The notes under the pieces were generated by a model. That model was not told where the DNA came from. It searched no databases and saw only the letters and a list, made by a program, of their open reading frames with translations. Both the position numbers and the translations under genes were made by a program. A stretch of DNA of 64,000 bases from assembly GCA_947490615.1 (NCBI GenBank), contig CANLHK010000002.1, forward strand, positions 186,001-250,000. Direction: 5' to 3'. How positions within the stretch are numbered: the stretch's first letter is position 1; every line of letters starts with the position of its first letter. Below are positions 1-64,000 of this stretch, piece after piece. The stretch comes from Planctomycetaceae bacterium (GTDB lineage: Bacteria > Planctomycetota > Phycisphaerae > Phycisphaerales > SM1A02).

Positions 1-181
1 CGATGGGCCGCGCTTCGAGCTCAAGCCGAATCGCCTGTTGCGCGGCCAGCACTTCCAACGGGGTCGAACCGAAGCTTCCATGGTTCAGGAAGGTGTAGGA
101 CCGATCGAGCGGGAAGAGCTCTGCGAGTTCGCCCTCGGCAACTGGAACTGGCGCTGCGGGGATCAAAGAAAGGGAGGCCAT
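1..181 (-). CDS. Class V aminotransferase / isopenicillin N epimerase-like protein, N-terminal part only
   Basis: Only the first 60 codons lie in the window; the gene continues off the left edge. The translation from the ATG at 181-179 contains FLNHGSFGSTPLEVLAAQQ at about residues 32-50. That opening is characteristic of the PLP-dependent class V aminotransferase branch annotated as isopenicillin N epimerase-like (Y-x-F-L-N-H-G-S-F-G, then a helix that starts the cofactor domain). The PLP lysine would lie beyond the window, so substrate and activity cannot be judged. No clear Shine-Dalgarno sequence is seen. The gene is divergent from the lexA side and separated from it by a long gene-free stretch. 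Family assignment is good; specific function is unknown. Confidence 0.8.
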   Translation of the reverse strand, partial: MASLSLIPAAPVPVAEGELAELFPLDRSYTFLNHGSFGSTPLEVLAAQQAIRLELEARPI

Positions 182-521
182 CCCACCACCCTAACGGCCC
201 GAGCTCACCCTGATGAGCTCCGCAACTCGTGGCCCTGAACCAAATTGTGGACGGCCGCCCCCAACCCCCTTGCGGACGGAGTTCGTTTGGGCGAACATCT
301 CCCAAACAAATTCTATTGCTCATACCGAACAACCGCCGAATACCTCCTCGTCATGCAGCGCACCACCCACAACTCCGCACAGTTTGGCGACTCCGCCGAG
401 CTCGGGGAGAGCTCACGGGCTGGCGCGTCGGCAACCCGTGCGGGCGATGGAACATCGCTCGCGTTCCATCTAGTTGTTCGTCTGCAGCCGCGGGGGAAAC
501 GCGCGCTCTGGACCTCGCCAC

Positions 522-617
522 GAGCTGACTCGAGAGCTGACTCACGAGCTGGTTCACGAGCGGCCTCAGGAGCTCACTCGAGAGCTCACTCGAGAGCTCT
601 GGCGACAGCTCTCGCGA
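522..617. repeat. 12-bp tandem repeat, about 8 degenerate units
   Basis: Units follow one another in exact 12-base register: gagctgactcga, gagctgactcac, gagctggttcac, gagcggcctcag, gagctcactcga (twice), gagctctggcga, cagctctcgcga. The core is GAGCTC or GAGCTG, spaced one per 12 bases. Read on the other strand the unit is GTGAGCTC plus four bases, the same motif as the larger array at 20144-20367. Function unknown. Confidence 0.85.
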
Positions 618-994
618 CAGAAAGTGAGTGCCTCATGCACCGCGACGCGTCCTCTCATTCTTCTTCTGCCTCTTCTGCTTCTGCTGCCGCCGTCCAACTC
701 GACCCAGCTCTGCTCGACACCGACTCCGCGCCGAGCAGCTCAACGCGCAACCGAAGCTCGGTCGACGAGCTCAGCACTCGCGACGAGCTCCGCGAGTGGC
801 CGCTCCTCATCCTCGGACCCGGTGCGGACTACACGCATCGGTATGTGGCAGTCGGAGGTGTTGTCGAGCGTCGCCTTGGCGAGTCCACGCACGAAACCCT
901 CGCTGTACCGACTCAACCGATTCTGCCGCTCCTCTTCGGCGCACTTCGCGCGTTGAAGACGCAGTTCCGCTCATTCGCGCTTGAGATCTTCACA

Positions 995-1014
995 ACCGAC
1001 GGTGTGCCGTCGGT
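995..1014. promoter_or_regulatory. Inverted repeat upstream of lexA
   Basis: ACCGACGG, a 4-base loop (TGTG), then CCGTCGGT: a perfect 8-bp inverted repeat 71 bases before the lexA start codon. Its position would suit an operator or an mRNA hairpin. I cannot match it to a known LexA box, so a role in lexA autoregulation is only a possibility. Confidence 0.35.
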
Positions 1015-1085
1015 CGTTCCACTCTCCATTTCCGCCTCTCGATTCCCATCTCGATCCGCCCGTACCTCAAACTTCGAGCACCACC

Positions 1086-1787
1086 ATGGCAAGCAAGTCG
1101 AAAACACCAGGCAGCCCGCTCAGTCTCACCCCGAAGCAGCTGCGGGTGTTGCAGCTGGTGGACCACGACCGACGAACCAAGGGCTACTCGCCGACGATGC
1201 AGGAGCTCGCAGACCAACTCGGCATCAGCAAGGTCACGGTGTTCGAGCACATCGAGGCTCTCATCGCCAAGGGCGCCCTGATGCGCGATGCGAACAAAGC
1301 ACGCTCTTTGACGCTGTCGCCTGAAGTCGCGTTGCCGATGATGGAGGAAGATGTTCCGTCGAGGCAGATCGACAGCGACATCGAGGAACGGCTCGCGTTT
1401 CCGCTTGTGGGACGCATTGCTGCGGGCCATCCTGTCGAAAAGTTTGAGCAACACGAATCGCTGGCCCTCGAAGAGCTCTTTGGTCCCCGCAGTCGTTCTG
1501 GATCGCGCCGCGCAGGAACGACTTTCGCGTTGCAGGTCGACGGCATGTCGATGCGTGAAGAGGGGATCCTCGACGGCGACTATGTGCTCGTCGATCAACG
1601 AAGCACTGCGCGCAACGGTGAGCGCGTCGTGGCGCTTCTTCCCAACGGCGAGACGACGCTCAAGACTTTCTACAAAGAGGCAGACGGCCGCATTCGGTTG
1701 CAGCCCGCCAATCCAGATTTTGAGCCGATCATCGTCTCGGACTGCACGATTCAAGGCGTCGTCATCGGCGTCCTAAGGCGATACTGA
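1086..1787 (+). CDS. lexA: LexA-family SOS repressor
   Basis: A 233-residue repressor and self-cleaving protease of the SOS response. Residues about 12-75 form the winged helix-turn-helix (LTPKQLRVLQ, then GYSPTMQELADQLGIS). The C-terminal S24 peptidase domain has the scissile Ala-Gly at 113-114 in GRIAAGHP, the nucleophile Ser155 in VDGMSM and the general base Lys193 in TTLKTFYK. All parts needed for RecA-stimulated autocleavage are present. The ATG at 1086 is chosen because homology starts just after it; an in-frame ATG 35 codons upstream adds an unrelated Ser/Arg-rich stretch. No Shine-Dalgarno sequence is evident. The recognition helix (ISKVTVFEHI) differs from the proteobacterial type, so the operator sequence probably differs as well. 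The stop codon lies inside an 11-bp tandem repeat. Confidence 0.95.
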   Translation: MASKSKTPGSPLSLTPKQLRVLQLVDHDRRTKGYSPTMQELADQLGISKVTVFEHIEALIAKGALMRDANKARSLTLSPEVALPMMEEDVPSRQIDSDIEERLAFPLVGRIAAGHPVEKFEQHESLALEELFGPRSRSGSRRAGTTFALQVDGMSMREEGILDGDYVLVDQRSTARNGERVVALLPNGETTLKTFYKEADGRIRLQPANPDFEPIIVSDCTIQGVVIGVLRRY

Positions 1788-1824
1788 GGCGAGACTGAGG
1801 CGAGACTGAGGCGAGACTGAGGCG
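1776..1824. repeat. 11-bp tandem repeat spanning the lexA stop codon
   Basis: AGGCGATACTG followed by three copies of AGGCGAGACTG and a partial unit. The first unit supplies the lexA stop codon (TGA at 1785-1787) and the array ends exactly at the trpA stop codon (1825). Every unit carries a TGA, and because the period is 11 the stops fall in different reading frames. Confidence 0.9.
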
Positions 1825-2652
1825 TTACCGCGCGGTCAGTGCTCGAACGCATGCCAGCGCGGCATCAGCTGCTGAAGAGCTCGCCGAACCGTCGTTCATC
1901 GCCTGCGTCATCGCGCGCACGATGGCGCTTCCAACAATCGCACCGTCCGCGTGCGCCCCAACGGCGCGCACCTGTTCTCGCGTCGAGATTCCGAAACCCG
2001 CCGCGATGGGATTGCTTGTGCTCGCTCGCACCAACGCGACGCGTGACGCGATCTCTGGTGCCTCGCCCGTCTCTCCAGTCACACCAGCACGAGTCAACAG
2101 ATAGACAAAGCCTGTCGAGAGTTTGGCTTGCGTGGCAACACGCGAAGGACTGGTCGTTGGCGCCACGAGAGCGCAGTATCCCGCTCCAGAGCTGAGCGCG
2201 AGCTCTGAGAGCTCTTGAGCGGTCTGTGGATCCGCGTCAGGGACGATGAAGCCTGCTACTCCTGCGCCCACCGCCTGCCGCACAAACCTCTCGATTCCTC
2301 TGCGCTGGACGATCGACATCGAGACCATCGCCAAGACAGGGATCGTTGGAGCCGCGCTTTCGATCAGCTCAAACACCACATCGGGTGTCACCCCCGCTTG
2401 CAGCGCGCGATGCATCGATTCGGCAATGACAGGCCCATCCGCGATCGGATCGGAGAAGGGGAAGCCAATCTCCACAAGGTCCGCTCCGGCCTCTGGAAGT
2501 TCCCGCAACAGCCGACGCGTGGTGACCAGATCAGGAAATCCACCCGTAAGAAACGGGAGGAGTGCGCAACGCTTCTGCACTCGCGCTTTGGCAAACGCCG
2601 CGTGGATGCGCGCGATGCCGCTCGAACTCGATGCGGGGGCTGCAGAACTCAT
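1825..2652 (-). CDS. trpA: Tryptophan synthase alpha subunit
   Basis: A 275-residue TIM-barrel subunit that cleaves indole-3-glycerol phosphate to indole and glyceraldehyde 3-phosphate; indole is channelled to TrpB. The diagnostic segment VEIGFPFSDPIADGP holds the catalytic acid Glu61 and Asp72. The phosphate-binding end (AAGFGISTREQV, then DGAIVGSAIV) is intact, and length is normal. No trpB or other trp gene is adjacent, so the pathway is dispersed here. The gene converges on lexA with only the 11-bp repeat between the stops. No Shine-Dalgarno sequence is seen; a -10-like TATTCT sits 7 nt before the ATG, suggesting a leaderless transcript. Confidence 0.96.
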   Translation of the reverse strand: MSSAAPASSSSGIARIHAAFAKARVQKRCALLPFLTGGFPDLVTTRRLLRELPEAGADLVEIGFPFSDPIADGPVIAESMHRALQAGVTPDVVFELIESAAPTIPVLAMVSMSIVQRRGIERFVRQAVGAGVAGFIVPDADPQTAQELSELALSSGAGYCALVAPTTSPSRVATQAKLSTGFVYLLTRAGVTGETGEAPEIASRVALVRASTSNPIAAGFGISTREQVRAVGAHADGAIVGSAIVRAMTQAMNDGSASSSAADAALACVRALTAR

Positions 2653-2659
2653 GGTCGGG

Positions 2660-2665
2660 AGAATA
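2660..2665 (-). promoter_or_regulatory. Putative -10 element of leaderless trpA
   Basis: On the minus strand TATTCT, a 7-nt spacer (CCCGACC), then the trpA ATG. With the usual distance from -10 to +1, transcription would begin at or next to the start codon. No good -35 is visible. Confidence 0.5.
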
Positions 2666-2697
2666 GACGATGCCTGACCCGGGCAGAGACCTGCGCG

Positions 2698-3180
2698 TTA
2701 CGGCGCACTGAAGCCGAGCGAACCAAGCGTGGCAAGAGTGCGCTGGGCGATGGCCTGCGCAGTTCGTTCGGCGTCCTCGGGATCGGCGCCCGCGCGCTCC
2801 TTCCGCGCCGTCGCGCGATAGCGATCCGCGAGCGCCCAGCTCGTCGTCGAGCTGTCGCCTTCATGTCGCGGGATGATGTGGATGTGGAGGTGTCGCACCG
2901 CCTCGTTGAACGAGATGGTGTAGGTCCGCTCGCATCCAGTCTCTTCTCGAACCGCACGCGCCACCGCCGCGACCACCGTCCCGAGCTCTCGTTGTTCGTA
3001 TTCATCCATCGCATCAAGGCCGCTGCGATGTTCGCGTGTCGCGATCATCATCCAACCGGACAGCGGCACGGGGTCAGCGTGCCGAAACACCAGCCAGCGT
3101 GGGCTGCTGAGGTACACGGTCTGCGCACGCGTGCAAAATGGACAGCTCTCTCGCGCATCGAGTGCAGGTGCAGTGCTCAT
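2698..3180 (-). CDS. HIT-family nucleotide hydrolase/transferase
   Basis: A 160-residue histidine-triad protein. The nucleotide-binding motif HLHIHIIPR (His97, His99, His101) is intact and preceded by a typical central domain (GWMMIATREH). An N-terminal Cys pair, CPFC at 13-16, resembles the zinc site of some HIT proteins. Family members hydrolyse or transfer nucleotides from AMP-lysine-type or dinucleotide substrates; the actual substrate cannot be read from sequence. Its start codon overlaps the stop of the upstream MazG-like gene by ATGA, so the two are translationally coupled. Together they look like a two-gene nucleotide-sanitising unit, which is an inference. Confidence 0.9.
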   Translation of the reverse strand: MSTAPALDARESCPFCTRAQTVYLSSPRWLVFRHADPVPLSGWMMIATREHRSGLDAMDEYEQRELGTVVAAVARAVREETGCERTYTISFNEAVRHLHIHIIPRHEGDSSTTSWALADRYRATARKERAGADPEDAERTAQAIAQRTLATLGSLGFSAP

Positions 3181-3464
3181 ACTTTGAACCCTTCTGGCCC
3201 GCCGTCGTGGATGTACTTGTCGTGCATCGCCTTGGTGAGATCAACTTCGCAAATGTTGGCCAGCGTGGCGAGCCAGGCCATGACATCCGCGAACTCCTCT
3301 TCGAGGTTGGCCCGATCGAGCTTGCCCCGTTCGCGGTTGGCGATGGCGTGGGCGAGCTCGCCGACTTCTTCAACAAACCATAAGTAGGTGCCTGGCGCGC
3401 CGCGCGCGTTGTCGGTGGCGAAGTACTTGTCGCGAATCAACTGCTGCATCTCTTGAAGGGTCAT
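3177..3464 (-). CDS. MazG-like nucleotide pyrophosphohydrolase
   Basis: A 95-residue single-domain protein of the all-alpha NTP pyrophosphatase superfamily, which removes pyrophosphate from (d)NTPs or modified nucleotides. The metal-binding signature is visible: VEEVGELAHAI (Glu32, Glu33, Glu36) and, 20 residues on, EEEFADVMAWL (Glu57, Asp60). The ATG at 3464 is chosen because homology begins at once. A longer frame reads back through the tRNA-Arg gene and is not plausible. The gene lies just downstream of that tRNA on the same strand and is followed by the HIT gene with an ATGA overlap. Which nucleotide it acts on is unknown. Confidence 0.88.
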   Translation of the reverse strand: MTLQEMQQLIRDKYFATDNARGAPGTYLWFVEEVGELAHAIANRERGKLDRANLEEEFADVMAWLATLANICEVDLTKAMHDKYIHDGGPEGFKV

Positions 3465-3492
3465 TGATCGCTCGCGTGCGCGGAGTGGGGCG

Positions 3493-3521
3493 AAAAAAGA
3501 CGGACCCCGACGATCGGGGCC
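3493..3521 (-). terminator. Rho-independent terminator of tRNA-Arg
   Basis: On the minus strand GGCCCCGA, a 3-base loop, TCGGGGTC (8-bp stem with one G-U pair), then CG and TCTTTTTT. It begins 10 bases after the tRNA 3' end, separating it from the downstream MazG-like gene. It is the clearest intrinsic terminator in the window. Confidence 0.85.
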
Positions 3522-3531
3522 GTTGAAGAAG

Positions 3532-3605
3532 CGTCCATGGCGGGGCTCGAACCTGCAACCTTTGCCTTCGGAGGGCAACGCTCTATCCAATTGAGCTACA
3601 CGGAC
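3532..3605 (-). tRNA. tRNA-Arg (anticodon CCG)
   Basis: A 74-base cloverleaf: acceptor GTCCGTG pairs with CATGGAC (one G-U), the D arm is GCTC...GAGC, the anticodon stem TTGCC/GGCAA closes the loop CTCCGAA with anticodon CCG, and the T loop is TTCGAGC. Discriminator base G73. The T stem (GCAGG/CCCGC) has one A-C mismatch at 51-63. CCA is not encoded. It reads CGG arginine codons. Confidence 0.94.
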
Positions 3606-3655
3606 AGCGACGAAAGTGTACCACGGGGTCAGTTCGTACACTCGCATGCAGCCCC

Positions 3656-4855
3656 ATGGTCCATGCTGCTGACACACCCGCGATCGCACCCGTACGACCG
3701 ATGCCGATCGCGGGACTGACCTTTCTTTGCTCGCTTGGAACAGGTGTGCTGTGGAACGCGCTCTACTTTGTGGCGGCGCACGAATACGGCTTCGCGCAGC
3801 GTGACAATCTGGTGCTCGCATTCGTCAACGGAGTGCTCTACACGGCAGTAGCGTTGAACGCGGGACGCATCGTGCGATACCTCGAACGACGCGCGAGCCC
3901 GCGGCGGACGCTGGCGATGGTCTTGATCGCGCAGGCATTACTCGCACCGTTGGTACTCATTCCAAACATCACGCTGCTCTGGATCACTGCAGTGACGATG
4001 ACCGCATTCGGCGCGCTGCAGTGGCCCATCGTGCAACACTACCTCGCGTCGGGGCGCCATGGTGCAGAGATGCGCAGCGCCATCGGATGGTGGAACGCCT
4101 CGTGGATGGCAGCAACCGCCCTGGGTTTGGCGGCCGCGGGGCCTCTGCAAGAAGCGGGACTCATGCAATGGGCCATCCCTGCCCTGCTTCCGATCAATCT
4201 GCTCGCACTGCTCTTTCTAATGCGGTTTCCTTCGCAGCCTGTGCACCACGACGGACAGACCCAAGCGGTCCATGTCCCGAGCAGCTACCGCTCGCTTCTC
4301 GGTGCTGCGCGCGTGCTGCATCCAATGGGCTACCTCGTCATTGGCGCGCTCTCGCCGATCCTTCCCTACCTGTTTGCCAATCTCTCGACGCCCGAAGGTC
4401 TGCAAGCTCCGATCGGTTCGACTTGGCATCTCGCGCGCTTGTTCGCCGTACTCATCTTGTGGCGAACTGCATTCTGGCATGGGAAGGGCGCGACGCTCGT
4501 GATCGCAGGGTTGTTGCTGTCGCTGGGTTTCGCGGCGACTGTCGCTGCGAGTGAGCAGTCCACGCTCATTCTTGGACTCACCGCACTCGGACTCGGACAA
4601 GGCACCATCTACTACAGCGCGATCTACTACGGATTGGCCGTTGGAGGCGCTGAAGTTGAGGCGGGCGGAATTCATGAAGCGCTCGTCGGCGCTGGGTACT
4701 TCCTCGGACCTGCGCTCGGCCTGCTCTCGCTTGCTGCGGGCGCGGGTACACCAGTCTTCATCGGGCTGGTGCTTGGAGCACTCGCAGTTGGATTCGTGGT
4801 CGCCGTCGTACGCGCGGTCGGTGCGGGTCGCGTCGCGCCTCTAGCAGACACTTAG
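3656..4855 (+). CDS. Major facilitator superfamily-type membrane transporter
   Basis: A 399-residue integral membrane protein with about 10-12 hydrophobic segments in two halves joined by a polar loop near residues 190-210 (RFPSQPVHHDGQTQAV). Layout and length fit the major facilitator superfamily; there are no other domains. No substrate-specific motif is recognisable. The C-terminal half has a small-residue-rich segment (LGLTALGLGQGTIYYSAIYYGLAVGG). The start at 3656 is the furthest upstream after the tRNA; an in-frame ATG at 3701 would remove 15 polar residues and is nearly as likely. It ends tail-to-tail with the next gene, the stop codons overlapping by a few bases. Confidence 0.75.
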   Translation: MVHAADTPAIAPVRPMPIAGLTFLCSLGTGVLWNALYFVAAHEYGFAQRDNLVLAFVNGVLYTAVALNAGRIVRYLERRASPRRTLAMVLIAQALLAPLVLIPNITLLWITAVTMTAFGALQWPIVQHYLASGRHGAEMRSAIGWWNASWMAATALGLAAAGPLQEAGLMQWAIPALLPINLLALLFLMRFPSQPVHHDGQTQAVHVPSSYRSLLGAARVLHPMGYLVIGALSPILPYLFANLSTPEGLQAPIGSTWHLARLFAVLILWRTAFWHGKGATLVIAGLLLSLGFAATVAASEQSTLILGLTALGLGQGTIYYSAIYYGLAVGGAEVEAGGIHEALVGAGYFLGPALGLLSLAAGAGTPVFIGLVLGALAVGFVVAVVRAVGAGRVAPLADT

Positions 4856-6309
4856 TCGAGTCCGTCGCTGTGTAAGCGTCCGAGCTCAAGGCGCAAGGCA
4901 CTCTCGAGTGACGCGTGCGTGAATCGGAATCCTTCGCGCTCTAACACCAGTGGCTTGACCAACGCGCCGTCGAGGAGAAGTCGATTTCCCATCTCGCCAA
5001 ACACGCCGCGCACGATTGTGCTCGGAAGCGGTGCCACGGTCGGACGACGGAGCACTCTGCCAAGAGTTCGCGCAAACTCCGCCTGAGTGAGAGCATTTGG
5101 AGCAACCGCATTCACGGGCCCCTCCATCGCCGGATGCCGCAGGCAGAACAAGATGGCACCTAACAGGTCGTCGAGCGAAATCCAACTGAACCCCTGCGTT
5201 CCTGCACCGACGCGCCCACCGAGCCCGCAGCGAAACGCAGGCAACATCGCGCGCAGCGCACCGCCTGCGCTCGACAACACGATGCCGACTCGAACATGCA
5301 CGACACGCACTCGAGCAGCACGCGCTTCGTCGGCCGCGCTCTCCCAGGCCTGTGTGACTTCCGCAAGAAACCCTTGGCCAGGCGCGCTGCGTTCATCGAC
5401 CCACTCTGATCCTCGGTGACCATAGAACCCGATCGCACTCGCGCAGACGAGGACTTTCGGACCGACCGCTGCCCGGGCGAGCGCGTGTGCGATGGCTTTC
5501 GTCCCTTGGACGCGACTTTCGAGTATCGCACGCTTGCGGCGCGTGGTCCAACGCAGCGCTGCGATCGGTGCGCCCGCGAGATGCACCATTGCATCGAGAT
5601 CGCGCAGAGATTCCTGCGAGAGTCCGCACGCTACATCGGCGGGATTCCAGCGGCGTTCAGTGGCGTCGCCGGGTTGGCCGCGCACGAAGCGCACGACCTC
5701 ATGACCACCCGTAGTCAAGAATGCGCAGAGTTGCTTTCCAACGAGACCCGAAGCACCCGTGACTCCAATGCGCAGGCGCGTAGGACCGAATCGCGTGAGA
5801 TCGTCAGAATGCCGCAGCAAGTCATCGCGTGTGCGTGCGTGTCGAAAGGCGAACTGGCGGGCCAACTCGCGCTGGATCACTCGTCGACTCAGCGCGCGGC
5901 CGAGCGCACCGAACGGGGGATCGAAGCGAATGGAATCCTCCAACATCGCATGGTGGCTGTCGACGGTTAGAAATCGATGCGCGTGGCTCCACGATCGAAA
6001 CGGTCCACGCTCTTGCACATCGACGAATTGCTGTCCCTCCACAACACCGTGGTGGGAAGCGGTCACGCTCGTCGTGCATGGACCGAGGCGCGCACGAATC
6101 ACCGCGGTCGCCCCGTTGGCGAGCGGGCTCGCCTCCTGAAGCACTTCAAGTGAAAGCCACGGCGGGAGAAGTCGCTGGAGCGCTCCAGAACGGAAATGCC
6201 ACGCCGCAAGCGCCTCGGCCGAAACTGGCAATCGCGACGCGCGATGAAAGCAACATTGCCCTCTTGCGGGCGCTGCGATCGGTTGGGGATTGCCTGCGTC
6301 CATCTCCAT
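4852..6309 (-). CDS. SRPBCC domain fused to a TIGR01777-family NAD(P)-dependent epimerase
   Basis: A 485-residue fusion. Residues about 20-170 form an SRPBCC (START-like) ligand-binding domain (SGALQRLLPPWLSLEVL, DPPFGALGRALS). Residues about 180-475 form an atypical short-chain dehydrogenase of the TIGR01777 family with the Rossmann motif TGASGLVG (184-191), SAIGFYGHRG, and WISLDDLLGAI near the C-terminus. Members were once called SulA-like cell-division inhibitors, but no such role is supported for most. The SRPBCC fusion suggests a hydrophobic substrate passed to the redox domain. No Shine-Dalgarno sequence; a weak GACACT lies 6 nt before the ATG. The gene is monocistronic and convergent with the MFS gene. 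Confidence 0.88.
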   Translation of the reverse strand: MEMDAGNPQPIAAPARGQCCFHRASRLPVSAEALAAWHFRSGALQRLLPPWLSLEVLQEASPLANGATAVIRARLGPCTTSVTASHHGVVEGQQFVDVQERGPFRSWSHAHRFLTVDSHHAMLEDSIRFDPPFGALGRALSRRVIQRELARQFAFRHARTRDDLLRHSDDLTRFGPTRLRIGVTGASGLVGKQLCAFLTTGGHEVVRFVRGQPGDATERRWNPADVACGLSQESLRDLDAMVHLAGAPIAALRWTTRRKRAILESRVQGTKAIAHALARAAVGPKVLVCASAIGFYGHRGSEWVDERSAPGQGFLAEVTQAWESAADEARAARVRVVHVRVGIVLSSAGGALRAMLPAFRCGLGGRVGAGTQGFSWISLDDLLGAILFCLRHPAMEGPVNAVAPNALTQAEFARTLGRVLRRPTVAPLPSTIVRGVFGEMGNRLLLDGALVKPLVLEREGFRFTHASLESALRLELGRLHSDGLD

Positions 6310-6441
6310 GGTCGGAGTGTCGCAGGAGTCCGCCGCGCTCGGGAACGAAAATCGGGTGCGGAATTCGAAAGCTGCATGAAGGCAGAAACCTTCCTCGCTT
6401 CAACCCATAGAATCGCGACCTCTCAAGCCGATAGACCCACC

Positions 6442-8034
6442 ATGACCGCCTCTTCCGCGCCCGCGCCAACACCAGCCGAACTCACACCCACGCAGCGCGT
6501 CGCACTACTGCTGCTGCACGGCGGAACTGCAGGTTGGATCGGCTACGGCGCGTTCGTCAAGGCCACTGAGTTCAATCCGCTGCTGCTGCCACCGCCGATC
6601 ATGGCAGCGATTCGCGCGGTGATCGACGGCACCGGCGTCGACGGCACGCAGTTTCTCGAGTGGTCACTGCGCGTCATCATTGGCGCTGAAGTCTTCATCG
6701 CTTTGGCGATTCTCACCTCGCGATTTGCGCGGCAGATCGCGGTGATCACGCTCGGGTTCTTCTGCATCGTGCTCCTCATTGCGATGGCGCAAGCAGGCAT
6801 CAAGGCGCGCGAAGGTCAAGCTCTCGCAGAGATGCTCGCTGGAAGTTGCGGCTGCTTTGGCAAGGCAGGACTCCCCGCGAGCGTGATGTTCGCGATTGAT
6901 GGCGCGCTGCTCGCGTCGGCCTGGTTTCTCGTTCCGACTCGGGCCATCCGCACTCGTGCGCCCCTTTGGGTTCCTGCACTCGTTGGTCTCATTGCCATCT
7001 TTGCGATCCCCAAGCCGGTGATTGAGGCGACACCTATCGACGACGGCAATCCCACGATTCCCGTGGTCGATGGCACCACCTCCGAAGCTTGGCCTGATGC
7101 ACCGGCGACCTATGAGAAGAACTACTTCACCAAATGGCCTGAGTGGGTAGGTAAGCCTTTCCGCTCGCAAAAACTGGCGTTGGCGATTGAGCGACCGATG
7201 CCTGAGGATCTTGAGCGCGGCGACTGGATTGTCGTCTTCTCACGCGCCGACTGCGACCACTGCCAAGAACTCTATCGCACGCACTTTGCCACTCCACGCA
7301 AAGAGCGGGTGCTCAAAGTTTCGATCCCTGACACGAAGGGACAGCCGTTGGCCATGCCCTGCGTCGGTTGTGAGGTGCGTCAGCTCTATCGCGTGAAACA
7401 AGGCGCCGCGGGAACATCACCGAACTATCTCGTGCAAGCTCCTGTGCTCGTGCGTCTCAAGGATGGAGTGGTGACGGCCGTTTGTTCTGACAGCGACAAG
7501 GCCGAGGAGCTCAAGGCGGTTCTCGGTGAAACGAACAACAACACCGCTCCCGCACCCATCAATCCAACCGCGACGAACACGACGCCCCCAGCCGCTGCAT
7601 GGCCGGGGCTTCCTTCCAAACTCGAACCGTTCTATATCGCGGAGTACGCCAACGCCGCGGGAACCCCCTTCGCCTCGAATCCATTCTCGCGCTTGATCGC
7701 TGGGAAGATGCCCGACGACCTGCTCACGGGGCGTTGGATCATCGTCTTCTATCGAGAGGACTGCGATCACTGCCAAGAATTGCTCTCGACCTATTTCACG
7801 GGAAAACTTCCTGTTCGGACGCTGGCGATTGCGATCCCTGATGCTGACCCGAACAATCTCCTCGACAACCCTTGCGACGAGTGCGTGAAGCGATCGCTGG
7901 TCAAGGGTCCCAACTATGTGATCCAAACGCCCGTCGTGCTCTCGATGGTCGATGGCGTGGTCGAGTGCGTGGTCGACAATCCCGAAGACATCACAGCACT
8001 TGAAGCGTGCCTGAAGTTTCCGAGTCCCAAGTGA
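6442..8034 (+). CDS. MauE/DoxX-like membrane protein with two double-CxxC thioredoxin-like domains
   Basis: A 530-residue protein. Residues 20-190 hold about five transmembrane segments with a GSCGCFG motif (Cys136, Cys138) typical of the MauE/DoxX-like redox membrane family. After it come two thioredoxin-like domains of one design. The first has CDHC (271-274), CVGC (307-310) and Cys348; the second has CDHC (441-444), CDEC (478-481) and Cys509. A Thr/Pro/Asn linker (364-387) joins them. In each, hydrophobic strand plus CDHCQEL stands where thioredoxins carry CxxC. The domains probably face the periplasm and exchange electrons with the membrane part (inference). The ATG at 6442 gives a start just before the first membrane helix; longer frames add an unrelated sequence. 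The next gene carries a third copy. Exact substrate unknown. Confidence 0.8.
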   Translation: MTASSAPAPTPAELTPTQRVALLLLHGGTAGWIGYGAFVKATEFNPLLLPPPIMAAIRAVIDGTGVDGTQFLEWSLRVIIGAEVFIALAILTSRFARQIAVITLGFFCIVLLIAMAQAGIKAREGQALAEMLAGSCGCFGKAGLPASVMFAIDGALLASAWFLVPTRAIRTRAPLWVPALVGLIAIFAIPKPVIEATPIDDGNPTIPVVDGTTSEAWPDAPATYEKNYFTKWPEWVGKPFRSQKLALAIERPMPEDLERGDWIVVFSRADCDHCQELYRTHFATPRKERVLKVSIPDTKGQPLAMPCVGCEVRQLYRVKQGAAGTSPNYLVQAPVLVRLKDGVVTAVCSDSDKAEELKAVLGETNNNTAPAPINPTATNTTPPAAAWPGLPSKLEPFYIAEYANAAGTPFASNPFSRLIAGKMPDDLLTGRWIIVFYREDCDHCQELLSTYFTGKLPVRTLAIAIPDADPNNLLDNPCDECVKRSLVKGPNYVIQTPVVLSMVDGVVECVVDNPEDITALEACLKFPSPK

Positions 8035-8071
8035 TCGGCGCGCCGAGTGCTTCGCGCAGAGTTCGTTGCCC

Positions 8072-8989
8072 ATGACCCGATTCGTTTCCATCCGCGTGCT
8101 CTGTCTGGTCGTGGCGCTGGGCTACTGGTCTTGCGCTGCGTACCAACTCTGGGCTGGATCCGCCTCGACGCCGCTTCCCCTGCGCGAGCTCTGCGCGTTC
8201 CTGTTGAGTTACGAAAGTGAGACCGCTGCGCACCTCGTGGTTGGCCTTGAGTTTGGTCTTGGTGCCGCCGTGTTGGCAGCAGGCACGCGCGTGGCGGGCG
8301 TCCTCGGCGCGGGGCTTCTTGGGTTTGTAGCGTTGTCGAGCGTTTCAGCATCGCTGCGGACGGGAAGCTTCCTTCCCTCCTTTCTCATGCTGGTTGTTGC
8401 AGTGGGTTTGCTGCTCTGGTCCCGTTGGATTCCACGGCCGGCTCCTCGCGCAAGTGAGCGACGCGGTCTGAGCCCTGCATGGTCCGCGTTTGCAGGGATC
8501 GCTGCGGGAACCGTTGCGTCGCACTTGGCTGCGCATACTTCGTTCAAGCCCGATCGGGCCATCGGCGAGGCCGAGGCCCGTGCTCGTGCCATGTCGATCG
8601 ATCTCGATCTCAAGCCCTACATCGGAATTCGGCTCAAAGATTCGCCGCTGGCGAGCTATCTCCCAGCGGTGATCGAAGAAGTCGGTGATGACACGGCGTT
8701 CATCATCTTCTACAACCCGCTTTGCGACGCCTGCCACACACTGTTCGACTCAGTCCTCATGGAGCCGCGAACGGAACGCTTCTTCGCCATCGAGATTCCG
8801 CTCGCTGCCGATGCCGTGGTGGCTCCGCATGAGGAGCTCGGTCCAATCGAGTGTCCGCCCTGCGTGTTTGACTCGCTGCCACCAGGTCCGCTCTGGCTCA
8901 TCGCTCCACCGATGACTGTGAAAGTCGAACGAGGCGTGATCACCTGCGTGGCCGATCGATTCGGTGGCGACTGCTTCAATCCGAAGTAA
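8072..8989 (+). CDS. Membrane protein with a double-CxxC thioredoxin-like domain
   Basis: A 305-residue companion of the preceding gene, 37 bases downstream. Residues 1-120 hold about four membrane segments (LCLVVALGYWSCAAYQLW; LVVGLEFGLGAAVLAAGTR; LMLVVAVGLLLW), followed by one more near 137-155. Residues 180-305 form a single thioredoxin-like domain with CDAC (218-221), CPPC (261-264) and Cys292, the same three-site cysteine plan as the neighbouring protein. The membrane part resembles DoxX/MauE proteins but lacks the CGCFG motif. A TTG two codons earlier could also be the start. The two genes look like one operon for transmembrane disulfide chemistry; the partner protein is unknown. Its 3' end overlaps the end of tilS by 14 bases. 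Confidence 0.75.
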   Translation: MTRFVSIRVLCLVVALGYWSCAAYQLWAGSASTPLPLRELCAFLLSYESETAAHLVVGLEFGLGAAVLAAGTRVAGVLGAGLLGFVALSSVSASLRTGSFLPSFLMLVVAVGLLLWSRWIPRPAPRASERRGLSPAWSAFAGIAAGTVASHLAAHTSFKPDRAIGEAEARARAMSIDLDLKPYIGIRLKDSPLASYLPAVIEEVGDDTAFIIFYNPLCDACHTLFDSVLMEPRTERFFAIEIPLAADAVVAPHEELGPIECPPCVFDSLPPGPLWLIAPPMTVKVERGVITCVADRFGGDCFNPK

Positions 8990-10019
8990 GCGCGGCGATC
9001 TCACGCGCATCGATGCGCAGCACCACTCCGCCCTGACACGCAAAAGTGCGTGGACGCCGCTCCATCGCGGCGGTGCCTTGCAGCGCCGCGTCGAGTATCG
9101 CTCGTGTCGCACCGCCACCCGCAGCGCGCACGAGGCGTGCAAGGGCTTCGGACTGAATCGCCTTGGGAAGCGACTCAAACGATTCGCGAGTCAGAGTTGT
9201 CTGCGAACGCGGCACGAGCTGATCAAGCAATTCGTCGCGCAGTGCGCAGAGGGCTGCCGTCTCTTCGACCATGGCACCTGCCCCAGCGGCGATCTCTTCA
9301 CACAGCGCCGCGAGTGAAGGGTCGCCGCGGATGGCGCCACGGCTGCGAAGTGTGTTCGAGGGATCCTCGCACCAGGTGAGTTGCATCTCGCTGAGGAAGG
9401 CGCGCAACTCCGACCGTCGCATCGCGAGCATCGGCCTGCACAGAACGAGTTGGTCAGCGACGCCGCCTTCCATCGCTCGAACAGGAACAAGACACGCCGC
9501 AGCGTCGATCCCCGCACCGCGTTTGAGCGCGAGGAGGAGACCTTCCGCGCGATCATCGGACTGGTGTGCGAGAAGTACCTGTTGGGCACCCACGCTCACG
9601 GCAAACTCGCGCGTCGCCTGCAATCGCGCAGCACGCGCAGCGTCCAAAATGTTGCCTGTCTCTGCGAGCATCACTCGGCGAATCTCCGCGCGCTGCACGC
9701 CAAGAAATCTCGCCAGAGCGATCGCATGCTCAGCCTCACGGCGATTGTCCGCGCGCAGACCGTGGTCAATCGCGAGGACCGAGAAACCCTTGAGCGTCGC
9801 TGAAGTGCGTTCGCGCAAGGCTGCGACGAGTACGAGCATCGCCATCGAATCGCCACCACCACTCACACAACAGACGACTGGTGACTCGGCCTTGACGCCA
9901 GCAGCGTGGAGACCGCGCTGAGTCCGTTGAGCGAGAGGGTGACGCGACGCGCGCAGCAAGAGGTCAGCGCGGGAGAGCCTCATGGGCGTGTCGGGATCCA
10001 TCAGAGGATTCGTGGACAT
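8976..10019 (-). CDS. tilS: tRNA(Ile)-lysidine synthase
   Basis: A 347-residue N-type ATP pyrophosphatase that converts C34 of the AUA-reading tRNA-Ile to lysidine. The P-loop SGGGDS (53-58) is intact. Downstream segments fit TilS: AIDHGLR, LARFLGVQ, LAHQSDDRAEGLLLALKRG (the usual form is AHHxDDQAET) and CRPMLAMRRSELRAFL. The C-terminal substrate-binding domain seems short or divergent. The start is placed at 10019, 7 nt after the upstream stop, which fits translational coupling; ATGs a few codons in are possible. It is the last gene of a minus-strand operon that begins with a sigma factor, an unusual setting for a tRNA-modification gene. Confidence 0.93.
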   Translation of the reverse strand: MSTNPLMDPDTPMRLSRADLLLRASRHPLAQRTQRGLHAAGVKAESPVVCCVSGGGDSMAMLVLVAALRERTSATLKGFSVLAIDHGLRADNRREAEHAIALARFLGVQRAEIRRVMLAETGNILDAARAARLQATREFAVSVGAQQVLLAHQSDDRAEGLLLALKRGAGIDAAACLVPVRAMEGGVADQLVLCRPMLAMRRSELRAFLSEMQLTWCEDPSNTLRSRGAIRGDPSLAALCEEIAAGAGAMVEETAALCALRDELLDQLVPRSQTTLTRESFESLPKAIQSEALARLVRAAGGGATRAILDAALQGTAAMERRPRTFACQGGVVLRIDAREIAALTSD

Positions 10020-10026
10020 GCGTGGC

Positions 10027-11670
10027 TCAGTGTGGAGCACTCCGCGGCTCGAGGTCGCCAACCGCGGCAGCTGGCACGCCATCACGATTGTGCGCTGCAG
10101 GCTTCGTCTCAAGATGCCCGGGAGATTCGATGTCGACGAGCGCATGCACACGCAAGTTTGTCGGCAGGTCGTACCGGAATCGCACGCGTCCCATGCGCTC
10201 CAGCAGATCGGAGAGCGCGGACAGACCACGCGAGACTCGGTCTTGCTTGCCTTCAACGACGAGCGGCTGCCACCGTCGAAGGAGCGTCGCAGCGCGAGGC
10301 CCATCACAGAATCCAAGTCCGTCGACCTTGGGGTGCTCGTCTTCACTGCATGAAGAATCGGACAATCGCTCTGACACGCGGGTGAGCCACTGAGGGTCAC
10401 TCGCGTACACCTGCCAACCGCCGCACGGAGTGGGGACGGTCTTCCAGCAGAGTTGGCAGTGACCGAGTTTGACCGCGGCGCCGAGATAGCGATCCGCAGC
10501 GAGCCCAAGCTCTGCACACACGCGCGCGCTGTGGTTCGCTGCAGGCTCGATCTCCTTGGCTTGCTGAGGGTCTGCGCGCCGTTGATCGCTCCGAGGGACC
10601 GCTACCAATTGTTGAATGCTGCAAGAAACGCCCCGCATGAAGTGGTCCTGCTCGAGCTCACCTTGCTCTGGGTCTTCGATTCGCCACGCGCAGGCGAAGG
10701 TCGGCCGCTGATGGTCGTTGGACATCCCGAGAAGAAAAACGCGCTCACCCGAGAGGTTGGCGCGCATTGCTGGAGGCGGCTTGAGTTCTGGAAGGAGCGC
10801 CATCAAAAATCCATCGGCCTTGCGAGGGAGTCCATCTGCCGGGTGAGCGATCGCAAGGACTGCGTGTTCCTCCAGCGCGCGCATCAAGTGCGCGTCCAAG
10901 GGCCGCGGATCGGGAGTGAGATCCACGGGTGGCGTGTCGTAGCTTCCAGTGATCTCCGCGTGCAGACCGCGCTTCTCACCACGCAACGCGATCGTCGTCG
11001 CACCACCCATCGGCGCGCTGTGACGCATGAACACCCGCACCGATGCGTCGTCAGCAAGCAGTCCTTGCATCAACGGTTCGCCGATGAGTGAGCCTGCGGG
11101 ATCTTCCTTCGGTACGCGCAACGCTGACGCATCCATCAGCGCACGACCATGGGCCGTTGCTGGTGCGATGAGCAACCAGCCTCCGACTCGACGCATCGCG
11201 AGGAGTTCAGTCGCGCTTTCAAATCGGCCTGGCACCGTCATTTTGCCGCCAAGCATTCGCAGCAAATGGGCGCAGCGCTGGTCATCGCTTTCGAAACCAA
11301 GAAGCCATGAGCCATCCTCGGTTCCACCTGGAAGCAAGAATGCGATTCTCCCCGCAAAAAGATCCTGCGCGAGAAGCTCGCTTGGAGCTTTCGCACGCTT
11401 GGCTAAGAGATCAAAGGTTGCGCGCGCATCGGCTCCAGCGAAGGCATCAAGAATCGGGCGCACCACCGCACCGCGATCGCCTTCGAGGAGATCCGCCACT
11501 CCACGGGCGTCGAGCGCGAAGACCGCATCTTTGGGAGCCAATGCGAACCCAGCATTGTCGGCGTGGGTGGAGAGCGAGAAGCAGCCTATGAGCGCCGCGC
11601 ATCCGCAGCTGAAAGCACGCATTGCTCGCCTGACCGCGGTGCCTCGCATGGTCGACGCGCGCATCGGCAT
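10027..11670 (-). CDS. Secreted protein of unknown function in the sigma-factor operon
   Basis: A 547-residue protein I do not recognise. The N-terminus looks like a Sec signal peptide (Arg-rich start, then FSCGCAALIGCFSLSTHADNAG, cleavage near residue 38). The mature part has no membrane helix, is rich in Asp and Ala, and contains phrases such as PKDAVFALDARGVADLL and GSWLLGFESDDQR reminiscent of large planctomycete exported proteins. The second half contains scattered cysteines, including CQLCW. Several in-frame ATGs lie near the start; the first is chosen because it is 2 nt from the upstream stop. It sits between a single-pass membrane protein and tilS, in an operon headed by an ECF sigma factor. 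Confidence 0.7.
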   Translation of the reverse strand: MPMRASTMRGTAVRRAMRAFSCGCAALIGCFSLSTHADNAGFALAPKDAVFALDARGVADLLEGDRGAVVRPILDAFAGADARATFDLLAKRAKAPSELLAQDLFAGRIAFLLPGGTEDGSWLLGFESDDQRCAHLLRMLGGKMTVPGRFESATELLAMRRVGGWLLIAPATAHGRALMDASALRVPKEDPAGSLIGEPLMQGLLADDASVRVFMRHSAPMGGATTIALRGEKRGLHAEITGSYDTPPVDLTPDPRPLDAHLMRALEEHAVLAIAHPADGLPRKADGFLMALLPELKPPPAMRANLSGERVFLLGMSNDHQRPTFACAWRIEDPEQGELEQDHFMRGVSCSIQQLVAVPRSDQRRADPQQAKEIEPAANHSARVCAELGLAADRYLGAAVKLGHCQLCWKTVPTPCGGWQVYASDPQWLTRVSERLSDSSCSEDEHPKVDGLGFCDGPRAATLLRRWQPLVVEGKQDRVSRGLSALSDLLERMGRVRFRYDLPTNLRVHALVDIESPGHLETKPAAHNRDGVPAAAVGDLEPRSAPH

Positions 11671-11672
11671 CC

Positions 11673-12110
11673 TCAGGATTTCTTGAATGGTGCGGCCGCG
11701 TCCGAGGGCACCTCGACCTTTTCGGCGGTCGTTGCAGGACTCTCGGCGGCAAAGGGCGCGACGACCGCGCGGAGCGTCTCGATCCCATCACCCATCGCAG
11801 CACGCTGGTTGCGCAGGCGCGACTCCACAACATTGGCAACAGGGAGCGACAGCGCGACACTGCCCGATCCGCTGGATTGCTGACGCATGATCGGCATCCA
11901 ATCGCGCAAGAGCGGCAGCATGCACAGCATCGCAATCACGCAGAGCGCAACCATTCCGAGGTGCACGAGACGGCGCGGGAAGTCCGCGAGGATCGCGTCA
12001 GTGAGCTCCTCAACATCGCGCGCACCCCGACCTCGACCCGTCAACACCCGCGCCTCACGGCGAAGCTGCAACAGGACGCGAACAAGGATGCGCTCGGCGC
12101 GGTGGCTCAT
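11673..12110 (-). CDS. Single-pass membrane protein, candidate partner of the sigma factor
   Basis: A 145-residue protein with an Arg-rich cytoplasmic N-terminus (about 1-48), one transmembrane helix (HLGMVALCVIAMLCMLPLL, about 50-68) and an external tail ending in a Pro/Ala/Glu/Lys stretch. Its start overlaps the sigma-factor stop by ATGA. This topology and position resemble anti-sigma factors encoded after ECF sigma genes. However, I see no zinc anti-sigma HxxxCxxC motif and no named anti-sigma domain, so this role is only an inference. Confidence 0.65.
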   Translation of the reverse strand: MSHRAERILVRVLLQLRREARVLTGRGRGARDVEELTDAILADFPRRLVHLGMVALCVIAMLCMLPLLRDWMPIMRQQSSGSGSVALSLPVANVVESRLRNQRAAMGDGIETLRAVVAPFAAESPATTAEKVEVPSDAAAPFKKS

Positions 12111-12688
12111 CGCAGCACATCCTCCGCAGCGCGAACGCCCGAACGCTCGATGGCCTCAAGCATGCGCCTGCGCGCACGGAAAAGATGGCTCTTCACTGTT
12201 CCCTCGGGCATGGAGAGTTCGGTTGAGATCTGTTGGACAGACCAGTGTTGCTGATGAAAGAGCAGCACGATCTCGCGCTGCGGGCTGACCAACGACGCCA
12301 TCGCGATCTCCACCATCTTGGAGATGCTCTGGGTGCGTTCCGCTTCGATGGTCTCCGTTGCAGGAGTCTGCGCGTCTGAGGCGCGGAAAGCGATCACATC
12401 GCTGTCGGCGATGGGCCGCATCTTCTGCTGGTGATTCACCAACAGGCGCTTGCCGATGGTGAACAGCCATGTGGAGAAACGGAAGCGTTCATCAAAGCGA
12501 TCGAGCGATCGAATCACGCGGACGAACGACTCCTGCGCGAGATCCTCCGCGAGATCGCTCTTCCCGCACAGTCGGAACAGGAATGCTTCAAGTGGCCGTT
12601 GGTAGGAACTGATGAGCAGCGCAATCGCCTCGCGGTCGCCGCGACGCGCGCGTTGGATGGTGGAGCGTTCGGTGTGCAGGTCAAGCAT
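12107..12688 (-). CDS. ECF-type RNA polymerase sigma factor
   Basis: A 193-residue sigma-70 family protein with regions 2 and 4 only. Region 2 spans about 24-90 (YQRPLEAFLFRL, DLAEDLAQESFVRVIRSLDRFD, FSTWLFTIGKRLLVNH). Region 4 spans about 135-185 (LVSPQREIVLLFHQQ, SVQQISTELSMPEGTVKSHLFRARRRM). The ATG at 12688 is chosen because homology begins there and longer frames add an unrelated tail; AAGGT lies about 10 nt upstream. It is the first gene of an operon with a membrane protein, a secreted protein and tilS. It probably recruits polymerase to its own promoter and others in response to an envelope signal, which is an inference from the downstream genes. Confidence 0.92.
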   Translation of the reverse strand: MLDLHTERSTIQRARRGDREAIALLISSYQRPLEAFLFRLCGKSDLAEDLAQESFVRVIRSLDRFDERFRFSTWLFTIGKRLLVNHQQKMRPIADSDVIAFRASDAQTPATETIEAERTQSISKMVEIAMASLVSPQREIVLLFHQQHWSVQQISTELSMPEGTVKSHLFRARRRMLEAIERSGVRAAEDVLR

Positions 12689-12938
12689 GGGTGAACAGAC
12701 CTTGGCGAGCCGTTGGCGACGCGGCGACGCTGCGTGCGTCGAGTGTACGGGTTGGGATCGTGATCGTTCCTGCAATTGGAAGATCGGGCGAAACTCCGAA
12801 GCCTCCTGCGGAGTCACGAGGCAACGGCCGACAATGCCTGCGATTGCGACCAATGCCCTCAGTCAGAGCTCCCTCTTGACGTCGAGGCCCGAGAGCCATG
12901 CGCCTCGCACCCACCGAGAGCTCGGTGAGCAGTTGCCC

Positions 12939-13694
12939 TTAGGCGGCCCGCGCTCGTCCCTTGCCTTCGAGCCCACTCCGAGGGATCGCCACGATCCGTC
13001 GAAGCGCATCGAGCATTTCAAACGGCGAATCGGCCGAGAAGTGGGCGCCGATCTCGTCGGCAAGCCCAGGGACGCGGCCAAAGACCCCTCCGCCAACCCC
13101 AATGCGAAGTCCCGGAACCGGATCCTGCCGTCGCACCGCATCAAGCAGACGCCTGAGGCGCGGTGCGTCCGCGCCAGCCCCCGCGAAGCTCACCACGAAG
13201 TCGGGACTGCGACGACCAAGCTCCGCGTAGAGGTCGTCCGACTCAACCCCACCGCCGAGAAAGAGAACATCGAAGCCATCCGCCTCGGCGACCCCAGCAA
13301 AGATCTCACCAGCGAGCTCCTCGCTCGCGGCCCGCCCGCTGGTCACAAGAACCTCGCGGCACCGTGAAGGCATCTTGGTGAGCCCACATTCCAATCGCTG
13401 GACGAGTTGGGTCAGCAGGAGCAGACCCGCGTGCTCATGGACTGAAGCGATCTGGTCCCTGCGCGAGAGCTCATCAATGGCCGCGCACGCCGGCCATGCG
13501 AGCTCAGTGAGCGCTTGCAAAGCGTCGTTCCCGTGGGTGATGTACTCGCGAAGGATGTCGCGGCAGCCGATCCGATCGCCTGCGATCAAGCGTTCAGTGA
13601 ACCGTGCGAGGCTCGGCGCAGACTTCTGTGAAGCATGTCGAGAGCGTGAATTCGAGGAGGAATGTCCGTGGGGTCCGTCAAAGGCCTGAGGCAT
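12939..13694 (-). CDS. B12-binding-fold protein lacking the cobalamin-ligand motif
   Basis: A 251-residue protein with the layout of a CarH/methionine-synthase-type cobalamin module. A helical cap lies at about 30-105, followed by a Rossmann-like domain at about 112-215 (REVLVTSG, ADGFDVLFLGGGVESDDLYAEL, PDFVVSFAG, IGVGGGVFG). In the cap the Glu87-His88 pair of the W-x9-EH signature is present, but the Trp position is Ser77. In the B12 domain the DxHxxG loop that ligates cobalt is replaced by SGRAASEELAG, with no His. It therefore probably does not bind cobalamin in the base-off/His-on way. No DNA-binding HTH is seen. A GGAG lies about 8 nt before the ATG. Role unknown; perhaps a sensor or scaffold. 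Confidence 0.72.
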   Translation of the reverse strand: MPQAFDGPHGHSSSNSRSRHASQKSAPSLARFTERLIAGDRIGCRDILREYITHGNDALQALTELAWPACAAIDELSRRDQIASVHEHAGLLLLTQLVQRLECGLTKMPSRCREVLVTSGRAASEELAGEIFAGVAEADGFDVLFLGGGVESDDLYAELGRRSPDFVVSFAGAGADAPRLRRLLDAVRRQDPVPGLRIGVGGGVFGRVPGLADEIGAHFSADSPFEMLDALRRIVAIPRSGLEGKGRARAA

Positions 13695-13945
13695 GGCCGT
13701 GCTCCAAAATCGAAGCAGCGTGAAGCGTCCACTTCACCCAATTCGCGACTGATCAAGGGGCCGGATCCTCCGACTTGTGGGGTGCGGCCTGCTGTCAGGC
13801 CACCGAGACAAGCGTGGCTCAACCATGGCATTTCGCCCACTGCTGCGGACAGGACGCGATCGCGAGAATCGAGGTTCGTGCCTTTCGCCGTCGCGCAATC
13901 CATGCCCAAATCACGCGCGACACCCGACGAAAGAGAGCAGATTGG

Positions 13946-14722
13946 TCAGGCGGCTTGCGGCGAGGTCGCGGCGACCGTCGCGCAACTTGCTACGCATGTT
14001 CCCATTGTGAGTGCGTGTTGTTGCACCGACTCGAAACCAGCGTCGAGCATGGCGGCGCGAAGTCGGTCGCGATCGAGAAAGGTTTCGACGGACCGCGGCA
14101 GATAGCGATAAGCACCTGAGCCATCGCGGGCGATGAGTGTTGCAGTCCACGGCATGATGCGGTGGGTGTAGAACCGATTGAGCGCGCGCACAACCGCGTT
14201 GCGTGGTTCATCAAACTCGAGCACCACCAGTCGTCCGCACGGCCGAAGAATGCGCCGAAACTCACGAAGTGCCCGGAGCGGGTCTCCGACATTGCGCAAT
14301 CCAAAGGCGATCGATACGACATCCACACTCGCGTCCTGCAACTCAAGGGCCGTCGCATCGCCATGGGCGTAACTCGGCGTGGCAAAGGGGTGCACGCGCC
14401 GCGCACTCTTCGCGCGGGCGCAGTCGAGCATCGCGGGCGTGAAGTCAAAGCCACGGACAGTGCGTGCCGGCGCAAGGGCGAAGATTTCGGTGAGGTCGCC
14501 TGTGCCACACGCAATGTCAACGACGTCGTCGGTCGCTTGGACCGCCGCGAGACGCACCGCAGCGCGGCGCCAAGCTTGGTCGAGCCCGAACGAATGCAAT
14601 CGATTGTTGAGGTCGTAGGCGCGTGCGATCGAAGCAAACATCGCCTGCACCTTGAGCGCCTTGTCGGCACGCTGGTGCGGGTCATTCGCAAGTTCATGCT
14701 GCTCCCAGACGGCTTTCGGCAT
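13946..14722 (-). CDS. ubiE: Ubiquinone/menaquinone biosynthesis C-methyltransferase UbiE
   Basis: A 258-residue SAM-dependent methyltransferase that methylates demethylmenaquinone (or the ubiquinone precursor) in the last steps of quinone synthesis. The N-terminal hallmark AYDLNNRLHSFGLDQAWRR is followed by SAM motif I VVDIACGTGDLT and the post-motif IAFGLRNVGDPLRALREFRRIL, then the VLEFDEP strand. Length is slightly above normal. An ideal -10 (TATACT) lies 7 nt before the ATG with no Shine-Dalgarno sequence, so the message is probably leaderless. It is divergent from the amidohydrolase-like gene and stands alone; other men genes are not in the window. Confidence 0.93.
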   Translation of the reverse strand: MPKAVWEQHELANDPHQRADKALKVQAMFASIARAYDLNNRLHSFGLDQAWRRAAVRLAAVQATDDVVDIACGTGDLTEIFALAPARTVRGFDFTPAMLDCARAKSARRVHPFATPSYAHGDATALELQDASVDVVSIAFGLRNVGDPLRALREFRRILRPCGRLVVLEFDEPRNAVVRALNRFYTHRIMPWTATLIARDGSGAYRYLPRSVETFLDRDRLRAAMLDAGFESVQQHALTMGTCVASCATVAATSPQAA

Positions 14723-14729
14723 AGCGGCG

Positions 14730-14735
14730 AGTATA
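14730..14735 (-). promoter_or_regulatory. Putative -10 element of leaderless ubiE
   Basis: Minus strand TATACT, spacer CGCCGCT (7 nt), then ATG. It is the closest match to the sigma-70 -10 consensus among the start-proximal hexamers in this window. Confidence 0.55.
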
Positions 14736-14766
14736 GGGAACCATCCCGCGTGCTCCTGCGCTCGGG

Positions 14767-14772
14767 TACATT
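14767..14772 (+). promoter_or_regulatory. Putative -10 element of the amidohydrolase-like gene
   Basis: TACATT, 8 nt, then ATG at 14781. It faces away from the ubiE element, leaving under 60 bases between the two divergent start codons. That leaves room for two compact promoters only. Confidence 0.4.
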
Positions 14773-14780
14773 TCGCCTTG

Positions 14781-15704
14781 ATGATCGTCGACCTCGACAT
14801 GCGCCATTGGACGCGCACCGATGAACTCGGTGACGAGCTCGCTGCAGCCATCCGCCGCGCCGGAGCTGAGCGTTGGGTGCAGCCTGATGCGAGTTCAGAC
14901 TCACTGCTGAGCGCCGCCCAGTGCGTCGACGCGGGAGTGTTGTGCGGTTTCGAGAGCCGGCTCCTCAAAGGCGCGCTCTCCGAGGCAAGCATGCGCGCCG
15001 TCGCGGCGCGGGCACCAGGGAGAATCTTCCTCGCGCGCGGCATCGATCCAACGGCGCCCGACGCCTCAACGCGAGTTGAGTCCGCGCGGCGCGAGGGGTT
15101 CTGCGCGATCTGGATGGATCCCGCGATCCAAGGATTCAACCCAACCGACACGCGGGCTATGCGCGTCTTCGATCGCGCGGAAGCGCAGCAACTTCCAGTC
15201 TTCCTTGGTTGGAGCGGACCACAGCCTGCCTCCGCACGACTGGAGTTCTCCCGTCCATACCTGCTCGACGAAGTCGCACGCGCCTTTCCGCGCCTCGCGA
15301 TGGTGCTGGCGGGTTTTGGCGCTCCGTTCCAGCAGGAGACGCTCACGCTGCTTGCCAAGCACGACCGAGTGTTCACGACAACTGCGGGGACGGCGCTGCG
15401 ACCGTGGGAGCTGTTGCACACGCTGCAGTCCTGCCGCGACTATGGCGTCGAGCAAAAGATCCTCTTCGCCTCAGGCTTTCCATTCGACACTCCCGCTCGG
15501 GCGATGGAAGCCATTTACAGCGTGAACGGAATGCTCGCGATGACTTCTCTCCCGCATATTGCCCGATCAGCGCTTCGTGAATTGGTGGAGCGTGACTCCA
15601 TCAGCTTGCTCGGGCTCGGCGTTCCCCCCGCCGCATCAGACTTTGCCGCGACACGCGCGCTCGCTGCGGAGAGCCCACTGCGTCTCACAGGAGAGTCCGC
15701 GTGA
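14781..15704 (+). CDS. Amidohydrolase-fold (COG2159-like) protein without metal ligands
   Basis: A 307-residue protein whose overall layout fits the Amidohydro_2 TIM-barrel family. It starts with the strand MIVDLDMRHW, has FPRLAMVLAGFGAP in the middle and ILFASGFPFDTPARAMEAI near the end. In active members the first strand carries D-x-H-x-H and the last carries G-(S/T)-D-x-P. Here the positions read D-L-D-M-R and A-S-G-F-P, so the metal-binding His pair and the final Asp are all missing. It is probably not a metal-dependent hydrolase. The ATG at 14781 is chosen since the family begins there. The stop overlaps the GTG start of the next lipoprotein gene (GTGA), so both are translated together; it may work with that lipoprotein. 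Confidence 0.7.
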   Translation: MIVDLDMRHWTRTDELGDELAAAIRRAGAERWVQPDASSDSLLSAAQCVDAGVLCGFESRLLKGALSEASMRAVAARAPGRIFLARGIDPTAPDASTRVESARREGFCAIWMDPAIQGFNPTDTRAMRVFDRAEAQQLPVFLGWSGPQPASARLEFSRPYLLDEVARAFPRLAMVLAGFGAPFQQETLTLLAKHDRVFTTTAGTALRPWELLHTLQSCRDYGVEQKILFASGFPFDTPARAMEAIYSVNGMLAMTSLPHIARSALRELVERDSISLLGLGVPPAASDFAATRALAAESPLRLTGESA

Positions 15705-16354
15705 ATCCCATTGTTCGTGGTACCGCAAGCGTGGTCGCGCTCTCGCTGACGCTCTTCTTGAGTGCTTGTGCCCAGCGTGGTCAAGCGGGGACGATCGAAC
15801 TGAGCGCGCTCGGATCGAAACCTCTCGTGCTCGAACGAGCGCTGCAGTTCGGGCACTACGCTCAGCTCGAAAGTGAAATCAGCTTCTGGTTTTCCGATGT
15901 TCCCTTCGAAACACTCGCAACGCACAGCGCGACGGAGCCCATGCAGGACGCGGTGTTCCTGCACGCGCAATTGGTGTGGGAGCCAGAGCCAGGTCGTACG
16001 CCGCTTGCCAGCACCGCTACGAATGTGGTGACGCGCGTCGTCATTGTTTCGGGAGGAGAGATCGGCCTGTACGGCGGTGCGGCGTTCGCGCGCCCGCGCG
16101 ATGCGATTGGGGACGAACAGCTCGAGATCGTTCTCCGAGGTGGGACGCTCACGCTCCTCGCGCACACGCCAGGATTTCACGACCTATTGAGCCCCGTTGG
16201 ACTTCATGGAACGCTCACGGCTTCGTGTTCTACTGAGGAAACCAACCGATGGCGCCGAGGTGTCTCGCAGTTGGTGACCAATGCGCTCGGCCGCTCCATG
16301 TGGGTGTCCAACGAGCAATCGAGTCCGACGGCGGGATTGCTCAGCAGTCGTTGA
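15701..16354 (+). CDS. Lipoprotein of unknown function
   Basis: A 217-residue protein starting with GTG. The signal peptide ends in a lipobox, LFLSAC, with the acylated Cys at 23, so it should be a lipoprotein processed by Lgt, Lsp and perhaps the Lnt encoded at 30382. The mature part contains beta-rich segments (LERALQFGHYAQLESEISFWFSD and so on) and no family I recognise. Its start overlaps the stop of the degenerate amidohydrolase gene, which implies coupled expression. Its 3' end overlaps that of the convergent pseudouridine synthase gene by 14 bases. Confidence 0.75.
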   Translation: MNPIVRGTASVVALSLTLFLSACAQRGQAGTIELSALGSKPLVLERALQFGHYAQLESEISFWFSDVPFETLATHSATEPMQDAVFLHAQLVWEPEPGRTPLASTATNVVTRVVIVSGGEIGLYGGAAFARPRDAIGDEQLEIVLRGGTLTLLAHTPGFHDLLSPVGLHGTLTASCSTEETNRWRRGVSQLVTNALGRSMWVSNEQSSPTAGLLSSR

Positions 16355-17129
16355 GATCTCCCTCGAGAGTCGGAGGCCGCGGAGGACCCGTTGCTTCAAG
16401 CGCACGATCCAGTGCTCGCTCGAGCTCTTCGGAGACTCCCTGTCGGGCAGGGTGGTGACGCAACCGATAGATCGCGGCTTGTTCGGATCGGACGACGCGC
16501 AAGGCGACGGCCTCGAGATCGATCTCGGGGTACTCGAGGGTTCGCATCGTTGCGCGCTTCGAAGTTGCTGGAGCTCCGTAGTCGATGTCGCCGACGAGCG
16601 GAAATCCCAATCCAGCAAGCATGACTCGGATCTGGTGGAAGCGCCCCGTGTCGAGACGAATGAGCGCATGCGCTTCGGAAGGGTTGTCTTGCGACGGCTC
16701 CACAGCCAAGATCGACAACCGAGAAGGGGCGCCGCCCGACCGTACCAACGACGCGAGGCGGCCTGCGCGCTTGAGATACGCGCGATGGTCCCCGACCAGT
16801 CCGCTCGCGGGCCGGTCGTTGTGGTGGATCGGAATGCGGGCGAAGTACCACTTGGTCCAACTCCCTCGGCGAATCTCTTCGCTGTGCAGCGCTGCCGACT
16901 CACTCGAACCCGCCAAGACCATGATTCCGCGCGTCGGACGATCGAGTCGGTGGGCAAGCCAACACTGCGGCCAAGAGAACTGGACTTCTGCACGGCGCGC
17001 GACGCAATCGCCGCGATCGCCCTGACCGCGTTCACTCGACAATCCAGCGGGTTTGAAGACAACCGCCTCTGCACCGCGATGGACCAAGACTTCCAAAGGG
17101 GTCTCGATGCGTTGCGCGTGGTGCGGCAT
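16341..17129 (-). CDS. RluA-family RNA pseudouridine synthase
   Basis: A 262-residue single-domain pseudouridine synthase. The catalytic loop AHRLDRPTRGIMVLA carries the nucleophilic Asp63 in HRLD; the usual Ser of T-S-G is Arg here. The end of the fold is seen in TGRFHQIRVMLAGLGFPLVGDIDYG. There is no S4 RNA-binding domain, so it resembles the short RluA/TruC group; the target uridine in tRNA or rRNA cannot be told from sequence. Its start lies 5 nt after the stop of the response regulator gene on the same strand, so the two form an operon. Confidence 0.88.
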   Translation of the reverse strand: MPHHAQRIETPLEVLVHRGAEAVVFKPAGLSSERGQGDRGDCVARRAEVQFSWPQCWLAHRLDRPTRGIMVLAGSSESAALHSEEIRRGSWTKWYFARIPIHHNDRPASGLVGDHRAYLKRAGRLASLVRSGGAPSRLSILAVEPSQDNPSEAHALIRLDTGRFHQIRVMLAGLGFPLVGDIDYGAPATSKRATMRTLEYPEIDLEAVALRVVRSEQAAIYRLRHHPARQGVSEELERALDRALEATGPPRPPTLEGDLNDC

Positions 17130-17134
17130 CGCGA

Positions 17135-17797
17135 TCAGGCCGAGATGAACTTTTCGCGGACCGCGTACAGCGCGAGCTCGACACGATCGTGGATGTCGAG
17201 CTTCTCCATCACGCTCGTGACATGCTTGTCGACGGTCTTCACGGAGATCCCGAGCATCTCGGCGATCTGCTTCTTCGCAAATCCTTTGCCGACATAGCGA
17301 AGCACTTCAACTTCGCGTTCGGAAAGGGTGGCTCCGCGAGTTCCGGTTACGCGGCGCTTGCGGATTTCTGCCGCCGTACCACGCACACGGTCTGCGACCG
17401 TGGGAGAGAAGTACTGCTCGCCGCGGGAGACCGCGCGAATCGCTGCTGGAATCGCGCTGGGGTCATCGCCCTTCACCACAAAGCCGAGTGCGCCGACCTT
17501 CAGTGCTTGTTCGATGGCACGATCGTGCGCGTAGCCTGTGAGGAACATGATGGCGGTGTTCGGGCGCAGCTGGAGGATGTGACTTGCCGCATGGAAGGCA
17601 TCCACACCAGGCATCTCGACATCGAGCACGACGACCGAGGGACTGTGCTTGTGCGCGAGCTCTACGGCATCAGCCCCATTCGAAGCTTCCGCGACCACAC
17701 GAATGTCGTCGGTTGCATTGAGCACAGCGACGAGTGCCGCACGGATCAACGCGTGATCATCGACAAGAAGGACGGAGATAGTCTTCAGCACAGCCAT
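17135..17797 (-). CDS. NarL/FixJ-family response regulator
   Basis: A 220-residue two-component regulator. The receiver domain (about 6-125) has the acidic pair Asp13-Asp14, phospho-acceptor Asp59 in VVVLDVEMPG, Thr87 and Lys109. The C-terminal LuxR-type helix-turn-helix (about 157-215) reads ATLSEREVEVLRYVGKGFAKKQIAEML followed by SVKTVDKHV. The ATG at 17797 is chosen because the receiver begins immediately; an upstream in-frame ATG at 17848 would add 17 residues. No histidine kinase gene is adjacent, so it is an orphan. It is followed at 5 nt by the pseudouridine synthase gene and diverges from an ECF sigma factor gene. Confidence 0.92.
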   Translation of the reverse strand: MAVLKTISVLLVDDHALIRAALVAVLNATDDIRVVAEASNGADAVELAHKHSPSVVVLDVEMPGVDAFHAASHILQLRPNTAIMFLTGYAHDRAIEQALKVGALGFVVKGDDPSAIPAAIRAVSRGEQYFSPTVADRVRGTAAEIRKRRVTGTRGATLSEREVEVLRYVGKGFAKKQIAEMLGISVKTVDKHVTSVMEKLDIHDRVELALYAVREKFISA

Positions 17798-18127
17798 GTC
17801 GACGATTGCAGCAGAAAGCAAGGGATTTGACAACACCGATTCATGCATAAACGGCTCCAATTCTTCGGTCGGGGTGAGGCACTTCGCTCGCCCACAATGT
17901 CGTCCAAACAACTAGGTCGCGCTGAGCCCAAATCGATGATCGGATCCCATTGGGGCATCGGCCCGATGGAAGAAAAAGCACCGCGGCGCATCTTCCGAAC
18001 TGAGAGTTTGGCGATGGCGCCGCGGAGTCCCCTGAGAGACTTGGAACCCCGCACATTTCGAATACCCAAAGAGGAGCAGAAGTGACCGTAAGGCGCCGTT
18101 CGAGGCGCCGCAACAGAGGAGCAAGTC
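17798..18127. other. Divergent intergenic region between response regulator and sigma factor
   Basis: 330 bases without a convincing gene. It should hold the two divergent promoters. Visible elements are a TTGACA at 17827-17832 without a good -10, a GGCGCC-N6-GGCGCC inverted repeat at 18092-18109, and two near-identical purine-rich ribosome-binding sequences (gaggagca at 18071 and 18117). The second serves the sigma factor gene. The first precedes a GTG at 18082 that opens a 27-codon Arg-rich frame overlapping the sigma start. Confidence 0.6.
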
Positions 18128-18823
18128 ATGGCTTCGACCACCCAGAGAGCTACCCTCGTCCTTGACCTCTTCGATCTCTACTACGAGCGCGTCTATGCGT
18201 TCCTTCGCAAATCGACCACGCCCGATGTCGCGGAAGACCTCGCTCAGGAGGTCTTCCTGCGCCTGCTGCAACACCCTGATCTCGAGCGGCTGACCATTTC
18301 AATCAGCTACCTGCTCAAGATCGCCCACAACCTGCTCCGCCGTCGCTACGCGCGTTCAGCGCGATTGCGCGAGTTGCTTGAAGAGCGCTGCCATGCAGAC
18401 GATTCGCTCGATGCGATGACTCCAGGAGCCAAGCGCCAGACGAAGGAGAGCGAGGTCGGCACCGACATCCTCGAGACGGCGCTTGGCCTGCTCGGCAAGG
18501 ACGAACAAGACGCGGTCCGGCTCATCGTCTGCGAAGGGAAGAGCTACCAGCACGCGGCCGAAGCTCTCGGAGTGTCCGTGACCACGATCAACAATTGGAA
18601 GCACCGCGGGATCATCAAACTGCGCAACCTCGTCGGTGGTGACACCGCTGTTGCACAGCGATTTGAAGCGAATCAAATGCCCAAGGGCACGCCTGCGGGG
18701 CGCCCGATGAGTGGTCGTCACGGCCGCACGGAATCCGAGCAGGTCGCCAGCGAGCCTTCATCACCCGCCTTTGCTTCGCGAAGCCTGATGGCCTGGCGCC
18801 CGCAGCGCGACGAGGTCGCCTGA
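18128..18823 (+). CDS. ECF-like RNA polymerase sigma factor with C-terminal tail
   Basis: A 231-residue sigma-70 family protein. Region 2 spans about 11-75 (LFDLYYERVYAFLRKS, DVAEDLAQEVFLRLLQHP, SYLLKIAHNLLRRRYAR). Region 4 spans about 112-170 (LLGKDEQDAVRLIVCEGKSYQHAAEAL, SVTTINNWKHRGIIKLRN). About 55 polar residues follow region 4 (MPKGTPAGRP..., ending WRPQRDEVA), an extension absent from minimal ECF sigmas. A strong AGAGGAG sits 6-7 nt before the ATG, unlike most genes here. No anti-sigma gene follows; the next gene is on the opposite strand. Its regulon is unknown. Confidence 0.88.
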   Translation: MASTTQRATLVLDLFDLYYERVYAFLRKSTTPDVAEDLAQEVFLRLLQHPDLERLTISISYLLKIAHNLLRRRYARSARLRELLEERCHADDSLDAMTPGAKRQTKESEVGTDILETALGLLGKDEQDAVRLIVCEGKSYQHAAEALGVSVTTINNWKHRGIIKLRNLVGGDTAVAQRFEANQMPKGTPAGRPMSGRHGRTESEQVASEPSSPAFASRSLMAWRPQRDEVA

Positions 18824-18851
18824 AAGTCCCAGCGGGCGCCTGGTTGATGGT

Positions 18852-19229
18852 CTACCCCAAAGCTGTCAGGACCGACCAAACCCCTGCTCCAAGTACGAGC
18901 ACGGCGATCAGCGCCCAAGCGACGACGACCCGCACAGAGTCAAGCCGCGGGCTTGACTGGGGTCCAGAGCGCGAAGTGTTCCCGTCGATCCACGAGTAAC
19001 ACTTCGGGCAGATCTCTGAGGCGTCGTAGATTTCGGCTTTGCAATCGGGGCAGTAGGCGAGCTGCGAGTCCGATGTCGAGGTGGTTTCCTCGTCGGAATC
19101 TCCCGCGAACTCTCCGTCCGCCCCGTCGCGGTCGTCCTCCCAGTCCGAGTCATCCTGCCACTGCGCACCCTGCGAGGGGTCGTCGTCGTGAGGCTCGGAA
19201 TTGTCGTCGGATGCTCGTCGAGGAGGCAT
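18852..19229 (-). CDS. Acidic zinc-ribbon protein with C-terminal membrane anchor
   Basis: A 125-residue protein in three parts. Residues 1-56 are strongly acidic and Ser-rich (DDD, EDDRDGADGE), probably disordered. Residues 58-79 form a zinc ribbon with CPDC (60-63) and CPKC (74-77). Residues 100-123 form a membrane helix (VVVAWALIAVLVLGAGVWSVL). It would be a tail-anchored protein with a cytoplasmic zinc knuckle. No family is recognised. It is divergent from the thioredoxin-family gene, only 29 bases away. Confidence 0.75.
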   Translation of the reverse strand: MPPRRASDDNSEPHDDDPSQGAQWQDDSDWEDDRDGADGEFAGDSDEETTSTSDSQLAYCPDCKAEIYDASEICPKCYSWIDGNTSRSGPQSSPRLDSVRVVVAWALIAVLVLGAGVWSVLTALG

Positions 19230-19244
19230 GAGGACACCTACGCG

Positions 19245-19250
19245 TACGAT
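19245..19250 (+). promoter_or_regulatory. Putative -10 element of the thioredoxin-family gene
   Basis: TACGAT, 8 nt (AGCGCGCT), then the ATG at 19259. No Shine-Dalgarno sequence precedes the gene, in keeping with a leaderless start. Confidence 0.4.
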
Positions 19251-19258
19251 AGCGCGCT

Positions 19259-19810
19259 ATGGCTCCTCTCCAAAGTCTCATGGTCCCCCTCGGAACCTCC
19301 TGTCCAGACTTCGACCTTCCTGATCCACGAGGATTCCGAATGTCGAACCGAGACGCCAAGGGCAGACCGCTGCTCGTCTTGTTCTTGTGCAACCACTGCC
19401 CCTTCGTCAAGCACATTCGTGCACAGGTCGCGGCGATCGCGCGGGAGTACCAGCCGAAGGGGCTGGCCATCGCCGCGATTAGCTCGAACGATGAGAAGTC
19501 GCATCCTGCCGACGGTCCAGCTCTCATGGTGACGGAAGCGTGCGAGGCGGGCTACTGCTTCCCCTACCTGTTCGACGCGACGCAATCGGTCGCGAAGAGC
19601 TTCGATGCGCAATGCACCCCCGATGTCTTTCTCTATGACCGTGCACACCAGTTGAGCTACCGAGGTCAGCTCGACGACAGCAGGCCCTCCAACGGCATCG
19701 CTGTCACGGGTGGTGACCTTCGAGCGGCCATCGAGGCGGTGCTCAGTGGGAGCTCGGTCTCACAGCGGCAGCAACCTTCCGTTGGCTGCAGCATCAAGTG
19801 GCGAGTGTGA
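19259..19810 (+). CDS. Thioredoxin-fold (AhpC/TSA-like) protein
   Basis: A 183-residue cytoplasmic protein of the redoxin group with the signature LFLCNHCPFVKH (Cys44 and Cys47). This is the well-conserved family often annotated as thioredoxin family protein, which resembles peroxiredoxins but has a C-x-x-C. Other family marks are AISSNDEKSHPADGP, the late Cys in AQCTPDVFLYD (cis-Pro region) and YRGQLDDSRPSNG. No signal peptide. Reaction and partner are not established from sequence. An ATG 7 codons in is an alternative start. It is monocistronic; a perfect hairpin lies downstream at 19896. Confidence 0.88.
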   Translation: MAPLQSLMVPLGTSCPDFDLPDPRGFRMSNRDAKGRPLLVLFLCNHCPFVKHIRAQVAAIAREYQPKGLAIAAISSNDEKSHPADGPALMVTEACEAGYCFPYLFDATQSVAKSFDAQCTPDVFLYDRAHQLSYRGQLDDSRPSNGIAVTGGDLRAAIEAVLSGSSVSQRQQPSVGCSIKWRV

Positions 19811-19830
19811 GCTGACGGAGCGCGCTCGCT

Positions 19831-19878
19831 GAGCTCGACCCGGAGCACGATTTGGTGCTCGATTTGGAGCTCTCTCGC
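19831..19878. repeat. Short degenerate 12-bp repeat
   Basis: Four 12-base units in register: gagctcgacccg, gagcacgatttg, gtgctcgatttg, gagctctctcgc. They share the GAGCTC core and the 12-base period with the large array 270 bases downstream, but are far more diverged. Confidence 0.55.
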
Positions 19879-19895
19879 ACGAGTTCGCTACCCAA

Positions 19896-19930
19896 CGACA
19901 ACGCCCTCGATCAAGTCGAGGGCGTTGTCG
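19896..19930. terminator. Perfect 15-bp hairpin between the thioredoxin gene and tRNA-Asp
   Basis: CGACAACGCCCTCGA, loop TCAAG, TCGAGGGCGTTGTCG: 15 perfect pairs. It lies 86 bases after the thioredoxin-family stop and 9 bases beyond the 3' end of tRNA-Asp (opposite strand), so it could end transcription from both sides. Only TT follows on each side, so it is not a textbook intrinsic terminator. RNA processing or Rho-independent ending with weak U-tract are both possible. Confidence 0.65.
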
Positions 19931-19938
19931 TTCTGAAG

Positions 19939-20012
19939 CGAGGCGGACGGGAATCGAACCCGCAACCACCGGCGTGACAAGCCGGTACTCTAACCAATTG
20001 AGCTACCGCCCC
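19939..20012 (-). tRNA. tRNA-Asp (anticodon GTC)
   Basis: A 74-base cloverleaf: acceptor GGGGCGG/CCGCCTC (one G-U), D arm GCTC...GAGT, anticodon stem CCGGC/GCCGG around TTGTCAC with anticodon GTC, T arm GCGGG-TTCGATT-CCCGT. Discriminator G73, as required for aspartate identity. CCA is not encoded. Confidence 0.95.
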
Positions 20013-20143
20013 AAGCACCCATGTCGTTGCCGACAGGGGACGCAAAGAGTAGCAAATCTTCTTCGGTCGTCAAGCGGGAGGAAACGAGGCAAACCTTCGA
20101 GTTCGCTGCGCTTGCGAGCATTGGTTGCGCGAGTTCCGTCTCT

Positions 20144-20367
20144 GCCAGCTCGTGCGTGAGCTCTCGTGTGAGCTCTCGGCTGAGCTCTCGTGTGAGCTCT
20201 CGTGTGAGCTCCCGTGTGAGCTCTGGTGCGAGCTCTGGTGCGAGCTCTCGTGCGAGCTCTGGTGCGAGCTCTCGCGTGAGCTCTCGTGTGAGCTCTGGTG
20301 CGAGCTCTCGGGTGAGCTCTCGTGTGAGCTCTCGTGTGAGCTCTCGTGTGAGCTCTCGTGTGAGCTC
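20144..20367. repeat. Large 12-bp tandem repeat, about 18 units
   Basis: Units of consensus GTGAGCTCTCGT run without a break in register. Four consecutive copies at 20312-20359 are exact. Variants alternate at two positions (GTGAG or GCGAG; CTCTCGT or CTCTGGT). It fills most of the 405-base gap between the tRNA-Asp 5' end and the polA stop. Because 12 is a multiple of 3, all frames stay open and give four-residue periodic peptides (for example ELTR), which is why spurious reading frames appear on both strands. It is the same family as 522-617, in the opposite orientation. Confidence 0.92.
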
Positions 20368-20417
20368 GACCACTGCGTCCTCCTGCGCCCATGCCAATGG
20401 CCCGTTCTGCTCTCCTC

Positions 20418-23417
20418 CTACACATCGGACCAGCGCGGCCCGACTGCTGAGGAGACTTCGAGCGCGACCGTGAGCTCGAGCGCTTCACGCATTGCATGGC
20501 TCAGCAGCCCACGGACACGCTCTGCATCCTCTGCAGGAGCTTCGACGAGAAGCTCATCGTGAATCTGCAAGAGGAGGCGCGCGCGAGGGCACTGCTCTCG
20601 CAGGGCACGATCGAGACGGATCATGGCAGCCTTGATGAGGTCCGCAGCGGATCCCTGCACAACCGTGTTGACGGCCACGCGTTCGCCAAAGGCACGCTCG
20701 GCGGGGTTGCGCGAGTGCATTTGTGCGATGGGTCGGCGATGGCCTGCGATGGTCGTCGCAACTCCAGTGCTGCGAGCGTTTTCGATGCAGCTCCTGAGAA
20801 ACGCATCAATGCCGCGAAAGCGTGTGCGGTAGCTCTCGATGATCTCCTTCGCCCTAACGACAGTGCAGCCGCCTCCGAGTCTTCGAGCGAGACCCCCCGC
20901 AGAAATGCCGTACACGATCCCGAAGTTCACCATCTTGGCGGCCGAGCGCTGCGCGTCGCTGACGGCGTCCAAGGTGACACCAAAGACCTGCGCTGCAACG
21001 GCGCGATGGATGTCTTCTCCGCTGGCGAACGCTGCACAAAGACCTTCGTCCTTTGAGAAGTGTGCAAGGAAGCGCAGCTCGATCTGCGAGTAGTCCGCGC
21101 TGACGAAGGTCATCCCTTCCGCTGCCACAAAGGCTCGGCGCACCGCCGCGCCCACCTCGGTCCGAATCGGAATGTTCTGGAGGTTCGGATCGCTCGATGA
21201 GAGTCGGCCCGTCGCAGTTCCCGTCTGATGGAACGAGCAGTGAATCCGCCCCGTCGGCCGTTGCACCGCTGCGTCGAGCGCCTTGAGGTAAGTCCCCACG
21301 AGCTTTGCCAACTGACGGTACTCGAGGATCTTCTGTGGCAACACCGAGGTGCAAACTGGATCGTCCGCAAGCTTCTCGAGCACCTCACTATCAGTGCTCG
21401 CGCCTGTGGTGGTGCGCTTGATGATGCGCAGACCCAAACCGGGAGGATTAGCGTCGGGAGCATTGAAGAGCAACTGCGAGAGCTGCTTCGGGCTGTCGGG
21501 ATTGAATGGCCAGGCAGCGGCAGTGGCGATCTCTGCTCGCAGCCCCGCGAGCCGCGCGTCGAGCTCGCGCCGTTGCATGGAGAGCTCATCTCGATCGACG
21601 CGAATTCCCGCGAGCTCCATGCGCGCGAGCACGGGGATGAGCGGGAGCTCGAGTTCGGTGTACAACCGCCATTGCCCGCGCTCGCGCAGCGTCTCACCGA
21701 GGCGCGCTTGCACCACCAACGCCAACTCCGCGCGCTCTGCGATGTACGGCGCTACGAGCGCAAGAGGAGTCTCCTCAAGCGTTCTCTGCGCCGCGCCCCG
21801 ACCGACGATCGACTCACGGAGAATGGGCTGCAAGCCGAGGAGATGCTCGCTCATGGCCTCGAGCGCAAACGATGGCCTTGAGGAATCAGCCATCCAACCC
21901 GCCAGCATCGAATCGCCCTGCATGCCTTCGAGTGCAACTCCGTGATTCGCAAGCACAGCATGCGCGACCTTGAGATCGTGGCCGATCTTGGCAATAGCTG
22001 GGTCCGCAAGCACTCCTCGAACTGCCACGAGCGCTCTCTGAGTATCAAGGTGCGTGGTCGGCTCGGGCGATCGGACCGGAAGATAGAAACCCTCCCCGGC
22101 TCTCGCGACCAATCCGATCCCAACGAGGTGCGCCAATGGCTTGGCTGAGGAGCCAAGAGAAGGGTCCATCGCCAACTCGAGAGCGCAAGCACCCGAAGCG
22201 CGAATGGAACCGATGACGCGCTCGAGTTGCTCCTCGGTACGGATGATCTCGACCGTCATCCCTCGCGCGGAAACAGGGGGCGTCTCGCGGACTGCAACCT
22301 CTTCAAACAAGGTTCCGATGCCCGCTGGTTCGTGCTGGTCAACTGGCTTGGGTGCGCTCGCGTCGCCAAGCCCGCTGTGTGCGATGTCGTTCGAAGACGC
22401 TGCAAACAAACTGCCTGCATCCGCACCTCGGTTCTTTGTGCCCTTTCCGCGTGATCGAGGCGCGACAGCTGCGGAACCCGAATCCGCGCCCGTGGTCAAG
22501 GACGAAGCCGCTGAGCCCCCTGCGCCTGAGCCAAAGATCTCCTGCGCCTCGGTCCGAAGTCGATTGAATCCAAGGACGCGCAGGAACTCCAGCAACTTGT
22601 CGAGCTCACAGCGCGAGGGATCAAACCGCCCACGCGCGGGGTCAAACTCAAAATCGCAATCGCACTTCAGCGTGACGAGCTTGCGCGAAAGCTCCACGAG
22701 ATCGCGACTCGCCGCGATGGCCTCGCCTTTCTTCCCTTTGATCGCGCTGAGATTCTGGTAGATCCCCTCGATCGATCCGTGTTCCGCGAGCAACGCTGCG
22801 GCGGTCTTGGGACCAACTCCAGGAACGCCCGGCACATTGTCGGCAGTGTCTCCCATCAAGGCGAGCAGATCGATCACTTGATCGGGACGGACGCCTTTCG
22901 AATCGAAGAGCTGTTCGAGTCCAAGGTCGAGGTTCTTCTGTGGGTCGAACAGCGTGGTGTGTTCGTCCACGAGTTGGCCGAGATCTTTGTCGCGACTCAC
23001 CATGCGAATCCGCGTGAACGCATCGGCAGCGCGCATGCGATGCACGAGCGTTCCGATCACATCATCCGCTTCGACCCCACCGATTCCCAGGACAGGAATC
23101 CCCATGAGCGCGAGCGCTTCAAGGCATCGCTCAACTTGTGGGTGAAAGTCGTCGGGGGCAGGGTCGCGGTGCGCTTTGTATTGAGGGTAGAGCTCGGAGC
23201 GAAAGGTCTCCGTGTCCCCTGCTGCGTCGATGACGACGATGAGCCCCGTCGGCTTCTCGCTGCGAATGTAGGAAAACAGCGTGGAGATGAAGCCGAAGGT
23301 GAGGTTGGTCGGCTCGCCCGTGACCGAGCTCGAAAGCCCGCCGCGGATCGCGTAGTACGCGCGAAAGAACTGCGCGTGACCGTCGACGATGGCGGTGTGC
23401 GCGCCAACCAACGACAT
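20418..23417 (-). CDS. polA: DNA polymerase I, probably without proofreading
   Basis: A 999-residue three-domain polymerase for Okazaki-fragment maturation and repair. Residues 1-290 form the 5'-nuclease ([47 protein letters not shown]). A linker of about 100 residues rich in Gly/Ala/Ser follows. The 3'-5' exonuclease fold (about 395-590) has lost its carboxylates: exo I reads ALELAMDPS where active enzymes have DTE, exo [11 protein letters not shown] where NxxxD is expected, exo [11 protein letters not shown]. The polymerase domain is intact: motif [11 protein letters not shown], motif [15 protein letters not shown] and motif [12 protein letters not shown]. It directly abuts the GlmU-like gene upstream (stop and start adjacent), so it ends the mre operon. 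The ATG fits the family start MSxVxxxxxxIVDGH. Confidence 0.97.
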
Positions 23418-24659
23418 TCAGGACTCCGTCGCCTTCGCGTGCAACGCGCGCAAGCGTGCTTCGAGCGCGGTCGTCGGTGCGGTGTGGCGTCGAGCCATCA
23501 TCGCTCGCGCGGTCTCCATGAACTTGTCGAAGCGGAAACTCCGCGGTCCTTCCGCGCCGTCGACGAGCCACGCAAAACGCGGCACCAGCGACGCTGGTGG
23601 ACGGGACTGCGCGATCATCGCACCAGTTCCAACGGTCGTACCCGTCATGAGTCGTGTTCCGATCGCGAGCTTGGCATGGTCGCCGAGAATTGAACCCCAG
23701 AACTTCCGTCCCGTGCGAACCAGTCCGCAGTCGGCCTCGAGTCGAACGAAGACCTCGCCGTAGGTATTGAGGAGATTCGAGTTGTCGGTGCCCGCGCCGA
23801 TGTTGACCCACTCCCCAACGAAGCTGTCACCGAGATGTCCATCGTGCGATTTGTTGGAGTACGACTGGAAGATCACACCACCAACTTCGCCGCCGACACG
23901 ACAGTGCGGCCCGATCACAGTGGAAGCCTTGATGAGAGCGCGCTCGGACACGATCGAGCCATTCAAGACCGCGCAGGGACCGACGAGTACCGACAGCGGT
24001 CGCACCACCACATCGGTACCGATGATGACGGGACCATTCGATGCGTCAATCACGCAGAAAGGACCGAGGCGCGCCGATGGATCGATCCGAATCGTGTGCT
24101 TCCCAAACGACTGTCCCTCGTCGGGCCGGAGGCTCCGAGCGCGGGTGTGACCCGAGTGCATGCGGAGGTCTTCGTCGAGTGTCGCGCCGATTCTCGAAGT
24201 CAGATCCCACGGCGCGTTGGCCAACGAGACCTCAATCGTCGCGGTGGAGTTCCAAGTCGCCCGCGAGAGATTCGCCACCATCGCGCGCGGTGCGACCGCT
24301 GCGACGAGCGTGCCATCGGCGTCGACGAGTGATTCTCCGATCTTGAGCGCGCTGATCCGAGCCATCACGCTCAAGTCAAGCAAGCGGCCGTTCACGACGA
24401 GGCATGCGTCGGCGCTTGGAACGGCATTCACGGCGCGCCCTGTTGATTCGGCGACGAGCGTTTCAACGCCCGGATCAACCATCAGCGCGGCTGCCTCACG
24501 ACCGATCGCGGACTCGATGCGCTCGAGAATCGTCGACAGCCCCGCACGCAGTTGGAACGCAGCGCGCAGGTCGGTCAGCGGACCAAACTGGCCTTTGCCG
24601 TCGTCAAAGACGACGAGCGGAATCAAACCAGACTCGCGACGATCGGCAGGCACGCTCAT
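23418..24659 (-). CDS. GlmU-like bifunctional sugar nucleotidyltransferase/acetyltransferase (TIGR03991-type)
   Basis: A 413-residue protein like the alternative GlmU of Bacteroidetes and planctomycetes, expected to make UDP-GlcNAc for peptidoglycan and related polymers. The N-terminal part (about 10-200) begins with LIPLVVFDDGKGQFGPLTDLRAAFQLR, a divergent nucleotidyltransferase opening lacking the classic LAAGxGTRM. The C-terminal part (about 195-375) is a left-handed beta helix of hexapeptide repeats (IDPSARLGPFCVIDASNGPVII, VGEWVNIGAGTDNSNLL). Activity is inferred from family; only experiment shows which reaction is kept. It sits 20 nt after mreD and directly abuts polA. The ATG at 24659 has a TACAGT 6 nt upstream, so it may also have its own leaderless promoter. 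Confidence 0.85.
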   Translation of the reverse strand: MSVPADRRESGLIPLVVFDDGKGQFGPLTDLRAAFQLRAGLSTILERIESAIGREAAALMVDPGVETLVAESTGRAVNAVPSADACLVVNGRLLDLSVMARISALKIGESLVDADGTLVAAVAPRAMVANLSRATWNSTATIEVSLANAPWDLTSRIGATLDEDLRMHSGHTRARSLRPDEGQSFGKHTIRIDPSARLGPFCVIDASNGPVIIGTDVVVRPLSVLVGPCAVLNGSIVSERALIKASTVIGPHCRVGGEVGGVIFQSYSNKSHDGHLGDSFVGEWVNIGAGTDNSNLLNTYGEVFVRLEADCGLVRTGRKFWGSILGDHAKLAIGTRLMTGTTVGTGAMIAQSRPPASLVPRFAWLVDGAEGPRSFRFDKFMETARAMMARRHTAPTTALEARLRALHAKATES

Positions 24660-24665
24660 CGTGGC

Positions 24666-24671
24666 ACTGTA
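24666..24671 (-). promoter_or_regulatory. Putative -10 element of the GlmU-like gene
   Basis: Minus strand TACAGT, 6 nt (GCCACG), then ATG. It lies in the 20-nt gap after the mreD stop, so a secondary promoter inside the operon is possible. Confidence 0.4.
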
Positions 24672-24679
24672 CAGCGACG

Positions 24680-25264
24680 CTAGACGAGCTCGCGCGCTGC
24701 GCCATGCACAACGCGCTTGGCCGTCGAGAATCCCCAAAGCGTTCGGCTCTTCTCGAGCAGCCAAACGGTTGGAATCGCAATCACTCCGTTGGCCAACGCC
24801 GTCTTGGTCTGGTGCCACATTTCTCTCGCGCCTGTCCCAGGCCACCACGAGGGTTGCTCGCCACTCCAAAGTCCCTGCCGAACCATCCATAACGCCACGA
24901 ACACGACAGCCGCGAGCCACGAGAAGACCAACACCGCGAACCCGCTTGAGATCGGGTTGCGATGGTAAAGCAGCGATCGCAACGGTAAGACTGCAAGCGC
25001 GCCGAGCGCAAAGCCGAGCGTCCACGGACCGATCACGGTCAGTTGACTTCCATCGACTCGAAGAGTGGGGCTGAGCAGATCAGCAAAGAGCCCCGCGAGC
25101 ATGGCCAATCGCACCGCGTAGATCTTTGGCGCCGAAAGCAGCGCAAACACAGTGACGCATGGCAGGAAGCGCGGCTGCGCTCCAGCGATCTCAAGGAGAG
25201 CTCCCGCGCTGGCGTCCACCGCAATCGACACCAAGATCATCAAGAGGTAGACACTCCACCTCAT
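24680..25264 (-). CDS. mreD: Rod-shape-determining protein MreD-like membrane protein
   Basis: A 194-residue integral membrane protein with about five hydrophobic segments (VYLLMILVSIAVDASAGALL; YAVRLAMLAGLFADLLSPTL; WTLGFALGALAVLPLRSLL; AVLVFSWLAAVVFVALWMV; ALANGVIAIPTVWLLEKS). Sequence is poorly conserved in MreD generally; the call rests on size, topology, the AGLFADLLSP-like segment and its place 13 nt after mreC. MreD is a membrane part of the elongasome that guides lateral wall synthesis. The ATG at 25264 is favoured over a longer frame that overlaps mreC. Confidence 0.82.
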   Translation of the reverse strand: MRWSVYLLMILVSIAVDASAGALLEIAGAQPRFLPCVTVFALLSAPKIYAVRLAMLAGLFADLLSPTLRVDGSQLTVIGPWTLGFALGALAVLPLRSLLYHRNPISSGFAVLVFSWLAAVVFVALWMVRQGLWSGEQPSWWPGTGAREMWHQTKTALANGVIAIPTVWLLEKSRTLWGFSTAKRVVHGAARELV

Positions 25265-25277
25265 GCGTGCCCCCGCT

Positions 25278-26180
25278 TCATGGCTGACCACCTGACAATG
25301 GTGGCGCCGGGTCCACAACCACGATGACCTCGGACTCGTCCGCGAGTTCGATCAACGGCTCTACCTCGACCCTGCGCGCGAGTGGAACTTCTTCATTCGG
25401 AAGGATGCGCCGGACCCTCCCGACGCGCATGCCGCGGCCCGCGCTCCCAAATCGATCGTCAGAGAGCCGCGCGATCTGCCCGACGCTGACCTCTGCATCA
25501 GAAGCGATGTCGCCGAGCCAGAGGCCTCCGTCAGTCGGCTTGAGGACCGTGCCGAGGTACACCGAGGGTTCACGCGCGGGCTCGACGCCATCCGCGGGGT
25601 AGAGCCGAACGCCGAGCGTGCAGCGCGTCGAAGGCTTCGCGAGCGAGATGAACTCACCAGGATCTGCGCCGATCACGCCCGCCAGAATGTCGCCGTGAGC
25701 AATGACCGCGGCGTCGCGGCGCACGCCGTGACGAAGTCCGACTGCGATGCGAACCAGCCCGTCACGCCGCGTGGGATCGAGTCCAACCACGCGTGCGGTT
25801 GCGAGTTCCGCCCCCGAGTTTCCTAATCGCGCGCGCACAGCTCTCAGTTGCAGCATCTCGCGCTCCAACGCCTCGACACGCAGGCGTTGCTGCTCAAAGA
25901 GCGTTCGATAGCGCTCGCTGGCCATCTCCATCTCGATGACTTCAGGCGCGCGCGGATCGAAGGTTGCACGGGGCGGTCGCAAGCGATCCCGTGTCGCAAG
26001 TCCAAAGTGCATGAGTGGCACGATCGGCACGGCGACGATGCGCGCAAGGTCACCTGTCCATGGCTGCAGCCCACGCGCGGGCATCAGTGCGATCAACAGC
26101 AGCACGACGACGATCGCCCAATCGAGACGCCGCCCCGTCAATCGTCCAGTCAGGAAACGGAAGAAGCGACTCGGATTCAT
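25278..26180 (-). CDS. mreC: Rod-shape-determining protein MreC
   Basis: A protein of about 300 residues with one N-terminal membrane helix (LDWAIVVVLLLIALMP), a coiled-coil (about 80-115, ERYRTLFEQQRLRVEALEREMLQLRA) and a beta-rich periplasmic part (ARVVGLDPTRRDGLVRIAVG, VIGADPGEFISLAKPSTRCTLGVRL). It fits MreC, which forms filaments linking MreB to the cell-wall synthases PBP2-RodA. I chose the ATG at 26180; a GTG at 26225 is an alternative adding 15 residues. It follows mreB closely and precedes mreD by 13 nt. Confidence 0.88.
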   Translation of the reverse strand: MNPSRFFRFLTGRLTGRRLDWAIVVVLLLIALMPARGLQPWTGDLARIVAVPIVPLMHFGLATRDRLRPPRATFDPRAPEVIEMEMASERYRTLFEQQRLRVEALEREMLQLRAVRARLGNSGAELATARVVGLDPTRRDGLVRIAVGLRHGVRRDAAVIAHGDILAGVIGADPGEFISLAKPSTRCTLGVRLYPADGVEPAREPSVYLGTVLKPTDGGLWLGDIASDAEVSVGQIARLSDDRFGSAGRGMRVGRVRRILPNEEVPLARRVEVEPLIELADESEVIVVVDPAPPLSGGQP

Positions 26181-26253
26181 TCGACGCCGCACCAATCCAA
26201 TCGTGGGGAGTGAGAACGGTCCCACTGACGCGCCTGCTTTGTCACCGTCGCGC

Positions 26254-27309
26254 TCAGCCCTCGTCGGCGTCGGTGTCCATCGTCGCCTTCCAGTCCTCGA
26301 GGTTTTCGAGGTAGATGGCAGTCCCCCGCGCGACGCAGGTCAACGGATCATCGGCAACCTTCACGGACAACCCTGTGCGTTCTTCGATGACCGAGCCAAT
26401 GCCGCGCAACAGCGCACCACCACCCGCGATGGTGATGCCATTGTCCACGAGATCTGCGCTGAGTTCGGCGTCAGCGTTCTCAAGCGTGCGCAGGACCGCT
26501 TCGACGATCTGACCGACTGGCTCGAGCAGCGCCTCGCGGATTTCTTCGCTCGAGATGACGACCTTGCGAGGAAGTCCCTGCACGGCGTCGCGGCCGCGCA
26601 CATCCATGGTGAGTTCCTTGGCCAAGGGTGCAGCGCTGCCGATCTCGATCTTGACGCGCTCAGCAGTCTGCTCGCCGATCATGAGGCCGTACTGCTTCTT
26701 CATGTGGTTGATGATGGCTTCGTCGAACTCGTCTCCAGCGACGCGCAGCGACTCGCAAGTCACCATGCCCGCGAGACTGATGATCGCCACGTCGGTGGTA
26801 CCGCCACCGATGTCCACGATCATGCTTGCGGTGGCCTCGCCAACGGGTAGACCAGCACCCATGGCGGCGGCCATTGGTTCTTCGATCAAGTAGACGCGAC
26901 GCGCACCTGCGCGACCAGCGCTTTCAAAGACGGCCTTGCGCTCCACCGCGGTGATACCCGAAGGAACCGCGATGACGACCCGCGGCGCGAACAGGCGGCT
27001 ACGGCCTGTGACCTTGCGGATGAAGTACGCGAGCATCGCCTCGGTGATCTCAAAGTCAGAAATCACGCCGTCCTTCATCGGGCGAATGGCGCTGATGGTG
27101 CCTGGGGTCTTGCCGAGCATCTCCTTCGCAGCCCAACCGACGGCCGTGCCGTTGTTCAGGACCTTGTTGGTGCCCTTGCGAACGGCAACCACGGATGGCT
27201 CGTTGAGCACGATCCCTTCCCCTCGGACGCAAACCAGGGTGTTGCAGGTACCGAGGTCGATACCCATATCGACGCTGAACCAACCGAAGAGTTTGTCGAC
27301 GATGCTCAC
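26254..27309 (-). CDS. mreB: Rod-shape-determining actin homologue MreB
   Basis: A 351-residue actin-fold ATPase that forms membrane-bound filaments directing cell elongation. Phosphate 1 motif VDMGIDLGTCNTLV, connecting and phosphate 2 motif IVDIGGGTTDVAIISL, and adenosine motif TIAGGGALLRGI are all present, and length is normal. It starts with GTG: GAGGG lies about 9 nt upstream. A 9-bp hairpin is in the leader (27344-27363). First gene of mreB-mreC-mreD-glmU-like-polA. Presence of a full mre set suggests rod-shaped or controlled elongating growth with peptidoglycan, although many planctomycetes keep only a subset. Confidence 0.96.
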   Translation of the reverse strand: MSIVDKLFGWFSVDMGIDLGTCNTLVCVRGEGIVLNEPSVVAVRKGTNKVLNNGTAVGWAAKEMLGKTPGTISAIRPMKDGVISDFEITEAMLAYFIRKVTGRSRLFAPRVVIAVPSGITAVERKAVFESAGRAGARRVYLIEEPMAAAMGAGLPVGEATASMIVDIGGGTTDVAIISLAGMVTCESLRVAGDEFDEAIINHMKKQYGLMIGEQTAERVKIEIGSAAPLAKELTMDVRGRDAVQGLPRKVVISSEEIREALLEPVGQIVEAVLRTLENADAELSADLVDNGITIAGGGALLRGIGSVIEERTGLSVKVADDPLTCVARGTAIYLENLEDWKATMDTDADEG

Positions 27310-27343
27310 AGGATTTCGCCCTCAAATTGCCCAGTTCCGCGCT

Positions 27344-27363
27344 CCCAAGCATGGATGCTTGGG
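27344..27363 (-). promoter_or_regulatory. Hairpin in the mreB leader
   Basis: CCCAAGCAT, two bases, ATGCTTGGG: 9 perfect pairs, about 35 nt before the mreB start. No U-tract follows, so it is not an intrinsic terminator. It may stabilise the mRNA or bind a regulator. Confidence 0.4.
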
Positions 27364-27568
27364 GGAGGCAGAGCGTAGCAGAAGTGCGCTGTAGCCTGCA
27401 CGCTCGCGCGATCGTTCTTCCTCGGCGTTCAGGATGCGGGGACCTCTGACCTGTTCCTACTGGCGGATGCAGAACGCGCGCACCCCGTGATCCGCCACGG
27501 CGCAACTCAAGAGTTCGCTGCCAAGAGAGGAAGCGAATCCGTGAGGCGATGCGGGGATGTGAACGAAC

Positions 27569-27763
27569 TCAGCGAATCACATTGAGGGGCGAGCCGGGCT
27601 GTCCACCGGCTTCGGCCTGCTTCATGTTCGCGAGACTGAGGACCGTCACGCCCGCGCCCAACACGAGTGCCGCGACGACGAGAAGCGCGGTGTACACGCC
27701 CATCTCACCGCGACGGGTGTTGGAGGAACGAGCGCTGGAGCTGCTGGTGCTGGACTTTGCCAT
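27569..27763 (-). CDS. Small single-pass membrane protein
   Basis: A 64-residue protein. Residues 1-20 are Ser-rich with Arg (AKSSTSSSSARSSNTRRGE), residues 22-46 form a membrane helix (GVYTALLVVAALVLGAGVTVLSL), and a short tail follows. It lies 47 nt after the coiled-coil membrane protein gene and 259 bases before mreB, all on the same strand. No family recognised. Codon use is like its neighbours, and the position in an envelope gene block supports it being real. Confidence 0.6.
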   Translation of the reverse strand: MAKSSTSSSSARSSNTRRGEMGVYTALLVVAALVLGAGVTVLSLANMKQAEAGGQPGSPLNVIR

Positions 27764-27810
27764 GATGCTTGGTTCTCACCGACGAGTTGCTGCAACGAAC
27801 GCTGATCCAA

Positions 27811-28704
27811 TTACTCGCCCGAGCGCGCGATCGCGCGCTGGCCGACCTTGACTTCGCCACGGCTCGCAGCGTCCTCAAGCTCCACGACACCGACCGAGCG
27901 ATTCACATCGACTTCGGTGATGCGCAGGTTGCCGACGAAGGTGCTGCCGTCGCCGATGGTCATCATCCAACCAGCCTTGAGCCCATCACGGGCGCCAGCG
28001 TTGATCTCTGCGAGCGTCGAGTTGCCGTCGCGGCGGACGCTGATGATCGTTGCCGACACTCTGCGGGTCGCGACGATGTGCTCGCCGACTGCGCCAGCGC
28101 GTGCCTTGGCGAGTTCGCCAACGCTTGCGACATAATCAGCAACGGTCGCGAGAGCGCGATCCTTCTCGTCGCCAAGACGCTTGACTTCCTCTTGCAGCGC
28201 GCGACGCGCCGCGTCAGCGACTTCGAGGCTCGACTGCGAGGAATCAAACGCCTCTTGCACTTCGACAAGACGCTTCTCGGCTTCCATCGAACGGGTGCGG
28301 AGGTTGCGCAGTTCAGCAACGAGCGTCTCGGTGAGTTCACCAGTCGCCTTGCCGTTCTGTGCGAGGACTTCGAGGCTCGCAGCGATCGACGCCTGCGCGG
28401 CCTTGGTGCCAGCGAGTTCTTGAGTGGCCTTGCGTGCCTCAGCGCCCTTGGAGTCGGCTTGCTTCTGAAGGTCAGCAACCTTCGACTCCATCGCACGGAG
28501 ATCGCCCTCAATCTTCTGCTGCGAGGCAAGCCATGCCGCGCGCTCAGTCGAGAGGATCGCCTCGGCCGCAGATGCTGCAGCTTGCGCTTCCTTGAACTTC
28601 TTCTGGAAGGACGATTCGTTGGTCGCGTTGACTGCAACCAGTGGCACGATCGCCACAGTGAGGAGCGCAACGAGCACGATGAAGATCTTGGTCAGGACGT
28701 GCAC
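27811..28704 (-). CDS. Membrane-anchored long coiled-coil protein
   Basis: A 297-residue protein with an N-terminal membrane helix (TKIFIVLVALLTVAIVPLVAV, about 4-24), then a coiled-coil of about 180 residues rich in Ala, Glu, Lys and Gln, and a beta-rich C-terminal domain (about 215-297: VSATIISVRRDGNSTLAEINAG, LKAGWMMTIGDGSTFVGNLRI, VKVGQRAIA). The overall plan mirrors MreC (helix, coiled-coil, beta domain), and the gene lies just upstream of mreB. I chose the GTG at 28704: AAGGA stands 8-9 nt before it. Longer ATG starts would put a charged tail before the helix. Function unknown; an elongasome-associated scaffold is an inference. Confidence 0.75.
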   Translation of the reverse strand: MHVLTKIFIVLVALLTVAIVPLVAVNATNESSFQKKFKEAQAAASAAEAILSTERAAWLASQQKIEGDLRAMESKVADLQKQADSKGAEARKATQELAGTKAAQASIAASLEVLAQNGKATGELTETLVAELRNLRTRSMEAEKRLVEVQEAFDSSQSSLEVADAARRALQEEVKRLGDEKDRALATVADYVASVGELAKARAGAVGEHIVATRRVSATIISVRRDGNSTLAEINAGARDGLKAGWMMTIGDGSTFVGNLRITEVDVNRSVGVVELEDAASRGEVKVGQRAIARSGE

Positions 28705-29007
28705 TTCGGGGTTCCTTGCTTTCTGAGTGTTCGACAACCACTTCCGCAGAGCGGACTCCAAACTGTGAGCCAAGGTACGGACCGCACTCCTTGCGGGATG
28801 CATCTTGGGCCACACCCTGCGCTGACATGGTCTGATCGTGCTGGCGACTTCTTCAGTCGTTCTCGGATCGAGCTCATGCCTCGCAGGGGTCGGATTTTGT
28901 ACCGAGCCTTTGCGGGTGTGTCAATCGCCCCGACGCACAAAGTCGTGCTGCACGTGGTGCTTCACCGCTGTGCCAAGGCCTTAGCCGACGGGCGGCCTCA
29001 TGAGGAC
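28705..29007. other. Gap between HEAT-repeat lipoprotein and coiled-coil protein genes
   Basis: 303 bases without a supported gene. A frame continuous with the coiled-coil gene runs through the first 110 bases, but its translation has no features of a real N-terminus. I see no clear promoter or hairpin; the AAGGA ribosome-binding site of the downstream gene is at 28713-28717. Confidence 0.5.
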
Positions 29008-30276
29008 TCAGTCGGCCGCTTCGAACCCCGCAGCGGCCGCGATCTGCACGCTGGGGTTGGCGTCGAGCAGCAGCGTCCCGAGCAGCGATTCCGCCTCAGG
29101 AGACGCGATTTCACCGAGCAATGAAGCGGTTTGCGCGCGGACGCGGGCATCAGGGTGCGTCGCATATTGCCGCGCAATCATCAGCGGCGCCTTCTCGGAG
29201 CCGAGCTTCGCGAGGGCTCGCGCCGCCGCCAAACGGATCTCAGGACTCCGCTCCGCAGAACCCTGCGCGGTGATGACGCGCTCGAGCATGGGGCGCGAAA
29301 CTTCGTCCTTGAGCCTTCCGATGGCGTCACACGCGACGATCGTCAACTCGCCCTGCTCTGGCGGCGCGAACAAGGCCGCACGAATCGGCTCGATTTCTCG
29401 CTCTTCACCAAGCTTGACCAGCGCCTCTGCTGCCGCAAGATCGACCAATCGGACGCGCAGCGGGTTGATGAGCTTCATTCCCTGACCGAGCGAAGAGGTG
29501 ATCAGCGGAATCGCGGAGGCATTCCCGAGTTCACCAAGGACGAGGTAGGCGTTGGCGCGAATCTCAGGGTCGTTCTGCTCGAGCATCGCAGCCAGCGGCG
29601 TGAAGTCGACGCTCGTCCCCAGCCGCGACATGGCCAGCATCGCAGCGGCCTGAACGGACGGACTTGGATCGTGCAGGAGCGGTTCAACGAGATCCTTCAC
29701 CGCCGTCACGCGCGCGTTGGCCACCGACATGCACGCAACAAAGCGCACGCCGCGGTTCTCATCCACGAGTGCTCGGGGCGCGAGTTCCGCCAACAAGCGC
29801 GGGCTGCGGATGCAGGCCTCAATCGCGTGCGCACGAAGTGCAGCCCAGTCGCTGACCGCCGCAGCGCGCAAGACGCGGTTGGCATCGCGCGTCAAGTTGG
29901 CGTTGGGTGGTTCATGGAGAGCTGTCTCGGCTGAGGGAGCGCTTGAAGTCGTCGTCACGGCGACTTTGGTCGGGGGCGGTGCGATCGGCGTGACGGGAAG
30001 CTGCGGCGGCGCAACGATCGGCTTGACGGGCTCGGTCGTCACGGCGACGGTCGTCGTGGTGGGAGCTGGCTCAGCGGTTGGTGGCACCACAGCGGCAGCT
30101 GGCGCAGGCGTGGCTTTCGCTGCTGCTCCGCCAAGCGATTGCGATTTGGAGCTGAACTCCGCACGCGCTGTCGTGGGGTCAAGATGCGACGCGCACGAAG
30201 CGCCAAGGAGCGAACTCACGACCGCGAGTTGAAGGGCGCGCGCGCTAGGGAGAATCTGGCTCATCGATCGCCTCAT
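29008..30276 (-). CDS. HEAT-repeat lipoprotein
   Basis: A 422-residue exported protein. The signal peptide ends in LLGASC, with lipobox Cys at 28. Residues about 35-130 are a low-complexity spacer of Pro, Ala, Thr and Val that could cross the peptidoglycan. Residues about 130-420 are a helical array of HEAT/Armadillo-type repeats (VRFVACMSVANARV, SPSVQAAAMLAMSRLG, PEIRANAYLVLGELGNASAIPLI, PEIRLAAARALAKLGSE, RVRAQTASLLGEIASPEAESLL). Such arrays bind proteins; the partner is unknown. It follows lnt, the lipoprotein N-acyltransferase gene, on the same strand. Confidence 0.85.
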   Translation of the reverse strand: MRRSMSQILPSARALQLAVVSSLLGASCASHLDPTTARAEFSSKSQSLGGAAAKATPAPAAAVVPPTAEPAPTTTTVAVTTEPVKPIVAPPQLPVTPIAPPPTKVAVTTTSSAPSAETALHEPPNANLTRDANRVLRAAAVSDWAALRAHAIEACIRSPRLLAELAPRALVDENRGVRFVACMSVANARVTAVKDLVEPLLHDPSPSVQAAAMLAMSRLGTSVDFTPLAAMLEQNDPEIRANAYLVLGELGNASAIPLITSSLGQGMKLINPLRVRLVDLAAAEALVKLGEEREIEPIRAALFAPPEQGELTIVACDAIGRLKDEVSRPMLERVITAQGSAERSPEIRLAAARALAKLGSEKAPLMIARQYATHPDARVRAQTASLLGEIASPEAESLLGTLLLDANPSVQIAAAAGFEAAD

Positions 30277-30381
30277 TCCAAAGTTGATGGGTGGTGAAAG
30301 TCAACGGACAACCGCGATCTATCGGCCTTGAGGCTGGACTTTGTACAGGCTTTGCGTGGCGCCGTCACGCCGCGCCTCGGC

Positions 30382-32067
30382 TCAGCGCGCGTTGGATCCG
30401 CGCCCAAGCCGTGGCAAAAAGCTGCCCAACACCGCGAGCGCCAACGCGCCCCACGCCACCGAATCGCCCAGCCGAATCGACATCGGAACCCCCGCGCCTG
30501 CGACGGGCGCAGCGAGCAAGGCCTCTGCTTTGTCCACATCCAGTTTCGCGACGATTCTCCCGACGCGATCGATCGACGCCGACATGCCCGTATTCGCCGA
30601 GCGCAAGACCGGCGTATCAAGCTCAATGGCGCGCAGTTGAGAGACTTGCAGATACTGGCGTCGCCCTGAACCTGACGGTCCAAACCACCCATCGTTGGAC
30701 AGATTCATGAGGACGCCCGCACGCCGCGCGCCCTCTGGAAAGGCAATCCTGCGCGCCGCCCACGGCATGGTGATTTCGAAACAGATTGGAACCGCCACCT
30801 CCAAGGTCGCACCCTGCCCGCGGGAAAGCTCGATTGAGAATTGCCGCGCTTCACTGGCGGCTTTTAGGTCAAAGCTCATCCCGTCGGCGCCAAACGCGAG
30901 CAGCCGTTCTTCAAGCCAGTCCCAATTGGAAATGATCGGCATGACCTCACCAAACGGCGTGAGGTAGACCTTGTCGGTGCGCCCAACGACGCCGTCACCG
31001 CCGACGAGGTAGGCGCTGTTGAAACGCGCGCTCCACTCGAAGTGCTGATCGACCACGCGCAGCCCCGCCGTTGCAGGCGAACCAATCAAGAGCGGCGCAT
31101 GAACGCGCGTCGAGAGATCGCGCAGTGCTTCGAGATATCGATCGCCTGGGTAGAGATGTTCCCGCACCAAGAGTTCCACGGTGTCCGCGTCGAGGCCGTG
31201 ACCCGGGAGCGTCGTCTCGGGCCACAGCACGAGGTCGATTGGTGTTCCCGCTAAAGCGGCCAACTTCGCGCCCTCGATTGTCTGCCGGCAGATCTCGAGG
31301 AACTCTTCTTCCTGCTCTTCCCGTGTCGAACGGAACTTGTTCGACATCGGAATGTTCGTCTGCACGATGAGGATGTTCGCGCGTTCAGTGTGTGCGGCGC
31401 TTGCTGCGTCAGAGTCTGCAACGCGCCATGTGCCCCAAATCGCCGATGCGAGAAGCAGCGCGACCGCCACGACGGGTGAGACGACGCGCAGCGCGCCGCG
31501 ACCAACGCACAGATCAAGGACGCCGCCGGAGACCGCTGCGACAAGTGCCGAAAGCAACCAGGTTCCGCCAAGCGCCGCCACCTGCGCCACCGCCGTCCAC
31601 TCGGCCAACGGATGCGCAGCAAAGAACCACGCGTAGCCGCTACAGACGAGATCTCCGCGCAACACTTCGACCGACACAACTGCCACGGGAAGTGTGAGAA
31701 GCGCGGGCCAACGAGGCGTCTTCACGCTCCCTGAGAGCCGTCGAATCAGAAGTGCCAGCACCGCCATCCACGCAGCGAGGTAGAGCGCAAGAAACGGCAT
31801 GCCCAGTTGGGTGATGTGCTGCATCCACCACTGATTCAGCAGAAACACAGGAAAAAACGCGACAAGCATCATCCACGCCAAGTCGCGTGCACGAGGCGCA
31901 CTGCGCGCAGCCAATGCGAGAAGCGCAGGCCATGCAAACGCCAACGGCCAACCGAGGACGAACTGGTCCGAAAGAGGAAAAGAGAGTCCAAAGGTGACGG
32001 CCGCGAGTCCTGTGAAACACCAGGCACGCAACAAGGAGTGCGATCCTGCGCAGTCAGCGTCCCGCAT
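30382..32067 (-). CDS. lnt: Apolipoprotein N-acyltransferase
   Basis: A 561-residue inner-membrane enzyme that adds the third acyl chain to lipoproteins. About seven membrane segments occupy residues 12-225 and a final one lies near 535-552. The nitrilase-like periplasmic domain holds the catalytic triad: Glu in VLWPETTLPG, Lys in DKVYLTPFGE, Cys in VPICFEI. GVLMNLSNDGWFG is also typical. The start overlaps the end of accD by 14 bases, so the two are co-transcribed. Several lipoproteins in the window (15701, 29008, 49672) would be substrates. Presence of Lnt implies a Gram-negative type envelope. Confidence 0.95.
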   Translation of the reverse strand: MRDADCAGSHSLLRAWCFTGLAAVTFGLSFPLSDQFVLGWPLAFAWPALLALAARSAPRARDLAWMMLVAFFPVFLLNQWWMQHITQLGMPFLALYLAAWMAVLALLIRRLSGSVKTPRWPALLTLPVAVVSVEVLRGDLVCSGYAWFFAAHPLAEWTAVAQVAALGGTWLLSALVAAVSGGVLDLCVGRGALRVVSPVVAVALLLASAIWGTWRVADSDAASAAHTERANILIVQTNIPMSNKFRSTREEQEEEFLEICRQTIEGAKLAALAGTPIDLVLWPETTLPGHGLDADTVELLVREHLYPGDRYLEALRDLSTRVHAPLLIGSPATAGLRVVDQHFEWSARFNSAYLVGGDGVVGRTDKVYLTPFGEVMPIISNWDWLEERLLAFGADGMSFDLKAASEARQFSIELSRGQGATLEVAVPICFEITMPWAARRIAFPEGARRAGVLMNLSNDGWFGPSGSGRRQYLQVSQLRAIELDTPVLRSANTGMSASIDRVGRIVAKLDVDKAEALLAAPVAGAGVPMSIRLGDSVAWGALALAVLGSFLPRLGRGSNAR

Positions 32068-32893
32068 AGTCGATCACGCGACCGATCTCCGAGCGGAGGT
32101 CCTTGCGGTGCACGATGCGATCGAGGAATCCACTCTCCAACAGGAACTCCGAGGTCTGGAAGCCATCGGGAAGATCTTGCCGAATCGTCTGCTTGATGAC
32201 GCGCGGTCCCGCGAAACCGATGAGCGCCTTGGGCTCGGCAAAGATCACATCGCCAAGCATCGCGAAGCTCGCCGTGACTCCGCCGGTGGTTGGATCAGCG
32301 AGCACGGAGATGTACAACCCACCCGCTTCATCGAGTCGTGCGAGCGCTGCGCTGGTCTTGGCCATCTGCATGAGCGAGAAGCCCGACTCATGCATGCGCG
32401 CACCACCCGAACAGGCCACAGTGACGACAGGGAGGTTGTGGTCGATGCCGCGCTCAATGGCACGGGTGATCTTCTCTCCAACGACCGAACCCATCGAGCC
32501 GCCGAGGAAGGTGAAGTCCATGACCGCGACCACCACGCGTCGACCCTTCACGAAGCCGAAACCTGAAAGGAGCGCGTCCTGCTCGCCAGTCTTGCGCCGC
32601 GCCGCGACGAGCCGCTCGCTGTACGGGCGCTGATCGACAAAGCGCAGCGGATCCACGGCAACGAGGCCATCATCAAACGACTCGTAGGTCCCAGGATCGA
32701 GCAGTTGTTCGATGCGCACGCGCGCGCTGACGCGCAGGTGGTGCTGGCACTTTGGGCAGACCCAAAGGTTCGATTCGACGGCCTTCTTGAACAGCGTCTC
32801 CTCGCAGGAGGGGCACTGCATCCACAGGCCTTCAGGGACGCCCTTCTTAGGGATCAGCGCAAGGTCGGTCGGTGTCCAGGAGGTTTCAGCCAC
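32054..32893 (-). CDS. accD: Acetyl-CoA carboxylase carboxyltransferase subunit beta
   Basis: A 279-residue subunit that, with AccA, transfers the carboxyl from biotin to acetyl-CoA in fatty-acid synthesis. The N-terminal zinc ribbon has CPSC (27-30) and CPKC (46-49). The crotonase-fold carboxyltransferase part contains FTFLGGSMGSVVGEKI, CSGGARMHESGFSLMQMAKT and ADPTTGGVTASFAMLGD. It starts with GTG, preceded by TAGACT 6 nt upstream and no Shine-Dalgarno sequence. It is followed directly by lnt, linking acyl supply to lipoprotein acylation. Confidence 0.97.
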   Translation of the reverse strand: MAETSWTPTDLALIPKKGVPEGLWMQCPSCEETLFKKAVESNLWVCPKCQHHLRVSARVRIEQLLDPGTYESFDDGLVAVDPLRFVDQRPYSERLVAARRKTGEQDALLSGFGFVKGRRVVVAVMDFTFLGGSMGSVVGEKITRAIERGIDHNLPVVTVACSGGARMHESGFSLMQMAKTSAALARLDEAGGLYISVLADPTTGGVTASFAMLGDVIFAEPKALIGFAGPRVIKQTIRQDLPDGFQTSEFLLESGFLDRIVHRKDLRSEIGRVIDYAGR

Positions 32894-32899
32894 GGAGAG

Positions 32900-32905
32900 A
32901 GTCTA
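32900..32905 (-). promoter_or_regulatory. Putative -10 element of leaderless accD
   Basis: Minus strand TAGACT, 6 nt (CTCTCC), then the GTG start. A promoter here would sit in the 54-base rpe-accD gap. Confidence 0.42.
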
Positions 32906-32947
32906 CCGCAAAGACTCGCGCCTGCTCAACCGGAGGCTGCTCGAAGC

Positions 32948-33688
32948 TCACGGCAAACCACGAAGCTCGCGGATCGCCTTGGTGTAGTCGCTGCTTCCAA
33001 AGATGGCGCTTGCTGCGACAAGGACATCGCAACCGTGGGCGCGGCAGGCGTGTGCAGTGTCACTCGCCACGCCGCCGTCCATTTGCACGCGCAGTGTCGA
33101 TGGCGCATGGTCGCGGATCGCCCGCACTTTCGGAAGCACGCTGGCGATGAATGCCTGCCCCGAGAAGCCTGGCTGCACGCTCATGACCAGAGCAAGATCG
33201 ATGGCGCCGAGGTAAGGAAAGATCGACTCCGCGGGCGTCTTCGGATTGATCGCCAGACCGACCGACATGCCGTGCGAACGGATGCGCTCGATGAGTTCGT
33301 GGAGCTCGCGCGGATCGGGCACCACTTCGACATGAAAGGTGAGATGCGACGCACCAGCCTTCTGAAATGGTTCGATGTACGCCGAAGGATCAGTGACCAT
33401 GAGATGCACATCCAGACACGCGTCAGGAAGCGCACGGTGTACGGCCGCACAGACCGCAGGACCCATCGAGAGATTCGGCGCGAAGTGGCCATCCATCACA
33501 TCGACATGGAGGAGATCGCCTCCGGCGGCGAGCGCACGCACGCACTCCTCACCGAGCCGTGCGAAGTCCGCGGAAAGGATCGACGGTGCAACGAGAAGCC
33601 CCGAAGAAAGCTTGTGAAAAGAACGGCGTCCCCCAAATGCGGGGGACGCCGTGGATGAGCTGGTCTTGTCAAACGGTGCGTTGGCCAT
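32948..33688 (-). CDS. rpe: Ribulose-phosphate 3-epimerase with N-terminal extension
   Basis: A 246-residue TIM-barrel enzyme of the pentose phosphate pathway interconverting ribulose 5-phosphate and xylulose 5-phosphate. Family marks: VAPSILSADFARLGEE, HVDVMDGHFAPNLSMGP, LDVHLMVTDP, VMSVQPGFSGQAFI and QMDGGVA. The metal and catalytic His/Asp residues are present. The family normally starts a few residues before APSILSADF; here about 30 residues precede it and no in-frame ATG, GTG or TTG lies between. The extension is encoded by DNA that forms a terminator-like hairpin, so either the leader peptide is real or a non-standard start is used. Confidence 0.93.
   Translation of the reverse strand: MANAPFDKTSSSTASPAFGGRRSFHKLSSGLLVAPSILSADFARLGEECVRALAAGGDLLHVDVMDGHFAPNLSMGPAVCAAVHRALPDACLDVHLMVTDPSAYIEPFQKAGASHLTFHVEVVPDPRELHELIERIRSHGMSVGLAINPKTPAESIFPYLGAIDLALVMSVQPGFSGQAFIASVLPKVRAIRDHAPSTLRVQMDGGVASDTAHACRAHGCDVLVAASAIFGSSDYTKAIRELRGLP
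33617..33652 (-). terminator. Terminator-like hairpin inside the 5' end of rpe
   Basis: On the minus strand ACGGCGTCCCCC, a 6-base loop, GGGGGACGCCGT (12 perfect pairs), then TCTTTTC. It looks like an intrinsic terminator for the TlpA-like gene ending at 33725, yet lies 36-71 bases inside the annotated rpe frame. It could attenuate rpe. Confidence 0.6.
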
Positions 33689-33724
33689 GGTGTGACGCGC
33701 GCCCTGGTGTGTGCGAGTCGTTGG

Positions 33725-34783
33725 TTAGATCTGCGGCTGTGCTTTACCAGCAAGCCGCGAGTACTTCTCCAGCTCGCGCTTGTAGTCGGCCTTTTCAGCG
33801 GTCTCGGCCGCCATCCATGCTTCGTACTGAAGCTCCTTGGCTGCGCCGTACTGGCCAGCAAGGTAGCGAACCTCGGCACGCAACTTGAGCGCGCGAGCGT
33901 CGCCAGGCTTGGCGATCGCACCAGCAGCATCCGCAGCGCGGATGGCCAGTTCGTAGTCGCGGGTGTTGATCGCGTCATCCTTGGCGATGACCAGCGCGAG
34001 TTCGCCAAGCGTCTGGCCGTCCGAAGCGGACTTGGTCAGCAGCTCTTGTCCCCATGCGGCGGCCGCAACGGGATCGTTGGCGTTGACGAGCAGCATCTTG
34101 TATTTCAGGATGGCGATGTCACCGAAGAAGACTGGGTCGATGGCGATCACCGCGTCGTAGTGCTTGGCGGCGTCCTTGAAGTTCTTGATGCGCACCGCGT
34201 CTTTGGCTGCTGCGATGGTCGCCTTGGCTTGCTTGGCGAGCTCGGGGTTGTAGCGGCCCGCGATGGCATGCTCGATGACAGTGTCAAAGGTCTCGTCAAG
34301 CGGGTTGCCGATCCAGAGAACCTTGCCCTTGCGAACGATGAATGCGCATGGAATGCCGTCTTGCTTGGCGGCCTGCATCCAATCGGTCGAGGTCTTCTTC
34401 TCTTGATCCACCGCGACGGGGTACGCCATCGTGCTCGACATCTTGGTCACGAACGGCTTGACCGTCGCCAACGGCTCGTCGCTGACACCGATGATGACGA
34501 GCCCGCTCACGCGGTGCTTGTTGTAGAGCTCGGTGAGATGCGGAATCGACTTCTTGCACGGCGCACACCAGGTCGCCCAGAACTCGACGATGTAGGTCTT
34601 GTTCGGATCGTCGAGGTTAGAGACCTCGCCTTGGACCCACGAGCCGATGGTGAGCTTGGGGGCACTTGAACCGACTTTGAGGGTCTGCTCTTGCGCGATG
34701 GCGGGCGTGGCGGCGACCAGAGTGAGCGCTGCCACGGAGACGAGGGGAAGTGCGAGAGTTCGGAGAACGGTTCGAAGGATCAT
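33725..34783 (-). CDS. TlpA-like thioredoxin with C-terminal TPR-like helices
   Basis: A 352-residue exported protein. Sec signal peptide of 30 residues ending AIA. Residues about 35-165 form a TlpA/ResA-type thioredoxin domain with WCAPC (Cys73, Cys76) and a conserved Pro in DGIPCAFIV. Residues about 170-350 are helical, with features of tetratricopeptide repeats (FKDAAKHYDAVIAIDP, RDYELAIRAADAAGA, LRAEVRYLAGQYGAAKELQYEAW). It probably reduces or isomerises disulfides in the periplasm for a bound client. AGGAG stands 5 nt before the ATG. It lies upstream of rpe with a hairpin between. Confidence 0.88.
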   Translation of the reverse strand: MILRTVLRTLALPLVSVAALTLVAATPAIAQEQTLKVGSSAPKLTIGSWVQGEVSNLDDPNKTYIVEFWATWCAPCKKSIPHLTELYNKHRVSGLVIIGVSDEPLATVKPFVTKMSSTMAYPVAVDQEKKTSTDWMQAAKQDGIPCAFIVRKGKVLWIGNPLDETFDTVIEHAIAGRYNPELAKQAKATIAAAKDAVRIKNFKDAAKHYDAVIAIDPVFFGDIAILKYKMLLVNANDPVAAAAWGQELLTKSASDGQTLGELALVIAKDDAINTRDYELAIRAADAAGAIAKPGDARALKLRAEVRYLAGQYGAAKELQYEAWMAAETAEKADYKRELEKYSRLAGKAQPQI

Positions 34784-34926
34784 GGTGGCTCCTGCTGCCT
34801 GACTGCACGAAATTGGGAAAGGTCAACCCTCTGAAGGGGGCGATGATAGCGAGTCATTGCTCGGAAACGAACCGCACGATGGGGAGTATCCGCCCCTTCA
34901 CGCAGACCGTCTCGCGAGTCGCTTCG

Positions 34927-34932
34927 TATAGT
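34927..34932 (+). promoter_or_regulatory. Putative -10 element of pgk
   Basis: TATAGT, 9 nt (GCGCGCCCT), then the pgk ATG. No Shine-Dalgarno sequence is present. Confidence 0.45.
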
Positions 34933-34941
34933 GCGCGCCCT

Positions 34942-36162
34942 ATGCGAAAGCTGCGAATCGACTCGATGGAAGTGGCAGGAAAGCGGGTCTTCATCCGCGT
35001 GGACTTCAATGTGCCCCTCGAAGGCGGCGTGATCTCGGACGACCGCCGCATCAAGGCGTGCCTTCCCACGATTCGCTCCGTGCTTTCGAGAGGCGGACGG
35101 GCCGTTCTCGCCAGTCACCTCGGCCGCCCTGAAGGCAAGGGATTTGAAGCGGAATACTCATTGGCCCCCGTCGCGCGCCGCCTCGCGGAGCTCTTGGGTG
35201 CGGACGCGCCGTTTGGTGTCGGCTTCCCGTCCAACAACTGCACCGATCCCGACGCGCGCACCGCCGTCCTCGAGATGCCCGACCACGGTGTCGTGCTCCT
35301 CGAGAACCTCCGTTTTGAGAAGGGCGAGAAGAAGGGCGACGGCGCATTTGCCGAGAAACTTGCGGGGCTGTGCGACCTCTATGTGAATGACGCGTTCGGC
35401 ACGAGTCATCGCGCCGACGCCTCGATGTACGCGCTTCCGTTGGCAATGCGCCAACGCGGCAAACCGTGCGTGAGCGGCTTCCTGCTTTCGGCAGAACTCG
35501 ACTACCTGATCGCGCGCATCGCCGCTGCACAGCGGCCGTTCACGGCGATTCTCGGTGGCGCGAAAGTTTCCGACAAGATCATGGCCATCGAGAACCTCCT
35601 CACCAAGGTTGATCGCCTCATCATCGGCGGTGCGATGGCCTACACCTTTCTCCGCGCGCAAGGTGTTGCCACAGGAAACAGCCTCGTTGAAGCCGACAAA
35701 GTTGAGCTCGCAGCTTCGATCCTTGCTGCAGCGAAAGCCAAGGGGAAGCAGATTCTCCTGCCGAGCGATCACAGTTGCGGCAAAGAGTTCAAGACTGGCA
35801 CGGAGTCGAAGGACTTCGTCGGCGCAATCCCCGATGGTTGGATGGGACTCGACATCGGGCCAGCGACGCGCGCGCAGTTCACGGCGGCGATTCGCTCGTC
35901 GAAGACCGTCGTGTGGAACGGACCGATGGGTGTGTTTGAAATGCCGCCCTTTGATGCGGGAACTCGCGCGATTGCTGACGCCGTGGTCGCAGCGACCAAG
36001 CTTGGCGCGATCACGATTGCTGGTGGTGGCGACACCGCAGCGGCGGTCGAACAATTCGGCGTCGCCGAACAACTCTCCCATGTCTCAACGGGTGGCGGCG
36101 CGAGCTTGGAAGTGCTCGAGGGAAAGAAGCTCATCTGCCTCGATGCCATCGACGATGCCTGA
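34942..36162 (+). CDS. pgk: Phosphoglycerate kinase
   Basis: A 406-residue glycolytic enzyme making ATP from 1,3-bisphosphoglycerate. N-domain: VFIRVDFNVPLEGG, ASHLGRPEG, LLENLRFEKGEKK, YVNDAFGTSHRADAS. C-domain: AILGGAKVSDKI, IGGAMAYTFL, WNGPMGVFE and the terminal TIAGGGDTAAAVEQFG with STGGGASLEVLEGK. All substrate and nucleotide motifs are intact. The ATG at 34942 is chosen because homology begins immediately. The stop overlaps the miaA start by 8 bases. It is divergent from the TlpA-like gene. Confidence 0.97.
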   Translation: MRKLRIDSMEVAGKRVFIRVDFNVPLEGGVISDDRRIKACLPTIRSVLSRGGRAVLASHLGRPEGKGFEAEYSLAPVARRLAELLGADAPFGVGFPSNNCTDPDARTAVLEMPDHGVVLLENLRFEKGEKKGDGAFAEKLAGLCDLYVNDAFGTSHRADASMYALPLAMRQRGKPCVSGFLLSAELDYLIARIAAAQRPFTAILGGAKVSDKIMAIENLLTKVDRLIIGGAMAYTFLRAQGVATGNSLVEADKVELAASILAAAKAKGKQILLPSDHSCGKEFKTGTESKDFVGAIPDGWMGLDIGPATRAQFTAAIRSSKTVVWNGPMGVFEMPPFDAGTRAIADAVVAATKLGAITIAGGGDTAAAVEQFGVAEQLSHVSTGGGASLEVLEGKKLICLDAIDDA

Positions 36163-37171
36163 CGCCACGCACGATCCAACCGAACTGCGCGCGCGCGCAC
36201 GAGCGAATGCGCAGAAGCGCATCATCGTGGTGCTCGGTCCAACCGCAGGCGGCAAGAGCGACCTCGCGATGGAACTCGCGCGGCGTTACGGCGGCGAGTT
36301 ACTCTCGGCTGACTCAATGCAGGTCTATCGCGGCATGAACATCGGAACCGCCAAGCCGACGCGCGCAGAGCAGGCGGAGATTCCTCACCATGGGATCGAT
36401 CTCATCGAGGCGTCCGCAGAAGGCTTCACGGTTGCGTCGTGGCTCGAAATCGCCGAGCGCGCGCTGCTCGACATCCAGTCGCGCCAGCGCGTCCCGATTG
36501 TCGTCGGTGGCACCAACCTCTACATCCGTGCCTTTCTTGAGGGACTCGACGAAGCCCCCGCCGCCGACACTGTGTTTCGCGCGCAACTTGAAGCGGTCGC
36601 GAGTACCGAGTTGCACGAACGCCTCTGTGCGAGCGATCCCGCGGCAGCCGCACGCTTACATCCCAACGATCGTCGCCGCGTGATTCGCGCGCTGGAGATT
36701 GCGCACACGACAGGCGACAGCGCTTCTGCGCGGCGCACTGCCTGGGACGATGCAGGCGTCGTCCCCCGACATGACAACCTCTTCACGGTGACGCTCGACT
36801 GGCCGGTCGAGTTGATCAACCGCCGCATCAACGCGCGCGTGCGGCGGATGTTTGATGAGGGATTCGTCGAGGAAGTCGCGGCGCTGCTTGGCCACGGTGG
36901 ACTCTCTGTTCAAGCACGCGCGGCTTGTGGATACGAAGAACTCATCGGCGCGCTCACAGCATTCGATGGTTCACTGCGCCCTCCGCACGCAGCCGATCTT
37001 GAACTCGCAGCCGAGCGCACCAAGATTCGCTCGCGCCGATTGGCCAAGCAGCAGCGAACATGGCTCAAGAGATTCCGCGGCCTCCAGCCGAGCGTGTCCT
37101 TGCCTTGTTCGCAGGAGTCCACGGCAGCGTCGCTTGCAGACGCGTGCGACGCTGCGATCGCACAGCTCTGA
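36155..37171 (+). CDS. miaA: tRNA dimethylallyltransferase
   Basis: A 338-residue enzyme that prenylates A37 of tRNAs reading codons that start with U. P-loop GPTAGGKS (28-35), LSADSMQVYRGMNIGTAKP, HHGIDLI, VVGGTNLYIRAFLEGL and RVIRALEI are all characteristic. The C-terminus has the usual TKIRSRRLAKQQRTWLKRF (normally TRRYAKRQxTWFR). The ATG at 36155 overlaps the pgk end by 8 bases, a sign of coupling. Length slightly above typical. Confidence 0.96.
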   Translation: MPDATHDPTELRARARANAQKRIIVVLGPTAGGKSDLAMELARRYGGELLSADSMQVYRGMNIGTAKPTRAEQAEIPHHGIDLIEASAEGFTVASWLEIAERALLDIQSRQRVPIVVGGTNLYIRAFLEGLDEAPAADTVFRAQLEAVASTELHERLCASDPAAAARLHPNDRRRVIRALEIAHTTGDSASARRTAWDDAGVVPRHDNLFTVTLDWPVELINRRINARVRRMFDEGFVEEVAALLGHGGLSVQARAACGYEELIGALTAFDGSLRPPHAADLELAAERTKIRSRRLAKQQRTWLKRFRGLQPSVSLPCSQESTAASLADACDAAIAQL

Positions 37172-37185
37172 GTGCTCGCGTGTGA

Positions 37186-37212
37186 GCATGCGCGCGCGCA
37201 CGCGTACACGCG
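37186..37212. other. 27-bp alternating purine-pyrimidine tract (Z-DNA-prone) upstream of topA
   Basis: From 37186 to 37212 purines and pyrimidines alternate without exception, mostly as CG steps with a few CA/TA. It lies 15 bases after miaA and 207 bases before the topA ATG. The rest of the 248-base gap shows no clear gene. Confidence 0.6.
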
Positions 37213-37419
37213 GCCGCGCTCGCGCGCAAGGTCTTCGAGGCTGTGCGTGGGAAGGGCAGTTTCCCTCCGCTGGGCTTGACTTCCGCCGCAGATCTCCCTA
37301 TTCCCCCAATCCAACGAAGCGCTCACCTCGCGCGGCGCAGCCTGCCGATGAACCGCCTCGCACCGTGCACGACACTCCGGCGTGCCCTGAAATCGAGTGC
37401 CCGACTGCTTGAGACGACG

Positions 37420-40347
37420 ATGGCTGAGAAGAAGACGACCACCGCCAAGAAACCCGCCGCCAAGAAGGCCTCCTCGAAGAAGACGCCGCTTGGTGTCGCC
37501 GTCGGAACGCCTACCACGAGCGCGAGGACGACGAAGAAGCGCCCTGCCAGCAAGGAGAGCGATCTCGACGAGGTGCCCGCCAGCCACGGCGGCGCGCTCG
37601 TCATCGTCGAGAGCCCCGCGAAGGCCAAGACCATCGAGAGGTATCTCCGTGAACTCGGCCAATTCACCGTCGAAGCAAGCAAGGGACACATCCGCGATCT
37701 CCCTGAGCGCGCGACCAAGAAGGAATCGGACGGTACCGCCGTCAAGAAGCCACGCGCCAAGAAGGGCGAACCGAAGAAGGTCGCCGAACCGAAGCCGATG
37801 GACATTCCTGGCGTCGACATGGAGAGTTTCGCCACGACCTATGTCATCACGCCCGATCGGCGCGAGCTGGTCTCGAAACTCCGCAAGCTCAAGAAGTCGT
37901 CCAACGAAGTCTGGTTCGCGACCGACTTGGACCGTGAGGGTGAAGCGATCTCGTGGCACATCGCCGAAGTGCTCGATGTCAATCCAGCCAACGCGAAGCG
38001 CGTGGTCTTCAACGCCATCACCAAGACGGCGATCAAAGAAGCCTTCGAGCACCCGCGTCCGATCAACATGTCGCGCGTGAATGCGCAGAACTCACGGCGC
38101 ATTCTTGACCGCATCGTCGGCTACGGAATTTCCCCGCTGCTCTGGCGGATGATGCGCCAGGGTGGACTGAGCGCAGGTCGCGTGCAAACCGTTGCGGCGC
38201 GTCTGGTCGTGGAGCGTGAACAAGAGATCCGCGAGTTTGTTCCCAGTGAGTCGTGGGATGTCCTCGTGCGATTGAGCCCCGATCTCTCCGCGCGCGCGAC
38301 ACTCACCAAGGAAGTCGCAGCGTTCCTTCGTCAGCGCGATGAGAAAGGCAAGGCACCGAGTCAGCGCGAGCGTCTCGCGTTTCTCTCGAAGAAAGGCCTG
38401 CTCGAAGCGAAGTTGGTCGCCGTCGGCGGCAAGGACCTCGCCCTCGAAGCCAAGGCGAACGATGGCACGCCGAAGGATCTCTCCGCGCAAGTGAAGGCCG
38501 CCGTCGAGGCCGCAGGACTTGAGCAAGTCACCCTGTCGCTCACCGAAGATCCACGGGGCAAGGGAGCCGCGCGCTTTGTGCGCTCCGTCCAAGGCACACC
38601 AGGACTGAGCGTCACCTACCGCGTGATCGGTGTCGAAACCGAGCGCAAGAGTCGCAGGCCGATGCCGCCATTCAAGACGAGCACCCTGCAGATGGCTGCG
38701 TCGAGCGAGCTTGGATTCTCGACCGATCGAACCATGCGCATCGCGCAGCAACTCTACGAAGGCATCGACACCGCAGGTGATCGCGTGGGTCTCATCACCT
38801 ACATGCGAACCGACTCGACGCACCTTGCTGGCGAAGCGCTGCATGCGGCGCGCGACCTCATCACCCGCGAGTTCGGCAAGGAGTATCTGCCAGAGAAGCC
38901 GCACTTCTACGCCTCGAACAAGGATGCGCAAGAAGCCCACGAGGCGATTCGCCCCACCGATCCCTTCCGCATGCCACGCATGGTGCGCGACGCACTCACG
39001 GCGGAACAGTTGGCGCTGTACGGGCTGATTTGGCGCCGTTTCGTGGCCTGCCAGATGGCGGCCAAGCAGTACGACCTGACCACGGTGCGGCTTGAGCGCA
39101 GCGACAAGAACACGGGTGCCATCGTGCGCGCCTCGGGCAGCGTCGTCGTGTTTGATGGCTACCTCAAACTCGTCGAGGACATCGCAGAGGACGACGAGGA
39201 AGCCACCTTCCCCAAATTGACCAGCGCCCAGGAACTCGCGGGCGTTTCGGTTGACGCGTTGCAACGCTTCAGCGCCCCACCGTCGCGCTTCTCCGAAGCG
39301 TCGTTGGTCAAGGAGCTCGAATCCCGCGGCATCGGCAGGCCGAGTACCTACGCGTCGATCGTGAACACCATCGAGAACCGCGGCTATGTCGAGCAGAAGT
39401 CGCGACGCTTCAGCGCCACACCGCTCGGCGAAGCAGTGATCTCGATGTTGGTCGCGGGCTTCCCGAAGTTGTTCGACTACGAATACACCCGCACCATGGA
39501 AGAGCGGCTCGACAAGGTCGAAGCCGACGAAGAAGATTGGCGCAAGATCCTCCGCGAGATCAAGGCGATGCTCGAAGGCAGGACGCTCGAAGACTGCTTC
39601 AAGCGCATGCGCGATGTGCCGCTCTACAGCTGGACTCGCTACGCCTGCCCCAAGTGTGGCAAGCGCACCAAGGCACGACTCGGCGGTGGCCGCTGGTTCC
39701 TTTCCTGTTCTGGATATCCCGACTGTGACTTTGCATCGCGCCTCAACGAGGATGGCGAGCCTGTCAGCGATGTCTCCTTGGACATGGTCTGCCCCGTCGA
39801 TGGTTCGGCGATGGTGTTGCGCAGCGGAAAGTTCGGAAAGTACATCTCAAGCGTCAACTACCCCGCGGTGAAGTTCATCGTGCGCGTCGACAAGAAAGAC
39901 AAGAAGTTCGATCGCATCGTGCTTCCGACTGCGCCCGCGTTGCAGGACCCTGAGGTCGTCTGCACCAAGTGCGGAAAACCTTGCAATCTCCGCAACGGCA
40001 AGCGCGGTCCTTGGCTTGGATGCAGTGGCTTCCCGAAGTGTCGTGGACGCGCCGATTGGAAGGCGCTCACGCAAGAGAAGCAGAACGCGCTCCTTCTCGC
40101 GCTGACCGCGCATGTGGAGGCCAACGCTCCTGCGACTTTGTGCCGCAAGGATGGCAGCGCGATTCCTGGCGGCACCGCCGTGGAAGAACTGATCTTGCCT
40201 GAGAGCGTCGTGACGCTTCCAATTCACCAAGACGCTGTGCAGGAAGCTTCGGGCGCGAAGTCCACAGAGACGGTGCTGCCTCCCTACCGCGCTGCCGAAG
40301 AGATCGCGGCGCGCACACTGCGCGAGTGGTCTTCCAAATCTTTGTGA
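37420..40347 (+). CDS. topA: DNA topoisomerase I
   Basis: A 975-residue type IA topoisomerase that relaxes negative supercoils. An N-terminal Lys/Ala/Thr-rich tail (1-55) precedes the Toprim domain (LVIVESPAKAKTIERYL; WFATDLDREGEAISWHI). The active-site Tyr461 is in LITYMRTDSTHLA. FQRFSAPPSRFSEASLVKELESRGIGRPSTYASIV follows, in the usual order. C-terminal zinc ribbons: CPKC...CSGYPDC from 743 and CTKCGKPC...CSGFPKC from 848, with a cysteine-poor one between. The Lys-rich tail is not part of the core and may aid DNA binding. The ATG at 37420 is favoured; 37348 is an in-frame alternative with an unlikely leader. Confidence 0.97.
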   Translation: MAEKKTTTAKKPAAKKASSKKTPLGVAVGTPTTSARTTKKRPASKESDLDEVPASHGGALVIVESPAKAKTIERYLRELGQFTVEASKGHIRDLPERATKKESDGTAVKKPRAKKGEPKKVAEPKPMDIPGVDMESFATTYVITPDRRELVSKLRKLKKSSNEVWFATDLDREGEAISWHIAEVLDVNPANAKRVVFNAITKTAIKEAFEHPRPINMSRVNAQNSRRILDRIVGYGISPLLWRMMRQGGLSAGRVQTVAARLVVEREQEIREFVPSESWDVLVRLSPDLSARATLTKEVAAFLRQRDEKGKAPSQRERLAFLSKKGLLEAKLVAVGGKDLALEAKANDGTPKDLSAQVKAAVEAAGLEQVTLSLTEDPRGKGAARFVRSVQGTPGLSVTYRVIGVETERKSRRPMPPFKTSTLQMAASSELGFSTDRTMRIAQQLYEGIDTAGDRVGLITYMRTDSTHLAGEALHAARDLITREFGKEYLPEKPHFYASNKDAQEAHEAIRPTDPFRMPRMVRDALTAEQLALYGLIWRRFVACQMAAKQYDLTTVRLERSDKNTGAIVRASGSVVVFDGYLKLVEDIAEDDEEATFPKLTSAQELAGVSVDALQRFSAPPSRFSEASLVKELESRGIGRPSTYASIVNTIENRGYVEQKSRRFSATPLGEAVISMLVAGFPKLFDYEYTRTMEERLDKVEADEEDWRKILREIKAMLEGRTLEDCFKRMRDVPLYSWTRYACPKCGKRTKARLGGGRWFLSCSGYPDCDFASRLNEDGEPVSDVSLDMVCPVDGSAMVLRSGKFGKYISSVNYPAVKFIVRVDKKDKKFDRIVLPTAPALQDPEVVCTKCGKPCNLRNGKRGPWLGCSGFPKCRGRADWKALTQEKQNALLLALTAHVEANAPATLCRKDGSAIPGGTAVEELILPESVVTLPIHQDAVQEASGAKSTETVLPPYRAAEEIAARTLREWSSKSL

Positions 40348-40421
40348 ATCCGGCTTCGTGAGTCCAAGCTCGGAAGAGTGCGACGCGTGATGATCGATGA
40401 TTGAGCACGCGCCCGCTTTGG

Positions 40422-40427
40422 TACGCT
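40422..40427 (+). promoter_or_regulatory. Putative -10 element of the FtsK-like gene
   Basis: TACGCT, 6 nt (CCTCGG), then the ATG at 40434; no Shine-Dalgarno sequence. Confidence 0.35.
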
Positions 40428-40433
40428 CCTCGG

Positions 40434-43400
40434 ATGCAGGCCCCTGTTCCAGCCTCGGCAACGCCGATTGAACCCGACGCCGAGGCGACGCTTCGCGCGC
40501 TCGTGGGTCGTGGCGCTGGTGACGCGGCACTCGGCATCGAACACGCCGCCACCGAACTTCTCGAATCCATGATCGAACGGCAACAGGCCTTCGAATCGAT
40601 TGCGAAGGAGAGTTCCACGCGCCGCGACAAGGCGCGCATCACCCACGATCGTCAACTCGCTGTCCTGCGCACCCGCCGCACCGATGACCGTGCCAAAGCT
40701 GTGGCTGGCCGCGCTGCCGCAGTTGAAGCAGCCGAGGCCGAGTGCGCGATGACGCTCGAAACCTCGGCGCAGACGCTCGACCAACGCCTTGATGAACTGC
40801 AGACCCAACACGATGAAGAGCTCACTCGGCTGAAGCAGAAGCTCGAAGAGAACATCCTGATGGCCGAGGCGTGGCGCGAAGCTGGTGAAGAGAGTGAGCG
40901 CAAGAACCTGCGCGAACACACCGAGCGACTGCACAAGCAAGTCACCGAAGCCGACGAGCTCGAGGCGCAGGCCAAGGCGTTCCTGCGCAGCTGTCGCCTG
41001 GCCATTCCGCGAACACCCGCGACCGCGGAAGCTCCGAGCGGAGCCCCTGCCGACCTTGAGATCGCCACGCGACTCACAGCCGCGCGCGAGCATCTTGAGA
41101 TCATTCTGCACACGAAGACTTCAAGACTCCTCTCGGGCATCGCGCCACTGGTGTTGAGCGCAACACTCGTGGTCGGTGCGGGCGTCATCGGAGGCGCCGT
41201 CACACTCTTTGACGAAGCGGCTTGGCAGAAGTCCGCGCTCTACAGCGCGCTTGGGGCTCTCGTCTTCTCGCTACTCACCATGCTGATCATGCGCTGGCTC
41301 GCGGGTCGGGCCATGCGCGTCGTGTGGGGACCCTTCCAAGCTGACCTCGCTGCGATTCGCTCCACCAAGGCGCGCGCCGAGCGTGACTACGCGCAGCAGC
41401 GTGAAACCACGCAAGCTCGGCTTCTTGAGAAAGAACTCGCTGAGGAGAAAGACGCGCACGACAAGTACGACGGCCCCATCGCGGAACTTCCGCGCGCCAT
41501 GGAACGACGCGCTCGTCGCGCGCGCGATCTGGCCGAGAGTGAGCAGTCCGCTGCGGTGGCGACCCGACGCGGTCGACTGACCTCAGCAGAGACAGAGCTC
41601 ACGCGAAGCACTCAATCAGCCGACCACGCAGCGCAAACGGGCGAGCACGAGGAACACGCTCGCGCCGCCACGGAACAAGAAGAGATCAGCCGCGAGGAAC
41701 AAGATCGTCAAACTGCCGCACGAGAGCGGTGGCTGACGCGAGCTCGCACCTCTTCAGGACACCTGAGTTTCGCACAGGAAACCGACCGCGCCTTGCATCC
41801 TGCCTGGCGTGAGGTTGACCACGCGCGCTGCATCGCGGCCAATCGCGCGCCATGGTTTCGCTACGGAACGCTGACGCTTGATCCACGCGCACATCCTGGT
41901 GGATTGCCCAGTGAACCTGCGCTGCAGGTGCCGATGCCCGCGCGATTCGAGGTCCCTGCTGCGCTCGGATTTCCGACGCGTGGCAATCTCGTCATCGAGA
42001 CGACCACACCGACGCGTCTCGCGGGACTGAAGGCCGTGCAGTCGCTCATCGGGCGAATCCTCGTCTCGATCCCGCCCTCGAAAGTGCGCTTCACCTTCAT
42101 CGATCCTGTGGCACTCGGCGAGAGCTTCGCTGCGTTCATGCATCTCGGTGATGAGTTCGAGCAGCTCGTGGGCGAACGGATCTGGACCGACCCGCGCGCC
42201 ATTGAGCAGCGGCTCGCGGACATCTCCGAGCACATGGAGACGGTGATTCAGAAGTACCTGCGCAACGAGTTTGAGGACATCGACGCCTACAACGACGCTG
42301 CGGGCGAAATCGCCGAGCCCTATCGCTTTCTTGTCTGCGCCGACTTCCCCGCGAACTTCAGCGAACCTGCGGCGGCGCGCATGGTGTCGATCCTGCGCGC
42401 TGGCCAACGCTGCGGCGTTCATGTGATTCTGCTGCGCGATCAGAAGACGCCGCTTCCTGACGGGATCCGCGCCGACGATATCAATGAGAGTTGCGTCGTC
42501 CTTCGACCAAGTGAGAGCGACGCGCGTGCGTTTCGCATCGCGAATTCACCACTCTCGGTGTTGCCCCTTTCGCTCGATGAACCCCTGCCTGACGAGCGGC
42601 TCATCCCGCTGCTTGCCACCATCGGACGCGCCGCCAAAGCAGCGTCGCGCGTTGAGGTTCCTTTCGATGCCATCGCGCCCAAGGGCCCTGCGTTCTGGTC
42701 ACTCTCCAGTGCGGGTGGATTGCGCGTTCCCATCGGACGCGCGGGTGCGACGCGCCTGCAACAGTTCGCTCTTGGTGAAGGAACCAGCCAGCACGCGTTG
42801 ATCGCAGGTAAGACAGGCTCAGGAAAGTCCACGCTGCTCCACGCGATCATCACGGGTTTGGCGACTTGGTACTCACCCGACGAGGTCGAACTCTGGCTGA
42901 TCGACTTCAAGAAGGGTGTCGAGTTCAAGACCTACGCCCAGCGCGCACTGCCCCACGCGCGCGCCGTGGCCATCGAGAGCGACCGCGAGTTTGGACTCAG
43001 CGTGCTCGAGGGTCTTGATGCTGAACTCTCTCGTCGCGGCGAAGTCTTCCGTGAAGCGGGCGTGCAGGACATCGCGAGCTACCGCCGGGTCCGCCCCACC
43101 ACGCGACTCCCGCGTGTCATGCTCGTCATTGACGAGTTTCAGGAATTCTTCCTCGACGATGATCGTGTCGCGCAGGGAGCGTCGATGCTGCTCGATCGAT
43201 TGGTGCGTCAAGGCCGCGCCTTCGGCATGCACGCGCTTCTTGGCTCACAGACGCTTGGCGGCGCCTACTCACTCGCGCGCAGCACCATGGGACAGATGGG
43301 CGTCCGTATTGCGTTGCAGTGCAACGAAGCGGATTCGCAACTCATCCTCTCGGATGAGAATCTCGCCGCGCGCCTTCTCGCGCGCCCTGGCGAAGCGATC

Positions 43401-44324
43401 TACAACGATGCAGGCGGACGCGTCGAAGGCAACAGTCCCTTCCAAGTCGCGTACCTCCCTGATGAGAAGCGCGACGATTGGCTCGGCGAAGCCTCGCGGC
43501 GCGCGGTTGGGAAGTACGACACGCTGCCGCGCATCGTGTTTGAAGGGGACGCGCGTGCTGCGATGCAGTTGCATCCCGCCGTGCGTGCCACGCCCATCTC
43601 GGCGGAACCGCGCGGCAATGCGCGACTGTGGCTCGGTGAAGCCGTTGCCATCAAGGATCCAACTTGCGCGCGTCTTGCCCGCGCGTCGGGTGCCAATGTT
43701 GCGTGCATCAGTTCCCGCGACGATCAATCGGTCTCGACAAGTGCCGCGATCTTGCTCTCGATCGCCAAGGAATGCCCTGGGGTAGTCGTCGATGTCTTTG
43801 ATGGGACTCCCGCCGATGCTCCAGAACACGGACTGCTCGAACGGCTCGCGAAGGAGCATGGCGTCAACGCGCGCTTCACGGCGTATCGCGACATCGAGCA
43901 GCGTCTCGTCGAGATCGCGGACGATGTGACCAAGCGCGCCGACGACTCAGGAAGAGCGCGTCGCTTTCTTCTCGTCCATCAACTGCAGCGCTACCGCGCG
44001 CTTCGACGCAACGAAGATGACTTCTCCTTTGGCGGCGGCGACAAGGCACCGACACCCGACAAACTGCTCACAGGCATTCTCCGCGAGGGTCCTGGGGTTG
44101 GCGTGCATGTGATCGTCGCGTGCGACACGCTCGCATCGCTCTCGCGCTGCTTCGACCGCACGGCGCTTCGCGAGTTTGATTGGAAGGTGCTCTTCCAGAT
44201 GTCGCCCGCCGACAGCAGCACGCTTGTCGATTCACCCGCGGCGAGTCGGCTCGGCACCAACCGTGGATTACTCCACTCCGAAGAACTCGGCATGCTTGAG
44301 AAGTTCCGCCCCTACGCGGTCTGA
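40434..44324 (+). CDS. FtsK/SpoIIIE-type ATPase with coiled-coils and two membrane helices
   Basis: A 1296-residue protein. Residues about 40-200 and 300-440 are charged coiled-coils (Glu, Arg, Ala, Gln-rich). Between them are two membrane helices (about 235-292: LVLSATLVVGAGVIGGAVTLF; LGALVFSLLTMLIMRWLAG). The FtsK/SpoIIIE motor follows, with Walker A GKTGSGKST near 792-800 and Walker B VMLVIDEFQEFF near 900. A second, C-terminal module (about 1070-1296) has the same fold order, but its P-loop position reads SRDDQSVSTSAAI, so it is unlikely to bind ATP. There is no gamma DNA-binding domain. The tandem motor with a dead copy resembles EccC/EssC of type VII secretion more than chromosomal FtsK. 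No WxG100 gene is next to it. True role unknown. Confidence 0.82.
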   Translation: MQAPVPASATPIEPDAEATLRALVGRGAGDAALGIEHAATELLESMIERQQAFESIAKESSTRRDKARITHDRQLAVLRTRRTDDRAKAVAGRAAAVEAAEAECAMTLETSAQTLDQRLDELQTQHDEELTRLKQKLEENILMAEAWREAGEESERKNLREHTERLHKQVTEADELEAQAKAFLRSCRLAIPRTPATAEAPSGAPADLEIATRLTAAREHLEIILHTKTSRLLSGIAPLVLSATLVVGAGVIGGAVTLFDEAAWQKSALYSALGALVFSLLTMLIMRWLAGRAMRVVWGPFQADLAAIRSTKARAERDYAQQRETTQARLLEKELAEEKDAHDKYDGPIAELPRAMERRARRARDLAESEQSAAVATRRGRLTSAETELTRSTQSADHAAQTGEHEEHARAATEQEEISREEQDRQTAARERWLTRARTSSGHLSFAQETDRALHPAWREVDHARCIAANRAPWFRYGTLTLDPRAHPGGLPSEPALQVPMPARFEVPAALGFPTRGNLVIETTTPTRLAGLKAVQSLIGRILVSIPPSKVRFTFIDPVALGESFAAFMHLGDEFEQLVGERIWTDPRAIEQRLADISEHMETVIQKYLRNEFEDIDAYNDAAGEIAEPYRFLVCADFPANFSEPAAARMVSILRAGQRCGVHVILLRDQKTPLPDGIRADDINESCVVLRPSESDARAFRIANSPLSVLPLSLDEPLPDERLIPLLATIGRAAKAASRVEVPFDAIAPKGPAFWSLSSAGGLRVPIGRAGATRLQQFALGEGTSQHALIAGKTGSGKSTLLHAIITGLATWYSPDEVELWLIDFKKGVEFKTYAQRALPHARAVAIESDREFGLSVLEGLDAELSRRGEVFREAGVQDIASYRRVRPTTRLPRVMLVIDEFQEFFLDDDRVAQGASMLLDRLVRQGRAFGMHALLGSQTLGGAYSLARSTMGQMGVRIALQCNEADSQLILSDENLAARLLARPGEAIYNDAGGRVEGNSPFQVAYLPDEKRDDWLGEASRRAVGKYDTLPRIVFEGDARAAMQLHPAVRATPISAEPRGNARLWLGEAVAIKDPTCARLARASGANVACISSRDDQSVSTSAAILLSIAKECPGVVVDVFDGTPADAPEHGLLERLAKEHGVNARFTAYRDIEQRLVEIADDVTKRADDSGRARRFLLVHQLQRYRALRRNEDDFSFGGGDKAPTPDKLLTGILREGPGVGVHVIVACDTLASLSRCFDRTALREFDWKVLFQMSPADSSTLVDSPAASRLGTNRGLLHSEELGMLEKFRPYAV

Positions 44325-44342
44325 ATCGGACGCCGCAAGACT

Positions 44343-47300
44343 TCAGCCATCGCCAAGCAGTTGCTCAAGCCTTCGCTCACTCGCAGGAAACGCCCGCGGG
44401 AGTTTGGGCGCAAAGCGGCTGATCTCGATCTCCTCCCACATGCGGCGTATCGCGTGAAGCGCACTCTCGCTGCGAGAGCGATCGCGCAGCGCATGACTGA
44501 CGCGTGCTGCCAGTGGGGCCAGTTCATCTTCGAGGGCGCGGTCACGCGCCGCACCTCCATCACGCAGTCGCTCCAACCGCGCAACGAGCATGGCCACAAG
44601 ACGATTGGCCTGCCTGAGTTTCTCGGTGTCGGACGCGGCGAGTGCTTCAAGCGCGTGTTCACCGAGAATCTCCTGCAGGCGAGCGGCGATGCGCGCCCGC
44701 GGATCTCCCGCTGCGTCGGCGATCACGCCGCGCAGACGCGCGGAAAGAGCTTCGGAAGCAGTGAGAATCGTGTGGAGGTTGCGGACCACCAACGCCACGC
44801 GATCATGCATGTCGTGATCGGCAGCGCGCTCGACGGCGAGATACTCCGCCATCGAACGCGGCACCCTGCTGCCACTTCGCACGACTTCCGCAGCCACGGT
44901 GCGTGCCACCAATCCGACGCCATCTGCTTCTCCCGCGTGAGCGATGAGGAGCAGCAAGGGCTCGCAGAGCGCGTCGTAGGCCAGATGATGTTCGACACGA
45001 TCGCGAAACTCTTTGGCCAAGAGGCTCGCGACCGCTTTCGCGTGCAACACACTTGCCGTCGCGCGAACATCGACGACCCGCAGGGCCACGACGCGTGCTT
45101 CAAGAGAACCTTCAAGCACCAGTGCGGGATAGCCTGTGAGCGTGATGCCAGCACGCACGAAGTCGATCGACTCGGGGATCGCCGCATCGGGCAGCGCAAG
45201 GACGGTGTCACGCTCAAGGAGCGCCACAGGATCACTGCCGCGGTTGATCGACGCGCGCAAACGATCGCGCGCCACCAAGGCAAACTTGCGCGCCAAGGCC
45301 GGAAGATCACGACCTTCACCGAGCACCGATCCATCGGCGTCCACGACGCGATAGCGCATCGTGAGGTGCGGAGGCAGTTGCTCGAGTCGAAACTCGTTGG
45401 GCAAGATCGTCACGCCAGCAAGGCGTGAAAGATGCGCCGAAAGACGCAGCGGCAGCGAGCCTTTGCCAAACTCCAGCGCCTCCACCGCACCCTGCACCAC
45501 CTCGTCGATGGGAAAGAGCCGCACCCGTTGGTGTTTGGGCAGCGAGCGAATCATCGCTTCGATCTTCTCGGGAAGAAGGCCAGGAACCAGCCACTCCAAC
45601 GGCGTTGCGTCAAGGACGGCCAGCGCTTCGACGGGCACCCGCGCCGTCACGCCGTCCATCGGATCGTCGGGCGCGTGCGCGTAGTCGAGCGGCAACGAAA
45701 GTTGTTCGACCGCGAGCCGCTTGGGATACGCCATGAGATCGACGCGCTCCGCTCCCTGTTGCAGCATGTCCTCTTCACGCATGCACAACAACTGCGCCTC
45801 GCTTCGCTCTGCTTCACGCCGCCAACGCTCGAACGAAGGAGTCGAGTGGATCTCCTGCGGCACGCGCTCGTCGTAAAAGGCGAACGCGGCTTCTTCATCG
45901 AGCAGAAGTCCGCGGCGGCGACCGCGTGATTCTTCGTGCTCAAGCTCCTCGCGCAACGCGCGGTTGTGCTCAAGAAACGCCCCTTCGCTGCGCGCGCCCT
46001 GACGCACCAGACCTTCCTGAATGAACACATGACGCGCGCCCACAGGATCGATCGGTCCCCACGGCACACGCTTTTTCGCCACGAGGAGCAACTCTCCGAA
46101 ACTGGTGCGCTCGTATGCCGCGACTTGCCCAGTTTCTCCCACAAAATGCGGCTCAAACTGAGTGCGTGTGCAGAGGTGCGCAACGACGCGCACGATCCAC
46201 TCGGGCTGGATGCGCGCACAGATTCGACCATAGCGACGGGTCGTCTCTACGATTTCTGCAGCGACGATCCAATTCGGGGCGCGTCGCGCCAGCGTGCTCG
46301 AAGGATGCAGGTGGAACAGCGCGCCCGCTGGCGTACGAAACTCACCTTTGTCGGTGCGCAGTCCAACATGCGAAGCAAACCCAGCCAAGACCGCGCGGTG
46401 AAACGCTCCTTGGTCGATCGACTCGGAAGGCTCGCCGACCTTGACCTTAGCCTGATCGAGGAGCAACTCGCGCAGTTGATTGACCGTGTCGTTCCACTCA
46501 CGCATGCGCTGATGGGAGAGGGAGTTCTTCTCGCACCAACGACGACGCGCACTCGATCCAAGCTCCTTGGTCTCGTTGCGCCAGGCATTCCACAGGCGGA
46601 TGAAGGAGACAAAGTCGCTGACTGGATCACGGAAGCGCGCGTGAGCAAGCTCCGCAGCATCGCGTTTTTCCTGCGGCCGAATGCGAGGATCCTGCACCGC
46701 CAACGCCGCGACCACAACAAGCACATCGCTGGTGCATCGTTCAGTGATCGACGCCAACAACATGCGCGAGAGCCGCGGATCAAGCGGCAAGAGACTCATC
46801 GCGCGGCCGATCTCAGTCAGCCGCCCTTCGATCGTCGAAGCACCGAGTTCCACGAGTGTCGCGCGGGCATCGGCGAGCAGTCGCGCACTCGGTGGATCGA
46901 CAAACGGAAACTCCTCGGCCTTTCCAAGCGCGAGCGCTTCCATCTGCAAGATCACGCTCGCGAGATTGGTGCGAAGAATCTCAGGCTGGGTGTAAGGCGC
47001 GCGTGCCTCGTAGTCGTCTTCGCTGTACAGCCGCACCGCGACGCCAGGGCCAAGCCGACCAGCGCGACCTGCGCGTTGTCGCGCACTGGCCTGCGAGATC
47101 TTCTCGATCGGCAACCGCTGCACGCGACTCTTGGCGCTGTAGCGCAGCAGTCGCGCCAGACCAGGATCGACGACGGCATGAATGCGCGGCACGGTGAGCG
47201 AAGTCTCAGCGACATTCGTAGCCAGCACGATGCGGCGGGACTTTCCTGGCGAGAAGATCCGCTCCTGCTCTTCGAGTCCTTGGCGGGCAAAGAGCGGCAC

Positions 47301-48416
47301 GATCTCGGTCGAGGGAACGCGATCACCCGAAGTGCGCGCGGATTCACGCGCAGCATCCCGTGCCAGATCTTTGGCGCGAAAGCGACCCGCTAAGAACTGT
47401 TCGCTCTCGCGAATCTCTCGCTCACCCGAGTGAAACACCAGAACATCAGGCAATGCGCCGCGCGGATGTTGTGCCGCAAACGCATCGTCGATCTCATCGA
47501 TCGCCAATCCGAGATGCTCGAGCATCCGCGGATCTTCTTCATCGAGGTCGTCCTCTGCTGGCGGGCGATAGCGCAAGTCAATCGGGTAAGCCCGACCAGG
47601 AATCTCCACGACGCGACAATCGCCAAAGTGTGCCGCAAGCCGCTCGACATCGATGGTGGCGCTCGTAAGGATCACCTTGAGATCACTGCGACGCGGAAGC
47701 AGTCGTCGCAAGTAACCGAGCAAGAAGTCGATGTTCAGGCTGCGTTCGTGGGCTTCGTCGACGATGATGGTGTCGTACTCATCGAGCCGTCGATCGCCAC
47801 GCGTCTCGGCGAGGAGCATGCCGTCGGTGAGAACTTTGACGAGGGTGTCGCGACTCGTCTCGTCGCCGAAACGCACCTTCACACCGACGATGCCACCGAG
47901 CGGAACGCCAAGCTCTTCAGCGATGCGCCGTGCCACACTGCGCGCAGCGATCCGCCGCGGCTGGGTCTGGCCGATGCGACCGTTGAGGCCGCGCCCGAGT
48001 TCAAGGCAAAGTTTGGGGAGTTGCGTGCTCTTCCCTGAGCCCGTCTCGCCCGCGACCACGACGACCTGACTCGTGGACAGTGCCTCTCGAAGCGTGTCGA
48101 GCGCGGCCGTCACGGGAAGGTCGGGCGGATAGGTGACTTTGGGCGCAAGCGTCTGGAGCCGCTCACGCTTGCCGATCGAACGCGCGATCGAGTCCTCCAC
48201 GACGCGCAGTGCGCGAACATCGGGTTTCACGCCGTCCCGCAATTTTTTTTCGAGCCCGCCAAGGCGCGCCCGCAACTCGCGGCGGTCGGCTTGCAGCACC
48301 TGCTCAAGACGGCTGATGAGCTCACGCAGCAGCGCTCGGGGCTCGTCAAGGCCTTGAACGCGAGGCGCACCAAGAGAGGGGTGACGAAGCGGTTCGCGGG
48401 GAGGTTCACCGTCCAT
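44343..48416 (-). CDS. hrpA: HrpA-like DEAH-box ATP-dependent RNA helicase
   Basis: A 1357-residue helicase. N-terminal helical part (about 1-95), then RecA-like domains: Walker A AGETGSGKSTQLPK, QTQPRRIAARSVA, VDEAHERSLNIDFLLGYL (DEAH), TSATID, VLVFHSGEREI, LATNVAETSLTVP and QRAGRAGRLGPG. The ratchet and OB regions and the long C-terminal part match HrpA (about 1300 residues in E. coli), which acts on stalled ribosomes and mRNA maturation. The ATG at 48416 is chosen; an upstream ATG at 48494 and a GTG at 48422 are alternatives. The early coding region holds an A8 run. It converges on the FtsK-like gene with 18 bases between stops. Confidence 0.95.
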   Translation of the reverse strand: MDGEPPREPLRHPSLGAPRVQGLDEPRALLRELISRLEQVLQADRRELRARLGGLEKKLRDGVKPDVRALRVVEDSIARSIGKRERLQTLAPKVTYPPDLPVTAALDTLREALSTSQVVVVAGETGSGKSTQLPKLCLELGRGLNGRIGQTQPRRIAARSVARRIAEELGVPLGGIVGVKVRFGDETSRDTLVKVLTDGMLLAETRGDRRLDEYDTIIVDEAHERSLNIDFLLGYLRRLLPRRSDLKVILTSATIDVERLAAHFGDCRVVEIPGRAYPIDLRYRPPAEDDLDEEDPRMLEHLGLAIDEIDDAFAAQHPRGALPDVLVFHSGEREIRESEQFLAGRFRAKDLARDAARESARTSGDRVPSTEIVPLFARQGLEEQERIFSPGKSRRIVLATNVAETSLTVPRIHAVVDPGLARLLRYSAKSRVQRLPIEKISQASARQRAGRAGRLGPGVAVRLYSEDDYEARAPYTQPEILRTNLASVILQMEALALGKAEEFPFVDPPSARLLADARATLVELGASTIEGRLTEIGRAMSLLPLDPRLSRMLLASITERCTSDVLVVVAALAVQDPRIRPQEKRDAAELAHARFRDPVSDFVSFIRLWNAWRNETKELGSSARRRWCEKNSLSHQRMREWNDTVNQLRELLLDQAKVKVGEPSESIDQGAFHRAVLAGFASHVGLRTDKGEFRTPAGALFHLHPSSTLARRAPNWIVAAEIVETTRRYGRICARIQPEWIVRVVAHLCTRTQFEPHFVGETGQVAAYERTSFGELLLVAKKRVPWGPIDPVGARHVFIQEGLVRQGARSEGAFLEHNRALREELEHEESRGRRRGLLLDEEAAFAFYDERVPQEIHSTPSFERWRREAERSEAQLLCMREEDMLQQGAERVDLMAYPKRLAVEQLSLPLDYAHAPDDPMDGVTARVPVEALAVLDATPLEWLVPGLLPEKIEAMIRSLPKHQRVRLFPIDEVVQGAVEALEFGKGSLPLRLSAHLSRLAGVTILPNEFRLEQLPPHLTMRYRVVDADGSVLGEGRDLPALARKFALVARDRLRASINRGSDPVALLERDTVLALPDAAIPESIDFVRAGITLTGYPALVLEGSLEARVVALRVVDVRATASVLHAKAVASLLAKEFRDRVEHHLAYDALCEPLLLLIAHAGEADGVGLVARTVAAEVVRSGSRVPRSMAEYLAVERAADHDMHDRVALVVRNLHTILTASEALSARLRGVIADAAGDPRARIAARLQEILGEHALEALAASDTEKLRQANRLVAMLVARLERLRDGGAARDRALEDELAPLAARVSHALRDRSRSESALHAIRRMWEEIEISRFAPKLPRAFPASERRLEQLLGDG

Positions 48417-48549
48417 AGCCACAGGGTCGCGACGATAGCCGATGGTCGCGCGGGCGGTCGCGCGGACGGCCGCGGGCGAGGAATCGGCGAGCAAGGGGGA
48501 CTCCGCTCGACGAAAGACCCATCGTTCGAATCACCCCACTGAGATTCAC

Positions 48550-48555
48550 TATCCT
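48550..48555 (+). promoter_or_regulatory. Putative -10 element of the 23-residue-repeat protein gene
   Basis: TATCCT, 7 nt (GCGGGGC), then ATG at 48563, without Shine-Dalgarno sequence. Confidence 0.45.
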
Positions 48556-48562
48556 GCGGGGC

Positions 48563-49153
48563 ATGGACACGACCACCCAAGCACAACTTCGTCAGCTCCA
48601 GAACAGCGTCCGTCACCAGCGCTACGCGATCCTCGCGCTTTCCGCGATCATTGCAGGCGCGGGGCTCATCGCCGCTACGCGAGCAGACGGCGATGCCACC
48701 TTCGACAAGATCACCTGTAAGGAGTGGGTGGTCGTGGATATAAATGGGAAGACGCGGATCAAGGCGGCCGTGACTGACAACGACCAAGCCGCTGTGCAGT
48801 GGATCGACCTGAACCAGCACACCCGGATCGCCGCCGCCACCTCTTCGGACGGCTCGGGCAGCGTGTGCCTGCTCGACACGAATGAGAAAGTCCGGATCAG
48901 CGCGGGCACACGCAAGGGCGAGGCTTCCACGGATTGGTTCGACGCGAGTGGGAGACTGCGATTCGTCGCGGGCACCACAACCGAGGGCGTGGCTTCCACG
49001 GATTGGTTCGACGCGAGTGGGAGACTGCGATTCGTCGCGCGAACATCTGGGGACGGCCAGGCAAGCGCGGGGTGGAACGACAGAGACGGGAAGTTGCAGT
49101 TCGGCCAGATCGAAGAGGTGCCCGCTGAGTCCCCTCCGACGAAAACGAACTGA
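48563..49153 (+). CDS. Membrane-anchored protein with 23-residue repeats
   Basis: A 196-residue protein. A cytoplasmic start with Gln-rich helix (TTTQAQLRQLQNSVRHQR) is followed by one membrane helix (YAILALSAIIAGAGLIAATRA, about 20-40). Residues about 58-180 hold five repeats of 23 residues, each built as D-x-(N/S)-G-(K/R)-x-R-(I/F), a small-residue strand, then (S/D)-x-x-x-W. Repeats three and four are nearly identical at the protein and DNA level. The pattern suggests a beta-propeller-like or beta-solenoid external domain. Similar short D-x-x-G-K repeats occur in exported planctomycete proteins; function is unknown. It is divergent from hrpA. Confidence 0.75.
   Translation: MDTTTQAQLRQLQNSVRHQRYAILALSAIIAGAGLIAATRADGDATFDKITCKEWVVVDINGKTRIKAAVTDNDQAAVQWIDLNQHTRIAAATSSDGSGSVCLLDTNEKVRISAGTRKGEASTDWFDASGRLRFVAGTTTEGVASTDWFDASGRLRFVARTSGDGQASAGWNDRDGKLQFGQIEEVPAESPPTKTN
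48922..49039 (+). repeat. Direct 49-bp repeat inside the repeat protein gene
   Basis: Bases 48922-48970 and 48991-49039 are identical over 49 positions (ggcttccacggattgg ... gcg). The period is 69 bases, i.e. 23 codons, matching the protein repeat. Exact identity including third codon positions indicates a recent duplication or conversion. Confidence 0.9.
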
Positions 49154-49479
49154 GCCTGCGGACGCATCCGCTCTCTGCCACGCGAATCTATCGACCACGC
49201 TTGACTACGATCACAAGCTCTCGCTCTCGTCCTTGCGGAAGGGCTCGCTCAATTCCCTGTGGTCGAAGAACGCGCACCGCTTGCGGCGAGTGGAGGCGAG
49301 TGGAACGGAGTCCATCACGGGTAGCAGGAGCTCCACGAAACGGCACGAGCCTGCGCGAGCCGCCGAGAACGCGCGAAACGCGTGCACTCTCCTAGCGCTC
49401 ACCGAAACCTCGATTGCGCATGAAGTTGTGCGACCGCGCGTGAGCGGGCACGATGCTGTGATACTCTCTCCAATTCTCC
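49154..49479. other. Gap between the repeat protein gene and tRNA-Val
   Basis: 326 bases without a supported gene. Short frames on both strands are Arg/Ser-rich and match nothing. The last 25 bases hold a likely promoter for tRNA-Val. Confidence 0.5.
49457..49465 (+). promoter_or_regulatory. Extended -10 promoter element of tRNA-Val
   Basis: TGTGATACT, an extended -10 (TG-n-GATACT), ends 14 bases before the mature tRNA 5' end. No strong -35 is visible. Confidence 0.4.
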
Positions 49480-49553
49480 GGGCGCTTAGCTCAGTTGGTT
49501 AGAGCACCGCCATTACACGGCGGGAGTCGCAGGTTCGAGTCCTGCAGCGCTCA
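49480..49553 (+). tRNA. tRNA-Val (anticodon TAC)
   Basis: A 74-base cloverleaf: acceptor GGGCGCT/AGCGCTC (one G-U), D arm GCTC...GAGC, anticodon stem CCGCC/GGCGG around ATTACAC with anticodon TAC, T arm GCAGG-TTCGAGT-CCTGC. Discriminator A73; CCA not encoded. It reads GUA and probably GUG codons. Confidence 0.95.
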
Positions 49554-49671
49554 TTGTCACAAGAGTTCACCTCCGGCCGCAACGCAACGACCTTTGCAGA
49601 CGAACCCCATGCAGTTGCTTCCTCGCGCTGTCTGACCGCCCTTATCCCTTCCGCGACATCGCCGACTTTCC

Positions 49672-51549
49672 ATGCTTCGTCCTACCGCACTCGTCGCCAC
49701 GCTGCTTCTGCTCACCGCTTGCGGAGAGCTTGTTGAGCACATCCCCGACCGACCCAAGCAGGATCGCGCGGCCGCCACGAAGTTTGTCCTCGATGTCGAT
49801 CCGATCATGCGCGGCACTGTGGCCAGTGAGACTGCTGTGGCTGGTCTCTCCCCCGTCGTTGTGCGCGGCTACGGGTTAGTGGTTGGCCTGAAGGAATCTG
49901 GCGGCCGCCTCATGCCTGCAGAAGTCCGCGCAATGATGCTGCAGGAGTTGGCGCGTCACGGCGTGGGCAACCCGGGTACAGGCGTTGACGCGACACCTGA
50001 GTCGATGCTCAATAGCCCCGACACCGCGGTCGTCGTCGTCGAAGGTGTGATCGCTCCTGGCTCGATTCGCGGGACCAAGTTTGACCTTCGCGTGAGTGCG
50101 CTTCCCGGAAGCGATGTCACGAGCCTCGAGGGCGGACGGCTCTACACCACAGAAATGCGGCCTGGTCCGCTGCTGATCGGCTCGAAGCAGGCGCAGATCC
50201 TCGCGCAGGGCAAGGGCAATGTGTTCATCAATCCGTTTGTCGAGGTCGGCGCGACCAATGTCGACGCTGTGAATCGCCTCGTTGGGCGCATTCTCGATGG
50301 CGGCGAAGTGTCGAAGGATCTTCCGCTGAAGTTGCGGTTGGCGACTTCGAGCCACACCCGCGCGCGCACCATCCAGTCGGCGATCTGCTCGACCTTCCCG
50401 CGCGAGCCTCGGCAGAAGCATGAGACTGCGCACGGCGAGAACGCGGATTCGATCGAGATCACTGTGCCTCCGTCCTACGAAGGCCGCTCTGAAGATTTCA
50501 TCGAGCTCGTACGCCATGTTCCGCTTGACACCTCTGCGACCGAAGTCACCGCCATGGCGATTCGCCGCGCGCTGATCGCCAATCCTGGTAGCGCGCGCGA
50601 TGCGATGTGGCGCTTCCGCGCTCTCGGAAAGCGTGCACTCCCCGTCATCCAGGATCTCTACGACTACACCGAGGAAGATCCGCGCATTGCAGCGCTCGAA
50701 GCAGGCGCAGCACTCGATGACGCGCTCGTCGCGGCGCCGCTGGTTTCGATGGCCGCGTCAGGAACCATTGCTAATCGCCTTCGCGCGATCACGCTGCTTG
50801 GAAAGCTTGGCTACAACCCCGATGTCGACATCGGACTGCGACCGCTCCTCAACGATCCCGATCCAGACATTCGCCTCTCGACCTACGAGACTTTGGTGAA
50901 GCGTCAGGATCGCAGCGTGAGCATGCTCGACATCGACGGCAAGTTCGACATCGCGCTGATTCCCAGCACGATCCCCATGATCTACATCGCGCAGAGCGGT
51001 CGTCCGACCATCGCCATCTTTGGCGCTGAAACCGCGGTGTCGAGGCCGCTCACCCATGCCGCCTGGGGCAATCGACTCATGATCAAGGCCGATGCTGGCG
51101 ACTCCGAACTCCAGATCTTCTACCGACCTGATCCAGAGGCACGCGCCGAGATTCAGATCGTGGAGCCGCAGCTTCCTGAGCTCCTTGCCTTCCTTGGCCA
51201 CCAGGTCACCGTTGAGAAGCCCATGCCTGGCATCGGACTTTCCTACGGCGAGACGATCGGTGCCATCCACAGCCTTTGGCGTGCAGGCTTCATCAAGGCC
51301 GACTTCAAGGCTGAACAGGATCGCGTTCTTGCTGCCATCCTGCGAAACCACGACGACGAGGACAAGATCATCCGACCCGAGTTTGATCCCGATCCTGACG
51401 CCGAAGGTCAGCCTGATGGCGTGCTTGGCGGGAATCCGCAGGGCGATGGCTCCTTCGCGGGAGCTTCGACTGGGCCTGGATTGTCGGGCTCGGACGCGCC
51501 CTCTGCAGTTGAAACTTCGCGCCGCGGACGCGATACTGTGCCGCGCTAG
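49672..51549 (+). CDS. FlgI (flagellar P-ring)-like lipoprotein
   Basis: A 625-residue protein with a lipobox, LLLLTAC, Cys at 17. Residues about 64-260 resemble the core of FlgI: VRGYGLVVGLKESGG, VVVEGVIAPGSIRGTKFDLRVSALPGSDVTSLEGGRLYTTEM (the A-x-x-R-x-G-x-x-x-D-V-x-V-S region of P-rings). Residues about 285-400 are helical with HEAT-like features (RDAMWRFRALGKRALPVIQDL, TIANRLRAITLLGKLG, DPDIRLSTYETLVK). The C-terminal part is unassigned and ends in a Gly/Asp/Pro tail. FlgI proper has a Sec signal and no lipid anchor or extra domains, and no flagellar gene is nearby. It may form an envelope ring or collar of another machine (inference). Confidence 0.78.
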   Translation: MLRPTALVATLLLLTACGELVEHIPDRPKQDRAAATKFVLDVDPIMRGTVASETAVAGLSPVVVRGYGLVVGLKESGGRLMPAEVRAMMLQELARHGVGNPGTGVDATPESMLNSPDTAVVVVEGVIAPGSIRGTKFDLRVSALPGSDVTSLEGGRLYTTEMRPGPLLIGSKQAQILAQGKGNVFINPFVEVGATNVDAVNRLVGRILDGGEVSKDLPLKLRLATSSHTRARTIQSAICSTFPREPRQKHETAHGENADSIEITVPPSYEGRSEDFIELVRHVPLDTSATEVTAMAIRRALIANPGSARDAMWRFRALGKRALPVIQDLYDYTEEDPRIAALEAGAALDDALVAAPLVSMAASGTIANRLRAITLLGKLGYNPDVDIGLRPLLNDPDPDIRLSTYETLVKRQDRSVSMLDIDGKFDIALIPSTIPMIYIAQSGRPTIAIFGAETAVSRPLTHAAWGNRLMIKADAGDSELQIFYRPDPEARAEIQIVEPQLPELLAFLGHQVTVEKPMPGIGLSYGETIGAIHSLWRAGFIKADFKAEQDRVLAAILRNHDDEDKIIRPEFDPDPDAEGQPDGVLGGNPQGDGSFAGASTGPGLSGSDAPSAVETSRRGRDTVPR

Positions 51550-51686
51550 GAATGTTGTTGGGCGCGAGACGCAGGCGTGGCCTTTGTTCGGCCCGCTGCA
51601 CAGCCGAAATGGATGACGGTTCGCCCCAACGCGCGCCGACAGCAAGTGCGCCCTGTGCGCGCGAATGACACGGAGGTCATAGAACG

Positions 51687-54600
51687 ATGCGGCTCGCCAA
51701 GCTGGTACTCAGCGGATTCAAAAGTTTTGCCGACCCCACCGAGTTCCGCTTCGATGCGCCGATCACGGGCATCGTCGGACCCAACGGTTGCGGCAAGAGC
51801 AATGTCGTCGACGCCATCAAGTGGGTGCTCGGTGAGCGCAGCGCCAAGAGTTTGCGCGGCGGCGCGATGCTCGATGTCATCTTTGCTGGATCTGCGGCAC
51901 GCAAGCCTGCGGGCATGGCGAGCGTCACACTCTCGTTTGAGAATCCTCGGCTCGCCGTCGCGATTGATCGCGGCGAAGACGACACGCCGCTCTTGGACAA
52001 CGAACTTGATCCTGAGACGGGTGAGCCTATCGAGCGCGTGATTGATCGCCGCGCCGTGCGACATCGCAGGCTCCCCATCGACTCGGATGTCGTTGAGGTC
52101 ACCCGCCGCCTGACCAGTGACGCCAAGAGCGATTACCTCATCAACGGCCGCAAGGTCCGCCTCAAGGACATCCGCGATCTGTTTCTCGACACGGGTATCG
52201 GCAACGACGCCTACTCGATCATCGAGCAAGGCAAAGTCGATGCGATGCTCACCGCCAACCCGATTGAGCGTCGCTCGATTCTAGAAGAAGCCGCTGGCGT
52301 GGCCCGCTTTCGCGTTCGCAAGATCGAAGCCGCGCGCAAGCTCGAAGGCGCCGAGCGCAACCTCGTCACGACTCGAGAACAGCTCGCGGGCACCGAGCGC
52401 CGCTTGCGCATCGTGCGCAGCCAAGCCGAGAAGGCGCGACGCTTTCAGGAACTCGAAGTCCGCCGCCGCGCGCTGCGCCGCTCGCTCTCACTCGATCTCT
52501 TCCACGAGATCGAAGAGCGACTCATGGGACTCACGAGTGAGATGGCCATCCTCGAAGAAGAGAAGATCATTCTGATCGCGGCGCTCGCGTCGGCGGAAGA
52601 TGCCAAGCAAGACGCTGAGATCGCTCGTCACGCCATCGTGACGGAACAGCATCGACTTGAACAACGCCGCCTTGAACTCGCGGGAGCTGAGACGCAAGCG
52701 CGCCAGCGCGCCGAGTTTGCCCAGCGCTCGCTCGTCGAGGCCCAAGGCGCGCTCGAAACTGAGCGCGGACAGCTCGCAGCGCTGAACGCAGAAGGCGCGA
52801 CACTCAGCGATGAACTCGTCGTTGCCAAGAGCGCGCTCGACGCTGCGCACACTGAATCCACCGAAGTTGAGCAAGCGACAATCCGGCACAGTGAGCTTCG
52901 GCAGAAGGCGCAGCAAGCAGCGTTTGACGCGCAGCGCGCTGCCGATGTTTTGGGCGAACAAGCCGCACGCCTTGAGCGCGAACGCTCGCTGCAGGCGCAG
53001 CGACTTGCAGGTATCGAGAGCCGTTCGCGATCGCTTGCCGATGAGCTCCACCGTCTCGACGCGCGCATTGAACCCTTCGCGCGTGAAATCGACGCGCTGC
53101 GCGCCACGCGCCTGCAGCATGTTGTGCGTGGACTCGTCGCCACCGATGAGATCACCCGCATTCAGCGGCAGCTCGACGAGCGCACTTCTGCAGCAAGCAC
53201 GCTGACGGACTCGCAGTCGCTGCTTGCCCGCACGCTGGCCAAGGTGCGTGATGAGAAGACCGCCGTCGAAAGCCGCCGCCGCGTGCTCGACGAGATGGGC
53301 CGCGCCCACGAAGGACTCGGTTCTGGTGTGCGCGCTGTTCTGGCTGACCGTACGAAGTTTGCGTCGGTCCTTGGTGTGCTCGCGGACCTCATCGACACCG
53401 ACCGCGCCGACGCCGACGCGGTTGAGGCGGCGCTGGGCGATCTCCTTGAACTCGTCGTCGTCGACGATCCAACGGTGCTCGCGAGTCACGCCAACGCTGC
53501 GCTCTCGCTGCGCGTGCGTGTGGCGTTTGCTTCGAACGCGACGATGCTTCCCTCGAAGGCTGGTGTCATCGCGGGGAGTGCCGCAGCCACACCGCCATCT
53601 GTTCCTGGCGCGACGCCACTCCTTGAACTGGTGCGCGTCGATGCGCGCGTGCGCGCGCTCTCGGAACGGCTCCTTGCTGGAACCTTTGTCGTCGAAACCA
53701 TCGATCGGGCGGTCGAACTCGCCCGCGGCGAACTCGCTGGCTACCGCATCGCCACGCGGACAGGCGGACTCGTGGATGAGCGCGGTCGCGTCATCGCCAA
53801 CGCTTCGGCACGCGCTGACGCAGCCGCTGGCGGCTTCCTTGCCCGTCGCGCCGAGCACACTGAGCTCGTCACGCGCTGCAACGAGCTCTCCACCGATGTC
53901 GCGGTGCTGGAAGAAGAGTCGCTGCGCCTTGAAGTCGAATCGAAAGCTGCGCAGGAGTCTGCGCGAACTGCCAACCAATCACTCGCTGAGGCTCGTCGCA
54001 ACGCACTCGACGCCACGCACCAGTGCGAGCGCACCGAGCAGCTCATGCGCCAGATTGAGCGTCAGCGCGAAAGTGCGTCCGCAGAGCGCGGACACCTCGT
54101 CGATCGACACGCCAACAGCGAACTCGAAGCCCGATCGGTCGAGACCCGCCTGACCGCGATCACCGAAGAAGCGGCTTCTGCGAGCGCTCGCCGCGAGCAG
54201 TCCCGCACTGAACTTGAGCAAGCCAAGACGATCGCTGCGGAAGCAGGCGAAGCACAATCGGCCGCTCGCGTGCGCGCCGCCGAAGCGCAAGCAGCGTTTG
54301 AAGCCGCCAAGCGCGAGGTGCGCCACCTTGAAAGCCGCGTGGGTGAGATTGCTCGGCAGGATGCGGCGCTCCAAGAAAGTACCCGCCGACGCGTTGGTGC
54401 TATCGAACGCGCAGAAGCCATGCTCGAAGAAAGCAGCGTCGAACTCGCCGAAGCATCGACGGGATTGGCTGGACTCGCTGGCGAGTTCGCGTCGATGGCG
54501 GGAACGCTCGCTTGCGCGCAGAGTGCCGTTGAGCAAGTCTCACGCCGCGTCGACGCCGCACGCACTGAAGCCACGCGCGTCGAACGCAACGCACACGCGG

Positions 54601-55604
54601 TTGAGCTCTCTCGGCGCGAGCTTGAGGTTCGTCGCGAAGGACTTGAAGAGCAGACGCTCTCCGAGGCCGAGTTGGATTTGCGCGCGTCGTACGCCGAGTA
54701 TCTTGAAGAGCGCGCGGCGCAGGAGTTCACGGCGATTGATCGCGAACCAGCCCAGCGCGAGGTCGACGAGCTCAAGGAGCTCATCCGCAAGCTTGGCAAT
54801 GTGAACCTTGACGCCATCGACGAGCTCACGCAGCTCGAGGTTCGAAACGACGAGCTCATCCGACAGCTCGGCGACATCGACAGCGCCAAGACCAGCCTCG
54901 AAGCACTCGTCAAGGAGCTCGACGACGCAAGCCGCACGCGCTTCCAAGAGACCTTCGAGCGCGTGCGCGAGACCTTCGCGGGCCAGACGGGCATGTTCCG
55001 CCGCCTCTTCGGCGGCGGCAGCGCGGACATCTATCTGCTTCCGATGGAGAACGGCGAAATCGATTGGCTCGAGTCGGGCGTCGAGATCCGCGCCAAGCCG
55101 CCAGGGAAGGAGCCGCGCGTCATCAGCCAACTCTCAGGTGGCGAGAAGACCATGACCGCTGTGGCGCTTCTCATGGCGATCTTCCAGAGCAAGCCCTCGC
55201 CCTTCTGCATCCTCGACGAGGTTGACGCTGCGCTCGACGAGTCGAATGTCGAACGGTTCTGCCACGCGCTCGAGCCGTTCCTTGATGTCTCGCACTTCAT
55301 CGTCATCACTCACCACAAGCGCACCATGCAGGCCTGCCACCAGCTCTACGGCGTCACCATGCCTGAGCGCGGCGTGAGCCGACGGGTCGCTGTGAAGTTT
55401 GATGAGGTGGGCGCTGATGGGCGACTGGCCAAGGCCGCTGCAGAGCGCGCTGTGGTTGAGGCGCAGATGGACGAACCGACCGACGCTCCAACTCGATCGA
55501 CGGTGTCTGTGCTGGCTGAGGTCGAGATCGAGATCATCGCCACGACGCCCGCGCTCCCCGAGAAGTCACCAAGCAACGCACTCGCGCAAGCTTGGGGCAA
55601 CTAA
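51687..55604 (+). CDS. smc: Chromosome segregation protein SMC
   Basis: A 1305-residue SMC ATPase, longer than the usual 1180. The N-terminal head has [12 protein letters not shown] and Walker [10 protein letters not shown] (about 31-39). Two long coiled-coils flank a hinge near residues 520-680. The C-terminal head has the ABC signature [15 protein letters not shown] and Walker [16 protein letters not shown], then [13 protein letters not shown] with ScpAB compacts and aligns sister chromosomes; scpA and scpB are not here. A strong GGAGGT stands 9 nt before the ATG, one of the few clear Shine-Dalgarno sites in the window. A polar tail of about 70 residues follows the head. Confidence 0.96.
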
Positions 55605-55708
55605 GACGCTGGTGTGTGAGGTCCCGACCTTGCGATGACGCGCGCAATGCCGCGTGCTAGGGCGCGCGCGAAATGGCGCGCCTGCATCACGGCTGCATCA
55701 TGCCAGCA

Positions 55709-58700
55709 TCACGGGCACTTCTGGAAGTAGACGATCTTGGGCTGGTCGCTTGGCGAGTTGCAGTTGCTGCGATCAACGCACATGACATACCGCGAGTCAT
55801 CGACGATGAGCTCACGGTTCGTGCCATCCCATTGACCGTTCACATCGTTCTGCTTGACCTGTCGCACCTTCAGATAGACGGTAAAGACATCGCTGCGCGT
55901 GGTGACGAGGTTGCTGATGCCCTTGACGAGAAGCGCCATGTCTTCGGCGTCACCAAGCGGCTCATCGAGTTGCTTGAAGGGGATCACTGGATCTGGATCA
56001 GGCGTGATCGCAGCAAAGATGTCAGCGGGCAATTGCCGCGGACGACCGTTGGTGCGATCAGTCGACCAGGAGTAACCAATCGGGAAGTCGCCGAAGCCGC
56101 CTTGCGCGAGGTCTGCGTATGGATCGAATCCGAGCCAGCGCGAACCGTAGCTCGCTTGCAGGCCTGGCGAAACCGCGCCGCTTTGCGCGTAGTCAGGCAG
56201 GCGATTCAGGAGCAAGAGCTCGCCAATCGAGGCAAATCCGCGCTCGCCGCGCATTGCCGGGAAGAAGCGTGGCATGTTGGCGGGAAGCGTCGAGCCCACG
56301 CCACTTGAAGTGATCTGCGTCGGGGTCAATCCACGATCGGCGTAGGTTGGCAGCAGCGCCGTGTTGAACGGAGTCGGTGCCCCGTAAAGACCACGATCGC
56401 GGTACGAACGGATCGCGTCCACGAAGTGCGAGTACGGCGCGCTCCCTGAGGCGGTCTTACTCGTTCTCGTCAGCATCGGCAGCGCCTGCATGACCTCAGG
56501 CAACGCGGTGTTGATGTTGATGAGTCCAGTGGTCTTGGTTCCACGGAAGCCACCCGAGAGCGCAAAGGTGCGCTCCTCGGCGCGCGCGGTGTCGAACAAA
56601 TCGTTGGGTGCACCGCTGACATTGCGATCAAAGGTGCTGCGTCCTGGACCATCGATGGTGAGACCATCGAGGAATCCAATACCCATCGGCAGCGCCGCGC
56701 GCCACGGCTGATGTCCACCAGCGGGCGCTGGCGGTGTGGTCGACGAGGTTGGATCAAATCGACCGCCGAGGACTGCGGTGCCGAGGTCGTTCACGCCGAG
56801 TTCGCCAGGCGCACGGATGCGCAGACGGTTCACCATGATGCCTTCACCTGGATAGAAGTCGCTGTCGACATCGTCGTCGAGCATCGTCTCGCTGAAGGTG
56901 CGCACGGTGTTGGGATTGCCGCCCCAATTCTCGAAGACATGACCCCAGAGGAAGACATCGAGGACTTCACCGATCTGCTCGAAGTCCTGATCGCGTTGCG
57001 TCATCTGGAAGGGGATGTTGGCGGTGGTGATCTGCTTGAAGCGCAGCCAATCGCTTGGCTGGCAACCCTTGTTGCCGATCATCCACTCGAACTGCGAGCC
57101 GTTGAGCTCCGCGATGCCGTGGCAATCCTGCTCGTAGACATCGCCAGGAACTGCCGTGAGACCCATCTTGGGCAAGAACGGCATCGGTGCAGCGCCGAGC
57201 GCGCAGAGCACTTCGGTTCCACCAGGTGAGGTCACCACGAGGTTGCTGAAGAAGACTGGCTTGCCGCGCAAGGCACGACCGAACATGTCGGTGAAGGTGA
57301 TCGAAACCCAGCGGTTCTGCCCCGCAGGATCGCCATCGGGATCCATGCCGACCTTCCAGCAGTCACCCTTGAATCCTGAAGCGCCCGTGAGACGCGCGCC
57401 ATTGTTGGTCACGCCTTCCCAGAGTCGCTCCGCGCGCACAGGTTCCGTCGCCATGCTGAAGGCGTAGCGCGGTGAGCGCTCGACGGCCATGATCTTCTTG
57501 TTGGCGATGAGGACGGTGGGATCATCCCAGCTGTCGACATCCCACGCCCAGATGCGGCTCGAGCGGCACCAGGTCATGAAGTAGTCGTTGTCGCGAATCA
57601 CAATGCCCGCGACATAGCGCCGCGAGGGATTCGGATCCCACTTGTACTCCTGCTCAGGCGGAATGAACTGCGGATCGGTGAAGAGGCGGTTCATGCCCTC
57701 ATTGAACTTCACGCCAGGGCCCGTCTCTTCGTTGTCGAAGCGATCGACCACGACTTGGATCGGTCCACCACCAACACCCGCGGGCGGCGTGATGTTGCGA
57801 AGGATCTGCACGGGCTGCTGCGTCGTCAAGGTGTAGCGCGCGTTGGCTGCAGCGGGCTCGCCAGGAGCGTTCACATCGTTGACATCCCAACTTGTCGTCG
57901 CGTCAAAGACCAGCGTGCGATCGAGTGGATCGACAGGGTCCGTTGGATCCGTCAGCGTTCCCTGCGAGTCGTAGAGCGTCGCGTACTCAATCACGCCGTC
58001 GCCGTCGACATCGTTGGGCTGCAGGACCGTGCCCTGCATCTCGCCCTTCTCAACATCAAAGAAGTCGAGCACGGCGGTGCGGAATTGACCCGCGGTGTAC
58101 GCGCCCACAGCGCCCGACTCGACCGCATAGACGATCGCGGTGCTGGGTTTACCGAGTGACGCAGGCGGCAGCGTTGGATTGGGTCCGTAGCCCGCCGCGA
58201 TGCTGCCCGCGGTGAAGTTGAAGGTCTTGCCGTAGAACTCGAGTCGGAACTCACCGAGAGCCAAGGGCGTGTCGTAGGGATTGGCGATCTGCACAGCGAT
58301 GATGATCGTCGGCTTACTCTTACTGTCGACGAAGTTCTCTCCGCCGTCATCGACGCCGTTCTGGCCATCAGGCAGACTCTGCGTCGCGGGAACCAACGGA
58401 CCGCTGGTGATCTGACTGTTCCACGCGCTCTCATCGAAGTCGGTCTTGGGATAGACCAAACCGCAGAAGACTTCCATGATGAAGGGCTGCTTCTCCATGC
58501 CGAGGTAGAAGCGGCTCTGGATGTAGGGATCCTGCACCGCATCCGAGGTCGGCGGCAAGAAGCCCGCTGGATCGATGACGGGAGGCATCGGGTAGAGCGG
58601 ACGATCGACCGCCACGCCCGTGGTGCCGATGGTGACGGCCTCATCACTCGCGCAATCGAGGTTGGCGGTGTAGCTGGCGATCATGCTGCGCGTGCGTCGG

Positions 58701-60955
58701 AAATCCGATTGCCGCGTGCCGTAGTAGGACTGGTAGGTCGTGGCGCCCGTGCTGTCGGTGCCGGTGGCGGTCAGCGTGCGCTCAAGAAGCCGCGTGAGAT
58801 CGTGGCGCCATTGGAAGGCAGCAAACGCATTGCGCTGCTGCGCGGGCGCGCCGTTGATCACATAGATCGGCTCGCGAAGATCGACCTTGAACTTCTGACG
58901 CTCCCACTCACCGCGGTTGGCGGTCTGGAAGGCGCCGTAGTTTGGATCGGAGGCCAGCGGCACATTGCCGCCAGCGTTCATGTAGTTGAAGGACTCTTCG
59001 TAGTAGGGAGTCGTCCACAGCGCAGGCGGCGCGTAGTCGTTGCGCGCGCCGCTGTAGAGCGTGAACTTGCGGCGGCTGTCGACGAGGAGCTGCCGCGCAT
59101 CAAGCTGATCGAGGTACTCGTCGGACTCTTCGCGTTGCACGGAGGAACGGAGGAACTGGAAGTTGTTCGCCGTGTCGCCGTCGCGTGCGGGGCTAAAGAG
59201 ATTGATCGCCTGCTCAAAGCGCGAGAGTGCGCCTGGATAGTTGTTGCCGTGGAAGGCGCGCAACTCAAACTCGTCGGCTGCGTCAAACGGCGTCAGACCA
59301 AAGCGTGGCTGTTCAGGATCACCACCGACGATCTTGAACCACGCGAGACGCTCAGCGGCGCTTTCAAACGCAGCGCGCGGAAGGGCGGGGTCGAGTGAGT
59401 TGTCGACGAGCGAGAGGCCTTGGCCAGGTGCGCCAGGATCGGTTCCGCCCGTTGGCGTGCGAATGCCCACGGCTTGAAGGAAGGAGACGGGCTCCTTGAA
59501 CGGTGCAGCGTCACCGAAGCGCGCGCGATCGAAGCGTGGAATGCCGCTCGGGAACGACATCGCAGGAAGACCAGTCCAGTAGGTCGGCAAGGGCGAGCGA
59601 TTCGCTGGGCCAGCCAGAACACCCGTCGGATTCGTCGATGGCTGATTGACGGGTCCATCAAGGAACCCAACCGTCGAACCATTGGTGTTGATCGGCTGGA
59701 ACTCTGCGGCACTGGTGACCAGCGCGAGGTCCGATGGCGTCGCGCCGCCAGTATTGTCGAAGGAAAACTTCGTGGCGACATTCGCGTTCAGGAGCGCTGA
59801 GTTGTCGACGACTGAGACGCCGACGATGGTTCGAATCGATCGTTCGGTACCGACAGGTGCGAGGAACCAGAAGCTGTCGGTGAAGCCATCGCCATCGGTG
59901 TCGGCAAAGGTGCGCGAGACGATGTTGCGATCGGTTCCGTAGCGGAACTCATCGGTCGGCTTGCCGAGGTCGCGAAGGCGGAAGAAGTTTGGCAGCGCAG
60001 CCGTGGGATCGAGATAGACACTCTGGTAGTTCTCAAACCACGCGCGTCGTCGGGTGATGAACTCCTGACCGTTGGCGATTCCTGCAGGAAAGACGCCAGG
60101 CAACCACTGCTCGTAGGGCATCGCGACGGCGTAGGGAGCCGCGCCGTTTTCGTTGAGGTTGTCGATGGCACCAAACGCATTGTCGGTCGCCGCGCCGATC
60201 ACATTGGTGATGTCTGCGATGTCATCGATGACGCGCCAACCGTTGTTCGCAGTCGGCAGCCAAGTGAGGTGCGACCAGTGCGAGAAGGTGAAGAGATCAG
60301 GAACGCCATCACCACTCTGGTCGATGCCGACGCGCTCGGGTTCGGTCGAGCGCAGCCAGCGCGAGTCGCCCATGCCCGGAGTGCCGTAGGGATTCGCGTC
60401 AGCGAGCGCGAGGCCGTTGAAGTCGACGACTTGCCCGTTGGGCGAGCCCGCACCGAACGGCCACGGGCTGTTGTTGCCGAAGAAGTCAGGCCAGTTGGTC
60501 CACGGCTTCACTTCGTAGGGCGCGTAGTTGTAGCCGTACTCAGGAAAACCATCGCCGGCGATCGGGTTGGTCAGGCTCTGTACTGGAAACACATCGCGAT
60601 CAATCGAGTAGCGCTGTGCGTCAATCGGTGGACTCAAACGCGGCCACGAAGCGCTGGCAATGATGACGGGCGGCGTGACGGTGTTGTCGGTTCGGGCAAA
60701 GGGATCGTTGGTATCGACAGGTTTCGCGAAGAGCGCGCTGGCGATTTCTTGCGCGACATTCACCCCAACGCTCTCACCACGACCATCGCGGCCTGCTGCG
60801 GCCTGTTGCGCTGCGGAAGTCTGACGCACCGCGCGGGTGCGGCTCACGAACGCGGTGGCGATGATGACGAGCAACACCAGAATCGCGGTCACGAGAACAA
60901 TCGTGTTGCCGCGGCGCGCGCGAGGGGTGCTCAGAGTGGTCTGGATCGCTTGCAT
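55709..60955 (-). CDS. Giant GspK-like minor pseudopilin protein
   Basis: A 1748-residue protein with a prepilin-like N-terminus: basic residues, RRGN, then a helix (TIVLVTAILVLLVIIATAFV, about 18-37) and RTRAVRQTSAAQQ. As in GspK the Glu at position +5 of other pilins is absent. Near residue 1480 it has INTALPEVMQALP, the asparagine-Ile/Leu-Asn-Thr-Ala motif of the GspK helix-hairpin-helix domain. Between them lie over 1300 residues of large, Asp/Asn/Pro/Trp-rich exported sequence without a family I know. GspK is about 330 residues, so this is five times larger. The ATG at 60955 fits the leader. It ends a minus-strand run with two further pseudopilin-like genes. It may cap a type II secretion-like pseudopilus. 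Confidence 0.78.
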   Translation of the reverse strand: MQAIQTTLSTPRARRGNTIVLVTAILVLLVIIATAFVSRTRAVRQTSAAQQAAAGRDGRGESVGVNVAQEIASALFAKPVDTNDPFARTDNTVTPPVIIASASWPRLSPPIDAQRYSIDRDVFPVQSLTNPIAGDGFPEYGYNYAPYEVKPWTNWPDFFGNNSPWPFGAGSPNGQVVDFNGLALADANPYGTPGMGDSRWLRSTEPERVGIDQSGDGVPDLFTFSHWSHLTWLPTANNGWRVIDDIADITNVIGAATDNAFGAIDNLNENGAAPYAVAMPYEQWLPGVFPAGIANGQEFITRRRAWFENYQSVYLDPTAALPNFFRLRDLGKPTDEFRYGTDRNIVSRTFADTDGDGFTDSFWFLAPVGTERSIRTIVGVSVVDNSALLNANVATKFSFDNTGGATPSDLALVTSAAEFQPINTNGSTVGFLDGPVNQPSTNPTGVLAGPANRSPLPTYWTGLPAMSFPSGIPRFDRARFGDAAPFKEPVSFLQAVGIRTPTGGTDPGAPGQGLSLVDNSLDPALPRAAFESAAERLAWFKIVGGDPEQPRFGLTPFDAADEFELRAFHGNNYPGALSRFEQAINLFSPARDGDTANNFQFLRSSVQREESDEYLDQLDARQLLVDSRRKFTLYSGARNDYAPPALWTTPYYEESFNYMNAGGNVPLASDPNYGAFQTANRGEWERQKFKVDLREPIYVINGAPAQQRNAFAAFQWRHDLTRLLERTLTATGTDSTGATTYQSYYGTRQSDFRRTRSMIASYTANLDCASDEAVTIGTTGVAVDRPLYPMPPVIDPAGFLPPTSDAVQDPYIQSRFYLGMEKQPFIMEVFCGLVYPKTDFDESAWNSQITSGPLVPATQSLPDGQNGVDDGGENFVDSKSKPTIIIAVQIANPYDTPLALGEFRLEFYGKTFNFTAGSIAAGYGPNPTLPPASLGKPSTAIVYAVESGAVGAYTAGQFRTAVLDFFDVEKGEMQGTVLQPNDVDGDGVIEYATLYDSQGTLTDPTDPVDPLDRTLVFDATTSWDVNDVNAPGEPAAANARYTLTTQQPVQILRNITPPAGVGGGPIQVVVDRFDNEETGPGVKFNEGMNRLFTDPQFIPPEQEYKWDPNPSRRYVAGIVIRDNDYFMTWCRSSRIWAWDVDSWDDPTVLIANKKIMAVERSPRYAFSMATEPVRAERLWEGVTNNGARLTGASGFKGDCWKVGMDPDGDPAGQNRWVSITFTDMFGRALRGKPVFFSNLVVTSPGGTEVLCALGAAPMPFLPKMGLTAVPGDVYEQDCHGIAELNGSQFEWMIGNKGCQPSDWLRFKQITTANIPFQMTQRDQDFEQIGEVLDVFLWGHVFENWGGNPNTVRTFSETMLDDDVDSDFYPGEGIMVNRLRIRAPGELGVNDLGTAVLGGRFDPTSSTTPPAPAGGHQPWRAALPMGIGFLDGLTIDGPGRSTFDRNVSGAPNDLFDTARAEERTFALSGGFRGTKTTGLININTALPEVMQALPMLTRTSKTASGSAPYSHFVDAIRSYRDRGLYGAPTPFNTALLPTYADRGLTPTQITSSGVGSTLPANMPRFFPAMRGERGFASIGELLLLNRLPDYAQSGAVSPGLQASYGSRWLGFDPYADLAQGGFGDFPIGYSWSTDRTNGRPRQLPADIFAAITPDPDPVIPFKQLDEPLGDAEDMALLVKGISNLVTTRSDVFTVYLKVRQVKQNDVNGQWDGTNRELIVDDSRYVMCVDRSNCNSPSDQPKIVYFQKCP

Positions 60956-61021
60956 GGTGGAACGCCTTCTACACAAGAACGGACGATGGCTTCTTCGATC
61001 ACTGACGCGCAGGAGGCGCGC

Positions 61022-62731
61022 CTAGCTCTTGGGAAGATCGACGATGAACTGGAACACGCGACCACCTTCGATGCGCCCCAAAGGGTCGTGCAATCGAATG
61101 GTGATGCGCAGTGCGCTTGGGAGCGGGGTGTACGGACCGCGGTTGTTGGCGGATGGATTGGTCGTGCCGTTGTCGTCCTGGTTGAAGCCGAAGACGGCCT
61201 GATAGACACGCTTGGATCCCTGCTCGCCCGAGCAGCGCCAGACTGGACGATCGGCGACAGCTTGATCAGCGCCATTGCGATTGATCGTGCCTTCGACCGA
61301 GCAGACGATGTCGGAGTTGTTGAGGTAGTCCACAACGAGCGGAACGCCGACTGAACCCCACTGCGCGACCTGTCCGTTGTCGGTGAAGTTGGGGCCGTTG
61401 GAGACAGGACGCACAGCGCTGTTTTGAATGTCGCTCTGCGTTCCGTTCACCAGTCGATCAAGTCCGAACCATGGCTGCGCAGCGCGCGGAAGCACAAACA
61501 TGCCAATCGGCTCGCCACCCGATGGAGCGTTGCCCACCGCGTTGGTCCCGCGGCCAGTGCCGTCGGTCCATGTCCACTCAACCTTGAAGCTCGAGCAATT
61601 TGCTGCGAGCACAGGAGCCGTCAGCATCTGGTCGGCCTTCGAAGTACTCGGCGCAGCCTTCTCGACGCGTGGATAGGTCAGATAGAGCGCGCTACTTCCG
61701 TTGCCTCCATTGGCGCTTGTCGCGGGCGCGCCCCAGTCGGCGAGCGTCTGGATCATGCGCAAGCGCGCTGACGGACCATTCCACGGCGCGGTGTAGTTCG
61801 GTGCGATGAAACCAATCGGTTGCACGCCTTGCGCGCCGTCGGCTTGGTAGGCCATCTGGCTGTAGAGGTCGTCGGGCTGCCACTTCACAACATCAACGCG
61901 CCCACTCGGCCAGAGCGGTGCGTAGGTGTTGGGATACTTGTCCGCAAGCGGAACGAGTCGCACAGTCTTGTTGGTGAAGAGCGAGACCGACGCGTTGATT
62001 GCGCCGCTACCAAAGCGTGGAAGCGTGGTGTTGGTCGCGTTGCCACCGCCGTCCACGGTGGTGGGCAAACCGTCGGTTCCCATGAGGGTCGCCAGACGCA
62101 CCAACGGCCAGAGACTCGCCTTGGTCAGCGGAAGATTGCCAGGAGCTTGCGCGGCACCGTCGGTCCAACGCGCGAGTTCCACGCGTCCACCAACCCACGG
62201 CACCACGGGCGCGTTGGTGTTGTCGTAGGAGGTCGGTCCAGTTCCAATCGGAACCGACGGAGCCTGCACGCCATGCCCGTAGTAGATGCGCGCGACGGCG
62301 CTCTCAGGAGTCCATGTCGAAGCGACATTGCCAATGGCGGACGCTTCTTGCGAGCCCGTGTACGCAGTCGTGGTGCGCACACCGCGGGTGAAGAACGCGA
62401 TCTGGTCTGCGCGAATCTCTGCGGTGCCAAGCGATGGATCGACGGACTGGTTTGCGCCGAAGGAGTTCACTTCGACCTGCTGCAGCACCATGAATGCGTT
62501 GCGGGGAAGGTTGGCGAAATCGGCGCGAACCTGCTGCTCAATGGCGGTTGCCGTCTGAATGAGATCCGCGTTGGCTTCAGCGACGGCAGAGACTTTGCTT
62601 GCCGCCGAGAAGATCTTCGCGGCAGCAAGCACCACAACGACAAGCACCGCGACCGCGATGAGCATCTCGGTGAGCGTAAAGGCGCGCAGAGCTTGAATGA
62701 GGCGTGAAGGTCGTGGGTGGCGGCGCATCAC
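61022..62731 (-). CDS. Type IV prepilin-like (PulJ/GspJ-type) protein
   Basis: A 569-residue protein with a class III prepilin leader: basic MMRRHPRPSRLIQALRA, then FTLTEMLIAVAVLVVVVLAAAKIFSA. Cleavage is expected after Ala17 (Gly is usual), giving N-terminal Phe and Glu at +5. The mature part is large (about 550 residues), with beta-rich exported sequence (YLTYPRVEKAAP, CSSFKVEWTWTDG). GspJ is near 200 residues, so this is an enlarged form. The start overlaps the upstream gene by ATGA, and the giant GspK-like gene follows 66 nt later. These three are one operon. Confidence 0.82.
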   Translation of the reverse strand: MMRRHPRPSRLIQALRAFTLTEMLIAVAVLVVVVLAAAKIFSAASKVSAVAEANADLIQTATAIEQQVRADFANLPRNAFMVLQQVEVNSFGANQSVDPSLGTAEIRADQIAFFTRGVRTTTAYTGSQEASAIGNVASTWTPESAVARIYYGHGVQAPSVPIGTGPTSYDNTNAPVVPWVGGRVELARWTDGAAQAPGNLPLTKASLWPLVRLATLMGTDGLPTTVDGGGNATNTTLPRFGSGAINASVSLFTNKTVRLVPLADKYPNTYAPLWPSGRVDVVKWQPDDLYSQMAYQADGAQGVQPIGFIAPNYTAPWNGPSARLRMIQTLADWGAPATSANGGNGSSALYLTYPRVEKAAPSTSKADQMLTAPVLAANCSSFKVEWTWTDGTGRGTNAVGNAPSGGEPIGMFVLPRAAQPWFGLDRLVNGTQSDIQNSAVRPVSNGPNFTDNGQVAQWGSVGVPLVVDYLNNSDIVCSVEGTINRNGADQAVADRPVWRCSGEQGSKRVYQAVFGFNQDDNGTTNPSANNRGPYTPLPSALRITIRLHDPLGRIEGGRVFQFIVDLPKS

Positions 62732-64000
62732 AGTTCCTCCACCGTCACATACACGGGAGTAATCACATTGCCGTTTCGATCGGTGTTGGGCACGAACCAG
62801 ATCGCGCCGATGCCAGCGTGAAATGGCGGAGTCGACGCGGTGCCTGCGGCAAACGGATCGTCAACCCAGAAACCGTTCACGGGCGCAGCAGGCACGATTG
62901 GAATCGGCCGCTGCAACTTCACGGGTCCTTGATTGGGGAAGGCAGAACCCGCCGCACCAGCGACCAATCGCCCGCGCAACACCTCATGGGTGTTGCCGTT
63001 CTGGTCAACCCAAATCTGGCCAGGCGCCATCCAGTCATCCCAGATGCGACCGGGACCGAATGGCTGACCCGCGTGCGTGTTGGGAATCTCATCGGCGGCG
63101 GGCGCAGCGGAGTAACCGTTGGCAGTCGTCATGCCGCCAGCAGCTGCGCCCGTTCGGTTGGGCCAGGAGAGGTTGGTGCCGGGTGTCGGCGCGTAGTAGA
63201 CGAGTGGGATCGGCGGTGAAACTGGATCAGCATCAAAGCTTCCAGCAGGCGCGGTTCCAACGATCGCGGGATCGATGCGCGCAGGCGAGTAGCTGCGCAG
63301 ATCTCCACCAGGCGCAGTCACGCGGTAGACGAACACCGCAACCTGTACACGCCCACCCGTGCGGCGGAACATGCATTCCCAGTAGTACTGCGGTGCTCCT
63401 GGAGGAAGCACCGACGCGCCGAAAGTCTGCGGTCCTTGCGGGAACGAACGCTCCGCAGAGGTGAAGGTGACCGCAGGCTCAAGAAGCCGCTGCGTGACCG
63501 CGTTGGCATTTGCCGCAGCGTCGAGATCCGTGAAGAGCGGGTACTTGCGATAGTTGTACGGAAGCCCGTAGACCGCTTCGTCGGGCGTTGCCGAGCCTGG
63601 CGTGAAGAACAGGCCATCGTTGACTTCATTGGCCATGTTCAGATTGCTGAACGGTTGCAAGCCCGCCTGCTGACGCGTGAAGTTCGCGCTAAAGATGTCG
63701 ATGGCACCTTCGTCGCCTGCGGTCGCGGGATTGTCGAAGACGAACCCAGGACGCATCCAACACCAGTCGCCGCTCGGCACGAGAAGCCGCGCGCCGTTCG
63801 AGGTGTCGAAAGTGCCCGCGATGCCAGGGCCGAGGTAGCTGTTGGCCAGACCGAAGTCTTGGAAGCTCCCGAAATCATCCTGCGAAAGTTTGCTGCGCAG
63901 CGTCGCCAACGCGTTCTTGGCGACGATCGGACCGACGACATCGTCGTTGGCGATGCGCTGCAGGACGATGCCCGCAGGAAAGAGCGCCGAGATCGAGATG
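62728..64000 (-). CDS. Pseudopilin-like protein, N-terminus beyond the window
   Basis: At least 423 residues; the frame is open to the right edge with no stop. The first visible residues, ISISALFPAGIVLQRIANDDVV, resemble the second half of a prepilin helix and the start of the stem helix (PulI/PilV-like proteins commonly show S-x-x-x-A-x-F-P-A-G). The prepilin cleavage site would be just outside. The rest is exported-type sequence with many Asn, Pro and Gly, ending in VITPVYVTVEEL. A TTG start at 63909 is possible formally but would cut the helix off. The stop overlaps the following gene by ATGA. Confidence 0.72.
   Translation of the reverse strand, partial: ISISALFPAGIVLQRIANDDVVGPIVAKNALATLRSKLSQDDFGSFQDFGLANSYLGPGIAGTFDTSNGARLLVPSGDWCWMRPGFVFDNPATAGDEGAIDIFSANFTRQQAGLQPFSNLNMANEVNDGLFFTPGSATPDEAVYGLPYNYRKYPLFTDLDAAANANAVTQRLLEPAVTFTSAERSFPQGPQTFGASVLPPGAPQYYWECMFRRTGGRVQVAVFVYRVTAPGGDLRSYSPARIDPAIVGTAPAGSFDADPVSPPIPLVYYAPTPGTNLSWPNRTGAAAGGMTTANGYSAAPAADEIPNTHAGQPFGPGRIWDDWMAPGQIWVDQNGNTHEVLRGRLVAGAAGSAFPNQGPVKLQRPIPIVPAAPVNGFWVDDPFAAGTASTPPFHAGIGAIWFVPNTDRNGNVITPVYVTVEEL

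Follow-up and report, generated by a model that had tools for sequence, protein, structure and literature searches.

A MauE-like membrane protein with two thioredoxin-like domains and its CGC-less paralogue in a planctomycete, probably a variant of extracytoplasmic disulfide machinery

The window, a stretch of 64,000 nucleotides, lies within contig 2 of a planctomycete genome of 3.26 Mb (96.9% complete). Two plus-strand genes with 37 bases between them, here called P0001 and P0002, each encode a multi-helix membrane part, followed by two thioredoxin-like domains in the first protein and one in the second. This layout, its coordinates and, apart from some tail cysteines, its cysteines were found as described in the initial annotation, and the features are as follows.

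6442..8034, + strand: gene 1, P0001 (530 aa), MauE-like membrane part and two thioredoxin-like domains
6487..7011, + strand: P0001 membrane part, about residues 16-190, five helices (placed from a low-confidence model, hydropathy, the K+R pattern and Pfam MauE)
6847..6855, + strand: P0001 C136-G-C138 (within GSCGCFG), just ahead of helix 4, predicted outer side (sequence, K+R pattern)
7090..7533, + strand: P0001 thioredoxin-like domain 1
7252..7263, + strand: domain 1 first motif, C271-D-H-C274
7360..7371, + strand: domain 1 second motif, C307-V-G-C310
7483..7485, + strand: domain 1 tail cysteine, C348, single
7600..8022, + strand: P0001 thioredoxin-like domain 2
7762..7773, + strand: domain 2 first motif, C441-D-H-C444
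7873..7884, + strand: domain 2 second motif, C478-D-E-C481
7966..8010, + strand: domain 2 tail cysteines, C509 and C523, possible third pair
8072..8989, + strand: gene 2, P0002 (305 aa, ATG at 8072), membrane part paralogous to that of P0001, without CGC, and one thioredoxin-like domain
8561..8986, + strand: P0002 thioredoxin-like domain (domain 3)
8723..8734, + strand: P0002 first motif, C218-D-A-C221
8852..8863, + strand: P0002 second motif, C261-P-P-C264
8945..8974, + strand: P0002 tail cysteines, C292 and C301, invariant in 31/31, possible third pair

The flanking minus-strand genes at 4852-6309 and 8976-10517 resemble, on inspection by eye, a TIGR01777-type epimerase and a tRNA lysidine synthetase, and similar genes recur beside the loci of relatives. 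The recurrent neighbours in close relatives, judged by eye to be tRNA lysidine synthetase, epimerase and other housekeeping genes, point to no substrate. Near the distant homologues L131 and L132 there are DUF1573 proteins, and near L131 also a C39-peptidase domain; these are two loci, too few to build on.

All three thioredoxin-like domains follow one plan, a CDxC, then a CxxC, then further cysteine. The two motifs are separated, first Cys to first Cys, by 36, 37 and 43 residues in domains 1, 2 and 3, as had been read from the sequence at the outset, and the next cysteine follows the first Cys of the second motif after 41, 31 and 31 residues. A lone cysteine had been described some 30-40 residues further on, but it is single only in domain 1; domains 2 and 3 have two tail cysteines and thus six cysteines each. 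The accompanying claim that standard thioredoxins have only the first pair leaves human thioredoxin-1 out of account, which has a second pair, Cys62/Cys69, at the ends of its third helix, plus Cys73 (PMC9313168). Unlike the second motif described here, that pair is not a CxxC, and it belongs to a protein that has no membrane part. If the two proteins are mapped onto each other, the second CxxC may lie near the place of Cys62/Cys69.

In the model of P0002 (mean pLDDT 72.8, with blocks of 73-96 from residue 181 onward), the soluble part has a thioredoxin-superfamily fold, in which the order of elements is strand, CxxC helix, strand, a long stretch with C261/C264, proline and two strands, and C218 stands directly ahead of helix 219-228. 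Comparison of this model by VIA-align gave Z values of ~8 (up to 8.3, a middling value) for CcmG/DsbE-like chains, peroxiredoxins and deiodinases alike, with ResA close behind. Because of this tie the fold can be called thioredoxin-like without any sharper placing. Foldseek returned nothing below E 0.001 for the P0002 model, the best being Campylobacter FetE (E 0.018), and a profile match to thioredoxin domain-containing protein 5 reached E 1.8e-9 when summed over three weak stretches. The model of P0001, from a 5-row alignment, is poor (mean pLDDT 51.4, pTM 0.31).

When 119 open frames were divided according to whether they have the membrane CGC, 88 did (P0001-type) and 31 did not (P0002-type). 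At E <= 0.01, Pfam MauE (PF07291) matches 74 of the 88 P0001-type members, which bears out the proposal that the GSCGCFG protein is MauE-like, and none of the 31 P0002-type proteins. P0001 itself scores 20.9 bits (E 4.7e-4), under the curated Pfam cut-off of 27; its genus orthologue at G005:C30 is above it with 28.2 bits. The NCBIfam BT_3928 family (NF045576), for which we found no paper in the open-licence literature, matches 31 of the 88 P0001-type members, but not P0001 at E <= 0.01. HHalign aligns the membrane halves of P0001-type and P0002-type proteins as homologues (probability 96.6%, E 5e-10), although the P0002-type half is without the CGC; the GSCGCFG present in P0001 is absent from P0002 and its 30 relatives, a set that was sorted by this motif. 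A membrane CxC motif may be a MauE feature. In the P0001-type rows of alignment A2 the CGC provides the only nearly invariant cysteines of the MauE-like part, its two Cys being invariant there by construction because these rows were picked by the CxC motif.

Topology was read by the positive-inside rule, with the helix limits for the count taken from models and hydropathy. In the P0001-type proteins, loops 2 and 4 have 2.65 and 1.61 Lys plus Arg per 10 residues, and loops 1 and 3 have 0.95 and 0.59; the corresponding values for the P0002-type are 2.16 and 1.91 against 0.52 and 0.37. Since both types are enriched in loops 2 and 4, the CGC and the thioredoxin domains are predicted to be on the outer side of the membrane. 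The linkers to the thioredoxin domains have 0.53 (P0001-type) and 1.20 (P0002-type, less clear).

The P0002-type proteins form one clade of 31 domains (support 100/96) in a tree made from the thioredoxin domains alone, and this tree, not being built on the CGC, independently backs the sorting. A2 and the tree leave out L138 (E-value limit) and L102-L105, whose contigs repeat genomes already counted. All six domain cysteines are invariant in 31 of 31 P0002-type proteins. In 30 of the 31 cases the gene comes immediately after one of the P0001 type or after what can still be seen of one. For 27 the preceding frame is complete, has the CGC and is on the same strand (26 picked out by script, and by coordinates L008, where the open frame begins far upstream); for two it is truncated at the contig end (L018, L049), and at L033 it is a short thioredoxin frame, itself after a CGC-bearing frame. 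Only the gene at L067 stands alone.

P0001 and P0002 belong to a known kind of membrane-thioredoxin redox fusion with an unusual elaboration, foremost the invariant six-cysteine thioredoxin domain carried on a MauE-like paralogue without the membrane CGC. As in MauE with the thioredoxin-like MauD, a MauE-type membrane domain is combined with a thioredoxin-like partner; in contrast to that pair, P0001 is one fused chain with two thioredoxin-like domains and extra Cys pairs, and a CGC-less paralogue is added. DsbB with DsbA and the existing VKOR-thioredoxin fusions follow a common logic with it, in which a redox protein in the membrane works with a member of the thioredoxin family, either tethered to it or a separate partner, but P0001 has a CGC pair in its membrane part, and neither P0001 nor P0002 has a Pfam match to the VKOR, DsbB or DsbD domains up to E = 1. 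The roles of DsbB and VKOR are described in PMC11208910, and MauE is reported to have been speculated to assist disulfide formation in methylamine dehydrogenase (PMC7794033). The open-licence literature yielded no description of the present arrangement, which is not proof that nothing is in print.

Searches of the window's genome for DsbA, Thioredoxin_4, DsbB and VKOR gave no match. Among 61 genomes searched, the 37 of the window's family include eight with VKOR over the cut-off, ten with DsbB and 20 with neither. For this reason the MauE-thioredoxin relay is a candidate oxidant, and more broadly a candidate for the handling of exported-protein thiols in bacteria without detected DsbA, DsbB or VKOR. 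It is not a strict replacement, because DsbB is found in 6/16 genus members and VKOR in the eight family genomes.

The two genes probably encode a version of the apparatus by which electrons reach or leave the disulfide bonds of proteins outside the cell membrane. On the reading that we prefer, they would form a thiol-disulfide relay at the outer face of the cytoplasmic membrane, a fusion of the MauE/MauD kind, in which the P0001 CGC, on the predicted outer side, would undergo disulfide exchange with the CxxC sites in both of the thioredoxin domains tethered to it. The quinone pool would most likely accept the electrons of the membrane CGC, which would let the domains oxidise exported proteins at their thiols, and P0002, the CGC-less paralogue, could be a dependent partner or a substrate adaptor. 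The second CxxC and the tail pair would be lineage-specific additions. For the second CxxC, a role as a disulfide close to the active site, structural or regulatory, is likelier than one as an indispensable donor of electrons. Taken as a whole, this oxidising two-gene relay is on balance a probable account.

As to which way the electrons run, oxidation of particular substrates is a plausible first choice. The likeliest alternative is the opposite direction, a relay that would hold cytochrome c precursors or the thiols of exported proteins in the reduced state, like DsbD/CcdA with CcmG/ResA. CcmG and ResA indeed rank with the closest folds, on a par with peroxiredoxins and deiodinases. The genome also has a DsbD-type membrane domain (DsbD_TM), a type that serves reduction, and this protein could feed such a relay. 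Furthermore, the even-cysteine excess looked for among predicted exported proteins was not found: 45 non-lipoproteins from 464 kb comprise 16 with even, 22 with odd and seven with no cysteines, next to 76 even and 96 odd counts in predicted cytosolic controls. The lack of bias, in a crude and underpowered test with gene calls and signal peptides by home-made rules, supports a reducing role and counts weakly against general disulfide formation. However, the MauE-like part has no nearly invariant cysteine besides the CGC, which is predicted to be outside, and therefore no inner cysteine site for electron uptake is apparent. We consider the reducing relay rather unlikely.

The remaining alternatives turn on the second CxxC, and hence on its distribution. 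When 101 related genomes were searched with P0001, 60 gave a match, among them every one of the 15 other genus members in the search. Four named records with relatives of P0001 bear the titles Planctomycetota bacterium, Phycisphaera sp., uncultured bacterium and Candidatus Kuenenia stuttgartiensis. Loci from 53 of the 60 contained 86 open frames with 105 thioredoxin-like domains between them, 104 belonging to the window's family and one to the same order, a set that leaves out secondary matches in some of these genomes; of the other seven, G064, G081 and G089 were added later and G027, G035, G037 and G052 were not included. The first CxxC is present in 105/105 of these domains and the second pair in 90/105, with neither Cys in 11 of the others and one in four. 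Together with the six cysteines of all 31 P0002-type proteins, these counts mean that the cysteine plan is not chance. More broadly, a profile of 74 domains matches 55 of 392 genomes sampled over the phylum, and 41 domains from more distant loci brought the set to 146. Every one of the 146 has the first CxxC as well as proline in the cis-Pro position, and 92 have the second pair, among them only two of the 41 distant domains (L128, L131). The second pair is found in 31/31 P0002-type domains, in 17/19 first and 17/19 second domains of two-domain proteins, in 25/69 single-domain P0001-type proteins and in 2/8 cut or short frames. On a tree with few columns and many unresolved forks, the trait requires seven changes, four of these forced by supported branches. 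With at least four changes beside an active-site pair that is constant throughout, the family offers a natural experiment on the role of a second Cys pair next to a thioredoxin active site.

The initial annotation had gone further, proposing a distinct transmembrane relay in which each soluble domain has its own donor pair, the second CxxC being redox-active and passing electrons to the first or taking them from it. Its broader part has held up, in that the protein is of a MauE-like redox type and the charge pattern places the domains outside. The high retention of the second pair in close relatives and the P0002-type also speaks for it, as does the tendency of both cysteines to be lost together. 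Moreover, while the distance between the first and second CxxC varies from 32 to 52, the second ends 16 residues ahead of the cis-Pro position in 75 of the 92 domains, which suggests that it is held at a fixed place relative to the active-site loop. Homologues without the second CxxC, which had been named as evidence against the proposal, nevertheless exist: 54 of 146 domains keep the first CxxC and lack it, including that of a third MauE-thioredoxin protein of the same genome (L126, G000:C1:385500-394500, frame 3967-5133, + strand; CGCFG present), which groups with distant homologues in the tree. Because of these the second CxxC is to be seen as an add-on outside the core mechanism. In G026 and G042, in addition, the pair is lost from both P0001-type domains although the P0002-type proteins of these genomes keep it, and a CxxC may equally be structural or metal-binding. 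A separate relay within each domain is consequently unlikely.

Still more doubtful is a narrower scheme, a system of this planctomycete group that would generate disulfides independently of DsbA, DsbB and VKOR, in which the P0001 CGC oxidises the tethered domains and the second CxxC acts as an internal shuttle handing oxidising equivalents to P0002, whose membrane half would have lost its redox site while its three Cys pairs stayed invariant. That the second CxxC and the two tail cysteines bind a metal such as zinc (a Cys4 site) would suit the invariance of these four cysteines in all 31 P0002-type proteins, but is very improbable given that the two sets vary independently (of the 92 domains that have the second pair, 25 have one tail cysteine or none, and 11 of the 54 without it have two), which favours separate disulfides.

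Three consecutive thioredoxin-like frames are present at L033 (G048:C218, 1502-4353, minus strand); the middle one (236 aa), without the second CxxC, may represent a split gene or an intermediate in domain duplication. In a relative from the same order, one protein combines a MauE domain with DUF1573 stretches (L144:3738-5108, minus strand), and one genome of the window's family (G024:C1) has nine MauE matches.
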